NCBI GenBank assembly: GCA_003193925.1
Contig: PSPG01000008.1
Location: forward strand, 1 to 64,000
Source of the DNA: Candidatus Thalassarchaeum betae
GTDB taxonomy: Archaea > Thermoplasmatota > Poseidoniia > Poseidoniales > Thalassarchaeaceae
Length of the DNA: 64,000 bases
Direction of reading: 5' to 3'
Part shown: positions 1 to 64,000 of the stretch, piece after piece
Layout of the letters: the number at the start of each line of letters is the position of its first letter
Numbering within the stretch: position 1 is the stretch's first letter
The notes under the pieces: model-generated
The model's input: only the letters and a program-made list of their open reading frames with translations
The model's database searches: none
Told to the model about the DNA's origin: nothing
Translations under genes and position numbers: made by a program

Positions 1-739
1 TGCCTGACGAGCCGACCGCTGCCAGTTGGACCCAAGAGGCGAACTTCTCGATGACGAGGTTCCTGATGGTCACGTCATTGGCGGAATCGACAAAGGCGAA
101 GTAGGTCACACTGGTCTCGATTGAGTGGCCCTGCGGGTCGTCGGCGAACCAGATGGTGTCGTTGTCGTAATCGAAGAACCAACTGCCGGATGCGACTTCT
201 TCGATGCTTCCCACGTGCAGCAGCGGCTCGTCGTTGAAGTAGAGGTCCTCAGGGCGGTCGCAGCGCGGATACTCGTCGGGGCAGACCCAGCCTTTCTCAG
301 GGTCCACCTGGTCGCCATGGCGCAGTCCTTCCTGTGTTTGGTTCGCCGAATACCAGAGGTCGTTGGAGCGAGAGAACTCCGGGAGCACCCGCGCTCCGCT
401 GAGTATTGTTCCGTTCTCGCCCTCGAAGGTGTCGCCGGCGCGCGGCCAAAGCTCCTGCATGCGATGGATGCCTGATTTGAGCAGGAATGTCGAGGCAGCG
501 GGGCTGTTATCGACGATGTACTGGATGTCCTGACCGGGGAATATCTCAATCGGCTCCACTTCTTGCGTGTCAGCAAGCGCGTCGTCCCCGGTGCCTGCAG
601 GCGCGTCGTCCCCCGTGTCGTTACCGGCACACCCGGACAAGGAGGCAGCCGTCAGGACGACAACCACGCAGAGGGCTTCGGCTCGCACGGGAGGGAGGGG
701 ACGTGGGATGTGATAATCACTCCGGGTTGGTGGACCCAT
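1..739 (-). CDS. Secreted lipoprotein with right-handed parallel beta-helix region (3' end outside window)
   Basis: The reading frame is open from an ATG at 739 to the window edge, so the C-terminus is missing. The N-terminus has a basic stretch, a hydrophobic core and a lipobox-like LSGC with Cys37 as the probable lipid-modified residue, followed by a Gly/Asp/Thr-rich linker. Further on, a stretch reading DSANDVTIRNLVIEKF is typical of a beta-helix coil of the NosD/pectate-lyase type, often seen in exported polysaccharide-binding or -degrading proteins. The substrate cannot be named. A later GTG (about 688) is an alternative start but would shorten the signal peptide. It is the last gene of a minus-strand run after the metal ATPase and zinc-ribbon gene. 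Confidence 0.72.
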   Translation of the reverse strand, partial: MGPPTRSDYHIPRPLPPVRAEALCVVVVLTAASLSGCAGNDTGDDAPAGTGDDALADTQEVEPIEIFPGQDIQYIVDNSPAASTFLLKSGIHRMQELWPRAGDTFEGENGTILSGARVLPEFSRSNDLWYSANQTQEGLRHGDQVDPEKGWVCPDEYPRCDRPEDLYFNDEPLLHVGSIEEVASGSWFFDYDNDTIWFADDPQGHSIETSVTYFAFVDSANDVTIRNLVIEKFASWVQLAAVGSSG

Positions 740-744
740 GAACC

Positions 745-1137
745 TCAGAAGGTGACGTTGAACGCCGACTCGCAGGCCGGGCACTTGAGCTCGCGGGTCC
801 CGGGCCTCGGCCTGATTCTCAGAGTCCTCTCGCAGCCCGGGCAATCGATCTCGACCTTGACGATCTTGGCGGTGAGGGTGAAACTTCCCATGCAGGCGCC
901 GCAGGTCATCTCGACCGGCCTCTCGTCGGTGCCGGCGACGATCACGGTGTTGCAGTGGGGGCAAGGCAGGGCCTCGTCGGTCAGTGAGTCGATGGTCGGC
1001 TGGTGGCTGACGCGACATACCGCACCGCAAACCTTGCACTCCTTCTCGCCGAGACCCTGGGGCAGCATGTGGTCGCAATGGGCGCATTCTGCCAGTGGTG
1101 GGGCGTACTTCGACTCGATCTCGACCGAATCCGCCAT
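745..1137 (-). CDS. Multi-zinc-ribbon protein
   Basis: This protein of about 130 residues has four evenly spaced Cys pairs (CAHC with a downstream CKVC, CPHC, CGAC, CPGC and CPAC), so it probably binds two or three zinc ions in tandem ribbons. It has no signal peptide or membrane segment, so it is likely cytoplasmic, perhaps nucleic-acid- or protein-binding. The ATG at 1137 follows a GGGGG-rich stretch. A TTG at 1167 overlapping the ATPase stop would add ten residues and is less likely. It lies directly downstream of the P1B ATPase, which suggests co-transcription. A metal-handling role is inferred from context only. Confidence 0.7.
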   Translation of the reverse strand: MADSVEIESKYAPPLAECAHCDHMLPQGLGEKECKVCGAVCRVSHQPTIDSLTDEALPCPHCNTVIVAGTDERPVEMTCGACMGSFTLTAKIVKVEIDCPGCERTLRIRPRPGTRELKCPACESAFNVTF

Positions 1138-1163
1138 GGGCCCCCGATTCCGGGACGGGTTAA

Positions 1164-3908
1164 TCAAGCGGTCGCAGAGGAGTCGTCGCCTGAGCTACCT
1201 ATCGCAACCCTCAGCGCCTCAGCCAAGTCGCTTCCTAGGTCGCGCCCGAGGTCAATCAGCGTCGTCACTCTCTGGGGTCCGGTCCCGGAGACCCACATGC
1301 CGTTGAGTATGACAATCAGCGCGCTGGCCTCGTGCAGGGCGACTCCTGCGAAAATACTGGATAGCTCACCCAGCAGGACTGTCGTCACTAGGAACAGCGT
1401 GACTCCTACTGAAATCACTATGTTGGCGTATACCGCGCCGCGTGTCCTCTTGGCGAGGGTGATGAGTTGCGACAGCGCCCTCGGGTCCTCTCCTGGTATC
1501 AGCACGTCAGCAGCGTCGAGGTTGACCTGCTCACCGCTGCCCACCGCCACACCCACATCGGCTGCTGCCAGCGCGCCGGCGTCGTTGAAGCCATCACCCG
1601 CCATCAGAGTGTGGCGCGCCTTCGAGCGCTCGGAGACCCACTGGGCCTTGCCCTCGGGATCGACGCCGCCTCGGCATGAGCCAGATGCGATCCCAAGGCG
1701 TTTTCCGAACGCTTCGACGCTCGCCTGCTCGTCGCCGCTCAGGATCTCGACAGTGATGCCGTTCTCCCTCAAAGCAGCGATGAGTTCCTCCACGCCCTCG
1801 CGAGCGTCGTCGTGGGCGAAGCCGAACGCGGCGACGGCCTTGCCGTCGATCGCGAGCACGCTGGCACCATGGCCGGCCTTCTTGGATTCAGCGAGCGCCG
1901 AGTCTATGTCGAGGGGGATGCTGACGCCATTCTCGAGCAGCCAGTCAGTGCGTCCGAGCAAGACCTCCTGCCCGCGCAGTTTGCCTCGCACGCCAGCATC
2001 TCCATCGGCGATTTCCGTGACGTTGCTCGCCTTGAGCTGGCGCTGCTCGGCTAGGTCGAGGATGCTCTTGGCGTAGGGGTGGTTCGAGCGCTGCTCGAGA
2101 CCTGCAGCGATTTGCAGCACCCGGTACTCGTTCTCATGCTCGGAGACTGTGATGCCCGTCATCCTAGGACGGCCGCTGGTCAGGGTGCCGGTCTTGTCGA
2201 GCAACGCCAGCTCCACGCCCGCAGCCGCCTCGAGGACATCGCCGCCGCGTGCGACCAAACCAAAGGCGGAAGCGGCGGAGAGGGCGGCTGCGTGTGGTAC
2301 GGGAGCAGCGAGGAGCAGTGAGCAGGGGCACGATACGACCCACAGCAGGAGTGTGATGAGGACGGCCTCCGATGTGGCGCCCGCCACGAGGTATCCCATC
2401 ACCGGAGCGCCCAGCATGACCAGAGGGACCCATACGGCGGTGAACTTCTCAATCGCGCTCTGCGTCCTCGTCGGCTGGTCTCGGTAGCGCCTGACGAGGT
2501 CGATCAGGCTCGAGAGCCGCGTGTCATCGCCGCTGGCCTCGGCGCGGATGAGCAATGGGCCTCGCACTAGAACCAGCCCGGCCTCAACCGAGTCGCCGAA
2601 CTTGACGGGGATTGGGATGGGCTCGCCGGTGAGCGGAGCGCGGTCGATGGACCCGACGCCCTCGACGACGGTGCCGTCTACAGGAACGACCTCGCCCGAG
2701 CGAACCTCGACGATATCACCGGGCTCGAGGGCTTCCACCGGAGTGAGTTCATCGTCCTGGTCGTGGCCTCCCGTCATCGGTCCGGCCGAGGGTTGGAAGA
2801 CCATCAGCGAGCGGGAGCCTGCCTCTTGCTCGCTCGGTTTCGGCTCGTGCAGCCGTGCCCTGCGCGGCAGCCTGTCCAAGCCTCCCTGCATAGACTCCCG
2901 GGCTTTGATCAGCGCGCTGTTCTCGAGGTACGTGGCGAATCCGACGAGGCCGACCACCATCAGCGCCTCTACCCATTGTTGTAGGTACATGGCACCGATG
3001 ACGGCGAGCGAGGTCAGGACCTGGAAGCCGAGGATCCTGTTCTGGATGCTGGCGAAGGCCTCCTGGAACATCTGATAGCCGGCGAAGATGACACCGAAGA
3101 AAGCCACCCCCATCGCCAACGAGTCTGGAATCGCGTGAATCTGCTGTATGGCGATGACGCCGCCGATGAGCGGGACGGTCATCGCCGCCCCCAGAATCTG
3201 AATCTGGTCGGATCTAAGTTTAACGCTCTTGGAGCGCGCCAGCCTGAATTCCGGCCCCAGTATCTTGCGCATCCTCATCTCGGAGACCTCCCTGAGACTT
3301 AGGTCGTCGAGCCAAAGGCGCTGAATCTCTATCTTGCCGTCGTCCAGACGCACGTTGAGCACACCGGGGACGTCCATGAGGGTGGACCTCAAAGCCCGGC
3401 GTTCGATGCCTATCCTAGCTGCTACCTCCCTCGGGGTCTGCCCCACTACGGCCAGCCACTCCACAACCGGGCTGTGGCCGAGGTTCTCCAGCACGGAGGA
3501 GGCTCTTGAGATTCGGCCCTTGCTGACGTCCATATGGAGCCTGACCGTGCCGTCGGTGGCCGAGACCCGGCACTCCTCTATCCCCGGCAGGCGCTGAACG
3601 GCCCTTGTCGCCTTCATCGCGCAGTCGGGGCAGTCCATGCCCCGGATGTCCCATTCGAATTCGTGCACGCCATCTGCTGCGAGGTCGGCGTCGAGCACGT
3701 CACCGGCTGATTCGGCCACCGCCTCGATGGCGGGCTCGGGCTTCGGCTCGGGCTTCTTCTTGGGCTTCGGACGCAAGAAGCCCGGGAGTTTGAGCGAGGG
3801 CATCTTGAGCATCGAAGGAAGAACCGGAGACTCTTCCGGTTTCTGGGAAACCGGGGTTTCCTCGTCCTCATCGTCCAGAACTAGGAACTCCTCATGCTCC
3901 TCGTCCAT
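1164..3908 (-). CDS. Heavy-metal-translocating P1B-type ATPase
   Basis: The product should be a membrane pump coupling ATP hydrolysis to transition-metal export. In order: an acidic N-terminus, an HMA domain with GMDCPDC, a second HMA-like fold without the Cys pair, transmembrane helices, the actuator domain (TGEP), a CPC motif in TM6 (near 2330), the phosphorylation site DKTGTLTSG (near 2195), the HP motif in SNHPYAKS, the hinge GDGFNDAGAL, and two final helices. TM8 reads HEASALIVILN, which resembles the HEGG(S/T) motif of P1B-4 pumps although TM6 is CPC as in P1B-1/2, so the metal is uncertain (Zn, Co or Cu). The start at 3908 is favoured over longer forms because a TTCAAG box lies about 25 nt upstream, leaving about 914 residues. 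Confidence 0.93.
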   Translation of the reverse strand: MDEEHEEFLVLDDEDEETPVSQKPEESPVLPSMLKMPSLKLPGFLRPKPKKKPEPKPEPAIEAVAESAGDVLDADLAADGVHEFEWDIRGMDCPDCAMKATRAVQRLPGIEECRVSATDGTVRLHMDVSKGRISRASSVLENLGHSPVVEWLAVVGQTPREVAARIGIERRALRSTLMDVPGVLNVRLDDGKIEIQRLWLDDLSLREVSEMRMRKILGPEFRLARSKSVKLRSDQIQILGAAMTVPLIGGVIAIQQIHAIPDSLAMGVAFFGVIFAGYQMFQEAFASIQNRILGFQVLTSLAVIGAMYLQQWVEALMVVGLVGFATYLENSALIKARESMQGGLDRLPRRARLHEPKPSEQEAGSRSLMVFQPSAGPMTGGHDQDDELTPVEALEPGDIVEVRSGEVVPVDGTVVEGVGSIDRAPLTGEPIPIPVKFGDSVEAGLVLVRGPLLIRAEASGDDTRLSSLIDLVRRYRDQPTRTQSAIEKFTAVWVPLVMLGAPVMGYLVAGATSEAVLITLLLWVVSCPCSLLLAAPVPHAAALSAASAFGLVARGGDVLEAAAGVELALLDKTGTLTSGRPRMTGITVSEHENEYRVLQIAAGLEQRSNHPYAKSILDLAEQRQLKASNVTEIADGDAGVRGKLRGQEVLLGRTDWLLENGVSIPLDIDSALAESKKAGHGASVLAIDGKAVAAFGFAHDDAREGVEELIAALRENGITVEILSGDEQASVEAFGKRLGIASGSCRGGVDPEGKAQWVSERSKARHTLMAGDGFNDAGALAAADVGVAVGSGEQVNLDAADVLIPGEDPRALSQLITLAKRTRGAVYANIVISVGVTLFLVTTVLLGELSSIFAGVALHEASALIVILNGMWVSGTGPQRVTTLIDLGRDLGSDLAEALRVAIGSSGDDSSATA

Positions 3909-3929
3909 AGACAGGGCATCTATGGGTCC

Positions 3930-3936
3930 CGCTTGA
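3930..3936 (-). promoter_or_regulatory. Box A-like element of the metal ATPase gene
   Basis: GTTCAAG on the minus strand is centred about 25 nt before the ATG at 3908, the spacing expected for an archaeal TATA element of a leaderless transcript. The same spacing recurs before many genes here. Confidence 0.45.
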
Positions 3937-3975
3937 ACGTGATGACAGGGCAGGAGCGGTGGGGTCATCAGCCCA

Positions 3976-4713
3976 ATGCCGCCCCGGTCAATCATGGTGG
4001 AGCTCCCAGAGGGCCGTACCTGGGACATGATTGTGTTCGATGTGGACGGTACTCTGATGGATGCCGAGGGGTATCATCCCGACCTGATTCCGCTGATTCG
4101 CGAGGTCGAGGCGCGCGGCCTGCCGATCTCACTCGCATCCGGTCGCACGCTTCCCAACGTCACTCCGATCAAGCAGTCACTCGGAGTAACCGGATTCATC
4201 GTAGCCGAGAACGGTGGCATGGTCTGGGACAGCAATGAGGGGCACGAGATCATGGCGCTAGCCGACGGCTCTCGCGCCAAGGCAGCCGCGCAGTGGCTGG
4301 CCACCCAGATTGACGGCTTCGACCCAGCCGGCATAGAGTCGAACCGCTGGCGCGAGACCGAGTGGTGCCTGTTCGAGAAGGAGGACGAGGACCTGATGCG
4401 CGAGCTTCTCGCGGACACTGAGTGGTCCGACCTCATCGTCGTCCCGACGGGCTTCGCGATTCACATCTGCGCACCGGGAATCGACAAGGCCGGGGGTCTG
4501 CGCCTGGCGCTTGAGCAGCGCGGCGTCAAGCCCGAGAGGGTAATCGTGTGCGGCGATGCGCCGAACGATGTCTCGATGTTCGATCTCTGCGGCTTCTCCG
4601 TGGCAGTCAACGACGCGAGATCGAGCGTGGTGGAGAGAGCAGACTGCCTGACCGAGGCACGCGGCACCGAGGGTTCCCTCGAGTTACTCAGGGCCGTGAT
4701 TGCCATCCTGTGA
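3976..4713 (+). CDS. Phosphoglycolate phosphatase, archaeal TA0175 type (HAD superfamily)
   Basis: This is a HAD hydrolase that would remove phosphate from 2-phosphoglycolate or similar small phosphoesters. The first HAD motif is FDVDGTL (nucleophile Asp), followed by LASGRT (motif II), a Cof-type cap with the archaeal signature NRWRETEW, a Lys in DKAGGL (motif III) and CGDAPNDVSMF (motif IV). The pattern closely follows the Thermoplasma TA0175 family. Starts at 3976, 3994 and 4027 are all possible. The 4027 ATG sits right at the HAD motif as in the family, while 3976 is preceded by GGTGGGGT. It is divergent from the metal ATPase. Confidence 0.88.
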   Translation: MPPRSIMVELPEGRTWDMIVFDVDGTLMDAEGYHPDLIPLIREVEARGLPISLASGRTLPNVTPIKQSLGVTGFIVAENGGMVWDSNEGHEIMALADGSRAKAAAQWLATQIDGFDPAGIESNRWRETEWCLFEKEDEDLMRELLADTEWSDLIVVPTGFAIHICAPGIDKAGGLRLALEQRGVKPERVIVCGDAPNDVSMFDLCGFSVAVNDARSSVVERADCLTEARGTEGSLELLRAVIAIL

Positions 4714-4720
4714 ACGCCAT

Positions 4721-4805
4721 TGGTGCAGGCGGCAGGATTTGAACCTGCGAAGCACTACGCATCGGATCTTGAGCCCGACCCCTTTGACCACTCGGGTACG
4801 CCTGC
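4721..4805 (-). tRNA. tRNA-Leu (anticodon CAA)
   Basis: Read on the minus strand, a 7-bp acceptor stem GCAGGCG/CGCCTGC, a long class II variable arm, a T arm with GGTTCAAATCC and an anticodon loop CTCAAGA (anticodon CAA) are visible. The 3' CCA is encoded (4721-4723). No intron is needed to fold it. Confidence 0.95.
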
Positions 4806-4916
4806 ACGGTAGCGAGGGAAGTCGCACACTTGATACTCGCGCCTCACGGGCTGCGGCGGGACGCTCCGAGGAATTGTTCAATAATCTCCTCGCACCCACC
4901 GGTGGCGGGTTGCTCA

Positions 4917-5795
4917 ATGGACGGAGAAGGCGGTGCGCCTAGACTCAACAGGTACCAACTGCAATCCATCGAGAAGTCGCTGTTCGAACTCACTCGCAAG
5001 CAGAAGTCGCAAGCGGTTCCCGTCGATCTCCCCGTCCCAGCATTCTGGTCCTCAGTGGGCCAGTTGCTGCACCATCTGGAGATGGAGCTGGCCGAGACCA
5101 TTAGAGACGAGGGGATGTCCGCAAAGGCGCAGCTCAAGTCGCGCAGGCTGGGCATCATCCGGACCTGCGTCAGCGACCTGACTCGATTGCGGCTGAACGC
5201 GTTCACGCAGCACGCAGTGCTCTCGAATCTGCTGAAGTCCCCACAGGGTGATGCGATGAGCGTCTCTGCGAGTTTTCAGAGCATGGACTGGGAGAGGCAC
5301 GACCCCTCCGAGAGAGCCTACCACTCCGGGGTCGGACACCTCGTTGAGAAGTACAAGCACGAGGTCTCTTGGAACGCTCTGCTACGCGGCTCCACCATCG
5401 AGATCCCCGGCGCCCCGGAAATCAGCGGACACGCCCCACTGACCGAATTCACCGAGCAGGACGAGAAGGTGTCGACCCCAACACCCGCTGCAGTTCGAAC
5501 ACCGCAGAGCGGTAACTGGGAGGACCCCGAGTTCGACGAGGAGGATCGGATTCGTCAGATGGACGGATTCCCGGACCGCGCCACCGGCGCAGCCCCGGCC
5601 GCTCCTGTCGGGGAGGCCCCCGCTGAGGAGGAGAGCGGACTGTGCCGCATTCTCATCCTGCAGGACCTCTCCGAACCCATAATCACCGAAGACGGCTCGG
5701 AAATCACCCTGACCGCGGGCGACGTCGAATCGTGTCCGACCCCGATTGCGGACAACCTAATCGCCGCCGGCTTGGCCGAGCCGGCGCCGCTGTGA
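4917..5795 (+). CDS. GINS complex subunit, archaeal Gins51-like
   Basis: This replication factor is predicted to join MCM helicase and GAN/Cdc45-like protein in the archaeal CMG complex. The N-terminal helical A domain covers about residues 1-150. A Pro/Glu-rich disordered linker of about 90 residues follows. The small C-terminal B domain starts at CRILILQDLSEPI and ends with an IADNLIAAGLAE segment typical of Gins51/Sld5. The A-then-B order marks the Gins51 paralogue. The ATG at 4917 lies 36 nt after a TTCAATAA box. It is separated from the upstream phosphatase by a tRNA on the other strand. Confidence 0.85.
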   Translation: MDGEGGAPRLNRYQLQSIEKSLFELTRKQKSQAVPVDLPVPAFWSSVGQLLHHLEMELAETIRDEGMSAKAQLKSRRLGIIRTCVSDLTRLRLNAFTQHAVLSNLLKSPQGDAMSVSASFQSMDWERHDPSERAYHSGVGHLVEKYKHEVSWNALLRGSTIEIPGAPEISGHAPLTEFTEQDEKVSTPTPAAVRTPQSGNWEDPEFDEEDRIRQMDGFPDRATGAAPAAPVGEAPAEEESGLCRILILQDLSEPIITEDGSEITLTAGDVESCPTPIADNLIAAGLAEPAPL

Positions 5796-5830
5796 TCCTC
5801 GCAATGACTTAGGGGCGTCATTTCGCGAAG

Positions 5831-5851
5831 TGGCTCACCAGAGGTGAGCCA
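5831..5851 (+). promoter_or_regulatory. Perfect hairpin enclosing the Shine-Dalgarno site of the peptidase gene
   Basis: TGGCTCACC-AGA-GGTGAGCCA forms a 9-bp perfect stem with a 3-nt loop and ends one base before the ATG at 5852. The 3' arm contains GGTGAG, the best ribosome-binding sequence here, so folding would hide it. It could equally be a DNA operator palindrome. Confidence 0.6.
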
Positions 5852-7177
5852 ATGGGCAAGACAGTTACTAGAAAGCAGGTTGTAGAGTTGAGGAAGGAAT
5901 TCGCAGCGGACCCGTCTAACAGGGTCGCTCAGAACGCCGTGACGAACGTCCAGCTGCCGGACCTGACGCTGAACAGGGACCTCGTCCAGGACATCGACGA
6001 CTCGTTCAGCACCAAGCTGGACGAATGGAAGGTCACTGCTCAGATGAAGAGCGGCAGATGCTGGCTGTTTGCGACGCTGAACCTGTTCAGGGTCGGGGCG
6101 ATGAAGAAGATGAACCTCAAGAACTTCGAGTTCAGCCAGGCCCACACCCACTTCTGGGACAAGTTCGAGCGCTCGAACCACTTGCTGGAGGCCATCATCG
6201 ATACAGCGGGCCGCTCTGTGAACGACCGTACCATCCACTTCCTGCTGTCCGATCCCATCGGCGACGGCGGCCAGTGGAACATGGCGATGAACCTGATTCG
6301 CAAGCACGGCCTCGTCCCCATGTCAGCCTACCCCGAGTCTAACTCCAGCAGCGCGACTCGCTGGATGAACGCCGAACTGAGGAACATGCTGCGGAGCTCG
6401 GCGTGCGAAATCAGAGCGATAATTGACGGAGGGGGCAGCGTAGAGGAGGCTCGGGCGCACAAGGAGAAGCGCATGGCGGATATCTGGAATATGCTGTGCA
6501 TCCATCTCGGAACTCCTCCGAAGACCTTCAACTGGCAGTGGCGCGACAAGGACGGCGAGTTCCACCGCAAGGGCAGGATGACCCCGCAGCAGTTCGCCGC
6601 TGAGTACGTCGACATCGACTGGGAGGACTACGTCTGCATCGTCAACGACCCGCGCAACGAGTACTACCGGACCTACACCGTCGACTTCCTGCAGAACGTC
6701 GCCGGCGGCCCTCCAGTGGTCTACCTCAACGTGCCGAGCAAGGAGATGAAGGCGATCACCCAGAAGCTGCTCGAGGACGGCATGCCGGTCTGGATGGGGT
6801 GCGACGTCGGCAAGGAGATGGATCGCAAGAGGGGGCTCTGGGACGCCGAGCTGTTCGACGTCAAGGGGCTCTACGGGGTCGAGTACGGCATGGACAAGGC
6901 CGACAGGCTGCGCCACAACCAGACGATGATGACGCACGCGATGCTGTTCACCGGAGTCGATGTGGTCAACGGCAGGCCCCGACGCTGGCGCGTCGAGAAC
7001 TCTTGGGGCGACAAGACCGGCCAGAAGGGCTACTACACGATGAACGACAGTTGGTACGACGAGTACATGTTCGAGATCGCCGCTCCGACCTCGTACCTGT
7101 CTGAGAAGATGCTCGCCGGGCTTGAGACCGAGCCCGTGGTGCTTCCAGCCTGGGACCCGATGGGCAGCCTAGCCTAG
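5852..7177 (+). CDS. pepC: Aminopeptidase C / bleomycin hydrolase family cysteine peptidase (C1B)
   Basis: This is a papain-fold cytosolic peptidase. The catalytic triad is visible: Cys70 in GRCWLFA, His362 in THAMLFTG and Asn383 in ENSWGD; the oxyanion Gln is also probable (AQMKSGRC). Its length of 441 residues matches bacterial PepC and eukaryotic bleomycin hydrolase, which form self-compartmentalised hexamers that trim peptides. No signal peptide is present. The last 9 bp overlap the 3' end of the convergent rps10 gene. An unusual hairpin covers its ribosome-binding site. Confidence 0.92.
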   Translation: MGKTVTRKQVVELRKEFAADPSNRVAQNAVTNVQLPDLTLNRDLVQDIDDSFSTKLDEWKVTAQMKSGRCWLFATLNLFRVGAMKKMNLKNFEFSQAHTHFWDKFERSNHLLEAIIDTAGRSVNDRTIHFLLSDPIGDGGQWNMAMNLIRKHGLVPMSAYPESNSSSATRWMNAELRNMLRSSACEIRAIIDGGGSVEEARAHKEKRMADIWNMLCIHLGTPPKTFNWQWRDKDGEFHRKGRMTPQQFAAEYVDIDWEDYVCIVNDPRNEYYRTYTVDFLQNVAGGPPVVYLNVPSKEMKAITQKLLEDGMPVWMGCDVGKEMDRKRGLWDAELFDVKGLYGVEYGMDKADRLRHNQTMMTHAMLFTGVDVVNGRPRRWRVENSWGDKTGQKGYYTMNDSWYDEYMFEIAAPTSYLSEKMLAGLETEPVVLPAWDPMGSLA

Positions 7178-7498
7178 GTTCCGCAGCGAGAGTTCGATCG
7201 TCACAGAGTCGGGAATCGGAATCCTGAGGACCTTCCTCAGCGCCTTCTCGTCCTTGGCGGTGTTAGTCACCAACTCGAGCAATCGCTTGTGGACTCGCAT
7301 CTCCCAGTGGTCCCAAGTCTCCGAGCCCTCTCCGTCGGGGCTCTTGCGACACGGCACGACGAGTCGGCGCGTAGGCAAGGGAATCGGGCCACGCAGGTTG
7401 ACGCCGGTCTCCTCTGAGATCATCTTGATCTGCTCGCAGACCGTGTCCACGTCAGTGTGATTCTCGCCGGTCAACTTGATGGTGGTGACGACAGCCAT
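7169..7498 (-). CDS. rps10: 30S ribosomal protein S10 (uS10)
   Basis: The sequence carries the archaeal/eukaryotic uS10 pattern: an initial beta strand IKLTG, the tRNA-site loop GPIPLPTRRLVVP and a C-terminal strand VTIELSL. The ATG at 7498 is chosen because GGTGAG lies 5 nt upstream; a GTG at 7507 would add three residues. It follows EF-1alpha by 28 bp, the conserved archaeal pairing, and is surely co-transcribed with it. Confidence 0.96.
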   Translation of the reverse strand: MAVVTTIKLTGENHTDVDTVCEQIKMISEETGVNLRGPIPLPTRRLVVPCRKSPDGEGSETWDHWEMRVHKRLLELVTNTAKDEKALRKVLRIPIPDSVTIELSLRNLG

Positions 7499-7526
7499 CC
7501 CACTCACCAGGTCCCAGTTCTGCGAA

Positions 7527-8810
7527 TCACTTCTTCTCGACCTTCATGCAGACGCCGGCGGCGACTGTCTTGCCCATGTCGCGAATCGCGAAGCGGGCGA
7601 GTTCGGGGAACATATCCATCTGCTCGATCGCCATTGGCTTGGTCGGCTGGAAGCGGACGAGGGCGGCGTCACCGGTCTTGAGGAAAGGAGGATTGGCCTC
7701 CTTGGTCTTCGAGTTCTCGAGGAGATCGACGAAGCGAACTGCTACCTGCGACGTGTGGGCGTGGAACACCGGGGTGTAACCAGCCCCGACGGCCTTCGGG
7801 ATCTCCATGAGCTGGATCTGTCCGACGAAGGTCTCGTCGTGGCGCACGAACATCGGGGGGTTGTCAGTGTATCCTGCTACGTCGCCTCGGCGGATGTCAG
7901 TGGCTGCAAGCCCGCGCACGTTGAAGCCAACGTTGTCGCCGGGCTCGGCCCTGTCGACGTTGGTGTGGTGCATCTCGATGCTTTTGACTTCGGCCGACTT
8001 CTGGCTCGGGTTGAACACTACGGTTTTGCCGGCGGTCAGAACGCCAGTCTCGATTTTGCCGACTGGGACAGTGCCGATTCCGCTGATCTTGTAGACATCT
8101 TGGATGGGCAAGCGCAGGGGCCTGTTGGTTGGCTTCGGGGGCATCTCGATCGCGTCGATGGCCTCGAACAGCGTGGGTCCCTTGTACCAAGGCATGTTGT
8201 CGCTCTTGTTGTACACGTTGTCACCCTTTATGGCCGAGCAGGGGATGAACGGCACGTCAGCGGGATTGAATCCAGCGACCTTCAGCAGTTCAGAGACCTC
8301 CTCGACGACCGCGTTGAACCTGTCTTCGGAGTGGTTGACGGTATTCATGTCCATCTTGTTGATGTTGACGATCAGTTGCTTGACGCCGAGAACTCGGGCC
8401 AGGAAGGTGTGCTCCTTGGTCTGAAGGTTAACGCCGTCGTCGGCGGCGACGCACAGAACTGCAGCTTCGGCCTGGCTGGTACCGGTGATCATGTTCTTCA
8501 CGAAGTCACGGTGACCGGGTGCGTCGATGACGGTGAAGTAGTAGCGGGGAGTGAAGAACTCCTTGTGAGCGACGTCGATCGTGATGCCACGCTCGCGCTC
8601 CTCCTTCAGTCCATCCATGACGTAGGCGAAGCCGAATCCGGGCTTGCCACGCTCTTGTGCTTCCTGCTCGAACTTCTCGACCACGTGCGCCTCGATGTGA
8701 CCTGTGTCAAGCAGTAGTCTGCCGACTGTCGTAGACTTTCCGTGGTCGACGTGACCCACGAATACGATATTCAAATGCGGCTTGCTCTTGTCTTCCCACT
8801 GCGAACTCAT
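7527..8810 (-). CDS. tuf: Translation elongation factor EF-1alpha
   Basis: This GTPase delivers aminoacyl-tRNA to the ribosome. G motifs are complete: GHVDHGKST (G1), DAPGH (G3) and NKMD (G4). Domains II and III follow, giving 427 residues, the normal archaeal length. The ATG at 8810 is preceded by AAGGTG with 7 to 8 nt spacing and by a TTCAAATA box at about -44, so this abundant mRNA seems to have a short 5' leader. A strong G/C hairpin sits just upstream of that box. Confidence 0.97.
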
Positions 8811-8848
8811 GATGCACACCTTTGGAGTGGCCCGCCGACCGATGGGGT

Positions 8849-8858
8849 GTATTTGAAT
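8849..8858 (-). promoter_or_regulatory. Box A of the EF-1alpha/S10 operon
   Basis: ATTCAAATAC on the minus strand matches the consensus TTCAAATA box of this genome. It predicts transcription start about 25 nt downstream and a leader of roughly 18 nt. Confidence 0.55.
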
Positions 8859-8862
8859 CGTT

Positions 8863-8881
8863 CCCCCCTAGCGTAGGGGGG
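8863..8881. terminator. G/C hairpin between PKD lipoprotein and EF-1alpha genes
   Basis: CCCCCCTA-GCG-TAGGGGGG is an 8-bp perfect inverted repeat with a 3-nt loop. It lies after the stop of the minus-strand lipoprotein gene and directly before the EF-1alpha box A, so it may end upstream transcription or bind a regulator. It lacks a T-run. Confidence 0.4.
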
Positions 8882-8918
8882 ATGCTTCCGAGCAGCCAGT
8901 GTAAAGGATACCGGATGC

Positions 8919-10100
8919 CTAGCGGTACTGTAACTCGACGATCATCTGCTTGATCTCGGTGTTGTGGGTCTTCTCGTTGACTAGGTCGACTGTCCAGCCT
9001 CCGGGCAGGAATCCTCGGACCGTCGAGCCGCCCACCACCATCCAGATACAGCGGTCGCTGTCTTGGCAGTCGCCAGCATTCCTGCTGTCGTCGTCGATGG
9101 CTGAGGTGTTGGCGACCTCCTCGTCAGTGCTGTTGTACAGATAGAGGTCGAGCTTGTTCTCTGTGTCTATTCCTCCAAAGGGCTGGTCATCGTCCTCTGC
9201 CGGGTAGGTCAGCTTGACCCTGAGGTAGCGAATCCTGTCCTTGGTGTCCTCGTCGTAGGTGACCGGGAACTCCCAAGTCATGATCACAGGGTCTTGGTAG
9301 CGACGGTCGATGACGAAGTCCTTCCAGACCCCACGGTAGTTGACGTAGACCGTCGAGTCGGTGTGGTCGACGAAGCCACTGTCGTCGGTGACCGAGAGGC
9401 GTATGTCCCACGCCCCGGCAGGCAGGTCTTCCCACTCGTAGGTCTCGCCGGTGGCGTCGACGTCGTTCTCCGGGTTCCCGTCGTCGTCTGTGTCGGTGTG
9501 GGTGTCGAGGTCCCAGTTCCACTCGACTAGGTACTCCTCGGCATAGCACTCGGCTTGGTCGGGATCGCATCCCGCCCAGGAGTCGGAGCCGTCTAGGAAG
9601 ACCGAGGTCGAGACGCTTACCTCCCTGTCTCCGATGTCCTTGTCATCCTCGCAGACCCAGACCATGACGAAGTCGCCGTTGGGCGGCTCCTCGCCCTCGC
9701 AGTCGTCGTCCCTGTCAGCGGTGATCTCGGCATGAGGCTCGCGGGCCGAGGCGTCGACCACTGTGATCGTCATGCTGGCCGTCGCCTCGTGAGAGCCGTC
9801 GCCGACTGCCAGACGAGCGATGTATTCGCCGGGCTGGGCGTAGGAGTGGCTGATCGTCAGCCCGGTGCCGGTGTTACCGTCGCCGAAGGTCCAGGTGAAA
9901 GTCATCGAGTCGCCGTCGGGGTCAGAGGAGCCGACGGCGCTGAAGGTCAGCGAGTCGCCGGCCTTGACGGTGCCCTGCGGGTCTACCGACATCGCCGCGG
10001 TAGGCGGGTCGTTGCCGGTGAGCGCATCCAGGCACCCGGCTAGAGCCGAGCAGAGCAGGATTGCGGTCAGCATCGGAGCTAGAGCCCTCACGCGTGCCAT
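8919..10100 (-). CDS. PKD-domain lipoprotein
   Basis: This secreted, probably lipid-anchored surface protein has a signal peptide ending in LAGC with Cys23 as the anchor. A PKD domain spans about residues 32-115 (SSDPDGDSMTFTWTFGDG is the classic strand-loop). A second PKD-like region rich in Asp follows, and a C-terminal jelly-roll-like domain resembles pre-peptidase C-terminal modules. Acidic Asp/Glu content fits a marine exported protein. No enzyme motif is visible, so an adhesion or scaffold role is inferred. A palindrome lies between its box A and its start codon. Confidence 0.8.
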   Translation of the reverse strand: MARVRALAPMLTAILLCSALAGCLDALTGNDPPTAAMSVDPQGTVKAGDSLTFSAVGSSDPDGDSMTFTWTFGDGNTGTGLTISHSYAQPGEYIARLAVGDGSHEATASMTITVVDASAREPHAEITADRDDDCEGEEPPNGDFVMVWVCEDDKDIGDREVSVSTSVFLDGSDSWAGCDPDQAECYAEEYLVEWNWDLDTHTDTDDDGNPENDVDATGETYEWEDLPAGAWDIRLSVTDDSGFVDHTDSTVYVNYRGVWKDFVIDRRYQDPVIMTWEFPVTYDEDTKDRIRYLRVKLTYPAEDDDQPFGGIDTENKLDLYLYNSTDEEVANTSAIDDDSRNAGDCQDSDRCIWMVVGGSTVRGFLPGGWTVDLVNEKTHNTEIKQMIVELQYR

Positions 10101-10104
10101 CAGT

Positions 10105-10121
10105 CCGGTCTGAAGGACCGG
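10105..10121. promoter_or_regulatory. Operator-like palindrome at the lipoprotein start
   Basis: CCGGTC-TGAAG-GACCGG is a 6-bp perfect inverted repeat filling the space between the putative box A (10122-10131) and the ATG at 10100. A second, shorter CCGG-TCTA-CCGG repeat lies about 22 bp further upstream. The position over the predicted transcription start suits a repressor site or an mRNA 5' hairpin. Confidence 0.4.
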
Positions 10122-10131
10122 CTGAAATCAA
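10122..10131 (-). promoter_or_regulatory. Box A-like element of the PKD lipoprotein gene
   Basis: TTGATTTCAG on the minus strand is centred about 27 nt before the ATG at 10100, the leaderless spacing seen elsewhere in the window. Confidence 0.4.
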
Positions 10132-10187
10132 CCCTGCGCTGTCCGGTCTACCGGAACGGGTCCTTGAACAGGCTTCCAGTTGGGCGG

Positions 10188-12818
10188 TTAGAAGTCGAAG
10201 AGGGTCTGCTGGCGAGAGCCTGACATAAGTTCGGTCTCACCCCATCCGAAGGCCTCTGTTATCCTACCCAGAGCGGTCGCGAGGCGCCTCGCGTAATACT
10301 GGGGGTCGTACACTGGCGGGTCCTCGCCGATCTCGTCCACCAGCCAAGGCTCCACATTCATGGGGCTGGACCTAGCGCTGGTGACGATGTAGCCCACCTT
10401 CATCCCGGGGGTGAAAGGGAGATCTCGCTCGATTCTCTTCTTCGCCGCGCGCACGTAGGGCAGCCCATCCGGGTTATCGTAGACCTTGGAGAAGTCGACT
10501 GTGCCGTCGCGCCTCAGTGTACCCTTGCAGGAACGGCTGATGACCAAATCGGCCGCGTCGACACGCCTAGCCTTCACATCGTCGATGACTGACTTGGTCA
10601 TCTCGACTGAGGCCCATTCCTCACCGTCCAGAATCATTTCAAACATCTTCGTCATCGTGCGAGTCAGAAGTGCGAAGGAGTCGGTCCTGCGAACCTCGTA
10701 TCCTCGAATCAGCATCTCTTCGCGCGGCCATACGACGCGGCCGACGTAGCGCTTCTTGGCGCCGTGGCTGAAGAACGATGAAAGAGTAGTCTCAAACTCC
10801 AATTCTGCGCCTTCCTTACTGTATTGTTCAGCTAAATCTTGCCCGAAGCGGAATGCCGTTTCCCTAGCTTCGTTCCAGTCACCGAAAATTGTATCTTCTC
10901 GATGGGGGCGTCTGGTAGGTGCCCCCTTGTCGACTGGAGCTTGGACAAAGATTGAATCAGTGTCGGAGTACACAACAGAGTAGCCATTTTCCTCAAGGTT
11001 GGAAATGATTGTACGAATGTTGTGCCGGGCCCACTCGGTGATGCTGGCACCGAGATGGGGGTGTGTGAAACGGTAGAAGCTCGAGGCGAATACCCCGTAG
11101 AACGAGTTCATCAGTATCTTGACCGCGTACTGCAACTGATCCTGCAGGAAGGCCTCGGCATCGTCGCCCGCCTCCCTAGCCGCAACCAAGGCGGCCTTGT
11201 GGACCTCCCTGCTCTGCATCAGCCGCTCGAGCAAGTGCGGGACCAGCCCGACCCGTTCGTCCTTGGACAGGTAGCGAGTCTCGGTAGAGGGTGAGACACT
11301 GTACGATTCGTCGGTGGAATCGTCCCTGACCAGCGTGGTAGAGCAGATGTTGTTGGCTATCATGATTGATGGGTACATCGACTTGAAGTCGAGAACGACC
11401 ACCCAGGGCTTCATCCCCGCCTCGACCTCGTGGACGTAGCCACCGGCTATCTGGTCCCTTCTGCGTGGACCCGAGTTGGTCATCGGCACCGCGACGTTGC
11501 TGCGGTCGGCCAGCCGGATGACCAATGAGTCAAGCCACTGGCTGGTGGTGCCTGCCGAGGCAGTCTCGACAGCAGTCAGTGAGACTGAGGCCAGCGCCTC
11601 CTTGCGCGCCACCGACTGCAGGCGCTCAAGGATATCAAGCGGCAGAATGGTGTCGCGCACGCAGTACTCGAGGACCTCATCGGGGCGCTCGGCCCACTCC
11701 CGGTCCATCTGGCTGGCGTCGATGTCAAGCTTGTGCTTGTCCTCGTCTTCCGGCCAAAGCAGCTTGGAGACGTAGCTTAGAGACTCGCGCTGAGGCCTCA
11801 GGGTCTGGCGGGCCTGCCACCAGGCGTCCAGCGGTATCCTGCCAGCGATGTTCCAAACGCGGTTCTGCTGGCGACTTGGGAACAGCCTTCTTGGTTTGGC
11901 CTCGCTCTGCAGCATCGGAACCCTACCCCAGCCGTACAGCGCGGCGGCCTCCATCCTTGAGCGGCCTGCCAGGACGTTCGCCCTCTCCTCCATCCGAGGC
12001 AGGTCGAAGTTGTCGATGTTGTAGCCGGTGATGATGTCGGGATCCTCCGAATGCACCAACTTGGTCAGCCGCTCCATGATATCGCCCTCCTCGCCCTGGA
12101 AGGTGTGCTCAGTGCGTTCCCCTCCCCTGTCGATGACGGCCGCGGCACACAGGATCCTGTTCGACTGGATGCTCGTCTCCAAGTCAAATGAGAAGGTGAC
12201 GAATGGGGTTCGGAATGGCTCGGTGATTGACAGGTCATCCACAGTGCAAGACAGAACCATGTCGACCGGATAGAGGCCTGCTCCACCGACCTCGGCGATA
12301 CGCCCAGCAGCGGTAGCGCGATCCATGGTAGACTCGTCACGGGCCTCGACAGGCGCGCGCTCGCCGGCCCAGAGTACCTCGCCGCAGGCAGAGATGTGGG
12401 GTCCGAGGTCGTAGTCCAGCAGCAATCTGCGCTCGAACAATATGTCGGCGCTGCTGACCTCCCAACTCTCCTGCAATATCTTCCTAATATTCGGGCCTCT
12501 GGTAATCATCCAGGGTTGTGGCACCTCGACCTTCCAGTGCGGCTTGTCACCGTCTGGGGTCCACTTGTCACCGATTGGGGTGACGTCGACCGCCCAGTCC
12601 ATGCTCCGTAGAAAACCCAGTGCCGAATCGGCCTCGGAAGCTGGTCGTGGTTTGCCGGGCAGTGCGATTACGACATACGGTCGAAGCCCGTTCACCAACA
12701 GGGTCACAGAGTGTCCTGCACGAGAGCGGCACCAGAGTTCAACGGTGGTTCGGTGGGGCTTCCCCTCACCCGATTGATAGGAGCCTGATATGATGCACAT
12801 CTCCTCCTCCCATTGCAT
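10188..12818 (-). CDS. polB: Family B DNA polymerase (archaeal PolB)
   Basis: This is a replicative polymerase with proofreading. The 3'-5' exonuclease shows Exo I FDLET (Asp212, Glu214), Exo II YNIDNFDLPR and Exo III YCVRDTILP. Polymerase motifs are DFKSMYPS (A), KILMNSFYG (B) and YSDTDS (C). The C-terminus ends in the PCNA-binding box QQTLFDF. At 876 residues it is longer than the usual 770-800, mostly through N-terminal and thumb-region additions. The ATG at 12818 follows GAGGG, with a TTGAAGG box at 12852-12858. An ATG six codons later is an alternative. No intein is apparent. Confidence 0.97.
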   Translation of the reverse strand: MQWEEEMCIISGSYQSGEGKPHRTTVELWCRSRAGHSVTLLVNGLRPYVVIALPGKPRPASEADSALGFLRSMDWAVDVTPIGDKWTPDGDKPHWKVEVPQPWMITRGPNIRKILQESWEVSSADILFERRLLLDYDLGPHISACGEVLWAGERAPVEARDESTMDRATAAGRIAEVGGAGLYPVDMVLSCTVDDLSITEPFRTPFVTFSFDLETSIQSNRILCAAAVIDRGGERTEHTFQGEEGDIMERLTKLVHSEDPDIITGYNIDNFDLPRMEERANVLAGRSRMEAAALYGWGRVPMLQSEAKPRRLFPSRQQNRVWNIAGRIPLDAWWQARQTLRPQRESLSYVSKLLWPEDEDKHKLDIDASQMDREWAERPDEVLEYCVRDTILPLDILERLQSVARKEALASVSLTAVETASAGTTSQWLDSLVIRLADRSNVAVPMTNSGPRRRDQIAGGYVHEVEAGMKPWVVVLDFKSMYPSIMIANNICSTTLVRDDSTDESYSVSPSTETRYLSKDERVGLVPHLLERLMQSREVHKAALVAAREAGDDAEAFLQDQLQYAVKILMNSFYGVFASSFYRFTHPHLGASITEWARHNIRTIISNLEENGYSVVYSDTDSIFVQAPVDKGAPTRRPHREDTIFGDWNEARETAFRFGQDLAEQYSKEGAELEFETTLSSFFSHGAKKRYVGRVVWPREEMLIRGYEVRRTDSFALLTRTMTKMFEMILDGEEWASVEMTKSVIDDVKARRVDAADLVISRSCKGTLRRDGTVDFSKVYDNPDGLPYVRAAKKRIERDLPFTPGMKVGYIVTSARSSPMNVEPWLVDEIGEDPPVYDPQYYARRLATALGRITEAFGWGETELMSGSRQQTLFDF

Positions 12819-12912
12819 GGTTGTCCCTCAGGCTCAGGCTGGACTCAGACGCCTTCAATCTATGTAATCGCGAGAGTCCAAAACGACACTGGATGGGTCC
12901 TAAGCGGAACCG

Positions 12913-13983
12913 TTGAAAGCCAACCCCCTCACCAGCGAAACAATCCGGGGTGCATTGGTGTTGGAAAGTGATCCAGCGATCGACTGGGACTCGATGATAT
13001 TCAGCTTCACGAAAACCGACAGGATGTACATCGCCCACTGCAAGGAGGGCGGGGAATGGCAATCTGGCGTGATGCAGGACTTCCAGAACCTCAGCATGTC
13101 ACCTGCGGCTGGGGTTCTCAACTACGGCCAAGGCCTGTTCGAGGGGATGAAGGCCCAGCGCGCGGCCGACGGCAGCATCGTGCTGTTCCGGCCGGAGTGC
13201 AACGCGAGGCGCATGCAGGATGGTGCGAGGCGCCTCGGAGTGCCCGTAGTCCCCGAGGAGATGTTCCTCGACGCGATCCACCAGACGGTCTCGGAGAACA
13301 GCCGCTGGGTGCCGCCGATGGGCAAGGGCGCGCTGTACGTGCGACCGCTGCTGATGGGAAGCGGCGAAGTCCTCGGTGTCGCCCCCGCTCCCGAATACAC
13401 CTTCGTAGTGTACGGCGCGCCCGTCGGGCCCTACTTCAAGGGCGGTCTCAAGCCGATTTCGCTCAAGATCAGCGATGAGTTCCACCGGGCCGCGCCCGGC
13501 GGCTCGGGCGGGGTCAAGGCGATTGGCAACTACGCACCCGGCATGGTGCCCTCGAGAGAGGCCAAGAGACTCGGCTTCGCCGAGATAATCTACCTCGACG
13601 CGGTGCACCACAGGTACGTCGAGGAGGTCGGTGCTGCCAACTTCTTCTGCGTCAAGGACGGAGTGGTCTCGACGCCCGAGCTGACAGGCACGATACTGCC
13701 GGGAGTCACCCGGGCGTCGGTCATCGAGATAGCCAGAGACATGGGTCACGAGGTGCGAGAGGAGAAAGTCGACGTCAGCTACGCGCTCAGCGCCGACGAG
13801 TGCTTCTGCGCGGGGACCGCCGCCGTCATCGCCTCAATCGGCTCGATCCAGCACGGCGACAGGGCCGTGGAGTATTGCGACGGGCAGGTCGGCCCGGTCA
13901 CCAGACGGATTCACGACACGCTGACCGCCATCCAGCAACGGCGGATCCCGGACGAGCGCGGGTGGACCGTGGCTGTCGAGTGA
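12913..13983 (+). CDS. ilvE: Branched-chain amino acid aminotransferase (class IV, type II)
   Basis: This PLP enzyme would transfer amino groups between glutamate and the oxo acids of Leu, Ile and Val. The catalytic Lys lies in GGVKAIGNYAPG, and the conserved YGQGLFEGMKA, RPLLMGSG and LTGTILPGVTR segments match type II BCATs. The N-terminal SMIFSFTKTDRMYIAHC corresponds to the conserved start of this subgroup, so the gene must begin upstream of the ATG at 12994; the TTG at 12913 is the best in-frame candidate but is uncertain. It is divergent from polB and converges on the DUF1737 gene. Confidence 0.9.
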   Translation: MKANPLTSETIRGALVLESDPAIDWDSMIFSFTKTDRMYIAHCKEGGEWQSGVMQDFQNLSMSPAAGVLNYGQGLFEGMKAQRAADGSIVLFRPECNARRMQDGARRLGVPVVPEEMFLDAIHQTVSENSRWVPPMGKGALYVRPLLMGSGEVLGVAPAPEYTFVVYGAPVGPYFKGGLKPISLKISDEFHRAAPGGSGGVKAIGNYAPGMVPSREAKRLGFAEIIYLDAVHHRYVEEVGAANFFCVKDGVVSTPELTGTILPGVTRASVIEIARDMGHEVREEKVDVSYALSADECFCAGTAAVIASIGSIQHGDRAVEYCDGQVGPVTRRIHDTLTAIQQRRIPDERGWTVAVE

Positions 13984-13991
13984 ATCACTCG
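13977..13991. terminator. Palindrome shared by convergent stops
   Basis: CGAGTGA-A-TCACTCG is a 7-bp perfect inverted repeat that contains both the aminotransferase stop and, on the other strand, the DUF1737 stop. It is a plausible bidirectional stop signal in a one-base intergenic space. Confidence 0.4.
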
Positions 13992-14134
13992 CGGACCACG
14001 CCTTGGAAGTACCCGGCGAAGCCGAACGGGAGGTTCATCGGCCCGCCCGTCGGGACCCAGCCGTCTTCCAAGGCTGCGTTGACTTCCCCCTCCAGACTCT
14101 CAAGGGTCTTCGACTTGATGATGCGGTACTCCAT
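13985..14134 (-). CDS. Small DUF1737-like protein (49 aa)
   Basis: An ATG at 14134 opens a 49-residue frame. The sequence MEYRIIKSKTLESLEGEV, the central DGWVPTGG and the late aromatic YFQGVV fit the pattern of DUF1737 proteins, where a short helix-strand unit carries a GW-P-GG turn. Function is unknown. It lies 38 bp after SRP19 on the same strand, so it probably ends the S8e-SRP19 operon. It is below usual ORF-length cut-offs, so it may be missed by automatic annotation. Confidence 0.62.
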   Translation of the reverse strand: MEYRIIKSKTLESLEGEVNAALEDGWVPTGGPMNLPFGFAGYFQGVVRE

Positions 14135-14172
14135 GGGGCGCCAAGAGGGGGGGGCGGACAAGGTGATTGCGG

Positions 14173-14610
14173 TCAGCGACCGAACCTCTTGCGTCGCTGT
14201 CCGCTCTTCTGCTTGAACGACTTGCGCTGGGCGCGCCGCCTGCGGTCGCCCTTGGAGGGGCCTCTGGCCCGCACCTGACTGTCGTGCTCCTTGGCCTCCT
14301 TCATCTGGCTGCGCAGACAGATGCCGATCGACTGCATGACGCCTTCCTTGCTATCTGCGTTGGTAGCGCTGAGCGCGTCCTGGGCGGAGAGCACGAGTCG
14401 TCCCTCCTGCTGATGCGGACGCGAGGGGTGACTGGCCTCCGACTCGCGCTTCATCTTGGTGATCCCCACTGCCCGGGCTGCCCATGCCACGGTCTCGAGG
14501 GTGGGATTCGACACGCTGGCCTCCTTGGGGACGCGCCGGCCGCCGGCTCGGCTCAGCCTGGAGTCGAAGTAGCCGGTCCAGAGGTTCATTTTGCTGGCGT
14601 CGTGGGGCAT
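14173..14610 (-). CDS. srp19: Signal recognition particle protein SRP19
   Basis: This RNA-binding assembly factor of the archaeal SRP binds 7S RNA and promotes SRP54 loading. The diagnostic block YFDSRLSRAGGRRVPKEASV followed by NPTLETVAWAARAVG matches SRP19. A long, very basic C-terminal tail (KGDRRRRAQRKSFKQKSGQ) extends it to 145 residues, above the usual 90-100. The ATG at 14610 follows CGGAGGTAGCG, a strong ribosome-binding site. It lies 49 bp after rps8e. Confidence 0.93.
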   Translation of the reverse strand: MPHDASKMNLWTGYFDSRLSRAGGRRVPKEASVSNPTLETVAWAARAVGITKMKRESEASHPSRPHQQEGRLVLSAQDALSATNADSKEGVMQSIGICLRSQMKEAKEHDSQVRARGPSKGDRRRRAQRKSFKQKSGQRRKRFGR

Positions 14611-14659
14611 GCTATCGCTACCTCCGCGTAAACGGACTGACTTGAGGGCTTCGCGAGCC

Positions 14660-15055
14660 TCAGTCCTCGAGAAGGACGCCGCAGACAACGCCGTCCATGC
14701 CAGGCCTGCTGGTCACGCGCACGAGTCCCACGTCGGTATCGAGGATGGCGCCCTTGGTGATGATGTTGCGTCGGACGTAGTTGGGGTCGGCGTCGTTCTC
14801 CACCACGCCGCTGATGGTCGCCCTGGTCGTCTTGCCCTCCTTGGGGTCGCTGACGTTGATCTGGTTGGCTAACATCACCCTCACCGTCTGGGAGCCCGCT
14901 CGCTTGCGGTACCCCTTGCGCTTGTCCTCCGCGCCCACGTAGGCGAACTGGTTCTCGCTGGATATCTCCCTCCTGCGCTTGCCGCGATAGCGGCTCGGTC
15001 GCTTCAAGCGGCCACCGCTCGGCTTTCGGCGGGATATGCCATGCCACTTTGCCAT
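14660..15055 (-). CDS. rps8e: 30S ribosomal protein S8e (eS8)
   Basis: The archaeal/eukaryotic eS8 signature is clear: GISRRKPSGGRLK at the N-terminus, RVMLANQINVSDP in the core and AILDTDVGLVRVTSRPG at the end. Its 131 residues are normal for archaea. The ATG is 26 nt after a TTGAAATAAG box, so the mRNA is probably leaderless. It heads the S8e-SRP19-DUF1737 operon. Confidence 0.97.
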   Translation of the reverse strand: MAKWHGISRRKPSGGRLKRPSRYRGKRRREISSENQFAYVGAEDKRKGYRKRAGSQTVRVMLANQINVSDPKEGKTTRATISGVVENDADPNYVRRNIITKGAILDTDVGLVRVTSRPGMDGVVCGVLLED

Positions 15056-15076
15056 GCGTCCCGCCGACCGACCGCC

Positions 15077-15086
15077 CTTATTTCAA
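15077..15086 (-). promoter_or_regulatory. Box A of the S8e operon
   Basis: TTGAAATAAG on the minus strand is centred about 26 nt before the S8e ATG, consistent with a leaderless transcript. Confidence 0.55.
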
Positions 15087-15122
15087 TGGATTGGACGATG
15101 CGCCGAGGCGGCGGCTGCGTGC

Positions 15123-15740
15123 CTATTCGCCGATAGCCGAGGCGGCTTGCTCGATGGCAGCGCGCAACTCGGTGTAGTCCGTCGCGACTGGGTGCTGGGG
15201 GAACTCGTCGGTGACGTTCTGCGGGGGGTTGAGCAGGATGCCCGTGTTGGCCGCAGCCAGCATCGAGGTGTCGTTGTACGAGTCGCCGATGGCGATGACG
15301 TTGAAGTTCATCGCCCGGAGCGCCTCGACCGCGCGGCACTTCTGGTCCTCAAGGCGGATGGTCCAGTCGGCGATGCGTCGCGACTCCTCGTCGATGACGA
15401 GGCTGTGACAGAACAGGGTCGGTCGGTCGAGCTTTTCCATCATCGGGCCGGCGAACTGGGAGAAGGTGTCCGAGAGGACGATGACCTGCCAGTTGGACCT
15501 GAGCCAGTCGAGGAACTCGACCGCACCGTCCAGAGGCTGCATCCCCTCGATCACATCAGTGATGTCGTCGATGGTCAGCCCGTTCGCATCGAGGATGTCG
15601 AGCCGGTATCGCATCAGCTTGCCGTAGTCCGGCTCGTCGCGGGTCGTTATGCGCAGTTCGGGGATGCCTGTGCGCTCGGCCACCTCGATCCATACCTCGG
15701 GCATCAGGACGCCCTCCAAGTCGAGGCATACGACTAGCAT
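15123..15740 (-). CDS. thrH: Phosphoserine phosphatase / homoserine phosphotransferase ThrH-like
   Basis: This HAD-family enzyme of serine/threonine metabolism is recognisable along its whole 205 residues as the Pseudomonas ThrH type: CLDLEGVLMPEVWI (nucleophile Asp7, acid Glu9), TTRDEPDYGKLMRYRL, LSDTFSQF (motif II) and GDSYNDTSML (motif IV). ThrH dephosphorylates phosphoserine and can pass the phosphate to homoserine; which activity dominates here is unknown. The family is mainly bacterial, so an ancient transfer is plausible. It diverges from the PUA gene. Confidence 0.9.
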   Translation of the reverse strand: MLVVCLDLEGVLMPEVWIEVAERTGIPELRITTRDEPDYGKLMRYRLDILDANGLTIDDITDVIEGMQPLDGAVEFLDWLRSNWQVIVLSDTFSQFAGPMMEKLDRPTLFCHSLVIDEESRRIADWTIRLEDQKCRAVEALRAMNFNVIAIGDSYNDTSMLAAANTGILLNPPQNVTDEFPQHPVATDYTELRAAIEQAASAIGE

Positions 15741-15797
15741 CGGGCCGACGCCAGCGAGCGCCCGTCTTCAACGTGTCCGTCGTGCCGCTGATGCAGT

Positions 15798-16334
15798 ATG
15801 TTCTTCTCAGGAACCCAGTCACAGCGGTGCGTGAGCGAGAAGAGGCTGCGTCGGCGCACGCCTGTGAGACACAAGCACGTGCGCGAGGTGATCAGCCGGC
15901 TCGGCGAGTCCGTGGGCCTCGATCTGGACCTCGCCGAGAGCTTCCTCGAGAAGGCTCACTTCGAGGGGCGTGACCTGATTCTGGTCGACAGGATGCCCCT
16001 CGGAATGCACGTCGAGACCGGTGACGGCAGGTCTTGGTTCCCGACGCTGCGAGGCGTCATCGCATGGCAGCCTGAGCGCTGCTGGGCCGCCGTCGACCAT
16101 GGCGCCATCCCCTTCCTGATGAACGGCGCCGACTGCATGGGGGCAGGCATCCACCTCGCCGACCCCTCGCTGGAAGCAGGCGATTTGGTCTGGATTCGCG
16201 ACGAGGAGCACGGCAAGCCCCTGGCCATAGGGGTCGCACTGGTCAGCGGGGACGAGATGACGGAGATGACCAACGGCAAGGCGGTGAACACGCTCCACTG
16301 GGTCGGCGACGACCTGTGGGAGCTCGAGACCTAG
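15798..16334 (+). CDS. PUA-domain RNA-binding protein (archaeal MCT-1-like)
   Basis: The protein has a basic N-terminal region (KRLRRRTPVRHKHVREV), a DUF1947/pre-PUA module with WFPTLRGV, and a C-terminal PUA domain (about residues 85-165) with AAVDHGAIPFLMNGADCMGAGI, the typical PUA strand-turn. Archaeal relatives are related to the eukaryotic MCT-1/DENR translation factors and may act on tRNA or rRNA. The ATG at 15798 has a TTCAA box about 28 nt upstream; a GTG at 15831 would give a more natural basic N-terminus, so the start is open. Confidence 0.85.
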   Translation: MFFSGTQSQRCVSEKRLRRRTPVRHKHVREVISRLGESVGLDLDLAESFLEKAHFEGRDLILVDRMPLGMHVETGDGRSWFPTLRGVIAWQPERCWAAVDHGAIPFLMNGADCMGAGIHLADPSLEAGDLVWIRDEEHGKPLAIGVALVSGDEMTEMTNGKAVNTLHWVGDDLWELET

Positions 16335-16382
16335 CGGACACCTCACCTCAGCATTCATCAGTGTGGGGCGTGACGGTGCGGC

Positions 16383-16937
16383 ATGCGCAGTTCAGCCATA
16401 CTGGCAGTCGTCCTGCTGCTGCCGCTGGCAGCCGCGGCAGGCGGGGTGAACGAGGCGGCCGAGATAGAGGGCACCGCCATCGTATCGGTCGAGACGGCCG
16501 ACGTCGCCCCTGCCAGCGAGCAGTTCGACATCACCGTCACCATCGATGACGAGGCTGCCTCGAACGGCACGAGCGTGGGTTGGACCACCCAGATCTGCGT
16601 CAACTCGGGTGTGTGCTACCCACCGGAGCCCGGCAGTCTCACAGCCAGCTCCGACGGCAGCACGTGGACGGGTTCCCTGATTCCCGACCACAACTCCACC
16701 TACGTCAACTGGCGAATCGAGCTGAACTGGGCTGATGGCGGCAACGAGACGGTCCCAGAGACCGGGTTCGGCTGGAAGGTCTGGTCCAACTGCTGGTTCG
16801 ACGGCGAGGCGTGGGGTGGCTCCGACCGATCCTGCCAAGGCCAGGATGATGATGACGAGGAGGAGCTGCCGGGCTTCGGCGCCGTCCTCGCTGTGGCCGC
16901 CGTAGCCATGGCAGGCTTGATGGCGCGACGCGACTGA
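16383..16937 (+). CDS. Exported PGF-CTERM-like surface protein
   Basis: A signal peptide (about residues 1-20) is followed by a beta-rich domain of about 120 residues with four Cys that could form two disulfides. Next come an acidic DDDDEEE spacer and a C-terminal tripartite signal: PGFG at 163-166, a hydrophobic helix, and ARRD. That tail is the PGF-CTERM type known to be cut and lipid-modified by archaeosortase ArtA in haloarchaea. Function is otherwise unknown. It is 8 bp upstream of the nitroreductase gene and likely co-transcribed. Confidence 0.8.
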   Translation: MRSSAILAVVLLLPLAAAAGGVNEAAEIEGTAIVSVETADVAPASEQFDITVTIDDEAASNGTSVGWTTQICVNSGVCYPPEPGSLTASSDGSTWTGSLIPDHNSTYVNWRIELNWADGGNETVPETGFGWKVWSNCWFDGEAWGGSDRSCQGQDDDDEEELPGFGAVLAVAAVAMAGLMARRD

Positions 16938-16945
16938 GCGCGGGC

Positions 16946-17626
16946 ATGGGCGAAGGCGACGACGAGCCGGGCTTCATCGAGCTCGCCTTCGAAGAGCTAT
17001 CCTCCGAAGACATGCTGGAGCGCGCGCGTGAGTTCCACACCCAGATGTCGCAGCGCCGCACCACGCGCCACTTCTCGGCCCGCGAGGTGCCTCGCGAGCT
17101 CATCGAGCTGGCAGTGAGGACTGCGGGCACGGCGCCCTCGGGCGCGCACCTGCAGCCGTGGACCTTCGTGGCCGTCTCCAACCCCGAGCTGAAGGTCCGG
17201 ATCAGAGAGGCGGCCGAGGCCGAGGAGAAGAAGTTCTACGAGGGGCGGATGCCGGAGGCCTGGGAGGAGGTCCTGACCCCCCTGGGCACGGACTACGTCA
17301 AGGAGCACATCACCGACGCGCCTTGGATTGTGGTGCTGTTCAGGCACTCCCAGAGGGAGCGCGCGGGCGGCGAGATGTCCCCCACGTACTACGCCCAGGA
17401 GTCATGCGGCATCGCGGCGGGCCTGTTCATCGCCGCGGTCCACAACATGGGGCTGACAACGCTCACCCACACCCCCTCGCCGATGGGCTTCCTGCGAGAC
17501 ATCCTAGGCCGGCCGGACCACGAGCACGCCATGCTGCTGATGCCAGTGGGCTACCCGGCCGAGGACGCGAGGGTGCCCGACCTCAAACGCAAGGGCTTAG
17601 ACGAGGTCTCAGAGTTCTTCGAGTGA
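16946..17626 (+). CDS. Nitroreductase-fold flavoprotein, iodotyrosine deiodinase-like
   Basis: This FMN enzyme of the nitroreductase superfamily has RRTTRHFS (phosphate-binding Arg pair), GTAPSGAHLQPWTFV, the C-terminal GLTTLTHTPSP and MPVGYPAEDARVPDL; all fit the iodotyrosine deiodinase (IYD) subgroup better than general nitroreductases. The residues that grip the halotyrosine zwitterion in human IYD (Glu157, Tyr161, Lys182) appear as Glu94, Tyr98 and Lys119 with identical spacing. Reductive dehalogenation of halotyrosines is therefore a reasonable prediction, not proven. No signal peptide; 226 residues. Confidence 0.87.
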   Translation: MGEGDDEPGFIELAFEELSSEDMLERAREFHTQMSQRRTTRHFSAREVPRELIELAVRTAGTAPSGAHLQPWTFVAVSNPELKVRIREAAEAEEKKFYEGRMPEAWEEVLTPLGTDYVKEHITDAPWIVVLFRHSQRERAGGEMSPTYYAQESCGIAAGLFIAAVHNMGLTTLTHTPSPMGFLRDILGRPDHEHAMLLMPVGYPAEDARVPDLKRKGLDEVSEFFE

Positions 17627-17657
17627 ATCAGTGGGTACCCTCTGGCTCGGGGGTAAG

Positions 17658-18620
17658 TCAATGCTGACTCGTCTTCTCGTCCCCAGCGGGCACCATGAAC
17701 ACCAGTGCGACGCCCGAGCCCACGATCAGCAGGCCGCCTATCCAGTCGGCGGTGCTCAGCGTCTCGCCGAACACAGTGAACCCGTAGAACGTCGCCACGA
17801 TGACGGTGAGGTACGAGAACGCGCTGACCCATGCGGCGTTGGCCTTCTGGTAGGCCATGGTGATTCCGACCTGCCCGCCTCCGGCTCCGATTCCGATGCC
17901 GACCAGGGCGGCCAGGGTCTGCCTGTCCACGGAGAGTAGGTCGGGGGCGGCCTGCACCACGCTGGCTGCGACTGAAGCCGCGGCGAACCAGAACACCACC
18001 GAGGTGGGAGAGTCGGTGGTGCGCAGCTCGCGCACGTAAATGTAAGCGAACGCCGCGAAGAATCCCGAGCCCAGAGCCAGCAGCGCGTCGGGCTCGACCT
18101 TGCCCAGCTCGGGCGAGACGATTAGGACGATTCCTGCGAAGGCGGTGATGACGAGGAGGGCTACGCCTGCTGAGACCCTCTCTGCCAGCATCTTGCCCGA
18201 GAGCAGGGCGACGAACAGGGGGGCGGTGTACTGCAGGGTGACCGCCTGGCCTATCGGGATCCTGCCGAGGGCGGTGAAGTAGAGGATCATCGCTGTCAGG
18301 CCCACAGCGCAGCGCAGGAACATCGTCTTGCGGTTGTTCACCCTCAGGCTGATGCCGCGGCTGGCTGCGAAGGCGGCTACTGCGAAGGCTATCACCGCCG
18401 AGCGCACCATGATGATCATCCAGACGTCAGCGTGCACGGTCGTCCACTTCACCAGGGCGTTCATCGAGCCGAAGCAGAGGCTGCCGAAGATCATCCACAG
18501 GACCGCTGCTCGAGCGGAGTCCGACGTGTTCTCCTGGCTCACGAACGACGACAGGTCGGGGCCGTCTGAGGCTGACGAGGCGATTTCCCCCAGGCCTCGG
18601 CCGAGTCCGCGCTTCGGCAT
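17658..18620 (-). CDS. EamA/DMT-family permease with ParB-type N-terminal peptide
   Basis: Ten hydrophobic helices in two EamA repeats (about residues 40-310) mark a drug/metabolite transporter family permease; the substrate is unknown. The ATG at 18620, one base after the parA stop, gives an N-terminus MPKRGLGRGLGEIASSA. This is the KRGLGRGL peptide that begins bacterial ParB/Spo0J proteins and stimulates the ATPase of ParA. About 30 polar residues link it to the first helix, leaving it free in the cytoplasm. No ParB DNA-binding domain is present. Gene order SAP protein, ParA, permease suggests the peptide acts on the neighbouring ParA. Confidence 0.85.
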   Translation of the reverse strand: MPKRGLGRGLGEIASSASDGPDLSSFVSQENTSDSARAAVLWMIFGSLCFGSMNALVKWTTVHADVWMIIMVRSAVIAFAVAAFAASRGISLRVNNRKTMFLRCAVGLTAMILYFTALGRIPIGQAVTLQYTAPLFVALLSGKMLAERVSAGVALLVITAFAGIVLIVSPELGKVEPDALLALGSGFFAAFAYIYVRELRTTDSPTSVVFWFAAASVAASVVQAAPDLLSVDRQTLAALVGIGIGAGGGQVGITMAYQKANAAWVSAFSYLTVIVATFYGFTVFGETLSTADWIGGLLIVGSGVALVFMVPAGDEKTSQH

Positions 18621-18621
18621 C

Positions 18622-19611
18622 CTACGCAAGACCCCAGCGACGCTCTAGAACCGTTGCCATCGCCTGGTAGTCCTGACCGCCCGCGCTAGTCGGGTCGTGC
18701 AGGTGTATCGGGATACCGTGGCTGGGTGCCTCTGCGAGCCGGATGTTCCTGCGGATGGCCGGCTCCACAATGAGATCTGGGAAGGTCTCCCTGACCTCTC
18801 CGGCGACCTGCTGGTTGAGCAGGGTGGGGGCGTGCATCGTCAGCAGCACCCCGTCGACCCCGAGCCGTGGGTTGAGCAGTCCCCTGACCTCCCTGATGGT
18901 GCCTGCCAGCAGGGCCAGGCCCTCGAGCGCGAAGTACTCGGTCTGGACTGGAATCAGGATGCCGTCGCTGGCGACCAGTGCGTTGATCGAGACCAAGCCC
19001 AGCGAGGGCGGGGTGTCGATGATGACAACGTCATAATGCGGCAGCAGCGGCTCCAGCGCCTCGGCGAGGCGGCGCTCCCGGCCCAACTGCCTGAGCATTT
19101 CCTGCTCGAGCCCGACGAGGCTCCTGTCGCCGACGATCATGTGGAGCCCCTCGACGGCAGTCGCGTGCCTCGCGCTGACCGCGCTCTCCGGATTGAGGAT
19201 GAGGTCGCGCGTGGTCGCGCTGACCTTGCTCTTGTCGACGCCGAGCCCGGTCGCGCAGTTGCCCTGGGAGTCAGCGTCGACGACCAGGACGCTGTGGCCG
19301 CGCAGCGCCAACTGGGCTGCGATGTTGATGACGGTGGTCGTCTTGCCGACGCCGCCCTTCTGATTGATGACGGTGACAACGCGCGCCCTGCCCTCGGGCG
19401 TCGGCTGGGCCCGCGGCAGGTCGAGCGGGCGGCGTGCCCGCGCTGTGCTGATCTCCTCGACGGCATCCAGCGACGGGGCCGTCGACTCCTCCTCGACCTC
19501 GGTGAACTCGACGTCGATAACAAGCGGTGCGCTCTCCACCTCCGGCAGCGTGCTGCCTTCTTCGTCGCTGGGCATACGAGCGCCTGCGGCGCTCGGAGTG
19601 CTGTTGAACAT
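18622..19611 (-). CDS. parA: ParA/Soj-family ATPase
   Basis: This deviant Walker ATPase dimerises on ATP and binds DNA non-specifically to position cargo. Residues 80-92 read TVINQKGGVGKTT (deviant Walker A with signature Lys), VLVVDADSQGN follows (A' motif), and DVVIIDTPPSLG is Walker B. Basic residues near the C-terminus (EPAIRRNIRLAEAPSHG) match the Soj DNA-binding surface. An acidic 75-residue N-terminal extension is unusual. The start is ATG 19611 or 19575. It follows the SAP-domain gene by 36 bp and abuts the permease gene. No separate ParB with a DNA-binding domain is seen in the window. Confidence 0.92.
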   Translation of the reverse strand: MFNSTPSAAGARMPSDEEGSTLPEVESAPLVIDVEFTEVEEESTAPSLDAVEEISTARARRPLDLPRAQPTPEGRARVVTVINQKGGVGKTTTVINIAAQLALRGHSVLVVDADSQGNCATGLGVDKSKVSATTRDLILNPESAVSARHATAVEGLHMIVGDRSLVGLEQEMLRQLGRERRLAEALEPLLPHYDVVIIDTPPSLGLVSINALVASDGILIPVQTEYFALEGLALLAGTIREVRGLLNPRLGVDGVLLTMHAPTLLNQQVAGEVRETFPDLIVEPAIRRNIRLAEAPSHGIPIHLHDPTSAGGQDYQAMATVLERRWGLA

Positions 19612-19647
19612 GCCGCCGTATGCGATCCGCGCCGAGGTGGTTAGGCG

Positions 19648-21822
19648 CTAGTCCGCGGGTAGCGAGGTGTGGTACCAGGCGACCATCCGGCTGGTCTCGG
19701 CGTTCATCACGAAGCTCAGCGCGTTGTCCCTGCCCGAATCCTCCCACGTGCGGCTCCCCGCTATGGTGACCTGCCCCTCTCCCAAACCCCCCGGGAGCAT
19801 ACCGAGCAGCTCGCTCTCCTCGGAAACCGACAGGCGGTAGGCGTAGGTGACGTCGACGTCCCAGTTGTCGCCGCTGTCGATGAACGGGTTCAGCTCTGGG
19901 TACCTGGTCTCAGACAGGATCCGGGTCTCGAGCAGCTCCAGCGTGAGGGTCTCCGGGACCGCTCCGCGGTTCCACTTGAACTCGCCATCTTCGAAATCGC
20001 CCTCAGCTATCAGCGAGCAAGAGGAGCCCTGCGAGCGCAGGATGATCCAGCCCGAGCTGTCGTCGTCGCTGACCCACGACATGTTCCACTCCGGCGAGCG
20101 GGTGGGCTGCGACCAGGCCGCCTGCCAGATGTAGCCGCCCGAGTCGAGAGCGAGCGCTGCGTCCCTCGTCGAGTGGTTCGCCATCAGGCACTGCACCGCC
20201 TCCTCCAAATCGAACATCCTGAGTTCCGACTCGTCCGGCATGGCCAGTCCCCACTGGCGCTTGTCGGTGGGTACGTCCTCGCCCACACCGGGGCTGCCTG
20301 CGTAAGCAGTGCCCCAGTGCACCGGGGTAGAGCCAGCGTTGCTGGAGGTCTCTGTCATTTCCATGATCACCCTCAGGCTTCCCTCGGGGAGAGCGGCTTG
20401 CGTGCCGGCGCTCACGAAGAAGTTGCAGTCGCTCGTCTGCTCGTCCTTGTCGATGAGGATGTCGACCTCCTGCTTGACCGGCCAGGGATTACCCCGCTTG
20501 ACCTGGATGTCGATGACGGCGTGGCCGAGGCAGCGACCGATCTCGAAGTGGAAAATCGTGATCGGGTAGACCAGCCCGTGTGCTGCGGTGTTGATCTCCC
20601 CACCGACCTGCCATCTCCAGTCGGACTGCCAGTTGATGTCGTCGTTCGACTTGTCGCCCTCCTCGAGGCTCTCGTCGCCGAAGAAGTCGTGCAGCTCGAT
20701 CGGCGTCAGGGGGAAGGTCAGAATCGGCGCCAAGTCGCCTAGGACGCCGAAGTCCTCGGTGCCGTAGATCACCGCCCTGACATCACTGAGCTGGCCATCG
20801 GAGTCGGTGAAGCTGACCTGCGAATCGGTGCGGATGGTCGTCTTGCCGGTGATCTCCCTCCAGCTCTTGGAAGTCGAGGTCAGGCCGTTGTCCTCCCTTA
20901 TCCAGCCGGTGTTCGAGCAGACTCCGTCGTTCCGGACCTTGCCCTCGAGGTCGATCGACAGGTCATGAGTGAGTATCTGCTCAGCGGTCAGGTGCTCGCG
21001 GCCGTAGGCGTCGCGGGCGCTGACCGCTCCCTCCAAGTCGGAGTCCAAGCCGTGGGTGATGTCGCCTGGCCCGCCCTTGCGGATGGAGATAGAGCCCGTG
21101 CCCGTCACGCCCGCGTGCAATTCGCCGCATACCTCGTCTAGGGTCGGCGAGACCGCGTCGCGGAGGTAGCCGATCATCTCGTCACCGGTGATGGAGACCG
21201 TCGTCTTGGTGATGGTGAAGTCCATGTGGTCGCCGTAGCGCAGCGGTCGCGCCGTGAACGAATGGTCCTGCTGGACGAAGTAGAATGCGATGGCCCCTAC
21301 CAAGAGGATCACCACCGCGACAGTCGAGATGGGCTTCCAGTTGGCCTTGAGACCCGAGAACGAAGGCACCGTGATCACCAGCGACGGCTCCTCGGCGTCT
21401 TCATCGTCGAGGAACATCTGCGGCGGCTCCTCGCTGGGAATCACTCCCGAGAACCACGGGTCCTCTTCCTCGGGCTCTAGCACGACGGTCTCAGGGATTT
21501 CCGGCTCGGGCTCCTCCTCGACGACTATCTCGGCCTCGAGGACCTCCTCCTCCGCCTCTTCTTCCTCGGGCTCCTCCTCGGCCGGGGCCTCGCTGCTGAC
21601 TCGGGCGATCAGCCGGTCGATCGCATCGTCGATGTCCTCGGGGCCGCGGGAGGTGCTGGCTGCAGGTGCGCTCTCAGGAGCGTCAGGGGAGCCCAGCAGT
21701 CTGCTGATCAACTCGTCCTTCTTACCAGATACCAGAAGGCTGCGCTCGCTGCACATCTGGCGCAGCTCGCTGACCTTCATCGAAGACAGGGTGTCTCGGT
21801 CAGGTGTCTCGTCTGAGGCCAT
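19648..21822 (-). CDS. Membrane-anchored SAP-domain protein
   Basis: The 724-residue product has a SAP domain at residues 15-44 (MKVSELRQMCSERSLLVSG followed by KKDELISRLLG), a helix-extended loop-helix motif that usually binds DNA. A Glu/Pro-rich acidic linker spans about 60-150. One transmembrane helix lies at about 164-183, and an external domain of about 540 residues is rich in beta strands and Asp. The basic side next to the helix suggests that the SAP end is cytoplasmic. The start at 21822 removes an artefactual upstream extension. It heads the operon with ParA and the ParB-tailed permease, so tethering DNA to the membrane is a natural inference. Confidence 0.8.
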   Translation of the reverse strand: MASDETPDRDTLSSMKVSELRQMCSERSLLVSGKKDELISRLLGSPDAPESAPAASTSRGPEDIDDAIDRLIARVSSEAPAEEEPEEEEAEEEVLEAEIVVEEEPEPEIPETVVLEPEEEDPWFSGVIPSEEPPQMFLDDEDAEEPSLVITVPSFSGLKANWKPISTVAVVILLVGAIAFYFVQQDHSFTARPLRYGDHMDFTITKTTVSITGDEMIGYLRDAVSPTLDEVCGELHAGVTGTGSISIRKGGPGDITHGLDSDLEGAVSARDAYGREHLTAEQILTHDLSIDLEGKVRNDGVCSNTGWIREDNGLTSTSKSWREITGKTTIRTDSQVSFTDSDGQLSDVRAVIYGTEDFGVLGDLAPILTFPLTPIELHDFFGDESLEEGDKSNDDINWQSDWRWQVGGEINTAAHGLVYPITIFHFEIGRCLGHAVIDIQVKRGNPWPVKQEVDILIDKDEQTSDCNFFVSAGTQAALPEGSLRVIMEMTETSSNAGSTPVHWGTAYAGSPGVGEDVPTDKRQWGLAMPDESELRMFDLEEAVQCLMANHSTRDAALALDSGGYIWQAAWSQPTRSPEWNMSWVSDDDSSGWIILRSQGSSCSLIAEGDFEDGEFKWNRGAVPETLTLELLETRILSETRYPELNPFIDSGDNWDVDVTYAYRLSVSEESELLGMLPGGLGEGQVTIAGSRTWEDSGRDNALSFVMNAETSRMVAWYHTSLPAD

Positions 21823-21954
21823 TCGACTCACTCCCAGCCTAATGAGGAGGCTTTCAACCCCTTCGGCGTCCTGCTGTGCAGGACGCGCACTCGTGGGTGT
21901 GCGAGCGTCTCCGGATGCAAAGCCCTCAAGAAGTGCGGTTGGTCGGCGCAAGGC

Positions 21955-22911
21955 ATGGACCCGCGCTTGATCATACTGTCCCGAGGTCCCGAGTTGTACA
22001 GCACCAAGCGCCTCGCTGAGGAGGCTGAGGCGGCCGGTTGGGCGGTCCGAATAATCGACCCGCTCTCCTTGACCATCGTCGTCGATGACACCGGCGGTCG
22101 GATCTTCAGCAGGGGCTGGCCGGTGGAGTGTGAGGCTGTCATCCCGAGGATCGGCTACTCGATCACTCACAGAGGCGTCATCGTCCTGCGTCAGTTCGAG
22201 AGCATGGGAGTCATCGTGATCAACCGGAGCGACGGCATCGAGCGCAGCCGTGACAAGATGATGGCCTGCCAGATGATGTCCAATGCCGGAGTCCCTGTGC
22301 CCATCACCGCACACGTAGGGGCCTGGGAGGACACCATCCGCGCCGTCAGCCGCGTAGGCGGCCCTCCGTGCGTGGTGAAGTCCAACGAAGGGACTCACGG
22401 CTCCGGCGTCTTCCTCGCTCACTCGGACCAGCAGGCGCGTCAGTTGGTCTACCAGATGCTGGAGCGCGACATGCGACCTCTCGTCCAAGAGTACATCCAG
22501 GAGTCCCACGGCCAGGACATCCGCGCCCTCGTCGTGGATGGTGAAGTCGTGGCAGCCATGCGCCGCAAGGCGCACGGCTCCGAATTCCGCTCCAACTTCC
22601 ACCTCGGCGGCAGCGTGGAGTCAGTCGAAATCTCACAGAGGCAGTCCGAGATCGCCTGTCTGGCGGCAAAGACCCTTGGCCTCGACTTCGCTGGAGTCGA
22701 TATGCTGGAGTCACGCAGCGGACCACTGGTCCTCGAGGTCAACTCGAGCCCTGGACTCGAAGGCATCGAGTCAGCCTGCGGCAAGATAGTCGCCGGCAAG
22801 GTGGCTGAGCTTCTGGACAGGAGGCTGCGCGAAGCGCAGTCGGTAGACGAGCCACCCCGCGCTATCGAAGACAGCACCGAAAGCGGCGAACACTCGCCGG
22901 CCTACGACTGA
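21955..22911 (+). CDS. rimK: RimK-family ATP-grasp ligase
   Basis: This ATP-grasp enzyme would ligate an amino acid (often glutamate) to a carboxylate acceptor. Features are the RimK N-terminal fold (LIILSRGPELYSTKRL), NRSDGIERSRDKMMACQMM, the ATP-binding GTHGSGVFL loop, VQEYIQESHGQDIRALVV, and the metal ligands DMLES and LEVNSSPGLEG. Relatives modify ribosomal protein S6, coenzyme F420 or tetrahydromethanopterin, or the LysW carrier; the acceptor cannot be told here. A CTCAAGAA box about 24 nt upstream suggests a leaderless mRNA. It is divergent from the SAP-ParA operon. Confidence 0.88.
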   Translation: MDPRLIILSRGPELYSTKRLAEEAEAAGWAVRIIDPLSLTIVVDDTGGRIFSRGWPVECEAVIPRIGYSITHRGVIVLRQFESMGVIVINRSDGIERSRDKMMACQMMSNAGVPVPITAHVGAWEDTIRAVSRVGGPPCVVKSNEGTHGSGVFLAHSDQQARQLVYQMLERDMRPLVQEYIQESHGQDIRALVVDGEVVAAMRRKAHGSEFRSNFHLGGSVESVEISQRQSEIACLAAKTLGLDFAGVDMLESRSGPLVLEVNSSPGLEGIESACGKIVAGKVAELLDRRLREAQSVDEPPRAIEDSTESGEHSPAYD

Positions 22912-22953
22912 ACATCTGTTCCCGGCGCTCTCGAGCCGTCTTCCAAACGAGGG

Positions 22954-22976
22954 TTCTCACCCCTTCGGGGAGAGAA
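22954..22976 (+). terminator. Hairpin after rimK
   Basis: TTCTC-A-CCCC-TTC-GGGG-A-GAGAA folds into a stem with one A/A mismatch 40 nt after the rimK stop. There is no T-run. A CATTCAAG box for the next gene follows directly. Confidence 0.4.
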
Positions 22977-23058
22977 GCATTCAAGTCTGAATAGGCGGAC
23001 TTGGGCCCGTCCGTAAGGGCAGGGATGCACGGCCGTTCGCGGCTAAGAGGCGAGGGAA

Positions 23059-24195
23059 TTGACTGAACAGAGGGCTGGTGTTGCGAGGTCCTGGGCCGAT
23101 AGCGGTCTGGGGGGGCGGCTCGGAAACAGACTCGCAGACATCGGAGTCGAGGGCACTTCGGTCCTACCCTCCCGACTACACAGCGTCTCGGGCTTGCCTT
23201 GGTTCGACTGCTGGGTCCGGCGACTGAGGACCGAGAAGAAGAGCGCCCACACGATTCGTGCCTACACAGTCGCCGCTCGCACCTTCAGCACAACAGCGCT
23301 GCCGGGGGAGCCCGAGTTGGGATGGGAGAGCGTCAAGGCGCTGAGCGTCTTGGAATTCCACTCGAGGGTCGACCCCAACCGGGGCAGGCTCGATGCCTGG
23401 CTGAATTCTATCAGCGAGCTGAAGCCGGCGACCGTCAACGCGAGGATCGCCGCTGCCTCGCACTTCCTGCAGTGGATCGGACACGCTGTGCCTGACTGGG
23501 TTCAGAGACCCAATCGAAGCCGCTCGCTGCCGCGAACCCTAGGGCGCAATGAGCTCAGAAGGGTTCGCTCCGCTGCGAGCCAATCGGAGGATCCGCTGGC
23601 ACAGCCCGTCGTGACCATACTCCTAGACACCGGCCTGCGGGTCTCCGAACTGTGCGGATTGGACACCGACGACGTCGACATGGAGGACATGTCTGCCTTG
23701 GTGATAGGTGGGAAGGGAGAGAGGGACCGCACGGTCCTGTTCACCCAAGCGACCGTCAAGGCCATCGACGGCTGGACTCCGATTCGCAACAACAGAATGG
23801 AAATCTGCGACAGGGAGGAAGATAGGCGCTCCCTCATGCTCTCCAGCAGGGGTCGCAGGATTAACCCGCGCTCGGTCCAGAAGCTGATGGACAGGCTGGC
23901 CGACGCCGCTGACATACCGCGCTCCCGCCTCAGCCCTCACACGCTTCGACACACCTTCGCAACCGGGCTCCTGGAGCGCGGTGCCGACCTCGTCACGATT
24001 CAGAGGCTGCTGGGACACGCCAGCATCGCCACGACCAGGGTGTATCTGGAGATAGGTGATCAGACTCTGAGGGAGATCTACCACCGTGCCCAGAGGGAGG
24101 TCCCTGCCATCGGTGGTCCCGACGAGGTCGAGGTCATCGAAGCCGAGGAGACGGTGCCGAGTGTGAGCGAAGTACCGTACCAGAGGATTCTCTGA
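23059..24195 (+). CDS. xerA: Tyrosine recombinase, XerA/XerC/D-like
   Basis: This site-specific recombinase has all catalytic residues: Arg194 (TGLRVSE), Lys219 (GGKGERDR), His294 and Arg297 (HTLRHTFA), His320 (LLGHASI) and Tyr329 (TTRVYL). A SAM-like N-terminal core-binding domain covers about 47-150. The short C-terminus and overall pattern favour a chromosomal Xer that resolves dimers over a phage or integrative-element integrase; no flanking att repeat was noticed. At 378 residues it exceeds the usual 280-300 through extensions at both ends. The TTG start at 23059 follows GAGGCGAGGG. Proximity to ParA fits a chromosome-maintenance role. Confidence 0.9.
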   Translation: MTEQRAGVARSWADSGLGGRLGNRLADIGVEGTSVLPSRLHSVSGLPWFDCWVRRLRTEKKSAHTIRAYTVAARTFSTTALPGEPELGWESVKALSVLEFHSRVDPNRGRLDAWLNSISELKPATVNARIAAASHFLQWIGHAVPDWVQRPNRSRSLPRTLGRNELRRVRSAASQSEDPLAQPVVTILLDTGLRVSELCGLDTDDVDMEDMSALVIGGKGERDRTVLFTQATVKAIDGWTPIRNNRMEICDREEDRRSLMLSSRGRRINPRSVQKLMDRLADAADIPRSRLSPHTLRHTFATGLLERGADLVTIQRLLGHASIATTRVYLEIGDQTLREIYHRAQREVPAIGGPDEVEVIEAEETVPSVSEVPYQRIL

Positions 24196-24199
24196 GAGG

Positions 24200-24394
24200 C
24201 TACTTCCTAGCCGGGTTCTTCTTGTTGCCGCGCTTGTCCACCGTGCCGGGGCCCTGCCACTCGCGGTCTGCGGGAGTCGAGTAACCGGGGTGCGATGGGA
24301 TGGGGCAGTGCTTGCCGGCCCTGCACCTGCTGCAATTGTCGGAAGGGGGGCTCTCGACCACCTTCTGGAGCCTTCCGTACTTCCTGCGCGGCAT
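24200..24394 (-). CDS. Small basic Cys-rich protein (64 aa)
   Basis: A short frame with CSRCRAGKHC, which could be a zinc-binding knuckle, and strongly basic ends (MPRRKYGRLQK; KRGNKKNPARK). Such features suggest RNA or ribosome association, but no family is recognised. It converges on the recombinase gene, with a 4-bp gap between the stop codons, and is divergent from the next gene. Coding is supported by a sensible composition and fit in the gap rather than by homology. Confidence 0.5.
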   Translation of the reverse strand: MPRRKYGRLQKVVESPPSDNCSRCRAGKHCPIPSHPGYSTPADREWQGPGTVDKRGNKKNPARK

Positions 24395-24473
24395 GGGTGA
24401 TGCTCGATTCGGAGGGTCTTAGCGGTTCCCGCCAGCGCGCAACGTTCAATCCGTCGCGCGCTCGCATGGATTC

Positions 24474-25313
24474 GTGAGCGACGACTCAGAACGACCCGTG
24501 GGCTCGGACCCCAGCGTCACAGTGCTCTACGCGCAAGTGCGCGACGTGAAGCCTAGGATGTCGATAGACGAGGAAGGCTACCTGCGCGCCGAGGGCTGGC
24601 CGGGTGCTGCGGGGAAGGTGTTCCTCGGTGACGTCGCCCAAGCAGCGCTGCGGGCGCTCGGTCCCCACGATCCACCCAGATTCACAGAGCAGCCGGGCTA
24701 CGACGAGCAGCGATGGGAGTTGAAGTCGAATGCCAACGATCTGACCCTGACCATCACCAGCCGGGAGTACTGGGGCTTCGGGCTGTTCGCCATCTGTTTC
24801 CTCAATAAGATCGAGATCTCCGGACCCCTCGCTCTGCGCGCGAGATGCGTCCACGACCTCGTGGCCTCGCTCGGCAGGAATCCCTGGGAGGCCTCGTGGC
24901 TGCGACGCTTCGAGAAGGCCTCTGGGTGCGACTCCTCGCAGCACAAGGATGCCTGGGGGAGTCTCGTCGCCCGAGCGAGGGAGGACATGGGAGAGGAAGT
25001 GAACCAGCTCGAGGACGCTCTCAGGGCGCTCAGGGGTGCCGACCAGTCGGCCGAGGGGGTGCTCGATGCCGCAGAGTTGGCGCTGGAGGAGGCTAAAGCC
25101 GCTCTAGCGGACCGCAACGCCCCGGCTGTCGAGCGCGCGCTCGGGCGCGCGGCCAGCGCCATCATCGAGGCGGACCCCAGCACAGGGGTGCGCTCGACCG
25201 AGCGGATGGCCCAGCGAAGCACGGCCGTGCCGAGCGCGCGGAAGCCGGAGGCCGTCGATGCGAAGCACCTGCTCGACGAGGTTCCCTTCGTCGACCTCTC
25301 CGAAGAGGAGTAA
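24474..25313 (+). CDS. Uncharacterised protein with C-terminal coiled coil
   Basis: I do not recognise the family. The N-terminal 150 residues look globular, with alternating strands and helices and a hydrophobic stretch (YWGFGLFAICFLNKIEISG) too short and polar for a clear membrane span. Residues 160-230 are rich in Ala, Glu and Leu heptads and probably form a coiled coil. The tail is acidic. The start is a GTG at 24474; a nearby ATG at 24466 is out of frame. Its stop abuts the convergent Sec61-beta stop without a gap. Confidence 0.7.
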   Translation: MSDDSERPVGSDPSVTVLYAQVRDVKPRMSIDEEGYLRAEGWPGAAGKVFLGDVAQAALRALGPHDPPRFTEQPGYDEQRWELKSNANDLTLTITSREYWGFGLFAICFLNKIEISGPLALRARCVHDLVASLGRNPWEASWLRRFEKASGCDSSQHKDAWGSLVARAREDMGEEVNQLEDALRALRGADQSAEGVLDAAELALEEAKAALADRNAPAVERALGRAASAIIEADPSTGVRSTERMAQRSTAVPSARKPEAVDAKHLLDEVPFVDLSEEE

Positions 25314-25505
25314 TCAGAGGCCCAGTGTGGCCCACATCCATGACCACACTCCGTGGTTGGCCAGATAGATGCCCACCGAGAAGATGATGCAGATCGCGTA
25401 AATCGAGCCCTTGGAGATCTGTATGGCGTCCTCGGACTCCTCGTCGAAGTAGCGAATAAGGCCAGCTGCCTGCTGGATTCCACTGCCCTTCTTCTCCTTA
25501 GCCAT
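25314..25505 (-). CDS. secG: Preprotein translocase subunit Sec61-beta
   Basis: This small subunit of the SecYE-beta channel has 63 residues: the archaeal N-terminal motif KKGSGIQQAAGLIRYFDEE, then a single C-terminal transmembrane helix (about 35-53), giving N-in topology. The ATG at 25505 is the natural start; it lies 26 nt after a TTGAAATAG box. Confidence 0.93.
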   Translation of the reverse strand: MAKEKKGSGIQQAAGLIRYFDEESEDAIQISKGSIYAICIIFSVGIYLANHGVWSWMWATLGL

Positions 25506-25526
25506 CGGCCGTGGCACCTGCCTGCA

Positions 25527-25536
25527 CTATTTCAAG
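25527..25536 (-). promoter_or_regulatory. Box A of Sec61-beta
   Basis: CTTGAAATAG on the minus strand is centred about 26 nt before the ATG at 25505, as at the S8e promoter. Confidence 0.5.
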
Positions 25537-25574
25537 CCCGCGAGATGGGACAACGCGACCCCTGCGGGGTCGAA

Positions 25575-25931
25575 TCATGGCTCCAGCGTCTCGATCAGAA
25601 CGCACCCGCCGTCGAGCTCGACTATCTTCGATGCCGCGCTCATCGCGGTGTCGATGCACGCGGTCATCAGGATCTCCCGACGTTTCCCGTTGTTGGACTC
25701 GAATATCAGCCTGTGACTGAGGCTGTCGAGGACTTCGCGGTCCACGACCTGCCAGATCCACTTGTCGCGTTCGATGGTCACGAGCGCTTCCACGGGCACG
25801 AGGGGGCCCTGCTCCCTCCCTACGGCCCTGGCGCGCTCGACCAATTCGACCAGTTTCCTAGTCGCTCCTTTCAAGTCAGTCTTCGTCGGTTCCCCTGAGT
25901 TCCTGGCAATTCTCCTACGTAATCCGGCCAT
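25575..25931 (-). CDS. Uncharacterised small protein (118 aa)
   Basis: This soluble alpha/beta protein has a basic N-terminus (MAGLRRRIAR) and a central segment VPVEALVTIERDKWIWQVVD. No catalytic motif or family is recognised. It precedes Sec61-beta on the same strand by 69 bp, but Sec61-beta has its own promoter box. The ATG at 25931 is two codons after another ATG at 25937; either may serve. Confidence 0.65.
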   Translation of the reverse strand: MAGLRRRIARNSGEPTKTDLKGATRKLVELVERARAVGREQGPLVPVEALVTIERDKWIWQVVDREVLDSLSHRLIFESNNGKRREILMTACIDTAMSAASKIVELDGGCVLIETLEP

Positions 25932-26089
25932 GTGCATCCCACGCGGCTCGCGCCGCGAGCGCCGAGCGCTTCGCTGAGGGTTTAACCGTTTACGGTGCTG
26001 TTCTGCCTAGGCGCCCAATAGGGAGGCCCTCTCGATTCGCGGATTGGCCCTATCGAGTATTTGATGCGTGGGGCTCGCGCCCGTGGGCC

Positions 26090-27742
26090 ATGAGTCAGAG
26101 CAACGTCCCCTGGGATCAGTTGGCGCGGGAGAGCGTGCTGCTGCGAGCGGTATCGGCGTGGAGGGATGATTCCGAGAATTGGCTAGCAGGCTCGTTCGAC
26201 AGGCTGCCCGAGACCGTTCGCGTCAACCCGCTGAGGTCTGATCGCGACTGGACAGAGGGCTGGTTGGAGGGAATCGGCTCCGAGAGGATAAGATGGTTCA
26301 GCGGAGCCGGCAGCGCTTGGACGCTGCCGTTCGAGCGAGGTGCTGCAGAGGGCAATACGAAGGCAACGCTAGCAGCCCTCCACGAGACCGGCAGGCTGAC
26401 TCGCCAGGAGGCGGTCTCGATGCTGCCTGTGATCGCTCTGGACGCGCAGCCCGGGGAAGTGATCCTCGACATGTGCGCCTCGCCCGGCTCCAAGACGACT
26501 CAGATATCAGAGCACCTCGGTGATGCGGGGGCGGTGTTCGCCAACGAAGTGGTGAACTCGAGGGTCAACATGCTGGTATCCAACGTCCAGAGGCACGCAT
26601 CCAGAACTCCGATTGTCGTCCATCACGACGGCAGACACATTCCACGTGTCCCCGAGTCCGGCTTCGACAGGATCCTAGTCGACGTCCCCTGCACCGGCTC
26701 GGGGACCACTAGGAAGAATCCCGAGGTCTGGGGCAAGTGGCTCCCCTCGGGGGCCCGCTCCCTCCACGACCTACAGGTCGCACTGCTCTCCCGGGCGGTG
26801 ACGCTGGTGAAGCCCGGAGGCAGGGTCGTCTACGCGACCTGCTCTCTCGACCCGGTCGAGGACGAGGCAGTCGTGGCCGAGGTGCTGCGTAACTCCGAGG
26901 GCGTCGGCATGAGGTCGGTCTCGGAACTGCTGCCCGGCCTGCCCGGCGAGGCCGGTCGCGCCGACTGGCCCATCCTGAGCGATGACGGCACTCTCGCTGT
27001 GCTCGAACTGCCTGAATCCATGCTGCCACCGAGCGAGCCGGGCCTCGCCTCCCAGTTACCCCTCTCCATGCGCGTGTGGAACGACGAGGTCGGCGGCGGG
27101 GGCTTCTTCTTAGCTGTGCTGGAGAAGTCCGAGGATGCGCCCGCACGTCCGGCCCCTGAGGTCGAGACGGTGATGACAGCGGATCAGGTCAAACCTGACT
27201 CGGACGATTCACCCAGACCGATATCGGACGAGGCCTCCTCGGCAGTGGAGTCAGTTTGGGGGGCGCTACCGGAGAACCTCTGGCAGCGCGGCAAGCGCCT
27301 GATGCTGTCGACTCCCGAGGTGCGTAGCGTCTGGGAGTCGGAGAGGAGCCGCCGGGGCGGCCGGACGAGGATTCCCGGTGGGCGCTGGCGTCCGCTGAAG
27401 GTCATCCACTTGGGACTCAATGCCGCGCGCCTGCGGGGAGGCGCCGTCGAGAGGATAGTCGCTGGAGCTGCCCAAGAGTTGGCACCGACGCTACCTGGCG
27501 CCTCGACTGAGGTAGACGGCGCGCTCATCGACGAGCTGCTTGCAGGTGAAGAGCCGCTTCCCGCCGAGGCCAGCGACGGATTGGCAGATGTCAGAGGCGG
27601 CCACGTCCTCATCGACCAAGCCACAGGGGACTGCATACCGGTATGGATCGGCGGACGGGTGAGCCTGATGCTGGGACAGGCTGAGCGCCGAGTCCTCTCA
27701 CTCAAGCGCGGCTCGTCAATAACTGAGAAAGAAGGCGGATAG
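26090..27742 (+). CDS. RNA m5C methyltransferase, NSUN2/Trm4-like
   Basis: This SAM-dependent RNA cytosine-5 methylase has LDMCASPGSKTTQISEHL (SAM motif I), VDVPCTGSGTTRKNPEVW (motif IV, Cys201) and YATCSLDPVEDEAV (motif VI, Cys251). Both Cys residues of the NOL1/NOP2/sun mechanism are present. The GTTRKNPEVW wording is close to the tRNA-modifying Trm4/NSUN2 branch. A long C-terminal extension (about residues 360-550) includes a PUA-like RNA-binding region (GGHVLIDQATGDCIPVW). A TATTTGAT box lies about 28 nt before the ATG. Confidence 0.9.
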   Translation: MSQSNVPWDQLARESVLLRAVSAWRDDSENWLAGSFDRLPETVRVNPLRSDRDWTEGWLEGIGSERIRWFSGAGSAWTLPFERGAAEGNTKATLAALHETGRLTRQEAVSMLPVIALDAQPGEVILDMCASPGSKTTQISEHLGDAGAVFANEVVNSRVNMLVSNVQRHASRTPIVVHHDGRHIPRVPESGFDRILVDVPCTGSGTTRKNPEVWGKWLPSGARSLHDLQVALLSRAVTLVKPGGRVVYATCSLDPVEDEAVVAEVLRNSEGVGMRSVSELLPGLPGEAGRADWPILSDDGTLAVLELPESMLPPSEPGLASQLPLSMRVWNDEVGGGGFFLAVLEKSEDAPARPAPEVETVMTADQVKPDSDDSPRPISDEASSAVESVWGALPENLWQRGKRLMLSTPEVRSVWESERSRRGGRTRIPGGRWRPLKVIHLGLNAARLRGGAVERIVAGAAQELAPTLPGASTEVDGALIDELLAGEEPLPAEASDGLADVRGGHVLIDQATGDCIPVWIGGRVSLMLGQAERRVLSLKRGSSITEKEGG

Positions 27743-27836
27743 CAGCCCTAGCGATGAACATTCGACCAAGCAACCCATCAAGTCGCTGGCATATGTTCAA
27801 TAGCCGTATCGTGAACTCCGTAACTCAGGTGATTAC

Positions 27837-28283
27837 ATGCTAGACGAAACCGCCCGCCGCATCCTCTCTGTCCTGCAGCGAGACGCCAGGACCTCGATGC
27901 GCAAGATCTCCGAGGAGGTGGGCGTTTCCCTAGGTACTGTGAGCAATCGAGTGCGCAGGCTCGAGGAGATCGGGGTGATTCGAGGATACACGGTTTTGCT
28001 GGACCCGGAGAAGGTTGGATGGGACCTGAATGTCGTCGTCGGACTGCGCATACAGAAGGGTCGTCTGATAGAAATCCAGGAGAAGATCGCCGAGGACCCA
28101 CGCGTCTACGGGGTGTACGACGTGACCGGTGACTTCGACTCCATGGTCGTCGCTCGAGCGCGTGACAGGAGCGACTTGGACGAGCTGTCAAAGAACGTCA
28201 TGTCCATCGACGGTATCGAGCGTTCGGTCACCCACCTCGTGCTCAACACTGTCAAGGAGTCCCCGACGACCCTGCCGGACTAG
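27837..28283 (+). CDS. Lrp/AsnC-family transcriptional regulator
   Basis: An N-terminal winged helix-turn-helix (DETARRILSVLQRDARTS and SLGTVSNRVRRLEEIGVI) is joined to a RAM effector/oligomerisation domain (about 65-140). The 148-residue length is standard. Such regulators respond to amino acids or act as global chromatin-like factors; the effector is unknown. The ATG follows AGGTGATT, a good ribosome-binding site, with a TTCAATAG box at 27797-27804. Convergent with the Toprim gene (3-bp gap). Confidence 0.94.
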   Translation: MLDETARRILSVLQRDARTSMRKISEEVGVSLGTVSNRVRRLEEIGVIRGYTVLLDPEKVGWDLNVVVGLRIQKGRLIEIQEKIAEDPRVYGVYDVTGDFDSMVVARARDRSDLDELSKNVMSIDGIERSVTHLVLNTVKESPTTLPD

Positions 28284-28286
28284 TAG

Positions 28287-28808
28287 TCAGCCCCGCGCCT
28301 CGAGCTGCTCCTCGATCATCGGCGCTAGTGACTTGGCGTGCGGGGCCAGCGACTCAACCGTCCTGCCCTCGGGCTTCATCACCCTGAGCAGGACTCGTCG
28401 CAGATCCTCGTCCACAGGGACGTCGAGGGCCATCAGCCTGTCCCTGAGGTTCGTCTGGATCCTGCCGCCGGTCCTGTCCCAATCCATCAGCAGAATCAGT
28501 GACGGCCCGCGGTCGATGATGTTGCGCGTGCCGTAGGTCCCATAGAGGTAAGCGACCAGTCGTGAGCGATCCCAGCCGCGGTTCACCTTCTCTATCGTCC
28601 CGGAGAATCCCAACACCCGGAGAGCCCTCTCGTCCTTGATGCCCTCGACCACCACCGGACAGTCTGGGGAACCTTTCGAGGGGCGGTTCCTGAGGATGGA
28701 TTCGGCGATGGCCTTGGCCGCCGCTCGGAAGCGAATCTCACGGTCCGGTGGGCCGGCCCTCCGAGCCCGCTCGTCGACCCAGTCAGGCAACCCATCTCTA
28801 GTAGACAT
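28287..28808 (-). CDS. Small Toprim-domain protein
   Basis: Toprim signatures are CPVVVEGIKDERALRVLG (conserved Glu) and LILLMDWDRTGGR (Asp-x-Asp), giving a metal-binding phosphotransfer fold as in primases, topoisomerases and OLD nucleases. At 173 residues it matches the stand-alone archaeal Toprim proteins of unknown function, some annotated as 5S rRNA maturase-like RNase M5 relatives. Its start overlaps the DUF167 stop, so the two form an operon. Confidence 0.85.
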   Translation of the reverse strand: MSTRDGLPDWVDERARRAGPPDREIRFRAAAKAIAESILRNRPSKGSPDCPVVVEGIKDERALRVLGFSGTIEKVNRGWDRSRLVAYLYGTYGTRNIIDRGPSLILLMDWDRTGGRIQTNLRDRLMALDVPVDEDLRRVLLRVMKPEGRTVESLAPHAKSLAPMIEEQLEARG

Positions 28809-29110
28809 CAGCGACCCTCCAGCAGCCCTTCGATAGCCTCTGGACGCACTCCACTCACCCGTACGCTCTTGCGACGGCTGGAATGGCCGCTCTCGATGCT
28901 CAACTCAGACCTCTTCAATCCAATCCACTCGGCCAAAGCCTCCAGCAGCGCCAGATTGGCCGCACCGCCATGCGGTTGCGCGGTTACTGCAACCTTCAGA
29001 CGTCCTCTCCAAGGCTCTATTCCGAGCACCTCCGTGCGGCGTGCTCCGGGGATGGCATCGATGTCGATGATGGTATCGCCACCGGACTCCCGCAGCCATT
29101 CTTGAGGCAT
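28808..29110 (-). CDS. DUF167/UPF0235 (YggU-like) protein
   Basis: The 100-residue fold is typical: an initial beta strand, IPGARRTEVLGI, LKVAVTAQPHGGAANLALLEALAE and SSRRKSVRVSG. The PxxGxAN-type helix is diagnostic of YggU/DUF167. Function is unknown; the gene is widespread. It starts an operon with the Toprim gene (stop and start overlap). Confidence 0.88.
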   Translation of the reverse strand: MPQEWLRESGGDTIIDIDAIPGARRTEVLGIEPWRGRLKVAVTAQPHGGAANLALLEALAEWIGLKRSELSIESGHSSRRKSVRVSGVRPEAIEGLLEGR

Positions 29111-29234
29111 CTTCAGAAAACTTGAGTAGGCAATCCCTTGAAGTCATTTCTCGGTAACTCTTCGCGACCTCTCAAGATGTCGATTCCGCGATACTTATGA
29201 GTGTGTTTCGTACGCGTCCGGATGAGAGATAGCG

Positions 29235-29948
29235 ATGGCTGAAGTGACTGCGCTATACGATGCCATCTGGGACGAGTACATCCTATGGTCGGTATTGGTC
29301 GGGGTAGTCACATTCGGGTGGCTCTACCACCATTCGTTCTACTACCGCTCGAGCGAAGGCGAGCAACCGAATGTCGACGAGTTGGAAGTGGGTGTCTTCC
29401 CCAGGGAAAACGACAACCTGAGGCTCGAAATCACATGGACTGTCTTGCCTACCCTGCTCATAGTCTACCTGACGTACATCTCATGGGCGCCTCTGGACGC
29501 GGTGTGGAGCCAGGTAGGTGAGGATGGGTGGCATGGAGACGTATGTGCGGACGGTCAGTCTTCGAGCAACTACATCGACGATGAGGGATACGTGCACTCC
29601 GAGTGCTACCACGAGATTGGTATCACCGGTCAGCAGTGGTTCTGGGAGTTCGATTGCATGGGACTGTCCGAGGACCTGTGCTCCACCGGCTTCACGACCT
29701 TCGAGGGCGAGAGCAAGCCTCAACTGAACCTGAAGACGGGAGAGACCTACTTCGCGAACATGACTTCCCGGGATGTGATCCATGCTCCGAAATTCACCAA
29801 CTTCGGCATCATGGAGGATGTGGTGCCGGGACAGAACACTTACCTGTGGCTGCCGGCTACCGAGGAGGTTGCCTTCCTGATGATGTGCGCCGAGTACTGC
29901 GGCGACAATCACGCGTACATGACAGCTAAGATCAATGTAGAGGACTAG
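29235..29948 (+). CDS. coxB: Cytochrome c oxidase subunit II
   Basis: The electron-entry subunit of the heme-copper oxidase has two N-terminal transmembrane helices (about residues 14-32 and 65-85) followed by an external cupredoxin domain. The CuA site is complete: an upstream His in HAPKF and CAEYCGDNHAYM, which is Cys-x3-Cys-x3-His-x2-Met. The Trp-rich QQWFWEF electron-entry loop is present. A 50-residue insertion between helix 2 and the cupredoxin contains extra Cys. ATACTTAT at 29191-29198 is a likely TATA element. First gene of the cox operon. Confidence 0.95.
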   Translation: MAEVTALYDAIWDEYILWSVLVGVVTFGWLYHHSFYYRSSEGEQPNVDELEVGVFPRENDNLRLEITWTVLPTLLIVYLTYISWAPLDAVWSQVGEDGWHGDVCADGQSSSNYIDDEGYVHSECYHEIGITGQQWFWEFDCMGLSEDLCSTGFTTFEGESKPQLNLKTGETYFANMTSRDVIHAPKFTNFGIMEDVVPGQNTYLWLPATEEVAFLMMCAEYCGDNHAYMTAKINVED

Positions 29949-29958
29949 GGTGGAGAGC

Positions 29959-32280
29959 ATGGCACGCAACGTCGTCGCATCACGCTGCCTCGTCGTTTTC
30001 TCGATACTGGCCCTGGCCATGGTGATCGCTCCAGCCGTGACCTCCCTCCCAACCGGCATCTCAGGAATCAAGGACTCGGGATGCAACTGCCACGGGACTG
30101 ATCCCAGTGATTCTGTTGTACCTTCCATCGGCGGGCTTCCGGAGTCCTACAATGCCTCGGAGACGTACACCGTCACGGTATCGTTCACCGGTGGGCCCGG
30201 CACCGAGGGGAATGCGAATCTCGGGGGGTTCAACCTCTGGGCCAGCGCGGGCACCTTCACAGTCTCAGACTCCGACGTCCGGATTTGGTCACCCAACGAG
30301 GTGAGCCATAGCTATGAGGGCAACGACCAGAGATCCTGGACGTTCGAGTGGGTCGCACCAGACAGCGGTGCGGCTGTGGATTTCATCCTCCACACGAACT
30401 CAGTGAACGGCAATGAGGGCAACGATGGCTCCAGCGGTGACATGTGGAACAGGGCCGACGCAACCGTGCTCGGCTTCGGCCCGGCTCCCCTTCCGGACGT
30501 CGACCCGTTCAAGGTGCTGGCCACTTTGATGCTGGTCTCTGCGATTCTGTTTGGGATTGTGGTGCTCTATGTCTTTTACCGGAACAACCCAAGTGGCTTC
30601 GAGTGGAACAAATTCGCTCCGTGGATAACGGAATGGCTCACCAGCACCGATCACAAGAAGATCGGCACGCTGTATTTCGTGCAGGGCCTGTTCTTCCTAG
30701 GGGTTGGCGGAATCATGGCTATGATGATTCGACTTCAGCTCGCCAGTCCGGGTAACGACTTCATCACCCAGGAGTATTACAACCAGTTCTTCACTTTGCA
30801 CGGAACGACGATGATCTTCCTGGCTGCGATGCCCCTGATAGCGGGTTTCGCCAATTGGATCGTCCCTCTGCAGATAGGCGCTCCCGACCTCGCCTTCCCG
30901 CGCTTGAACGCCTTCTCCTTCTGGCTGCAGCCGGTAGCCGCGCTGCTGATCTTCACCGGGGTGTTCTCGGGCGGTGGCGCCGATACCGGATGGACTGGCT
31001 ACGCGCCCTATGTCGTGTCCGAGACGGCACACGCAGGGGTGAGCATGTGGGCTGCAGGACAAATCATGCTAGTCGCATCATCCACGCTCACCGGAATCAA
31101 CTTCCTGACCACGATAGCGGTGATGCGAGCCCCCGGAATGGGCTGGTTCCAGATGCCGCTGTTCACCTGGTCGATACTCGTCGCCAACGTGATGCTGTTC
31201 ATCTCAATCCCGGCGTTCGGGGTGGGGCTGATCCAAGTCTTCCTCGACAGGACGATCGGAACCGCGTTCTACGACGTTGCAGCCGGGGGGGACCCGTTGC
31301 TCTGGAGTCACCTGTTCTGGTACTTCGGGCATCCCGAGGTCTACGTGGTCGTCGTTCCGGCCTTCGGGGTGATCTCTGAGGTCGTCGCAACGAGCGCTCG
31401 CCGTTCGATATTCGGCTACAAATCGATGGTCTATGCGTTGGCTGGCATTGGCATCGTCGCCTTCGTCGTCTACGGCCACCACATGTTCACCTCGGGAATG
31501 TCACCGGCCCTCCGGTTCATCACCATGCTGACGACCATGCTGGTCGCGGTCCCGACAGGGATCAAGATATTCAACTGGCTCAAAACGATGCATGGTGGCT
31601 CCCTCGTCTACCGCACGCACACGCTCTGGACTCTGGGCTTCCTGGTGACTTTCACACTCGGCGGAATCTCTGGCATGTTCTTCCCGTCGATGGGGATGGA
31701 CGTGCACCTGCACGAGACCTACTTCGTCGTCGCGCACTTCCACTACGTGCTGGTGGGTGGCACGGTCTTCGGCATGTTCGCTGCCATCTACTACTGGTTC
31801 CCTAAGATGACTGGCCGGATGTTGGACGAGAGGCTCGGTGTACTGCACTTCCTGACTGGCTTCATTGCCTACAACGCCGTGTTCTGGCCGATGCACCGAC
31901 TCGGTGTGGTTGGGATGATCAGGAGGACCCATACCTACTACATCACCACCGCTGACATCCAGGCTCTGCCGGAGTGGGCAGCGGACTGGAACATGCAGAT
32001 CTCGATTGCCGCCTACGTGTTCTTCGCCAGCAACCTGATTCTGGTCTTTAACATGATCAAGTCGCTCATCCGCGGTGAGAAAGCCCCGGCCGACCCATGG
32101 GGGGGCTGGTCGTTCGAGTGGATGGTCTCCTCGCCGCCGCCGACCCCGAGTTTCGACCCGCACAACATACCGACGCTCCTGAACGCCAACGAGCATGTGG
32201 CAAACGAGCCCGGCAGACTGGGTCAGTGGTTCCAGAGGTTCATGGTGGCTGACGACGCAGCAGAGGGGGGATCGCATTGA
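29959..32280 (+). CDS. coxA: Cytochrome c oxidase subunit I with N-terminal reeler/anchor-V-like domain
   Basis: Residues about 225-720 form the 12-helix catalytic subunit of an A-type oxidase. They contain the heme a His in FTLHGTT, FGHPEVYVVV (CuB His, the D-channel Glu and the His-crosslinked Tyr), GHHMF (two CuB His) and HETYFVVAHFHYVL (heme ligands). Before this lies an unusual extra segment: a signal sequence, SGCNCHG, and a beta-sandwich of about 130 residues resembling reeler or choice-of-anchor V domains, then one added membrane helix (about 185-205). The ATG at 29959 follows AGGGTGGAGAG. Stop overlaps the coxC start by 4 bp. Confidence 0.93.
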   Translation: MARNVVASRCLVVFSILALAMVIAPAVTSLPTGISGIKDSGCNCHGTDPSDSVVPSIGGLPESYNASETYTVTVSFTGGPGTEGNANLGGFNLWASAGTFTVSDSDVRIWSPNEVSHSYEGNDQRSWTFEWVAPDSGAAVDFILHTNSVNGNEGNDGSSGDMWNRADATVLGFGPAPLPDVDPFKVLATLMLVSAILFGIVVLYVFYRNNPSGFEWNKFAPWITEWLTSTDHKKIGTLYFVQGLFFLGVGGIMAMMIRLQLASPGNDFITQEYYNQFFTLHGTTMIFLAAMPLIAGFANWIVPLQIGAPDLAFPRLNAFSFWLQPVAALLIFTGVFSGGGADTGWTGYAPYVVSETAHAGVSMWAAGQIMLVASSTLTGINFLTTIAVMRAPGMGWFQMPLFTWSILVANVMLFISIPAFGVGLIQVFLDRTIGTAFYDVAAGGDPLLWSHLFWYFGHPEVYVVVVPAFGVISEVVATSARRSIFGYKSMVYALAGIGIVAFVVYGHHMFTSGMSPALRFITMLTTMLVAVPTGIKIFNWLKTMHGGSLVYRTHTLWTLGFLVTFTLGGISGMFFPSMGMDVHLHETYFVVAHFHYVLVGGTVFGMFAAIYYWFPKMTGRMLDERLGVLHFLTGFIAYNAVFWPMHRLGVVGMIRRTHTYYITTADIQALPEWAADWNMQISIAAYVFFASNLILVFNMIKSLIRGEKAPADPWGGWSFEWMVSSPPPTPSFDPHNIPTLLNANEHVANEPGRLGQWFQRFMVADDAAEGGSH

Positions 32281-33326
32281 GCGACGACTACTACGGTCAT
32301 GACGAGGATCACCCGAGCCCGTGGGGCCCGCACGATTGGGATCACGGCGCTCCTCACAACTCATGGTTCCCCGTCATCATGGCAATTGGCATCGGAATCT
32401 TCCTGCTGATGTTCGCCCGAGTATTCAGTTTCGGCGAGTACGACTTCAGCTACCTGCCGATGGTCTTCGTCGGACTCGCCGTGGTTGCGGCCGCGATGAT
32501 CGTATGGTGGCGCCAGGACATGTCGTTCGACGGCACCTACGAGCCACGCTCCAGCGGTGCCCCGTTCAAGAGCATCCAGATTCGAAAGGTCGGGACGTGG
32601 GTCTTCTTGATGTCCGAGATGATGATCTTCACCGCTCTGTTCAGCACCTACATGCGCTACCGATTCGGCATACCTCGCTGCGACACGGTATTCGAGTCTG
32701 GAGATTGGGTGGAAGGTACCGCTGTAACCTGCTTCGAGCCTGCGAGCCACCTCATAGCCTCGAGCTGGTGGCACATCGCCCCGGGGGCGACCAACACCTT
32801 CGCCCTGATCATCTCATCGTTCACCATCGTGCAGGCGCTGCGCTGGGCCCACAAGCCAGAAGGCAGCGTCGACGAGGAAGTTCGCAGGAAGAGGATCTAC
32901 CGCTACCTGGGAGCGACCTGGTGCTTGGCCGCGCTCTTCCTGACGCTGAAGATAATCGAGTGGTTCATCGGGTTCCACGTGCCGGAAATCGGCTTCCTCG
33001 GATTGCAGGAGCATGAGATACCCTCGCTGTACAGCGAGGGCTACCTGATCAACAACGACCACTACCAGCACCACGACTACATCGATGAGACAGGTGCCCA
33101 CATGATGGCCAACATCCGGGTCAGCGCCACCATGTTCTACGTCACCACCGGGACGCATGGTTTCCACGTGCTCGGCGGTCTGATCGGGCTGACCTACCTG
33201 ACGTACAAGGCCTGGACCGGCGCCTACACACCGCAGAGCGCGGTCTCGATCGAGTACTTCGGGCTCTACTGGCACTTCGTCGACCTGATATGGGTCCTCG
33301 TGTTCCCGTTCTTCTATCTGTACTGA
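32277..33326 (+). CDS. coxC: Cytochrome c oxidase subunit III
   Basis: The polytopic subunit has family marks FLMSEMMIFTALFSTYM, the SFTIVQAL helix, THGFHVLGGLIGL and a final YWHFVDLIWVLVFPFFYLY. The N-terminal cytosolic part is His/Asp-rich (DDYYGHDEDH), and an extra loop of about 50 residues holds more His (NNDHYQHHDYID). The TTG start overlaps the coxA stop (TTGA), which points to translational coupling. Confidence 0.94.
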   Translation: MSDDYYGHDEDHPSPWGPHDWDHGAPHNSWFPVIMAIGIGIFLLMFARVFSFGEYDFSYLPMVFVGLAVVAAAMIVWWRQDMSFDGTYEPRSSGAPFKSIQIRKVGTWVFLMSEMMIFTALFSTYMRYRFGIPRCDTVFESGDWVEGTAVTCFEPASHLIASSWWHIAPGATNTFALIISSFTIVQALRWAHKPEGSVDEEVRRKRIYRYLGATWCLAALFLTLKIIEWFIGFHVPEIGFLGLQEHEIPSLYSEGYLINNDHYQHHDYIDETGAHMMANIRVSATMFYVTTGTHGFHVLGGLIGLTYLTYKAWTGAYTPQSAVSIEYFGLYWHFVDLIWVLVFPFFYLY

Positions 33327-33336
33327 GGTGAGTCAA

Positions 33337-33666
33337 ATGTCAAACACGATCTTCGGAAAAGACGCATATTGGATGAACTTCTTCGGTCTGATGGTCCTCA
33401 CTGCTATCGAGGTCGGAGCGGTCGGGAGCGACCTGTCACGCGATACCACTCTGATGGTACTCTCCGTCGTAGCGGTTCCCAAGCTGCTGATGATCGCTGC
33501 CATCTTCATGCATCTGTGGGGCAGCGAAGACTCGCGCATTCTGACCCTGACTGCCCTCTTCCCGGCCTTCTTCATCATCGTCATGGTCCTGTTCATCGGA
33601 CTCACCCACCCAGACGGCGCCACTGGCCTGCCCGCGTGGTGCAGACCCGGCACATACGGCCTGTGA
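33337..33666 (+). CDS. coxD: Cytochrome c oxidase subunit IV-like
   Basis: This 109-residue protein with three transmembrane helices matches the prokaryotic caa3-type subunit IV pattern, with LMIAAIFMHLWG characteristic of the family. The ATG at 33337 has GAGGTGAG upstream; a GTG at 33328 is less likely. It is the last gene of the cox operon, followed 44 bp later by tRNA-Ser. Confidence 0.85.
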   Translation: MSNTIFGKDAYWMNFFGLMVLTAIEVGAVGSDLSRDTTLMVLSVVAVPKLLMIAAIFMHLWGSEDSRILTLTALFPAFFIIVMVLFIGLTHPDGATGLPAWCRPGTYGL

Positions 33667-33709
33667 GTCTGAAAGGATTCATGGATAGTGGCGGCTTCGC
33701 AATCCTGCT

Positions 33710-33795
33710 GCAGACGTCGCATAGCCTGGTATTGCGCCGGATTTGAAATCCGGTGTCCTCGTGACTCGGGAGTTCAAATCTCTCCGTCTGCGCCA
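33710..33795 (+). tRNA. tRNA-Ser (anticodon TGA)
   Basis: Acceptor stem GCAGACG/CGTCTGC, anticodon stem CCGGA with loop TTTGAAA (anticodon TGA), a long variable arm and a T loop GTTCAAATC are present. The 3' CCA is encoded. It abuts the 3' end of the convergent lipid kinase gene. Confidence 0.95.
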
Positions 33796-33798
33796 CTA

Positions 33799-41712: not shown

Positions 41713-44700
41713 TCAGAGCATGTCGTCTAAGAAGGACGCGTCGACATCCTCGTCCACCTCGTTCAGATCCTCGGCCATGTCACCGAGGTCATCGAAGTCC
41801 AGGTCGTCGGCCATGTCGTCGAGGTCCTCTAGGTCGACGTCACCGGACTCGTCACCAAGCAGCTCGTCGACCACCTCCTCCGAGGCTGCGGGGGCCTCGG
41901 CGTCCTCGTCGACGTCCAGTTGGGCGTCGGATTCGGTAGCGAAGCTAGGAGCGTGCTCGTCGTTGCTTTCGAGAGACTCCTCGGCGTCGCTCAATCCGGC
42001 GGCCTCGCGCGTCATCTCCTCCTCGAGTTCGACTTCGAGCGCACCGAGCTCCCAAGGCTCGGGAGCAGTCGGCTCGCGGGGCCTGATTACCATCAGCGCG
42101 CCGATCAGCACCATCACCGCTGACACCATGGCGATCAGCGTGTTCATGTCGCCGTCCATCAACTGGTCGTACCAGGAATCGCCGGCGCCTCCCTCGCTTC
42201 CCTCGGATGAGCCGAATGACGACTCCGACCATGGTCTGACCTCGAGTGGGTCGACGGCCAGCCGGTGCACCTCGCCGTCGTATGCGACCACGGCTAACCA
42301 GTGGGTCGCCGCGTTGTCCAGCTTCTCGCCCTCGATGTCCGTGAGTATCATCATCGTGGTCGAGTCGTCGAGTGTGCCGACTAGGATGGAGTCGGACGTC
42401 CTCTCGAACGGCTCCTTGCCAATGAATACCATGTAGGACTCGACCTGCGGGTCGTTCACCGCGTCCCAGCGTATCTCGACGTGGCGGCCAGAGGGATTCC
42501 AATTGGCCCGAATCCCGGTTATCTCGGGCAGGTGCAGACCGGGGTCGAGGGAGTTCTCATCGACCAGGCTGATCATCGCCCCCTGGAGGTTGCTGTCCCA
42601 ATAGTTCCCCGAGGTGTCGACCGCGGCCACCACTACCCATACCGGGACCGAAGGTGCCAGCGATCGGCCATCCGACAGGGTCTCGAGGAGAATTGGCATC
42701 TGTGCCTCGCGACCCACGACGAGAGCCGGTTCCATGCCGCCGACACTGTCGAACGGCGCGCCGGCGGAGGCGTAGATCCAGTATTCTCCCACGTCCGAGG
42801 CCTCGCTCTCGAAGAACGAGACCAGCATGCCGTCGCCGTCGTCGGGCGAGCGGTCTCGAAGGAGCGGCGCGGAGAGCCTGTCTGGGGGGGAGATGTCGCC
42901 CCGGTTGTCCAAGGGCGAGACTAGGACCATGTGCTCCTCCATGTCAGTCAGGTACACGTTGCCCAGGATGTCATGGGTCGTCACAGTGACGTACAGTGGT
43001 ATCGAGGGTCGGATCGTCTGGAGTCTGAGGTCCGAGACGGTGTTCCCGTAGAGCGCGCTAGTCACCGTGATCTGGAGCTGGAACGCCCCGCCTATCTGTC
43101 TCTGGTCAATCTCGATGAGGCCGCAGGAAGCGGGGTCGTCGCCGCAGTTAGCCCAGATCTCGGTCAGGTCGTTGAGCGGGTACTCTGAGACCCAGATGAC
43201 GTAGTGGCTGAAGTCGGGCGCGAGCGAGCGGTTCCACATGATGTCGATGGCGGTGCCGTCGTCATCCGGGTGGTCCCATGCGTTGAGTCCGAGGACCCGA
43301 TGAGGAGGTTGTCCCACCCCTGCCACATTGGAGAGGGGAGTGGCATCGACGACGAGGACGTCGTCGAGGTTCTCATTGCCCCAGTCATCAGAGGCTACGA
43401 CACCGACCCAGTACACGATTCCGTTCTCGAGGGGAGAGTCGCCCATCGAGTCGATCACGATCTCGCTCGTGGTGCAGTCGAGGACGTACTCAGCCACTGG
43501 CCATCCGTCGACTGTGGTAGGCGGTTGGAATCCCGAGGCCGGTAGCGCGTAGATCGTGTGGAAAGTGCAGTCCTCCTCGTCGCTCGGAGTCCATGTCACT
43601 AGGATCCTGCCGCCCTCGTCGTCGGGGGCATCGACCGCGGTCGTATCGGTGATCGGGGCTGGTGGGATGCCATCGTCAAGGCCTCCCGCGGTCACGACTG
43701 GGCCCACGATCGTGGCGTTTGCAGCGTCGAACTGCCCGGCCTCGTCGACGCAGACGGCAGCGAACCAGAACGTCTTGCCGGGCTCCAACTGGAGCACTGT
43801 CGAGTTGCCGGTTCCGAAAGCCACATCGATTCCGCCGCTGAGCGCGATAGCGCTGGTAATCGGCTGCTGAACGGCCCATATCCTTGTTCGGTCGGGGTCG
43901 AACTCCATGCAGGCGAACCACTCGACGAAGACCGTTCCAGCCGAGCCTCCCGAGACCGGCTCAGCTGTGAGCCACCCAGGCGGGAACGGCACCTCGTCGG
44001 TCGGAGTGGCGCTATCAGGCCATGACATCGGCAGTCCGATCGAGCCGTCGGGGTACTGGATGGCGATCGCGGCTCTGTACTCCCTGTCGTCCGAGAGCGA
44101 CGTGGCCGTGCCGTCGCGGTCGGCTGTGGTGACGGTGGCAGTCGTCTGCGACCAGAAGTAGATGTGCATGTGGGTGGAGAACTCCGAGAGCTCTTCCTGG
44201 GTCGGCTCCCAGTCGGGATTGTCCGTGGAGTCCCAGACGTAGAGCCCGTAGGCTTGCCAAGCCGCGTCCTCGGCTGGTAGCCAGGAGGCCAGTAGCACGC
44301 CACCTCCGTCATTCGGCCTGTCGATCAGGGAGGTCATCTCAGTCGGGATCTCGACTCGCTCCCAGTCGTAGGTGATGCGGACCTGTATGGTGCCGTTCTG
44401 GGGCGTCTGCATCTGCACGTGCAGTTGAGCCGATGTGGAGCCGGGAGCGAGGTTGGAGATAGCCGTCTGGAACGAGGTCACGATGGTCGGGTTCATCGAT
44501 GCCAGATCCCACGAGCCCGAGTAATTCAGGCTCTTCGACTCGGCCCAGACCCACGCGCCCGACTGGGGGGCCGAGAGCGTGAGCGCCCCGGTGAACAACG
44601 GGAGCTTTCCGGGTAGCCACTGTTCTGCGCCCTGTGGAATCTGAATCGGGTTCTCGTCATTGATCAGTACGGTCGGCATCCCGGGATGAGCAGTGTGCGT

Positions 44701-47700
44701 GATGTCCCACGAGCTGCCAGCGAACAGTGCGAGGAGCGGATTGGCCCTGCGCTGATGTCCCCTGTCCAACTCCCTGAGGCTCTCGACCGGGTTGAAGATG
44801 TGTAGGCCGTCTTGGCCGACGACATACAGCCCGGTGTTGTCAACGTAGGCCGCAGAGAGCCCGGGCAGCAACTCGGAAGCCACGCCCGAGTGGTCACCGC
44901 CCGATTTCACCACATCTATGCCCCTCGGGCTGAGTACGGCGATATAGTCGCCGTCGGAGACCATCTGGAACGGAGGCCAAGACAGCAGCGGGCGCGCTCC
45001 GAGACCAGACTCCATCTCCACCGAGGTGCCGTTCCAGTGAACCAGCGGTTCGCTGGTGGTGGCAATGTGGACGCCCCAGTCGTCGGTCGTTATGGCTCTG
45101 ACATCGTTGTTCGGGATCATGTCGATGTGATACGTCCCGTTGGCGCTGTCTGTAGCGATGTCCCAAGCGACCGCTCCGGGTCTGGTCGAGCCCTGCCCGT
45201 TGTGCGAGATGAACAAGGCAGCGTCATGGTGCAGGACCGTCGTCGAGCCGTCGGGGTTGTTCACCAAGCGGGAGTACGCTTCCGCGTAGGCGATTCCTGA
45301 CACCCTGTTCCCCACGAGTCCGTCAGCGAAGTTGAGAGTGGTGAGGACGGAGAGGTTGTCCTCATGCAGCACCGTCAGCCCTGCTGGGCCCCCAACGAGG
45401 ACTGCGCCATTGCCCTGGATCGGCGTGTCTATGGCAAACAGGTGCTCGATAATCGGGGTCGGCAGTCCGTCGATCGTGGTGATCGGGTCGTCCCAGTCGT
45501 CCCTCGTGGTGTTCCACATCCCTATGCCTCCCATGGTGGCCACCAAGATGTGGTCACCGTACTCCAGGAAATCACTGACGATATCGCTGGGCAGACCGGC
45601 GATGAGGCTGCCGTGACCCCAAGTCCGCGAATCGGTGTAGAAGTTCTGGAAACCGGCAGCTGAGCCTTGGGCGCCCATCAGCCCGACGTACATCGTGTCC
45701 TCGTCATCAGGATCGATAACCATCCCGTCCATCTGCATGTGCAGCGCTGCTGGGGTCGGGGCGAGCACTCGATTGGATATGTCGATGGACCAGAGTCCGC
45801 GTCCAGCGGTGCTGAGCCAGACCTGCTCCCCGTCGAGCTGCATCGAGTTGATGACATCCTGATTGGCGTTGTAGCCGAACTCCCATCTGACAGAGCCATT
45901 GGCCAGAAGCTCGCCCTGCAGCACCGAGGAAGCGTAGTATCCGTTGGAACTCGAGGTGAGGGCGACCCACACGTGGGTCTCGTTGGACTCAAACTCGACT
46001 ACCCTACCGCTAGTGAGACCTGTTAACTCGTCGAAGCCGCTGGCGATCAGGCCCGTGCTGTCGAGCCTGTCGACGCGGTTCAGGCCTGTGGTCTGGCCTG
46101 AGCGGCCGATCGCGTAGACCGGTCCGGTGGCCGAAGGCGCCCTCTCGATTGAGCAGCCGTCCATCCCCGAGTCCAGTATCTGACCGTTGGCGGTGGATGT
46201 GCCGGAGGTGACGATTCTCGATATCCCGCCCGTGTTGATGTACTGGTGGGCTGCCAGCAGGACGTTGTTGTGATGGAGCATGCCACCGGGGAAGATCCGA
46301 TCCTCGGATATGCCATCGCTAGATGTCAGCCTCCTCATGAACAGGTTGGTGTTGTAGTTGTAGCGATCGAAGCCGATGCCCTCGGTGTCGAAGCCGATGT
46401 ACATCACATCGTTATGCTCGTCGCAGGCGATCGCGCGGGGGTCATCGTCCGAGAGTCCCTGACTGCTGTCCGTCATCGGTGCGATCCACTCATGGGTGAT
46501 TCCGTCGTGATCCCAGTCTGCTAGGTCGAACCTCGCGATGCCCCCTTGGTTGCCCCACCATGAGAGCCTGCCGATGGCGACGTGGATGATGTCGTTGCAT
46601 AGCTGGATGTCGGCTGGGTAGCCGTTGGGGATGTCACCGGTGCCTAGCTCCCACGTGGTCCAGTTGTCCGTGGCATCGTCCAAGCGCATGATCTCGGAGT
46701 TGGAGTTCCAGCCCCCCTGATAGGATCCGACCCACAGGTCGTTGTCAATCAGGGACATCGAGTAGAACTGCTCCTCGGAGCCCGAAGGCAACCCGTCGTC
46801 CTCGACCCATGAGGAGAGCCAGCTCTCATTGAGCGGGTCCCACCTCAGGATGCCGTTCATGCTCGCGAACACGTAGGTTCCGTTCCACTCCTCCATTCCC
46901 CTGATGGGCCCTTCGATGTCGTACCACTCATTCAGAAGCGTCATGTTGGACGCTTGGAACCTCCTCATGATGTTGTTCCCGTAGGCCACCCACAACTCAC
47001 AGGAGTTGGTGGCGACGGGGAAGCAGTCGCCGAGGAAGCGCGCGTTGACCCTCTGAATGTTGCCGATGGTGTCCAGATTTTCGGCCCAGGACTCGTTGGA
47101 AGCGTTCCAACGAACTATGGTCCCAACACCATTATTGTTGGACTGTGGCCTAGCGCCGATCCACAACTCCTCACCGACGGTACCGATGCCGTGGACGACG
47201 GTGGAACTGCCAATCTGGAGAGCGACATAGAGTGTGCTCAGGCTTGTATTGTTGTCGAGGTTGATGCGAAATATCTCACCGTTGGTGGCCCACCACGAAT
47301 TGCTCCTCTGCAGCGAGTAGTGCAGGACGTTGCCGATAATCTCGATGTCAGCTGGAGGAGTGTCCGACAGCGTCGGGCCATCGGTGTTCGGGCCACGGTT
47401 CCAGCTCTTTAGGACCGTGTCGTTCACCACGTCGATGAGAGTCAGGCCGAAGTCACCGCCGGCCCACATGGTGCCAGCGCTGCGCCCGTGGACGAGCGTG
47501 GTGACATCATCATCATCGATGTACCCCTGAGTGCCGTCCCAAGCCTGCAACCACTCCTGGTTGACCAAGTCGTAGCGCGCGATGCCGGTGTTCTCGAAGC
47601 CGAGGTAGAGGATGTCGCCTATCTTCACGGTGCGGGCCCGCTGGGTGTCGTCACCGGCCGACCAGACTTCTATCACGGAGCCGTTGATGGTGTTGATGAT

Positions 47701-50274
47701 CGCAGCGCCGTTGTTAGTGCCGGCGTAGAGCCTGTCGGTGCCGATCCTGGCCACCGAGGATACGAAGCGGGAGGGCATCCCGTCCTGATTGCTGACGCAC
47801 TGCTGGAGATCGTAGCTCCAGTTCCATATGCATGCCCCGCGGTTGGATCCGGCGTAAATGCCGTCCGCATCGCTGGTGATGTCGTAGAACACGAACGGGT
47901 CATTGCCCCAGCCGGGTATTGAGGTCGGCAGCATCTGCCAGTTGCTGCCATCCCAGCGAGACAGTCCACCATTGTTCTGGGATCCTGAATTCGCGACGCT
48001 TGAGCCGACCAGCAGACCGCCGTAGAAATCCATGTGCAGCGACAGAACGTCGTCGTCAGGCAGGCTGCCGTCCTGCGTCCAGTGGTCGGAGATGTCGCCG
48101 GTGAGGCGGTCGATCACCAGGATGCCGAATCCGGTCAGCCCGAGGTACAGCGTGTCACCGTCGACGGCCACGGGGGTAGCTTGGAGATTGTCCGCGCCCA
48201 GTGACTGCCACGAGCCGAGGATGGAGACGTCGAACAGGTCGACCCTCATCACGCCGGCGTCGGGGGTCGCGATGTACGCGATGCCGTAGCGCGTAGCGAC
48301 TTCGCTCACGAAGTCGGAGTCGAGGCCGTCCTCGGTGGTCATGACATCGATCAGTGTGTTCGTCGAGGTGTTGATGAGGGAGATTCCAGACTCGAAGTGC
48401 CCGACGACCAGCGTGTTCGAGTTCGCATCGTGAGCGAGGCTCGAGATGAGATCCGAACTGATTCCCTGGGCCGTTCCCTGGAAGTTGCCATTACCGGCTC
48501 CGAATCTCAGCAGTCCCGCACTGAGGGTGCCCACCCAGACCATTCCCTGGGGATCCTGCACGATAGAGGTGACAGCCGTTGGGGCCCAGACAAAGTCAGA
48601 GAGGTCGATCGGGGCCAGCCACGTCTGGGCGGCCTTGTCGAACCTGTCGATGACGTAGCCGCCTGCGACCCATATCTCGCCGTGCTCGCCGTCGTCGATG
48701 TGCGTGACGACCTCCATCGTCGACGAGAACGGGCTGCTGACCAGCACCATGGTGCCGTCCAGAGACTCCCCGACCTGGCGAGCCAGAGTCCCCGAGCCAT
48801 CGCTGACGAGGACGGTGCCTGAATCGGGGCCGCGGTGGCCTTCCGACGGCCAAGCCACGATTGACTCAGCGGAGCTCAGCAGACCCATGTCGGAAACCTG
48901 CCTCTGCGAGCGGAACAGCATGGCGGTGGTGTCGTAGGAGTGTATGGTGTTGGCAGCGAGGATGTGCAGCCAGTCAGCTGTCAAGGCCAGACCGCGAATC
49001 ACGTTCGACGCGAGCCAGTTGTTGGTGGACCATGTGGCGAGCCACGACGAGGCTGCGACGTTATATCGGTTCACGCCGCCGCCTATCGTGGCGATCAGCA
49101 GATGATCGCCCAGCAACTCGAACTGCGTAATCTGATTGCTAGTCAGGTAGTTCGCGGTGCTCCATTGCGTGTTGCTATCGATTGAGATTTGGAGCGGTAG
49201 CGATTCCATCGTTGAGTACTCGATGACTCGGACGCCGCTCCCTGCGGTTCCGATGTAGATGGTGTCGGCGATGATGATCATGTCCGTCGGAACCTCCATC
49301 GAGTCGCTCGAGCAGAAACTGACCTCGGTCCAAGAGGTCTCACCGGGGGTGAGGTGGTGCAAATTGCAGTCAGTCGCCGCCCACACCGTCCCGTATGCAT
49401 CGACGGAGACGGACCGTATTGGCACTGCGTCCTCGATCGCTATCAGATTCTCGAGCTCGGCAGAGTCAGACAGGCGCCGTGACAGGATCTCGCCATCCTC
49501 AGTCCCGATGAGAAGTCTGTTCTCATCCACGTCGAGAGCGATGCTTCGACCCTGGATATCGTAATCGATGTCGATGATCCTCTTGTGCATTTGGTCGTCG
49601 AGGTGTAGCATATCGTCATCGAGAAGCACGTACAGCCGGCCGTCGTGCGGATTGACCGCGCTGTCGTGAATCACCACGTTCAGCGATGAGAACGAGACCC
49701 TGGGGTCAGCCGGGCGAAGGGCCTCGATGACGAGGTCCTCGATGGTCACGCCACTCGGCAGCAGCCACGAGGCGTCGCTGACCGAGTTGGGCTGCAGCCA
49801 GGTGTCGAGGAGACCGCCTTCGACCTCGGGCGGATTATTGGAGAACGAGTTCTGACGGCCGAGATCGCCGTAGTCCCGCCAGTCGAGGATCGGTGTCTGG
49901 GTGTCAAGCAGAGTGATCTGCGGCTCACTCGCCCAGTAGCCCTCACTCCCATCGACTGCGATCTCGAAGGTGAAGTTGTCCAGCAGGGCCCCCGGAGCGA
50001 AGTCGAGGAAGAGGTCGGCATAGGCCAGAGTGCCGCTCGCGGGATCGGCTCCCGTTGCCTCAAGGGAGATCCAACCGGTGTCATTACTGCCTCCCGCACC
50101 CCAAACCTTCGGAGTGGCACGGCTGTCATCAGTCCCGCCGTCGAGATCGCTAGAAGTCATCGCCGACCAGGGCAGCGTAACCATGAGCATTACCAACAGC
50201 AGGGCTAGCCTCTGCTGAGCGCGGTAATTGGACGAATGCGCCGACAGCACGCAACTCCGCCTCTTTGTGGACAT
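41713..50274 (-). CDS. Giant beta-propeller surface protein (2853 aa)
   Basis: A signal peptide (hydrophobic core at about residues 22-45) is followed by some 1700 residues of short repeats with the pattern G-x-x-W-x-G-T/G. Examples are GMVWVGTLSAGLLRFG and GTMWAGGDFGLTLID, typical of two-component-regulator or YVTN-like propellers; several propellers must be present. Towards the C-terminus are fibronectin type III-like segments with SDDEED or NDPQVESYMVF wording. One membrane helix lies near residue 2715 (TLIAMVSAVMVLIGALMVI), and an acidic cytoplasmic tail of about 125 residues closes the protein. It should be an external receptor or adhesin anchored at its C-terminus. The ATG at 50274 is set by the signal peptide. 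Confidence 0.85.
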   Translation of the reverse strand: MSTKRRSCVLSAHSSNYRAQQRLALLLVMLMVTLPWSAMTSSDLDGGTDDSRATPKVWGAGGSNDTGWISLEATGADPASGTLAYADLFLDFAPGALLDNFTFEIAVDGSEGYWASEPQITLLDTQTPILDWRDYGDLGRQNSFSNNPPEVEGGLLDTWLQPNSVSDASWLLPSGVTIEDLVIEALRPADPRVSFSSLNVVIHDSAVNPHDGRLYVLLDDDMLHLDDQMHKRIIDIDYDIQGRSIALDVDENRLLIGTEDGEILSRRLSDSAELENLIAIEDAVPIRSVSVDAYGTVWAATDCNLHHLTPGETSWTEVSFCSSDSMEVPTDMIIIADTIYIGTAGSGVRVIEYSTMESLPLQISIDSNTQWSTANYLTSNQITQFELLGDHLLIATIGGGVNRYNVAASSWLATWSTNNWLASNVIRGLALTADWLHILAANTIHSYDTTAMLFRSQRQVSDMGLLSSAESIVAWPSEGHRGPDSGTVLVSDGSGTLARQVGESLDGTMVLVSSPFSSTMEVVTHIDDGEHGEIWVAGGYVIDRFDKAAQTWLAPIDLSDFVWAPTAVTSIVQDPQGMVWVGTLSAGLLRFGAGNGNFQGTAQGISSDLISSLAHDANSNTLVVGHFESGISLINTSTNTLIDVMTTEDGLDSDFVSEVATRYGIAYIATPDAGVMRVDLFDVSILGSWQSLGADNLQATPVAVDGDTLYLGLTGFGILVIDRLTGDISDHWTQDGSLPDDDVLSLHMDFYGGLLVGSSVANSGSQNNGGLSRWDGSNWQMLPTSIPGWGNDPFVFYDITSDADGIYAGSNRGACIWNWSYDLQQCVSNQDGMPSRFVSSVARIGTDRLYAGTNNGAAIINTINGSVIEVWSAGDDTQRARTVKIGDILYLGFENTGIARYDLVNQEWLQAWDGTQGYIDDDDVTTLVHGRSAGTMWAGGDFGLTLIDVVNDTVLKSWNRGPNTDGPTLSDTPPADIEIIGNVLHYSLQRSNSWWATNGEIFRINLDNNTSLSTLYVALQIGSSTVVHGIGTVGEELWIGARPQSNNNGVGTIVRWNASNESWAENLDTIGNIQRVNARFLGDCFPVATNSCELWVAYGNNIMRRFQASNMTLLNEWYDIEGPIRGMEEWNGTYVFASMNGILRWDPLNESWLSSWVEDDGLPSGSEEQFYSMSLIDNDLWVGSYQGGWNSNSEIMRLDDATDNWTTWELGTGDIPNGYPADIQLCNDIIHVAIGRLSWWGNQGGIARFDLADWDHDGITHEWIAPMTDSSQGLSDDDPRAIACDEHNDVMYIGFDTEGIGFDRYNYNTNLFMRRLTSSDGISEDRIFPGGMLHHNNVLLAAHQYINTGGISRIVTSGTSTANGQILDSGMDGCSIERAPSATGPVYAIGRSGQTTGLNRVDRLDSTGLIASGFDELTGLTSGRVVEFESNETHVWVALTSSSNGYYASSVLQGELLANGSVRWEFGYNANQDVINSMQLDGEQVWLSTAGRGLWSIDISNRVLAPTPAALHMQMDGMVIDPDDEDTMYVGLMGAQGSAAGFQNFYTDSRTWGHGSLIAGLPSDIVSDFLEYGDHILVATMGGIGMWNTTRDDWDDPITTIDGLPTPIIEHLFAIDTPIQGNGAVLVGGPAGLTVLHEDNLSVLTTLNFADGLVGNRVSGIAYAEAYSRLVNNPDGSTTVLHHDAALFISHNGQGSTRPGAVAWDIATDSANGTYHIDMIPNNDVRAITTDDWGVHIATTSEPLVHWNGTSVEMESGLGARPLLSWPPFQMVSDGDYIAVLSPRGIDVVKSGGDHSGVASELLPGLSAAYVDNTGLYVVGQDGLHIFNPVESLRELDRGHQRRANPLLALFAGSSWDITHTAHPGMPTVLINDENPIQIPQGAEQWLPGKLPLFTGALTLSAPQSGAWVWAESKSLNYSGSWDLASMNPTIVTSFQTAISNLAPGSTSAQLHVQMQTPQNGTIQVRITYDWERVEIPTEMTSLIDRPNDGGGVLLASWLPAEDAAWQAYGLYVWDSTDNPDWEPTQEELSEFSTHMHIYFWSQTTATVTTADRDGTATSLSDDREYRAAIAIQYPDGSIGLPMSWPDSATPTDEVPFPPGWLTAEPVSGGSAGTVFVEWFACMEFDPDRTRIWAVQQPITSAIALSGGIDVAFGTGNSTVLQLEPGKTFWFAAVCVDEAGQFDAANATIVGPVVTAGGLDDGIPPAPITDTTAVDAPDDEGGRILVTWTPSDEEDCTFHTIYALPASGFQPPTTVDGWPVAEYVLDCTTSEIVIDSMGDSPLENGIVYWVGVVASDDWGNENLDDVLVVDATPLSNVAGVGQPPHRVLGLNAWDHPDDDGTAIDIMWNRSLAPDFSHYVIWVSEYPLNDLTEIWANCGDDPASCGLIEIDQRQIGGAFQLQITVTSALYGNTVSDLRLQTIRPSIPLYVTVTTHDILGNVYLTDMEEHMVLVSPLDNRGDISPPDRLSAPLLRDRSPDDGDGMLVSFFESEASDVGEYWIYASAGAPFDSVGGMEPALVVGREAQMPILLETLSDGRSLAPSVPVWVVVAAVDTSGNYWDSNLQGAMISLVDENSLDPGLHLPEITGIRANWNPSGRHVEIRWDAVNDPQVESYMVFIGKEPFERTSDSILVGTLDDSTTMMILTDIEGEKLDNAATHWLAVVAYDGEVHRLAVDPLEVRPWSESSFGSSEGSEGGAGDSWYDQLMDGDMNTLIAMVSAVMVLIGALMVIRPREPTAPEPWELGALEVELEEEMTREAAGLSDAEESLESNDEHAPSFATESDAQLDVDEDAEAPAASEEVVDELLGDESGDVDLEDLDDMADDLDFDDLGDMAEDLNEVDEDVDASFLDDML

Positions 50275-50312
50275 TATGAAAGAAGTGGGTCGATGTTTCT
50301 GACATGCTCGGT

Positions 50313-50325
50313 CCGCCGAAGGCGG
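50313..50325 (-). promoter_or_regulatory. Hairpin and AT-rich promoter region of the giant gene
   Basis: CCGCC-GAA-GGCGG lies 39 to 51 nt upstream of the ATG at 50274. Just beyond it, on the minus strand, TTTCAAATCG and TTTTTATTTTC (50332-50353) are the most AT-rich stretch nearby and a likely TATA region. The hairpin would fall near the transcription start. Confidence 0.4.
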
Positions 50326-50465
50326 AATAACCGAAAATAAAAACGATTTGAAACCTTTCGATATCGCTTCCTCACAGGCCGATAATGCGTGTTTTCTCAT
50401 TAGGATAGCATCATAGCAGAGGGGTGTGCCCGAAGGGCCCCGGGGGTGGGATCCTGAACGATGAC

Positions 50466-52736
50466 ATGCTCCGAAAGGACGCATTGGACTACCACTCGTC
50501 GAAACCCGCCGGAAAAATCACCGTAGTGCCGAGCAAGCCACATGGAACCCAGCGCGAGCTCTCACTGGCGTACTCTCCGGGAGTCGCCTATCCCTGCAAG
50601 GAGATCGAGAAGAACCCCGACGATGCCTACCGCTACACCTCGAAGGGCAATCTGGTGGCTGTCGTCAGTAACGGGACCGCCGTCCTCGGACTCGGTGACA
50701 TCGGCGCGCTCGCCGGCAAGCCGGTGATGGAGGGCAAAGGGCTCCTGTTCAAGGCGTTCGCGGACATCGACGTCTTCGACATCGAAGTCGACAGGACGGA
50801 TGTCGACGAGTTCGTCGAGGCCGTCAAGGCGATAGCCCCGACCTTCGGTGGCATCAACCTCGAGGACATCAAGGCCCCCGAGTGCTTCGAAATCGAGCGC
50901 AGGCTGGTCGAGGAGCTCGACATCCCGGTCATGCACGACGATCAGCACGGCACCGCGATCATCTCCGGGGCGGCGCTGCTGAACGGCCTCGAGGTTGTCG
51001 AGAAGGACATCTCTGAGATCAAGGTCGTAGTCTCGGGCGCAGGCGCCTCGGCGATCTCCTCCGCTCACCACTACATCAGACTCGGAGTCAAGCCGGAGAA
51101 CATGATTCTGGTCGACTCGAAGGGGATCCTGACGAACTCGCGCCTAGAAGCCGGTGAGCTGAACGAGTACAAGGCAGAGTTCGCCCGCGACTTGGCTGAC
51201 GGTGACCTCGCATCAGTGATGGATGGCGCCGATCTGTTCCTCGGGCTGTCGCGCGGCGGCCTAGTGAGCGGTGAGATGGTGGCGAAGATGGCGAAGCGCC
51301 CGCTAATCTTCGCCCTCGCCAACCCGGATCCAGAGATCACCCCCGAGGAGGTGTACGCGGTCCGCGAGGACGCGATTGTCGCGACCGGACGCTCCGACCA
51401 CCCGAACCAGATCAACAACGTCCTCGGGTTCCCCTACATCTTCCGTGGGGCGCTCGATGTCAGGGCGAAGGAAATCACTGAGGGCATGAAAATGGCAGCG
51501 ACCCACGCCATCGCCGAGCTCGCCAAGCAGCCTGTGCCGGATGATGTCGCAGCGGCTTACGGCGGCGAGCAGCTGCAATTCGGTCCCGAGTACCTCATCC
51601 CAAAGCCGTTCGACGCGCGCATGCTCATCTGGGAGGCCAGCGCGGTGGCCGAGGCTGCGGTCAGCGAGGGCGTCGCGCGAGTGTCCGCAGAGGAGTTTGA
51701 TGTCGTGGGCTACCGCGAGGAGCTCGAGGCCCGCCTCGGTTTGACTCGGTCCATCATGCGCAGGGTGATTAACATCGCCAAGAAGGAGTCGAAGAGGATC
51801 GTCTTCTCGGAGGGCGAGGACCCCACCATCATCAAGGCGGCCTCGCAGTGCATCGCAGAGGGAATCTGCGAGCCGGTCCTGCTCGGACAGCTCGAGCGGA
51901 TAGACGCCGTCAAGGAGGAGCTGGGGCTCGACTTCGAATGCGAGACCATCGATGTCAGGTACGACCCGCGCAGGCGAACGACCTACGCGGATGAGTTGCA
52001 CAGGCTGCGGGGTCGGAAGGGAGTGGCCATGGAGGACGCTGTGCGCCTGCTGAAGTCGACGACCTACTTCGCGCCGATGATGGTCCGCATGGGAGACGCT
52101 GATGGCTATCTCGGAGGTGTCTCGCACCACTACCCGGACATAGTCAGGCCGTGCCTGCATACTATCGGGCCGGACCCAGACTCACACAGAATCGTCGGGA
52201 TGTACATGATGACCGTCAACGGCCAACTCATGTTCATCGGCGATGCGACCATCAACATCTACCCGGATGCCAGGACCCTGGCCGAGATAGCAGTGCAGAC
52301 AGCCAAAGTCGCACGCCGCTTCGGTGTTCAGCCCAAGGTGGCGATGTTGTCATTCTCCAACTTCGGGACCTCGGGAGAACTGCGCACCGACAGAATCGAG
52401 GAGGCGATAGCCATCGCGCGCGAGCTGGACCCGGACCTCGTCATCGACGGGCCCATGCAGGCTGACACCGCGCTGGTCCCCGAAATCCAGAAGGACTACC
52501 CGTTCATGGCCTTCGACGGCCCCGCCAACGTCCTGATCTGCCCTAACCTCTCCTCGGCTAACATCGCCTACAAGCTCCTACAGAGGATTGCGGGAGCAGA
52601 GATGACGGGGCCGATTCTAGAGGGTCTCTCCAAGCCCGCGCACGTGCTGCAGCGCGGTGACAGCGTGCGCGATGTGGTCCACATGGCCGCAATCTGCGCT
52701 GTCGATGCCCAGAGGCAAACGAGACAGCGTCTCTGA
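50466..52736 (+). CDS. maeB: NADP-dependent malic enzyme fused to phosphotransacetylase-like domain
   Basis: Residues 1-430 are malic enzyme: [57 protein letters not shown] and the [11 protein letters not shown] Rossmann loop. Residues 430-756 are a PTA domain ([16 protein letters not shown] to [25 protein letters not shown]), which in MaeB proteins is regulatory rather than catalytic. The length of 756 equals E. coli MaeB (759). It decarboxylates malate to pyruvate with NADPH. The ATG at 50466 matches the family start; a GTG at 50424 is possible. The architecture is bacterial. Confidence 0.95.
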
Positions 52737-52782
52737 GTGAATCAGTCCCTACCCTATGTTCGGGGTTTCAGTGGGTTCGACT

Positions 52783-54732
52783 TCAGGACCAAGTGAGTGC
52801 GGATGCATCCATTGTAGCCAACCTGCAGGTCATGCCCTCACACAACCAACCCCCCCATTCCGCTTCCCCGCGGTCCTTGCCACTCATGGGCTCACAGCTG
52901 GAGGCGACCAACTGATTCCAAGCAGCGGTGCGCCTTAGATTCTCGACCTCGGCAGGTTCACTCCCCGAGTGATGGATGAACCAGACTTGGCCTGGTTCTG
53001 CAAATCCTTGGGCAGCGCAGATTAGAGCCCAGTGGCCACCAGCTCTGGCGACTAGGTCGTCCCCTGCACTGATTATCGCCTTCTCGGCCGATCCCCTCCA
53101 CTCATCGGCTTGGGAGTGGTCAGGCCATAGCAGCAACAGGGTTCGCAGCAGTTCAACCACCACCGCCGTAGCACCCGGTACCGCAGAATCGGAGACGGAC
53201 CTCTGTCTGACGGGAAGTTCAGTGTGGTCGGCGCTGGTCATCCAGAAGCCACCATCAGGGTCGGCGAATATTTTGAGCAGCTGGCTGGTAATCTCGAGGC
53301 TCCGGTGTAAGCATTCCTTGTCATCCCAGCGTATTCCCCAGCGTAGTAGACCGAGTGCAGCCCATGCATAATCATCTAGGAAACCCGGCCCCCCCAGAGT
53401 GTCGCCCCTTCTTGTACGAAGGACGTCCTTACGAGACAGGAACTCCTTGCAGATATGCTGGCCAATGCTCTTCGCATCATCTTCGGGTAAATCTGCACAG
53501 GCGACCAACAGCATGCCGTTCCACGCGGTAAGCACCTTGTCATCTGTACCGGGCCGAGCCCGCTCGGACCGCTTCTTGAGAAGGTGAATGCGTAAGTCTT
53601 CATCATCATCGAGCCCGTTGACCTCATGTAGTGATAGTACGCTTCGACCACTGTTCTCGAAGTTACCCTGCTCGGTGATTCCGAAGCGTTCGCAGGCCAC
53701 TGTATCCTCAGCCTGTTCGGGAGTCCACAAGTAGAATTCTCCTTCCTCAGATTTCCCATCTTCTCCGACCGAGTCAGCGTCGAGAGTCGACCACACACCT
53801 CCGGAGGGGTCTAGCATCTCATTGCGAATCCATTCTAATGTCAGTCCGATCACCCTGTCATTCTGGCTCCCTATTCCGAGGCGACGCGCCTTCTCGTGAA
53901 CCGCTAGCATCAGGGCGTTGTCGTAGAGCATCTTCTCGAAGTGAGGAACTTCCCATCCAGCATCCACGCAATACCTATGCCAGCCACCTGCGAGATGGTC
54001 GAATAGACCACGGGTTGCCATAACGTCCAACGAATGAGAAACGGTGTCTCTCTCTCCTGCACGTAGCAAGCCTTCCATATCCATAGGGTGCGGAAACTTC
54101 GGAGCACCCACTATTCCTCCATTGACGGGGTCGTAGACCCTCTTGGAGTGGCTCAGCGCAGCCAATATGGATTCCTTGATCAGAGATTCAACATCTTGTG
54201 ATGATCCCCCTCCTATCGATGATTTCTGGATTTGCTCCGTAATCAGTTCCGAGGAGTTGATGACCTGCTCGCGTTGCTCATGCCATGCCTGCACGACGCT
54301 CTCGATCAGTCGTCCCCATGATGGTTTGTTGTAGCGTTGTACGGGAGGGAAGTAGGTGCCTGCGAAGAACGGTTTGAGCGTGTCCGGGTCGACAAACACA
54401 TTCAGCGGCCAGCCTCCACCGCCCGTGTAAATCTGGCACGCCGCCATATACAGCGCATCGACATCCGGACTCTCCTCACGGTCGACCTTAATGCAGACAA
54501 GTGATTCATTCATCTGTTTAGCCGTCAGCTCATCATTGAATGATTCGTGCTCCATCACGTGACACCAATGACAGGCGGCGTACCCGATGGATACGAGCAG
54601 GGGTCGGTCTAGTTTCTTGGCCAGTTCGATGGCTTCCTCATCCCATGGTTGCCAAGAGACTGGATTAGAGGCGTGCTGGAGCAGATATGGCGAGGTACAT
54701 CCGCCGAGTCGGTTGGTGACCTCATCTGCCAT
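52783..54732 (-). CDS. DUF255/YyaL thioredoxin-domain protein
   Basis: The N-terminal thioredoxin-like DUF255 domain contains [28 protein letters not shown] (redox pair Cys54, Cys57) and [14 protein letters not shown] long alpha/alpha-barrel similar to N-acylglucosamine epimerases follows (WYCV...[12 protein letters not shown]). The family (human SPATA20) is widespread with no settled function. Length of 649 is slightly short. By eye its composition is less GC-rich than the surrounding genes, which may reflect transfer or relaxed codon use. Confidence 0.9.
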
Positions 54733-54871
54733 GGTGCGCCATCGAGTTCAGGCACATGAACCCGAGTATCATTGAGACCGTGCATCACCCCTTGGCCTCT
54801 ACAGTACGAAGCGGGGGGTGAAACACAGGCGAAACAGAGAGTTCGCCTCGGGCCTGGTCCCGCCCGGGGGC

Positions 54872-55267
54872 CTAGCCGAGTTCGTGGCCGGTGGTACTGT
54901 CGACATGTTCGGGAAGGTCTCCCTCGTGGTGGTCCCCGGTCGACGAGGTCCCGGACAGCTCAAACATCAGGATCGACGCGCCCGGTGACGTGGGCCTGTG
55001 GAAAACGCCCCTAGGAACGACGTAGGTATCCCCTTTGAGGAGTGTCACCGTGTGCTCTGTGCCGTCGTCGCTGCGCATGGCGATATCAAACCGCCCGTCG
55101 AGCACGAGGAAGAACTCGTCGGTGTACTCGTGGACGTGCCACACGTGCTCACCCTCGACATGCGCGATGCGGACGTCGTAGTCGTTCATCCTAGCGACGA
55201 TGCGCGGACTCCAGATAGCGTCGAACGAGGCGAGGGCTTCCGACAGGTTCACTGGTCCTTGCCCCAT
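54872..55267 (-). CDS. Single-domain cupin protein
   Basis: Cupin motif 1 is present as GEHVWHVHEYTDEFFLVLDG (two His and one Glu metal ligands), and motif 2 as GDTYVVPRGVFHRP (third His). At 131 residues it is a stand-alone barrel, as in many small isomerases, dioxygenase-like or sensor proteins; substrate unknown. The tail is His/Asp/Gly-rich. TTATGC about 29 nt upstream may be its promoter. It lies downstream of pckA on the same strand but with its own 98-bp leader region. Confidence 0.85.
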   Translation of the reverse strand: MGQGPVNLSEALASFDAIWSPRIVARMNDYDVRIAHVEGEHVWHVHEYTDEFFLVLDGRFDIAMRSDDGTEHTVTLLKGDTYVVPRGVFHRPTSPGASILMFELSGTSSTGDHHEGDLPEHVDSTTGHELG

Positions 55268-55347
55268 GCATATCCGATTGCTCCCACTTGCATAACTGTT
55301 GTTGATTGCTTACACTCGACTTCGTTCAGGTGCATAATTCAAAGTCG

Positions 55348-55363
55348 CAGTGGGTACCCACTG
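55348..55363. terminator. 16-bp perfect palindrome after pckA
   Basis: CAGTGGGTACCCACTG is fully self-complementary and ends 2 bp from the pckA stop codon. It may end transcription or bind a dimeric regulator of the downstream cupin gene. A related half, CAGTGGGTACCC, follows the stop of the deiodinase-like gene at about 17629. Confidence 0.4.
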
Positions 55364-55365
55364 AG

Positions 55366-56970
55366 TCAGCCTATAACTCGAGGCGCGGATGAGAGGACTT
55401 CCTCGCTGCAATCCTCGGCGTATTGCTCGAAATTGTCGATGAGTAAGTCCGCCACATTGTCGTACTTCCTCTTGTCATGCCATGTTTCGCGAGGCTGGAG
55501 GATTTTGTCAGGGACCCCCTGGCAAGTGGTCGGGACTTGAAATCCGAAGCGCTCGTCCTCCACGAACAGGACATCGTCCAAGTCTCCGTCTAGAGCCGCG
55601 TTCAGAAGTGCTCGGGTCCACTTGATCTTGATTCGGCTGCTCTCTAGATGACCGCCTGCGACCCAGCCGGTGTTGATCAGCCAGCACTTGGCATCGTTCT
55701 CGCGGATCTTCTTCGACAGCAGGTCGGCGTAGACGCGTGGGTGACGAGGCATGAAGGGTGCACCGAAGCAGGTCGAGAAGGTGGCTTGGGGCTCGGTGAT
55801 TCCGACTTCGGTCCCAGCGACCTTCGCAGTGTATCCCGACATGAAGTGGTAAGCGGCCTGTTCGGGGCTCAGCTTGGACAGAGGGGGTAGCACGCCGAAG
55901 GCGTCGCATGTCAGGAAGACCACGTTCTTCGGATTTCCCGCCATGGAATCCGGAGTGCGGTTCTCTATGGCCTCGATCGGGTAGGAGCAACGGGTGTTCT
56001 GGGTCAGGGAGTCGTTGTCGAAGTCGGGCGTCCCATCAGCGTTCAGCACGACGTTCTCCAGGATCGAGCCGGGTCTGTGGGTTGTTGCGTAGATCGCCGG
56101 CTCGTCCTCCTCGGACAATCTGATCAGCTTGGCGTAGCAACCACCCTCGAAGTTGAACACGCCGTTGTCGGACCAGCCGTGCTCATCATCGCCGACCAAG
56201 GCTCTTCCCGGATCAGCGGAGAGGGTGGTCTTGCCGGTCCCGGAGAGCCCGAAGAAGAGGGCTGAGTTCTCGCCGTCGGTGTTGGCCGAGCAGTGCATAG
56301 GCAGGAGGCCTTCAGTAGGCAGAATGTGATTCATGATGGTGAAGATGGCCTTCTTGATCTCGCCCGCGTAGTGGGTGCCGCCGATTATCGCCAGCCCACG
56401 GTCGAGGGCGAGGATGATGAAGACGTCTGAATTGACGCCATCGGTCTTTGGTTCTGATCTCAGGTCGGGGGCGTGGAGAATGGTGTACTGCGGGACGTGT
56501 GAGACCAGATCTTTCTTTGAGGCGCGCAGGAACATGTTGTGCATGAAAGCGGCGTGCCACGCCTTCTCAGTGACCAGCCTGACTGGCATTCGGTACTCCG
56601 GGTCCGCCCCGCAGAAGGCGTCCTTGACGAACAGAAAATCAGAGTTGTCCAAGTGCTGTCTGGTCTTCTCCAGAAGGCCCTCGAACACCTCCGGGTCGAT
56701 CGGCATGTTCACCTCGCCCCACCGGACGTGCTCAGCGAGTCCGGGCTCGTTGACGATGAAGCGGTCGTTCGGCGAGCGGCCTGTGCGCTCGCCGGTGGTG
56801 GCTAGCAGAACCCCGTGGGCTGTGAGTTTGCCCTCACCCCGCTCAATGGAGATCCTGTGTAGCTCCTCCCAGCCCAAGTTCCAGTGCACTGCGCCTTGGG
56901 GGTCGAGCCCGTGGGAGGCAAGAGGGGTTGCGAAGTTGCGGGAGTCACCTGGCATTGAGGATGGCTCCAT
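55366..56970 (-). CDS. pckA: Phosphoenolpyruvate carboxykinase (ATP)
   Basis: This enzyme converts oxaloacetate to PEP with ATP at the gluconeogenic branch point. Signatures are TGERTGRSPNDRFIV, the kinase-1a loop FGLSGTGKTTLSADP, the kinase-2 region DDEHGWSDNGVFNFEGGCYAK and the adenine-binding CRSY-like segment NTRCSYPIE. With the ATG at 56970 it has 534 residues, the family norm. A CTTGAAGG box 26 nt upstream supports that start. It is the bacterial ATP type, not the GTP type common in other archaea. Confidence 0.96.
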   Translation of the reverse strand: MEPSSMPGDSRNFATPLASHGLDPQGAVHWNLGWEELHRISIERGEGKLTAHGVLLATTGERTGRSPNDRFIVNEPGLAEHVRWGEVNMPIDPEVFEGLLEKTRQHLDNSDFLFVKDAFCGADPEYRMPVRLVTEKAWHAAFMHNMFLRASKKDLVSHVPQYTILHAPDLRSEPKTDGVNSDVFIILALDRGLAIIGGTHYAGEIKKAIFTIMNHILPTEGLLPMHCSANTDGENSALFFGLSGTGKTTLSADPGRALVGDDEHGWSDNGVFNFEGGCYAKLIRLSEEDEPAIYATTHRPGSILENVVLNADGTPDFDNDSLTQNTRCSYPIEAIENRTPDSMAGNPKNVVFLTCDAFGVLPPLSKLSPEQAAYHFMSGYTAKVAGTEVGITEPQATFSTCFGAPFMPRHPRVYADLLSKKIRENDAKCWLINTGWVAGGHLESSRIKIKWTRALLNAALDGDLDDVLFVEDERFGFQVPTTCQGVPDKILQPRETWHDKRKYDNVADLLIDNFEQYAEDCSEEVLSSAPRVIG

Positions 56971-56993
56971 GACGGCCGACGCCGAGATTCCCC

Positions 56994-57000
56994 CTTCAAG
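56994..57000 (-). promoter_or_regulatory. Box A of pckA
   Basis: CTTGAAG on the minus strand is centred about 26 nt before the ATG at 56970. Confidence 0.45.
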
Positions 57001-57101
57001 CGTTGCGGCTAGGCTACCGACCTCGTGAATGGCGAAAGCCACTGTTCCGAGTGCTCTGGCTGGGGATGCGATTATGCGGGAGTGGCTTCGGTCGGGATTT
57101 G

Positions 57102-60100
57102 ATGAGTGACGAAGCCCCGGATGACAGAATCATCCGAGAGCGGGAGTTTCGCAGGAAGGTGAACATCGATTTGAGCGATGTAGTCGTTCCTGAGAGAAGC
57201 GGGGACGAGGAGGAGCGACGAGAGCAGCTCGCCTCCGCGGTCGACGAGGCTCTGGGCAGCGTGTTCGACCCGTTCGAGCAGCCGAGTGGCGACGAGGCGG
57301 GCGCGGTACAGGAGGACGGGAGTGTTCCTCTCGCGCCCGAGCGAGACATAGTGACCGAGGTCGCCGTCGAGGGCGAGCGTCGCGTCAACTGGATGCTCAT
57401 GGTGTCGATGATAATCGTCTACAGCGCAATTGGGATTCAGGCCGGCCTCGCGCTGTCACCCCTCCTAGCGACGGCCGTGCTGCTCATCCTCGCTGGAATC
57501 GGTTTCGCTCTCGGCGAGCGCTGGGTTCCCGAGCCGAATATGACCCTGCTGGGCGTCACCTGGGTCATCATCTCGATGAAGGTCCTGTATGGGCTCGCAA
57601 TCGAACTCAATCGATGGGGCTTCATCGAAATCGAGGCTCTGGGGGCATTGCTGCTATTCTTGGTGGCGATGAATGTCGTCGTCGCTTACAGGCATGACCA
57701 CGATGCCATCGCCGCACAGTCCACGCTGGTCCTGCTCGCCATCGGCTCGACTGCCGGCTCGGTCCTAGGCGAGATTGGCGTCGCGGCGATGATCCTCATT
57801 GCCACCCTGCTAGTGCACGGTCTGGCTCTCCACCGCCAGTCCGGAAACTTGGCTGCTCTCGGTGTCGCCGCGTCCAACCTCTGGATAGGCATGCACGCCA
57901 TCACCGGCGGCTTTGAGATAGGTACCCTGAGGATTCTGCCTCTGGACAGTCCGCTGCTGCTCTTCCTCCTGCTGATGACGATCACCGCAATCAACGCCAC
58001 TATGGCCGCGCGCTTTGCGCGCGAGGACAACTGGTTCTCCAAGGGCTGCAAAGCACTGGGACTGGGCGAGCCGGGGCTCTGGGGTGTCTCAATCGCCCTC
58101 GGCATGGTGGGCGCCCTGCTGGCCGTTGCCGCCAGTCGCGAGGAGGTGGGTTACGCGCTTGGGATGGTGACCTTCCTCGGAGCGGCCTTCGGTGGCTCGT
58201 ATCTCTCTGTCAGGGGAGTCGCGTCGAAGCGCGTCGCTACCCCTCTGCTCGGCGTGACGCCGATTCTGGTCCTCATCCTGATTGCCGGGAGCAGGGTGGA
58301 TGCCGCTCTGCCTCTGGACTCGTACGAGCTGTTCACGGTACTGGGGTTCATAGTCACAGGCTTCGTGATGCTGAGGGACCAGGAGAGGGTCACAGACAGG
58401 GCGCTGTGGCTTGGCTCGATGGTCATCCTGATGCTGCTGGTACTGCTGGTGCCCACTGAGGCATCGGACTCCGGAGGCGACGGGGGGGTCGTGCTGCTGG
58501 TCCTGCTCGGCGCCCTCCACATCGGCACCGCCGTGCTCGCGATCAAGAGAGGGTCTCCCTCGCTCGCTGGCGTCACCGTGTTACTGCCTTGGAGCTGGGT
58601 GCTCATCGAGGAGATCGTTCAGGAGACGGTCAGGACGCTCCTCGTCGCCAACGACGTCACCGACCCGGGTAGCCTCATCGACCTCGATCCCGAGCCTCTG
58701 GGGGTCTATCTGGCGCTGAGTTCGATACTCCTAGTGGTAGTGAACGTCAGGCTAGGCGGGACCGGAGTCAACCTCGCTGCGCGCTTTCTAGGGGTCACGG
58801 AAATCTCAGCATCCATCCGTGACTCTGGGGCCCTGCAGCTCTGGTCGATGGGATGGTGGCTGCCTCTGTTCACGATGATATTCATGGCTCATTTCGGCGG
58901 TTTCACCGTCGCCACGCTGCTCTTGGTACTCGTCTTGCTCACGGCTCTGCACTTCGGAGCCGAAATCGCCGACAAGAGAATTGGCGGCGCTGGCAACATG
59001 GTCACGATACTTGCTGTGGCAGTAGTGGTCATGCAGTGGCGTCACGGGCTCTTCGTGCCGCTGTCCGCCCTGCTCTGCGTCTCGATTGTCGCCCTATTGC
59101 TCACTCGCGCGCCCAGCAATGAGAAACTGTACACCAGCGGGATGTCGATGATGAGCCTGCCACTATTGCTGGCGCTTTCCGGCAGAGAGGCTTCGATGCT
59201 GCTGGAGTCAACCGTCTCACTGCCGGATATCGATACGAGTCTGGTAGCCGTGCTATGCACCGCGGCTGTGCTGGGTGTTTACCTGCCTCGCGCGGGTAGC
59301 ATAGAGAAACTGCTCAATCCCGCCCTCGCAGCGCTGTGGCTTCTGGTGATCACCATCGCGCTGTCATTCGACCAGGGGGATCAAACCACCAAGGTCGCCT
59401 CCATAGCGATGTTTGTGGTCAGCTCGCTGTGGCTCGTTGCACGCGGCGAGCTGAGGGCCGAACTCAGGTCGGTGGCCATGCGGGACTCCAGAATCGAGAT
59501 GGCCGCTAAGGCCGCTGGTGAGGAGGCGATGCTCGAGGGAAGTGGGGCAGTCTCGATGTACGACGCCCGGAGGGCCGCTCTGGAAGCCGAGCGTCGCAAG
59601 AGGCGGGACAAGTCGGACACCGACGACCTCGAGGAGCTCTACACCACCGATGTCAGCCACAAGCCCGTCGTCGTGACGGCGGTGCTCTCGCTGATACTTG
59701 GTGCAGGAATCATACTGGGTTTGCTCAACGGGTCGAACCCGCTGATGCTGGTCGCAATCGGCGTCTTCGCCACCGCTCTCATCGCATTGGCCCGACACCG
59801 CTCGAAGAGCCTGGATCTTGAACTGCCTCACATCATGGGCATGGAGATGCCCATAGCCATGGCAATCAGTGGGCTGGTGGCCGCCCATGTGGCATCACAC
59901 CTCGGTCCGGGAAGCAGCAACCAGCAGCTTCTGGACATGGCTGTGGTCACGATGCTGCTGCTCGAGTTGGTGGCGATATCCCTGATGGGGCAGGACAAAC
60001 TGCTGGACAGGATACCCATAGCGCTCGACTGGATTGTGCTCCCTCTGCTCGCCGGCAGGATGCTGGGTGCGATTGCAGTCGAGGCTCTGCCCTACCCACT

Positions 60101-60833
60101 CACGATCGATCCGTTCGAGGGCGAGATGCTCGAATGGAAGATGCCGTGGATCCTGCTTGAGTCGGTCCTGGTCCTGTGCGTGCTCACCGACGCATGGATA
60201 GACCGCAAGAGACGGGCTGCCGGGCGAGGGGACTGGAAGAACTCCTCCGGCCGGGGTGCTCGCAGCTTGGTCATCGTGTTGCTCTCGTTCGGTCCCGCAG
60301 GCATCCTAGCGGTAGCCAGCGTCATCGAGCAGGGCTGGAGGTACAGGCAGCCGAGCGCGGTCGGTATCGCCATCCCCGCTGGCCTGATGGCGCTATTCGC
60401 CGTCGGTAACTGGTGCGAACCGGTCATGGACGTGGTCCCGGAGATCACCATGGCCACGGGTCTGCTGCTTCTGGTGCTGTGTGCCTTGACCGTCCCTCTC
60501 AAGGGCGGCGATTGGACGATGATGCTGGCGTTCAACTCGCATCTGCTCATCATAGTCATCGCCGTCGCGCATCACGCCACCTCGGTTCTGCTTCCGGTGC
60601 TGCTCGTCGCACTCTCCTCGACGGTCTGGATAGTGGGCATACTGCAGTTGCGACGTACCCTGCGGATCTGGGGCTTGGCCGACCTGCTGGTCGCCATCAT
60701 AGGTGCGCTGATATTCGTCGATGGCATATTCGAGCCGACCACGATGCTGATTGCCCTGATGGTGGTCGCTGCGGAGCTCGGCGTTGTCTCCTGGCTCGGT
60801 CTGCGCAACGAAGAGCAGTTGGTTAAGGACTGA
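57102..60833 (+). CDS. Very large polytopic membrane protein of unknown function (1243 aa)
   Basis: An acidic cytosolic N-terminus of about 95 residues (EREFRRKVNIDLSDVVVP) precedes a dense run of some 20 or more hydrophobic helices. A basic/acidic cytosolic loop (about residues 800-885, with AALEAERRKRRDKSDTDDLEE) splits it, and more helices follow. No transporter signature, catalytic motif or DUF is recognised; the layout resembles DUF2339-like giant membrane proteins only in general form. The ATG at 57102 has GATTATG about 28 nt upstream and excludes a non-conserved upstream extension. Confidence 0.75.
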   Translation: MSDEAPDDRIIREREFRRKVNIDLSDVVVPERSGDEEERREQLASAVDEALGSVFDPFEQPSGDEAGAVQEDGSVPLAPERDIVTEVAVEGERRVNWMLMVSMIIVYSAIGIQAGLALSPLLATAVLLILAGIGFALGERWVPEPNMTLLGVTWVIISMKVLYGLAIELNRWGFIEIEALGALLLFLVAMNVVVAYRHDHDAIAAQSTLVLLAIGSTAGSVLGEIGVAAMILIATLLVHGLALHRQSGNLAALGVAASNLWIGMHAITGGFEIGTLRILPLDSPLLLFLLLMTITAINATMAARFAREDNWFSKGCKALGLGEPGLWGVSIALGMVGALLAVAASREEVGYALGMVTFLGAAFGGSYLSVRGVASKRVATPLLGVTPILVLILIAGSRVDAALPLDSYELFTVLGFIVTGFVMLRDQERVTDRALWLGSMVILMLLVLLVPTEASDSGGDGGVVLLVLLGALHIGTAVLAIKRGSPSLAGVTVLLPWSWVLIEEIVQETVRTLLVANDVTDPGSLIDLDPEPLGVYLALSSILLVVVNVRLGGTGVNLAARFLGVTEISASIRDSGALQLWSMGWWLPLFTMIFMAHFGGFTVATLLLVLVLLTALHFGAEIADKRIGGAGNMVTILAVAVVVMQWRHGLFVPLSALLCVSIVALLLTRAPSNEKLYTSGMSMMSLPLLLALSGREASMLLESTVSLPDIDTSLVAVLCTAAVLGVYLPRAGSIEKLLNPALAALWLLVITIALSFDQGDQTTKVASIAMFVVSSLWLVARGELRAELRSVAMRDSRIEMAAKAAGEEAMLEGSGAVSMYDARRAALEAERRKRRDKSDTDDLEELYTTDVSHKPVVVTAVLSLILGAGIILGLLNGSNPLMLVAIGVFATALIALARHRSKSLDLELPHIMGMEMPIAMAISGLVAAHVASHLGPGSSNQQLLDMAVVTMLLLELVAISLMGQDKLLDRIPIALDWIVLPLLAGRMLGAIAVEALPYPLTIDPFEGEMLEWKMPWILLESVLVLCVLTDAWIDRKRRAAGRGDWKNSSGRGARSLVIVLLSFGPAGILAVASVIEQGWRYRQPSAVGIAIPAGLMALFAVGNWCEPVMDVVPEITMATGLLLLVLCALTVPLKGGDWTMMLAFNSHLLIIVIAVAHHATSVLLPVLLVALSSTVWIVGILQLRRTLRIWGLADLLVAIIGALIFVDGIFEPTTMLIALMVVAAELGVVSWLGLRNEEQLVKD

Positions 60834-60940
60834 GTATTGTCATAGAAGGTCACTACGAGCCTGTCGCGGACCCGGATAATCGAGCGAGCACAATCCCCGA
60901 ACGGGCCAACGTTGATGACAGACGGTACCGACAAGCAATC

Positions 60941-61891
60941 GTGACAAGGTCGTGGATATCGGACACGCCCGACGAGGTCGAGCACCCGCCCGTGCCGCTG
61001 GGGCTCAACGAGATGACTGTGCCCCGGGCTGCCATACTGCTGTCGCTGGGCACCGCCCTAGTGCTGTTGCTCTCCACAATCTGGCTTGGCTGGGCCGCTT
61101 GGCACTTCAACGCCAATCTGGAGGCGTCCTTCGGCCCAGCCACTGAAGCCCCATCCATAGACGGCCGCTGGACTTGGGAGGTCGACCTGCTGTTCGACAC
61201 CTGCTCGCCCCGCGAGGACGACTGGACTTGGCCGGACAACCTCGCCGAGCAGGACGGTGTCTTCCTGTATCCGGGCGAGCTCCGCTGCGACTGGGAGCAC
61301 CAGGGTGACGGCGACCGTGCAAGCGTGGTGATCTACAATCGTGGCAACGAGTCGCTCAATCTGGTGCTGGAGATCCAAGGCGGGGATGTGATCTTCTCAG
61401 CGACCGACGAGACCGGTGACGTACTGAATCTGGAGGGCAGCGAGAGCAGGATCGTGGAGATCGAGCTTCTGGACGACGTGTCCGAGAGCGACATCACAAT
61501 CTCAGTCAGCCATCTCACGGTGGTGGACGCGGAGGTTCTCCTAGACGTGCAGATATTCAAGGGTACAGAGGAGCGAGATATCCACATCAATGACAACGAC
61601 AGGATCGAGGTCCATTACATCGTCTGGAACGCCGACACCGAAGAGAAGCTGGACGAGGGGGACTTACTCGTCACAGCAGGCGACGACCCTGCCTACATCT
61701 ACGGGTTCGGATGGTCGGCGATAGGCTTGGACATCAACAACGACAGGGGCCTCATTCCAGGCATTGACACCGGTACTGCCCATACCACCCTACTGCCTCC
61801 TCCCATCGCCTACGGTAACAGTGACGGCCACGAATTACAGGATGCTTGGCTGCGTTTCGAGCTGAAGGTCGTCAGGGCCCCGATTTCCTAG
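60941..61891 (+). CDS. Membrane-anchored FKBP-like peptidyl-prolyl isomerase
   Basis: One N-terminal transmembrane helix (about 30-56) tethers an external part. A beta-sandwich of about 130 residues comes first, with two Cys likely joined by a disulfide. A divergent FKBP domain (about 215-314) then shows DRIEVHYIVWN, GLIPGIDTGT and LLPPPIAYG, followed by a last strand WLRFELKVV. The Trp at the floor of the FK506 pocket (usual VI-x-GW) is replaced by Ile, so isomerase activity is uncertain, and a chaperone role for exported proteins is possible. The GTG start at 60941 keeps the basic stretch before the helix. Confidence 0.72.
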   Translation: MTRSWISDTPDEVEHPPVPLGLNEMTVPRAAILLSLGTALVLLLSTIWLGWAAWHFNANLEASFGPATEAPSIDGRWTWEVDLLFDTCSPREDDWTWPDNLAEQDGVFLYPGELRCDWEHQGDGDRASVVIYNRGNESLNLVLEIQGGDVIFSATDETGDVLNLEGSESRIVEIELLDDVSESDITISVSHLTVVDAEVLLDVQIFKGTEERDIHINDNDRIEVHYIVWNADTEEKLDEGDLLVTAGDDPAYIYGFGWSAIGLDINNDRGLIPGIDTGTAHTTLLPPPIAYGNSDGHELQDAWLRFELKVVRAPIS

Positions 61892-61917
61892 GGAACTCGC
61901 GAAAGTGACTTGACCAT

Positions 61918-63237
61918 GTGCTCGGAGGCAGTGACGTGGGAGAAGGGAGTCGGCACACTGCTCTGAACCCCTCCGCGCAGATCGCGAAGGAGGCCCGGAA
62001 GCGCGTCAGGGCCGAGCCGGCGCGCAAGGGAGAGCCATCATTCCACATGACTGAGGAAATGCGCAGGCTCTCCACTCCGTGGTACGTGGCGCTCGCCCGC
62101 GCCCGGCGGATCGATTCCTCGGTTCTGCCGGCCGGCGTAATCCTAGACGCTGCGGCCGGATCCGGCCTGCAGTTGGTCGCTTACTCGCGCGAGCTCAAAC
62201 GGCCTGCTCTCGGGGTCGAGATGGACGGTAACATAGCGGTCCTGTGCGCGGCTAACATGCACATCAACTCGGACGAGGGCGACCTCCAGCGCTCGATGGA
62301 TCGTGTCATCATAGGTGACGGGTCGGATGCTGAGGGTGCCATCACGGAGTACTGGAACAGCCTCCGCGAGGCTGGAACCCGGGCGCATCCACCGATTGCG
62401 ATGCTCCACCTCGACCCCGCGCGCCCGCCCGATGCCCAAGCCCATGATGTGGACGAGATGCAGCCTGCCATCGGACCCGTGCTGAGCTCATGGGGCAAAC
62501 ACTTGCAGAGCGGCCCGAGAGGACCGGCGGTGCTGCTCGATCTGTCACCGCGCCTCGGGGAGGAGCAGCAGGGCATAATCGATGCCATCGTCGAGGTCAC
62601 TTTCCCCGGAGTTAGTCGTACTTGGGAATGGCTCAGCCAAGGAGGAGGGAGAGTCGACCGGCTCTCGCTGTGGGTCGGGTCCCTGTCCTCAAAGAAGAGT
62701 CGTCGCTGCGTCAGGATGGGTACGAAGAACGTGCTCGCCACGATAGAGGGTGCTCCCGCGGGGTCCGAGGTAGTACAGATGAACACTCCCCCGCCCTTCG
62801 GCGCTTGGATGACTATCGTCGATCCGGCCCTCGTTCACAGTGGTCTGCAGGAGGCCTGGCTGAAGCGCGCCCTGCGAGAGGGCGGCGGCCACTCATGGCT
62901 ACGACTCGAGGGGCGACGCCCACTACTGATTCACACCGACCCCCTCAACGGCTCGGATGACGTCGGTGGATTCGTCGTTGCGAGCGGTGAGATAGTGCAG
63001 CACAGGCTCAGGCCGCCCGAGCTCCACACCATCGATCAGACCGCTGCCTCTGCGGCGAGAAACGGCATCGGCAAGGTCACTCTGCGCTGCAGCTTGGATC
63101 CTGACATCCATCCGACGCTGCAACGCAGGCTGGACAGGGAGCTGAAGGAAGTCGACGGCGCGAGGGGGTTCATGGTCGACATCGATCTCGAGCGCGGCTC
63201 CGGAAGCCACAAGCTGTACGTAGTCTGTAAGGGATAA
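61918..63237 (+). CDS. Putative RNA methyltransferase with THUMP-like C-terminal domain
   Basis: A class I SAM methylase core has ILDAAAGSGLQLVAYSREL (motif I), GVEMDGNIAVLCAANM (acidic ribose-binding residue) and MLHLDPARPP in the place of the catalytic strand-4 motif. This resembles PG_1098-type methylases with a C-terminal THUMP-like domain, here about residues 340-439 (HRLRPPELHTIDQ to GSGSHKLYVVC). The target is probably RNA but unknown. The GTG at 61918 is one of several possible starts; a later ATG at 62047 would remove a basic N-terminus. Confidence 0.78.
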   Translation: MLGGSDVGEGSRHTALNPSAQIAKEARKRVRAEPARKGEPSFHMTEEMRRLSTPWYVALARARRIDSSVLPAGVILDAAAGSGLQLVAYSRELKRPALGVEMDGNIAVLCAANMHINSDEGDLQRSMDRVIIGDGSDAEGAITEYWNSLREAGTRAHPPIAMLHLDPARPPDAQAHDVDEMQPAIGPVLSSWGKHLQSGPRGPAVLLDLSPRLGEEQQGIIDAIVEVTFPGVSRTWEWLSQGGGRVDRLSLWVGSLSSKKSRRCVRMGTKNVLATIEGAPAGSEVVQMNTPPPFGAWMTIVDPALVHSGLQEAWLKRALREGGGHSWLRLEGRRPLLIHTDPLNGSDDVGGFVVASGEIVQHRLRPPELHTIDQTAASAARNGIGKVTLRCSLDPDIHPTLQRRLDRELKEVDGARGFMVDIDLERGSGSHKLYVVCKG

Positions 63238-63251
63238 TCCCGGCGCTTCCG

Positions 63252-63270
63252 GGCGCCCCGTAGGGGCGTC
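63252..63270 (+). terminator. G/C hairpin after the methylase gene
   Basis: GGCGCCCC-GTA-GGGGCGTC forms an 8-bp stem (one G-T pair) 15 nt after the stop at 63237 and just before the rps13 promoter box. There is no T-run. Confidence 0.45.
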
Positions 63271-63277
63271 CAATCGG

Positions 63278-63285
63278 TTCAAATA
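63278..63285 (+). promoter_or_regulatory. Box A of the S13-S4 operon
   Basis: TTCAAATA is a full match to the box consensus of this window. Transcription is predicted to begin about 25 nt later, close to 63305. Confidence 0.6.
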
Positions 63286-63304
63286 GGGAAGGCAGGTCGC
63301 CGAG

Positions 63305-63334
63305 ATGCCCAATGGGCCACCGGGTAACCGGTGA
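63305..63334 (+). CDS. Nine-codon upstream ORF in the rps13 leader
   Basis: ATG CCC AAT GGG CCA CCG GGT AAC CGG TGA encodes MPNGPPGNR. Its ATG coincides with the transcription start predicted from the TTCAAATA box, so it could be read from a leaderless 5' end. It overlaps the GUAA hairpin and ends 18 nt before the rps13 ATG. This is inference from position only; no homology can be shown for nine residues. Confidence 0.3.
   Translation: MPNGPPGNR
63318..63333 (+). promoter_or_regulatory. GUAA-capped hairpin in the rps13 leader
   Basis: CACCGG-GTAA-CCGGTG gives a 6-bp perfect stem with a GNRA tetraloop 19 nt before the rps13 ATG. Such loops are common in ribosomal-protein binding sites, so autoregulation by a product of the operon is possible. 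Confidence 0.4.
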
Positions 63335-63352
63335 ACACGGGGGAACCGTACA

Positions 63353-63814
63353 ATGCCGAAAGAAGCGGAACTTGGAGATGACTTCTCCTACATTCTCCGT
63401 ATGGCTAACAGTGACATCGACGGGCTGAGGCCAATCACCATCGGCCTAACATCCATCAAGGGCGTGGGAATGCGCACTTCCCAGCAGATCTGTCGCTTGG
63501 CTGGAATCGATGGGAAGACGCTGGGCGGTCATCTCTCCGACGATGAGCAGGACAACCTGCGAAGTGCGATCGACGACTACGCCACCACCGTGCCGTGGTG
63601 GCTCGTCAATCGGCAGCGTGACCTTGGAACCAACGAGGATGCTCACATCGTCGCGATGGAGGTCAAGATGACCCGCGACGACGACATATCCCGAATGGCC
63701 GGGATCAAGGCCTACAGGGGAATGAGGCACAGGAGCGGCCACAAGGTCCGCGGACAGCGCCTCAGATCGAATGGTCGCAAGGGATCATCACTCGGTGTCG
63801 AGAGGAAGAAGTGA
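63353..63814 (+). CDS. rps13: 30S ribosomal protein S13 (uS13)
   Basis: The archaeal uS13 pattern is clear: SYILRMANSDIDGLRPITIGLTSIKGVG (helix-two-turn-helix), VPWWLVNRQRD and the C-terminal GIKAYRGMRHRSGHKVRGQRLRSNGRKG that contacts the head and P-site tRNA. Its 153 residues are normal. GGGGGAA precedes the ATG. First cistron of the S13-S4 operon. Confidence 0.97.
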   Translation: MPKEAELGDDFSYILRMANSDIDGLRPITIGLTSIKGVGMRTSQQICRLAGIDGKTLGGHLSDDEQDNLRSAIDDYATTVPWWLVNRQRDLGTNEDAHIVAMEVKMTRDDDISRMAGIKAYRGMRHRSGHKVRGQRLRSNGRKGSSLGVERKK

Positions 63815-63825
63815 GGTGCTGAAGC

Positions 63826-64000
63826 ATGGGACACCCTAAGTTCGCCAGACCAAAGACCCGCGCTCCGACTCATCCTTGGAAACAGGCTCGCATCGACGAG
63901 GAGCACGCCCTGAAGGACAAGTACGGGCTGAAGAAGGTCGGTGGCATGAAGGAGATCTGGCGAGAGAAGTCAGCTCTCCGCCGACACAGGAACCAAGCGA
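63826..64000 (+). CDS. rps4: 30S ribosomal protein S4 (uS4), 3' end outside window
   Basis: The first 58 residues are present, starting MGHPKFARPKTRAPTHPW, followed by a basic region (KQARIDEEHALKDKYGLK) typical of archaeal uS4. It begins 11 bp after the S13 stop with GAGGTGCTGAAGC upstream, the standard archaeal gene order. Confidence 0.95.
   Translation, partial: MGHPKFARPKTRAPTHPWKQARIDEEHALKDKYGLKKVGGMKEIWREKSALRRHRNQA

Follow-up and report, generated by a model that had tools for sequence, protein, structure and literature searches.

A ParA ATPase gene cluster of Poseidoniales in which a membrane permease begins with a ParB-type peptide

What does a ParA ATPase do when its gene lies between those of a SAP-domain membrane protein and of a transporter whose first residues resemble the ParA-activating end of ParB? 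The question is raised by three minus-strand genes in a window of 64,000 nucleotides, the whole stretch of DNA analysed here, from Candidatus Thalassarchaeum betae. A sequence-only reading had proposed that the functions of ParB are split in this cluster between two membrane proteins, one holding DNA and the other triggering ATP hydrolysis. The three open reading frames, with gaps of 36 bp and 1 bp, were confirmed at 19648-21822, 18622-19611 and 17658-18620, the permease ATG standing one base past the parA stop, and no paper describing the cluster was found in the literature searched. Its features are as follows.

19648..21822, minus strand: gene of the SAP-domain membrane protein (SAP-TM), 724 aa, with a cytoplasmic SAP domain, an acidic linker, one transmembrane (TM) helix and a large Cys-containing ectodomain
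21694..21789, minus strand: SAP domain, SAP-TM residues 12-43 (Pfam PF02037)
21598..21639, minus strand: SAP-TM linker helix around DIDDAIDRLIARV (AF2 model and comparison by eye)
21526..21543, minus strand: acidic short motif VLEAEI in the SAP-TM linker (motif count against shuffles)
21274..21339, minus strand: single TM helix of SAP-TM, about residues 162-183 (TM prediction and AF2 model)
19577..19595, no strand assigned: 19-bp perfect palindrome CGAGCGCC-NNN-GGCGCTCG, one base before the likely parA ATG (19575)
18622..19611, minus strand: Soj-type ParA ATPase gene (Pfam PF13614), likely start 19575
19504..19521, minus strand: acidic short motif VIDVEF in the ParA extension (motif count against shuffles)
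17658..18620, minus strand: EamA/DMT permease gene, 320 aa, with a ParB-type N-terminus (PF00892, 84 bits)
18534..18620, minus strand: permease N-terminal segment LGRGLGEIA plus DGPDLSSF, apparently inherited from a small protein, the mini-partner (alignment with mini-partner N-termini)

Three linked genes and their products

The gene order is conserved in relatives. A search of 60 relatives gave 20 permease orthologues, all within the family Thalassarchaeaceae (f1), and at 20 of 20 loci parA lies directly upstream of the permease gene, with the tail of the SAP-TM gene before parA.

SAP-TM has the single-pass architecture proposed for it: PF02037 matches residues 12-43 with 40.2 bits against a gathering score of 23.9 bits, and one TM segment is predicted at about residues 160-185. 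The AF2 model (pLDDT 77.5) comprises helices in the SAP part, a TM helix at residues 162-183 and a beta-rich ectodomain in which C232, C431, C466, C545 and C602 are invariant and C302 nearly so; these conserved cysteines fit a location of the ectodomain outside the cell. Comparison of the AF2 model with the PDB gave no known fold for the ectodomain at E <= 0.001, and a weak match to the DUF1849 barrel 6ntr was set aside. SAP-TM occurs in nearly all sampled genomes of Poseidoniales; in the rest of the phylum only SAP-length matches were found.

The ATPase is a Soj-type ParA with the complete deviant Walker A motif KGGVGKTT and AAA_31/CbiA Pfam matches, and its motif-2, the residues near Walker B and the Arg that binds DNA are conserved relative to ParA of Myxococcus xanthus; its best solved relative is 8ray (E 4e-59), which sequence and numbering show to be the M. 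xanthus protein. From the annotated ATG it has 329 aa, including an acidic N-terminal extension of about 70 residues, and its start is probably the second Met (19575), as relatives show no consistent start codon for the in-frame stretch before it. By inspection, its C-terminus (...YQAMATVLERRWGLA) has no recognised membrane-targeting sequence and the cluster no recognised MinE-like gene, whereas a MinDE system has an ATPase that ends in a membrane-targeting amphipathic helix and a MinE partner.

An acidic short motif is common to both proteins, being present in 32 of 36 SAP-TM linkers (6% in shuffles) and in 49 of 65 ParA extensions (0.5% in shuffles). A slightly stricter pattern matched three times in the 45 ORFs of the window (19,389 aa), and two of these matches are SAP-TM and ParA.

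Some other genes deserve mention. A second ParA-like ATPase (KGGCAKTT; G000:C12:6119-6952, L079; also L080, L081 and L082) is found throughout Poseidoniales; small genes lie downstream of it in L080 and L081, the one scanned matching no family, and the equivalent of the bacterial Tyr81 is kept in three of the four loci compared. On the plus strand of the window, positions 16383-16937 encode a short protein with signal-peptide-like and C-terminal-anchor-like ends, next to ribosomal S8e and SRP19-like genes; its look-alikes adjoin the cluster in most loci of families f1 and f2.

The permease peptide and its small-protein counterpart

The third gene encodes an EamA/DMT permease, as PF00892 matches in two stretches and multiple TM segments indicate, and it does open with a ParB-type peptide. 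In M. xanthus ParB, the ParA-binding motif has been mapped to L11, R13, L15, L18 and I19 (PMC12462528). The permease N-terminus, MPKRGLGRGLGEIA, which contains LGRGLGEIA, matches four of these five positions, the fifth being Ala. A profile of the 29-aa peptide scores the window site at E 3.6e-16, and its strong matches in relatives all fall at the corresponding position of the cluster; the peptide is therefore not a chance resemblance.

Elsewhere in Poseidoniales the third gene encodes a small soluble-looking protein of about 107-157 aa, which we refer to as the mini-partner and whose gene, of about 130-160 codons, follows parA in genera g2, g3, g5 and g8 of family f1 and in g16, g17, g19 and g21 of family f2. 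In its fullest form it starts K-K-G-L-G-R-G-L-x-D-L-L-A-Q-H-D-T-D-L-P-F-L-x-A-Y-G, and shortened peptides (GGRGLDHL, TGRGLDHL) occur in some g16 loci and in g19. The mini-partner profile matches in 144 of 244 Poseidoniales genomes and 15 of 22 genera, and the permease is present in 73 genomes of the other seven genera, all in family f1; no genus has both, and between them they account for 22 of 22 genera. The fused permease shares its first ~29 residues with the mini-partner, including P-x-L-S-x-F, and L6, G7, R8, L10 and P21 are invariant among the 18 sequences compared. As read from these alignments, the permease has replaced the body of the mini-partner and inherited its first ~29 residues.

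In AF2 models the N-terminus of the mini-partner is disordered apart from a short helix beside the motif, at residues 12-15 (pLDDT about 50, low confidence), and its C-terminal domain is confidently folded in the order alpha-beta-beta-alpha-beta-beta-alpha (pLDDT 93-98 over most of it). Comparison of these models with the PDB gave nothing at E <= 0.001, weak look-alikes in the MotA C-terminal domain and in type III secretion chaperones being set aside. The protein has no Pfam, NCBIfam or PHROG match, was not found in the rest of the phylum outside Poseidoniales, and no description of the family was found in the literature. Many f2 genera (loci L128-L142) have lost ParA and still have SAP-TM and the mini-partner side by side; their peptides are eroded (KQRDLDHL, EKSSLDHL, KLSKGFDDL) and the following QNxTDLPFL-type motif stays. 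LGRGL is kept in g22 (L135) though no ParA gene is adjacent, and the mini-partner and SAP-TM genes of g12 are not neighbours. Genera with a mini-partner (L067-L073, L077 and others) have a gene of ~310-490 aa, often Pro-rich, upstream of SAP-TM; the window has a divergent RimK-like ATP-grasp gene there instead.

The expectation that orthologous permeases carry the peptide was borne out in part: it is present in 30 of 57 distinct (non-redundant) loci and absent in 27, including those of the window's closest relatives. Peptide-less loci come from g9 and g10, from part of g4 and from g1, the window's own genus, in which, among eight loci, only that of the window's genome has the peptide. On a tree of the 57 rows the label changes at least five times, with one to three losses in g1 depending on weakly supported branches. 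The permease segment has its homologue in the older mini-partner, and for that reason the loci without it are best taken to have lost it, on several occasions; the module can thus do without the peptide. A profile search of the peptide-less genomes for a peptide moved to another gene gave no convincing match. Over the 17-codon core in the 30 loci, L, G, R (one Met, in the fused copy L174, where it takes the place of the central Arg), L and P-(D/N)-L-S-S-F are kept and several codons are used per residue; this comparison of codon with residue diversity clearly points to constraint on the peptide. The fifth key position, I19, is degenerate in most fused forms.

SAP-TM itself differs between the two kinds of locus. 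The linker helix DDAIDRLIARV and its variants were seen by eye in 16 of 16 SAP-TM proteins of the permease clade and are missing from those of mini-partner loci, bar one partial look-alike (L138), and this helix may compensate for the lost mini-partner.

The ParA pocket and the search for ParB and parS

In M. xanthus, ParA receives ParB in a pocket formed by V116, L150, L152, L155, L187 and L192, and ParB R13 adjoins ParA Y81, E82, D110 and E117 (PMC12462528). When the pocket is mapped onto the cluster ParAs through the 8ray alignment, the loop L150-G151-L152 is kept, V116 is replaced by Q and L187 by E. Among 152 ParA positions that are invariant in peptide-bearing loci, sites 152 and 155 changed most often on the tree (6 and 4 times), in every case in a lineage without the peptide, and the six pocket positions hold 12 of 35 tree changes (column permutation p = 0.0003, conditional or not). 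The substitutions are conservative ones (L/I, I/V), variation at the pocket sites is also seen in ParAs whose mini-partner is intact, and there are not enough independent phylogenetic pairs for a significant sign test. We speak here of signs that ParA and the peptide co-evolve. Across the whole ParA family the R13-contact site is altered (Y81 to R/K, D110 variable), and activation may thus differ from the bacterial geometry.

The sequence-only reading had counted on there being no separate full-length ParB with parS sites, and none was found in the organism's own genome (92% complete): PF02195 (ParB_N) has no match there, nor, with it, was the ParB/Srx CTPase and HTH architecture found, and canonical parS gave no convincing site, with two sites at 2 mismatches and similar counts, 0 and 1, in the reversed control. 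Those weak ParB_N matches in relatives (L025-L031) that were examined are small SerK-like proteins; the one scanned matches the ADP-dependent serine kinase SerK best, below the NCBI cut-off, and was rejected as a partition ParB. Since no ParB domain was found, the cluster belongs, as judged from its genes, to the ParA positioning family and not to ParABS.

The exact core of the palindrome at the parA start, GAGCGCCNNNGGCGCTC, is present as a single copy in each of 10 of the 40 genomes searched, always at that place. Its arms are fixed across several genera, its centre is variable, and outer positions have changed in pairs in three loci. It occurs in peptide-bearing and peptide-less loci and is thus not tied to the peptide; candidate roles are an operator, a centromere-like site or an mRNA hairpin. 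An Rfam search of the SAP/parA junction gave chance-level matches only. A further motif, G(T/G)CA-NNN-T(C/G)AA, lies upstream in many loci.

A candidate positioning module at the membrane

Altogether, we propose with about even confidence that the cluster encodes a McdAB/Pom-like positioning module, built on ParA and peculiar to Poseidoniales (marine group II), which was rebuilt at the membrane by permease replacement. In the ancestral form, SAP-TM would anchor nucleoid DNA at the membrane, as its SAP domain and TM helix suggest, and ParA-ATP would coat the nucleoid, binding DNA as a dimer through the conserved Arg and being released by peptide plus DNA, as is usual in its family. The N-terminal peptide of the mini-partner would trigger ATP hydrolysis and its folded C-terminal domain would attach to a cargo. 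The SAP-TM assembly is the probable cargo, as its gene remains linked to that of the mini-partner in most genera, those without ParA included. In the window's clade, an EamA permease would have taken the place of the mini-partner downstream of parA and kept its first ~29 residues, so that hydrolysis would be triggered at the membrane by the cytoplasmic tail of the permease, and ParA cycling would link the nucleoid to a permease/SAP-TM patch, spacing, positioning or tethering it. Several daughter lineages would later have lost the peptide, with drift of their ParA pocket. Of the idea of a ParB split between two membrane proteins, the conserved linkage, the genuine peptide under selection, the absence of a canonical ParB match in the genome searched and the signs of co-evolution stand; the split itself appears as the derived state of one clade and not the founding design, because the permease stands where the ancestral activator, small and soluble-looking, used to be encoded. 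Nor is SAP-TM simply a stand-in for the DNA-binding half of ParB, since it stays beside the mini-partner in genera without ParA.

More tentatively, and with somewhat less than even confidence, we suggest that a nucleoid-bound ParA has a polytopic transporter as its ATPase activator, the activating peptide having been taken over from a soluble adaptor that the transporter replaced. The gene order held at 20 of 20 permease loci, the weakening of the peptide in f2 genera that lost ParA and the acidic motif common to ParA and SAP-TM speak for the positioning module; the degenerate fifth key position and the repeated loss of the peptide speak against it and for its main rival, in which the peptide is a slowly disappearing relic. 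An EamA gene would then have been inserted into the mini-partner gene with the first codons kept for translational coupling with parA, leaving the permease as only a transporter and ParA acting through SAP-TM, which gained its linker helix. Peptide losses while ParA and SAP-TM stay, the Arg-to-Met change in one fused copy and the appearance of DDAIDRLIARV in the permease clade agree with such a relic; however, L, G, R, L and P-D-L-S-S-F hardly vary across 30 loci although their codons do, and the constancy of the ParA pocket tracks the peptide. A relic serving coupling only should not keep these residues, and we regard the relic reading as less likely than the positioning module, though as the strongest of its rivals.

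Two other explanations give the ParA a different task. A nucleoid-type ParA and a perfect single-copy palindrome at its gene would suit chromosome segregation, with the palindrome as a centromere-like site linked to ParA by an unnamed protein, but neither a ParB domain nor a good canonical parS match was found, ParA has been lost in many f2 genera, the second ParA-like ATPase is present throughout the order, and the palindrome could equally be an operator or a hairpin; we consider this role improbable. We give still less weight to regulation of the transporter, whereby ATP-bound ParA would dock on the permease tail to gate or recruit it and have no positioning role: the two genes are adjacent, and the usual DMT topology would place the peptide in the cytoplasm, yet the ancestral partner is not a transporter and the DNA-binding residues of ParA are conserved.

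Returning to the proposed positioning module, its parts resemble those of several known systems. In layout only, SAP-TM resembles the HeH/LEM proteins of the inner nuclear membrane, which likewise join a SAP-like DNA-binding fold to a membrane anchor but lack a ParA partner; in yeast, Heh1/Src1 tethers chromatin in this way. Hydrolysis triggered at the membrane would be similar in effect to MinD/MinE, except that the ParA here is of the type that binds DNA and has no recognised membrane targeting sequence at its C-terminus, and that the activator is the part in the membrane. PomX of M. xanthus activates its ATPase through a short N-terminal peptide. The PomXYZ system likewise has a ParA/MinD ATPase with a dedicated activating protein (PMC7993993); no resemblance to PomX or PomY was noticed in the cluster. 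The carboxysome-positioning McdA/McdB and related ParA/MinD cargo systems likewise combine a nucleoid-type ParA with a partner whose charged disordered N-terminal peptide precedes a part serving the cargo (PMC10241942); the corresponding traits, a nucleoid-binding ParA and a basic N-terminal activating peptide, are present here at the level of sequence, but the partner is a small alpha-beta protein or, in the window's clade, a polytopic transporter, and the cluster is archaeal and includes a SAP membrane protein. Chromosomal ParABS (Soj/Spo0J; M. xanthus, PMC12462528) has the same ParA family and an N-terminal LGRGLxxLL motif, whereas here no ParB CTPase/HTH domain and no convincing group of canonical parS sites were found, and the ParA has a rewritten R13-contact site.

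The ParA partners described in the literature surveyed either are soluble adaptors or belong to the cargo itself; here the peptide sits on an integral membrane transporter. As part of the transporter-activator reading, and held as tentatively, one archaeal family would show a soluble adaptor, a membrane-embedded activator and the loss of the activator; since these intermediate states are alive in relatives, a change of ParA cargo is directly testable. The analysis also points to an order-wide family of small proteins, and it suggests how the nucleoid of abundant, uncultured marine archaea may be linked to the membrane, by way of an order-restricted SAP membrane protein.

Follow-up and report, generated by a model that had tools for sequence, protein, structure and literature searches.

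Organization of the parA1 locus

The window, i.e., the whole stretch of 64,000 nucleotides of Candidatus Thalassarchaeum betae DNA analyzed here, carries on its minus strand (17658..18620) an ORF encoding a permease of 320 amino acids with an N-terminus of the ParA-binding type. The protein belongs to the EamA/DMT transporter family, as two of its stretches match the EamA domain (Pfam PF00892, E=1e-23) with 84 bits compared to a curated cut-off of 28. Its membrane-embedded transporter body comprises residues 39-312 (17685..18506, minus strand). The upstream gene parA1 (18622..19611, minus strand; exact start uncertain) encodes a Soj/ParA-type ATPase (Pfam AAA_31, E=1e-51). On this strand, the parA1 stop codon TAG (18624-18622) and the permease ATG (18620-18618) are separated by the single base G at position 18621, and the one-base spacing reported in the preliminary description was thus confirmed by the ORF coordinates.

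Upstream of parA1, a SAP-domain protein with one transmembrane helix and a large outside domain is encoded (19648..21822, minus strand). The order SAP-domain membrane protein, parA1 and partner gene was strictly maintained in all lineages compared. Synteny of the SAP gene, whose product is putatively DNA-binding, extends to both families of the order and includes loci from which parA1 is missing. With its large domain presumably located externally, the SAP-domain protein represents a candidate tether between nucleoid and membrane.

A ParB-like peptide at the N-terminus of the permease

The N-terminus of the permease reads MPKRGLGRGLGEIASSASDGPDLSSFV (residues 1-27; 18540..18620, minus strand), of which the range 18582-18620 encodes MPKRGLGRGLGEI. 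Based on its homology to approximately the first 35 residues of a soluble protein encoded downstream of parA1 in related genomes, this block appears to be grafted onto the transporter. It contains the GLGRGL core (permease residues 5-10; 18591..18608, minus strand), which was aligned with the spacing described for Myxococcus xanthus ParB (PMC12462528), and a second conserved element, PDLSSFV (18540..18560, minus strand), corresponding to DLPFLxAYG in the soluble protein. A variable linker (18507..18539, minus strand) connects the block to the first membrane helix.

The residues through which the M. xanthus ParB peptide binds to ParA are L11, R13, L15, L18 and I19 (PMC12462528). Permease residues L6, R8, L10 and I13 reproduce the spacing of L11-R13-L15-L18, and among the 46 permeases carrying the block these positions are kept in 46/46, 44/46, 46/46 and 45/46 (hydrophobic) cases, respectively; the fifth position, I19, is not kept. 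Accordingly, the permease features the N-terminal ParA-binding motif of a ParABS partner in four of its five contact positions.

A degenerate DNA pattern for KRGLGRGL matched the 1.48-Mb assembly exactly once, namely at the permease start, and the reversed control yielded 0 matches. Given the composition of the ParA and permease proteins, the probability of GLGRGL occurring by chance at a given place is approximately 5e-7. The ParB-like N-terminal peptide on the permease is hence confirmed as real and not a product of chance.

A soluble protein as the older partner of parA1

Related genomes of the Ca. Poseidoniales, mostly Thalassarchaeaceae and Poseidoniaceae of Marine Group II, which are very abundant ocean archaea, were compared, including 148 family genomes from eleven genera (g1 to g11). 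Most of the 148 genomes harbor a parA1 ortholog; those in which the sole ParA match had an E-value of approximately 1e-38 or weaker were regarded as possessing the ParA2 paralogue alone. In g2, g4, g9 and g10, the slot following parA1 is occupied by a soluble protein of approximately 137-161 amino acids with the N-terminus KKGLGRGLGDLLAQHDTDLPFL, beginning ...KKGLGRGLGDLLAQHDTDLPFLGAYG. Its first 30-35 residues, approximately, align with the N-terminal block of the permease, and both proteins are mutually exclusive among the 148 family genomes. With its order-wide occurrence and its presence in nearly all members of the sister family, the soluble partner represents the older state.

The preliminary description had considered that a parB gene was deleted down to its first codons and fused to a permease. 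The fusion itself is supported by the homologous N-terminus of the soluble slot protein; the assumed parB donor was not recovered, as this protein features neither ParB_N nor an HTH domain, and sequence searches of Pfam, NCBIfam and the PDB gave no match to it. Moreover, no ParB gene linked to parA1 was found; a canonical ParB was not found elsewhere in the window's genome, and ParB_N exceeded the cut-off in only 5 of 60 relatives' genomes and was not linked. An AlphaFold2 model of the soluble partner predicted a disordered N-terminus, in which the motif forms a short helix, followed by a confident alpha/beta domain. The best PDB structure matches were weak (E 0.005 and up) and comprised the T4 MotA C-terminal domain and type III secretion chaperones; the fold likeness to these proteins may serve as a mere lead.

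Most soluble partners encoded beside parA1 keep all five contact positions, with a hydrophobic residue at position L11 in 28 of 31 cases. Among those lacking parA1 at the locus, L11 is hydrophobic (counting Ile and Met) in 15 of 46, and R13, L15, L18 and hydrophobic 19 are retained. The correlation of L11 with parA1 is suggestive but not significant, since only four changes occurred on the tree. Those parA1-lacking genomes of the soluble-partner kind that were searched harbor ParA2 only or no ParA match. Persistence of the RGLxxLM core in soluble partners without parA1 indicates another use of this core, possibly with ParA2.

In many Poseidoniaceae (loci L163-L165 and L176-L215), the soluble partner directly follows the SAP gene, parA1 is missing and RGLDHLMEQN-FLSAYG is kept. 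The ParA2 paralogue is approximately 40-46% identical to ParA1 and widespread in the order, also in genomes without parA1 (e.g., G148:C1:1980132-1980932).

Distribution and repeated loss of the N-terminal block

The permease was found in 86 genomes representing 7 of the 11 genera and is nearly always encoded immediately 3' of parA1. The block, following the pattern [KR]xGLGRGLxx[IVM]…GPDLSSFV, is present in 46 of the 86 parA1-linked permeases and entirely missing in the other 40, so that its state is all-or-none across the 86 junctions. It is carried by all analyzed members of g6 (10/10), g7 (8/8) and g11 (23/23), by 4 of 15 members of g5 and, in g1, by the window genome (1/8). The remaining members of g1 (7/8) and g5 as well as g3 and g8 are block-free, and parA1 stays conserved at the 40 loci without the block. 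Free variation between closely related genomes, named beforehand as refuting the proposal, is apparent only in part, insofar as seven of the eight loci in the window's genus are motif-less; what occurred there is a clean loss of the whole block without drift.

Motif-less permeases begin shortly before the DSPRxAVLWM stretch, as do the nearest archaeal permeases not associated with parA. The latter are 43-51% identical and lack the block (MGEEIKDSPQLAISWML and similar), and the proposed comparison with permeases encoded away from parA therefore agreed with a parA-associated motif. The looser GLGRGL pattern elsewhere in the family genomes occurred at roughly the frequency of the reversed control; as this also applied to motif-less genomes, relocation of the motif to another gene is considered unlikely there at the level of pattern counts.

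The ParA tree features one change from the soluble to the permease partner and 3-4 motif changes among permeases. Five motif changes were deduced from the permease tree, in which the motif occurs on both sides of the deepest split (54-56% identity). Together, the single partner change in the ParA tree, the homologous N-termini, the mutual exclusivity and the older soluble state indicate that the permease inherited the ParA-contact-type peptide of the earlier partner. The simplest history comprises one graft of the peptide onto a permease followed by repeated loss, with 3-5 separate and clean losses of the block. Alternatively, an intermediate holding both genes may have existed, with a different loss in g3.

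Three genomes (L104, L105 and L120) combine a g11-type parA1 with a much more divergent permease that is 54-56% identical to that of the window, branches at the deepest split and has kept the motif; this looks like a replacement of the permease body. The parA1-linked permeases of L018 (G029), L116 (G127) and L115 (G005) are broken by frameshifts or N runs, representing either assembly errors or early decay. Plasmid-borne DMT homologues nearest to the permease are only approximately 32% identical and uninformative regarding its origin.

Purifying selection on the peptide

Alignment of the 46 motif-bearing permeases revealed a nearly invariant GLGRGL core and a variable linker, as had been anticipated for a selected peptide. 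Both Leu residues and the middle Gly are present in 46/46 sequences, the first Gly and the Arg in 44/46 and the last Gly in 40/46. PDLSSF is nearly as conserved, and the residues ahead of the motif as well as the linker behind the block vary. The Arg was replaced by Met in G135, whose parA1 forms a long branch in the ParA tree, and by Ile in G144. At the motif positions, six codons are used for Leu and four for Gly, i.e., synonymous sites are saturated.

Since the amino acids are near-invariant over saturated synonymous codons and the linker varies freely, selection is deduced to act on the peptide and not on the DNA; an element acting at the DNA level, for example a signal for translation start or coupling, was rejected owing to the same synonymous saturation. 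As judged from these alignments, purifying selection acts on the block wherever it has been retained. Regarding the suggestion that the peptide was kept under selection as a ParA contact, both its near-invariance and its homology to the N-terminus of the soluble slot protein speak in favor.

ParA1 and its predicted peptide cleft

The closest solved homologues of ParA1 are M. xanthus ParA (8RAY, E=4e-59) and, subsequently, Thermus thermophilus Soj; matches to MinD were far weaker, and ParA1 is accordingly not placed among the MinD proteins. Every Walker-motif and active-site residue examined is intact, and Arg/Lys is conserved at position 238 of the M. xanthus numbering, which is a DNA-binding position. 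ParA1 thus represents the Walker-type ATPase that characterizes ParABS, its active site and its DNA-binding surface both being intact.

The peptide-binding pocket of M. xanthus ParA is formed by V116, L150, L152, L155, L187 and L192 together with Y81, E82, D110 and E117 (PMC12462528). ParA1 residues 204-209 (L204, L206, I209; 18985..19002, minus strand) correspond to the L150/L152/L155 portion of this cleft. In M. xanthus numbering, ParA1 retains L150, L152, I155, L192, D82 and E117 and differs at Y81 (R), D110 (S/T/N), V116 (Q) and L187 (E), leaving the Arg pocket half conserved. As the pocket is partly kept, the mode in which ParA1 would bind the peptide is probably similar, though not identical, to that of M. 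xanthus. The Arg of the motif had been described as stimulating the ParA ATPase; the picture of an arginine finger is dated, as the M. xanthus residue binds a surface pocket (PMC12462528), which is partly kept in ParA1.

Among 251 ParA columns, column 152 separated best, and column 155 third best, between motif-bearing rows, in which they are invariant, and motif-less rows. Both columns show 0 changes in motif-bearing rows and four to five changes each in motif-less rows, whereas total ParA changes are higher in motif-bearing rows (498 vs. 354). Column permutation yielded p = 0.001-0.003 when all ten published pocket positions were considered and p = 0.0003 when only the six hydrophobic ones were; this also held for a tree built with the pocket columns masked. 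The cleft changes in motif-less rows are conservative (L/I, I/V), and column 152 also varies (L/I/V/Q) among ParAs beside a soluble partner with an intact motif. Judging from these substitution patterns, the ParA cleft residues are relaxed in the lineages that lost the block.

Proposed function of the peptide and alternative explanations

Based on these sequence comparisons, permease residues 1-27, approximately, are proposed to represent a ParA-binding and probably ParA-activating peptide derived from the soluble partner, making the permease a membrane-fixed partner of ParA1; a probability of about 0.62 is assigned to this interpretation. The body of the soluble partner was exchanged once for an EamA permease, and the ParA-contact-type peptide was kept. 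In the most likely mechanism, the N-terminus of the permease would contact ParA1 and stimulate hydrolysis from the membrane, thereby coupling ParA1 to it. The permease may represent a cargo positioned by ParA1, an anchor coupling nucleoid-bound ParA1 to the membrane or a regulated transporter.

A true graft might also serve the permease itself or a protein other than ParA1, for example in membrane insertion, regulation or interaction with ParA2. Persistence of the RGLxxLM core in the soluble partners of ParA2-only genomes, conservation of PDLSSFV/DLPFLxAYG outside the known ParB motifs and the half-conserved Arg pocket would fit such a role, which is nevertheless considered unlikely given the strict adjacency of the block to parA1, the exact ParA-contact spacing of its conserved positions and the relaxation of the ParA1 cleft columns upon its loss. 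Clean loss of the block on 3-5 occasions, with parA1 and the permease retained, would also be expected if it were a passenger relic of the fusion, functionless as a protein and kept for a parA-coupled translation start. This explanation is improbable, since the block's amino acids are near-invariant over saturated synonymous codons and the neighboring linker varies freely.

Derivation from a former canonical ParABS operon by deletion of parB down to its first codons would account for the ParB-type motif and for a parA-partner gene order as in parAB. It is regarded as very improbable: the ancestral slot holds the family of approximately 150 amino acids devoid of ParB_N/HTH, ParB_N is scarce among the 60 relatives' genomes, and according to a survey (PMC12704722), archaea are generally devoid of chromosomal parAB. 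Chance or convergent likeness to ParB, for which the shortness of the motif could be put forward, was rejected considering the sole genome match, the low per-site probability and the homology of the block between two protein families encoded at one locus, and it is refuted by conservation across genera.

If the permease is indeed a membrane-fixed ParA1 partner, ParA1 would act against the cell membrane instead of with a DNA-binding ParB, as the data suggest. A more far-reaching and tentative idea, considered possible but doubtful, is that Thalassarchaeaceae ParA1 participates in a nucleoid-membrane linking system in which a membrane-fixed activator drives chromosome positioning without ParB. 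Such a system would consist of an operon-like unit of the SAP membrane protein, the nucleoid-binding ParA and the peptide-bearing permease replacing the soluble partner.

Comparison with known systems

The locus resembles bacterial chromosomal ParABS as known from M. xanthus (PMC12462528) in its Soj-type ParA, the partner gene directly after parA, the N-terminal L-x-R-x-L-x-x-[LI] peptide and the kept cleft residues L150, L152, L/I155, L192 and E117. It differs in that a permease integral to the membrane or, in the ancestral state, a soluble protein other than ParB serves as the partner, in each case without ParB_N/CTPase and HTH, in Tyr81 being replaced by Arg along with other pocket differences, and in its location on an archaeal chromosome. 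Since the defining ParB is absent, membership in canonical ParABS is not claimed. The McdAB, PpfA-TlpT and PomXYZ systems (overview in PMC10241942) likewise combine a cargo-dependent partner body with a charged, disordered N-terminus contacting the ATPase; compared to these, one lineage here exchanged the partner body and kept the peptide. No polytopic transporter partner of ParA/MinD cargo-positioning systems was found in the literature surveyed. In SegAB/SegC of the Sulfolobales, an archaeal ATPase of the ParA family is likewise accompanied by an adjacent partner, but SegA-type ParAs deviate around helices H4/H6/H7 and in the peptide (PMC12462528), and SegB is a DNA-binding protein and not a permease. 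The transporter body is that of EamA/DMT permeases (YddG and relatives; PF00892), whereas the N-terminal block is missing from ordinary members of the family, among them the nearest archaeal relatives encoded apart from parA. The literature search yielded no description of a transporter bearing such a ParA-binding-type peptide.

Little is known of the roles that ParA/MinD ATPases play in archaea (PMC10241942). At the present locus, a chromosomally encoded archaeal ParA has had two partners in succession, whose sole shared part is the ParA-contact peptide. This natural domain-swap experiment suggests that the peptide and not the partner body is the conserved unit. Furthermore, it provides a candidate partner for an ‘orphan’ ParA and a new uncharacterized partner family in marine archaea, and a membrane-fixed ParA partner becomes directly testable with a short peptide.

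Genes for a tyrosine recombinase (PF00589; 23059-24195, plus strand) and a RimK-like ATP-grasp protein (21955-22911, plus strand) adjoin the locus. The proximity of the Xer-like recombinase to parA may have a bearing on chromosome segregation.
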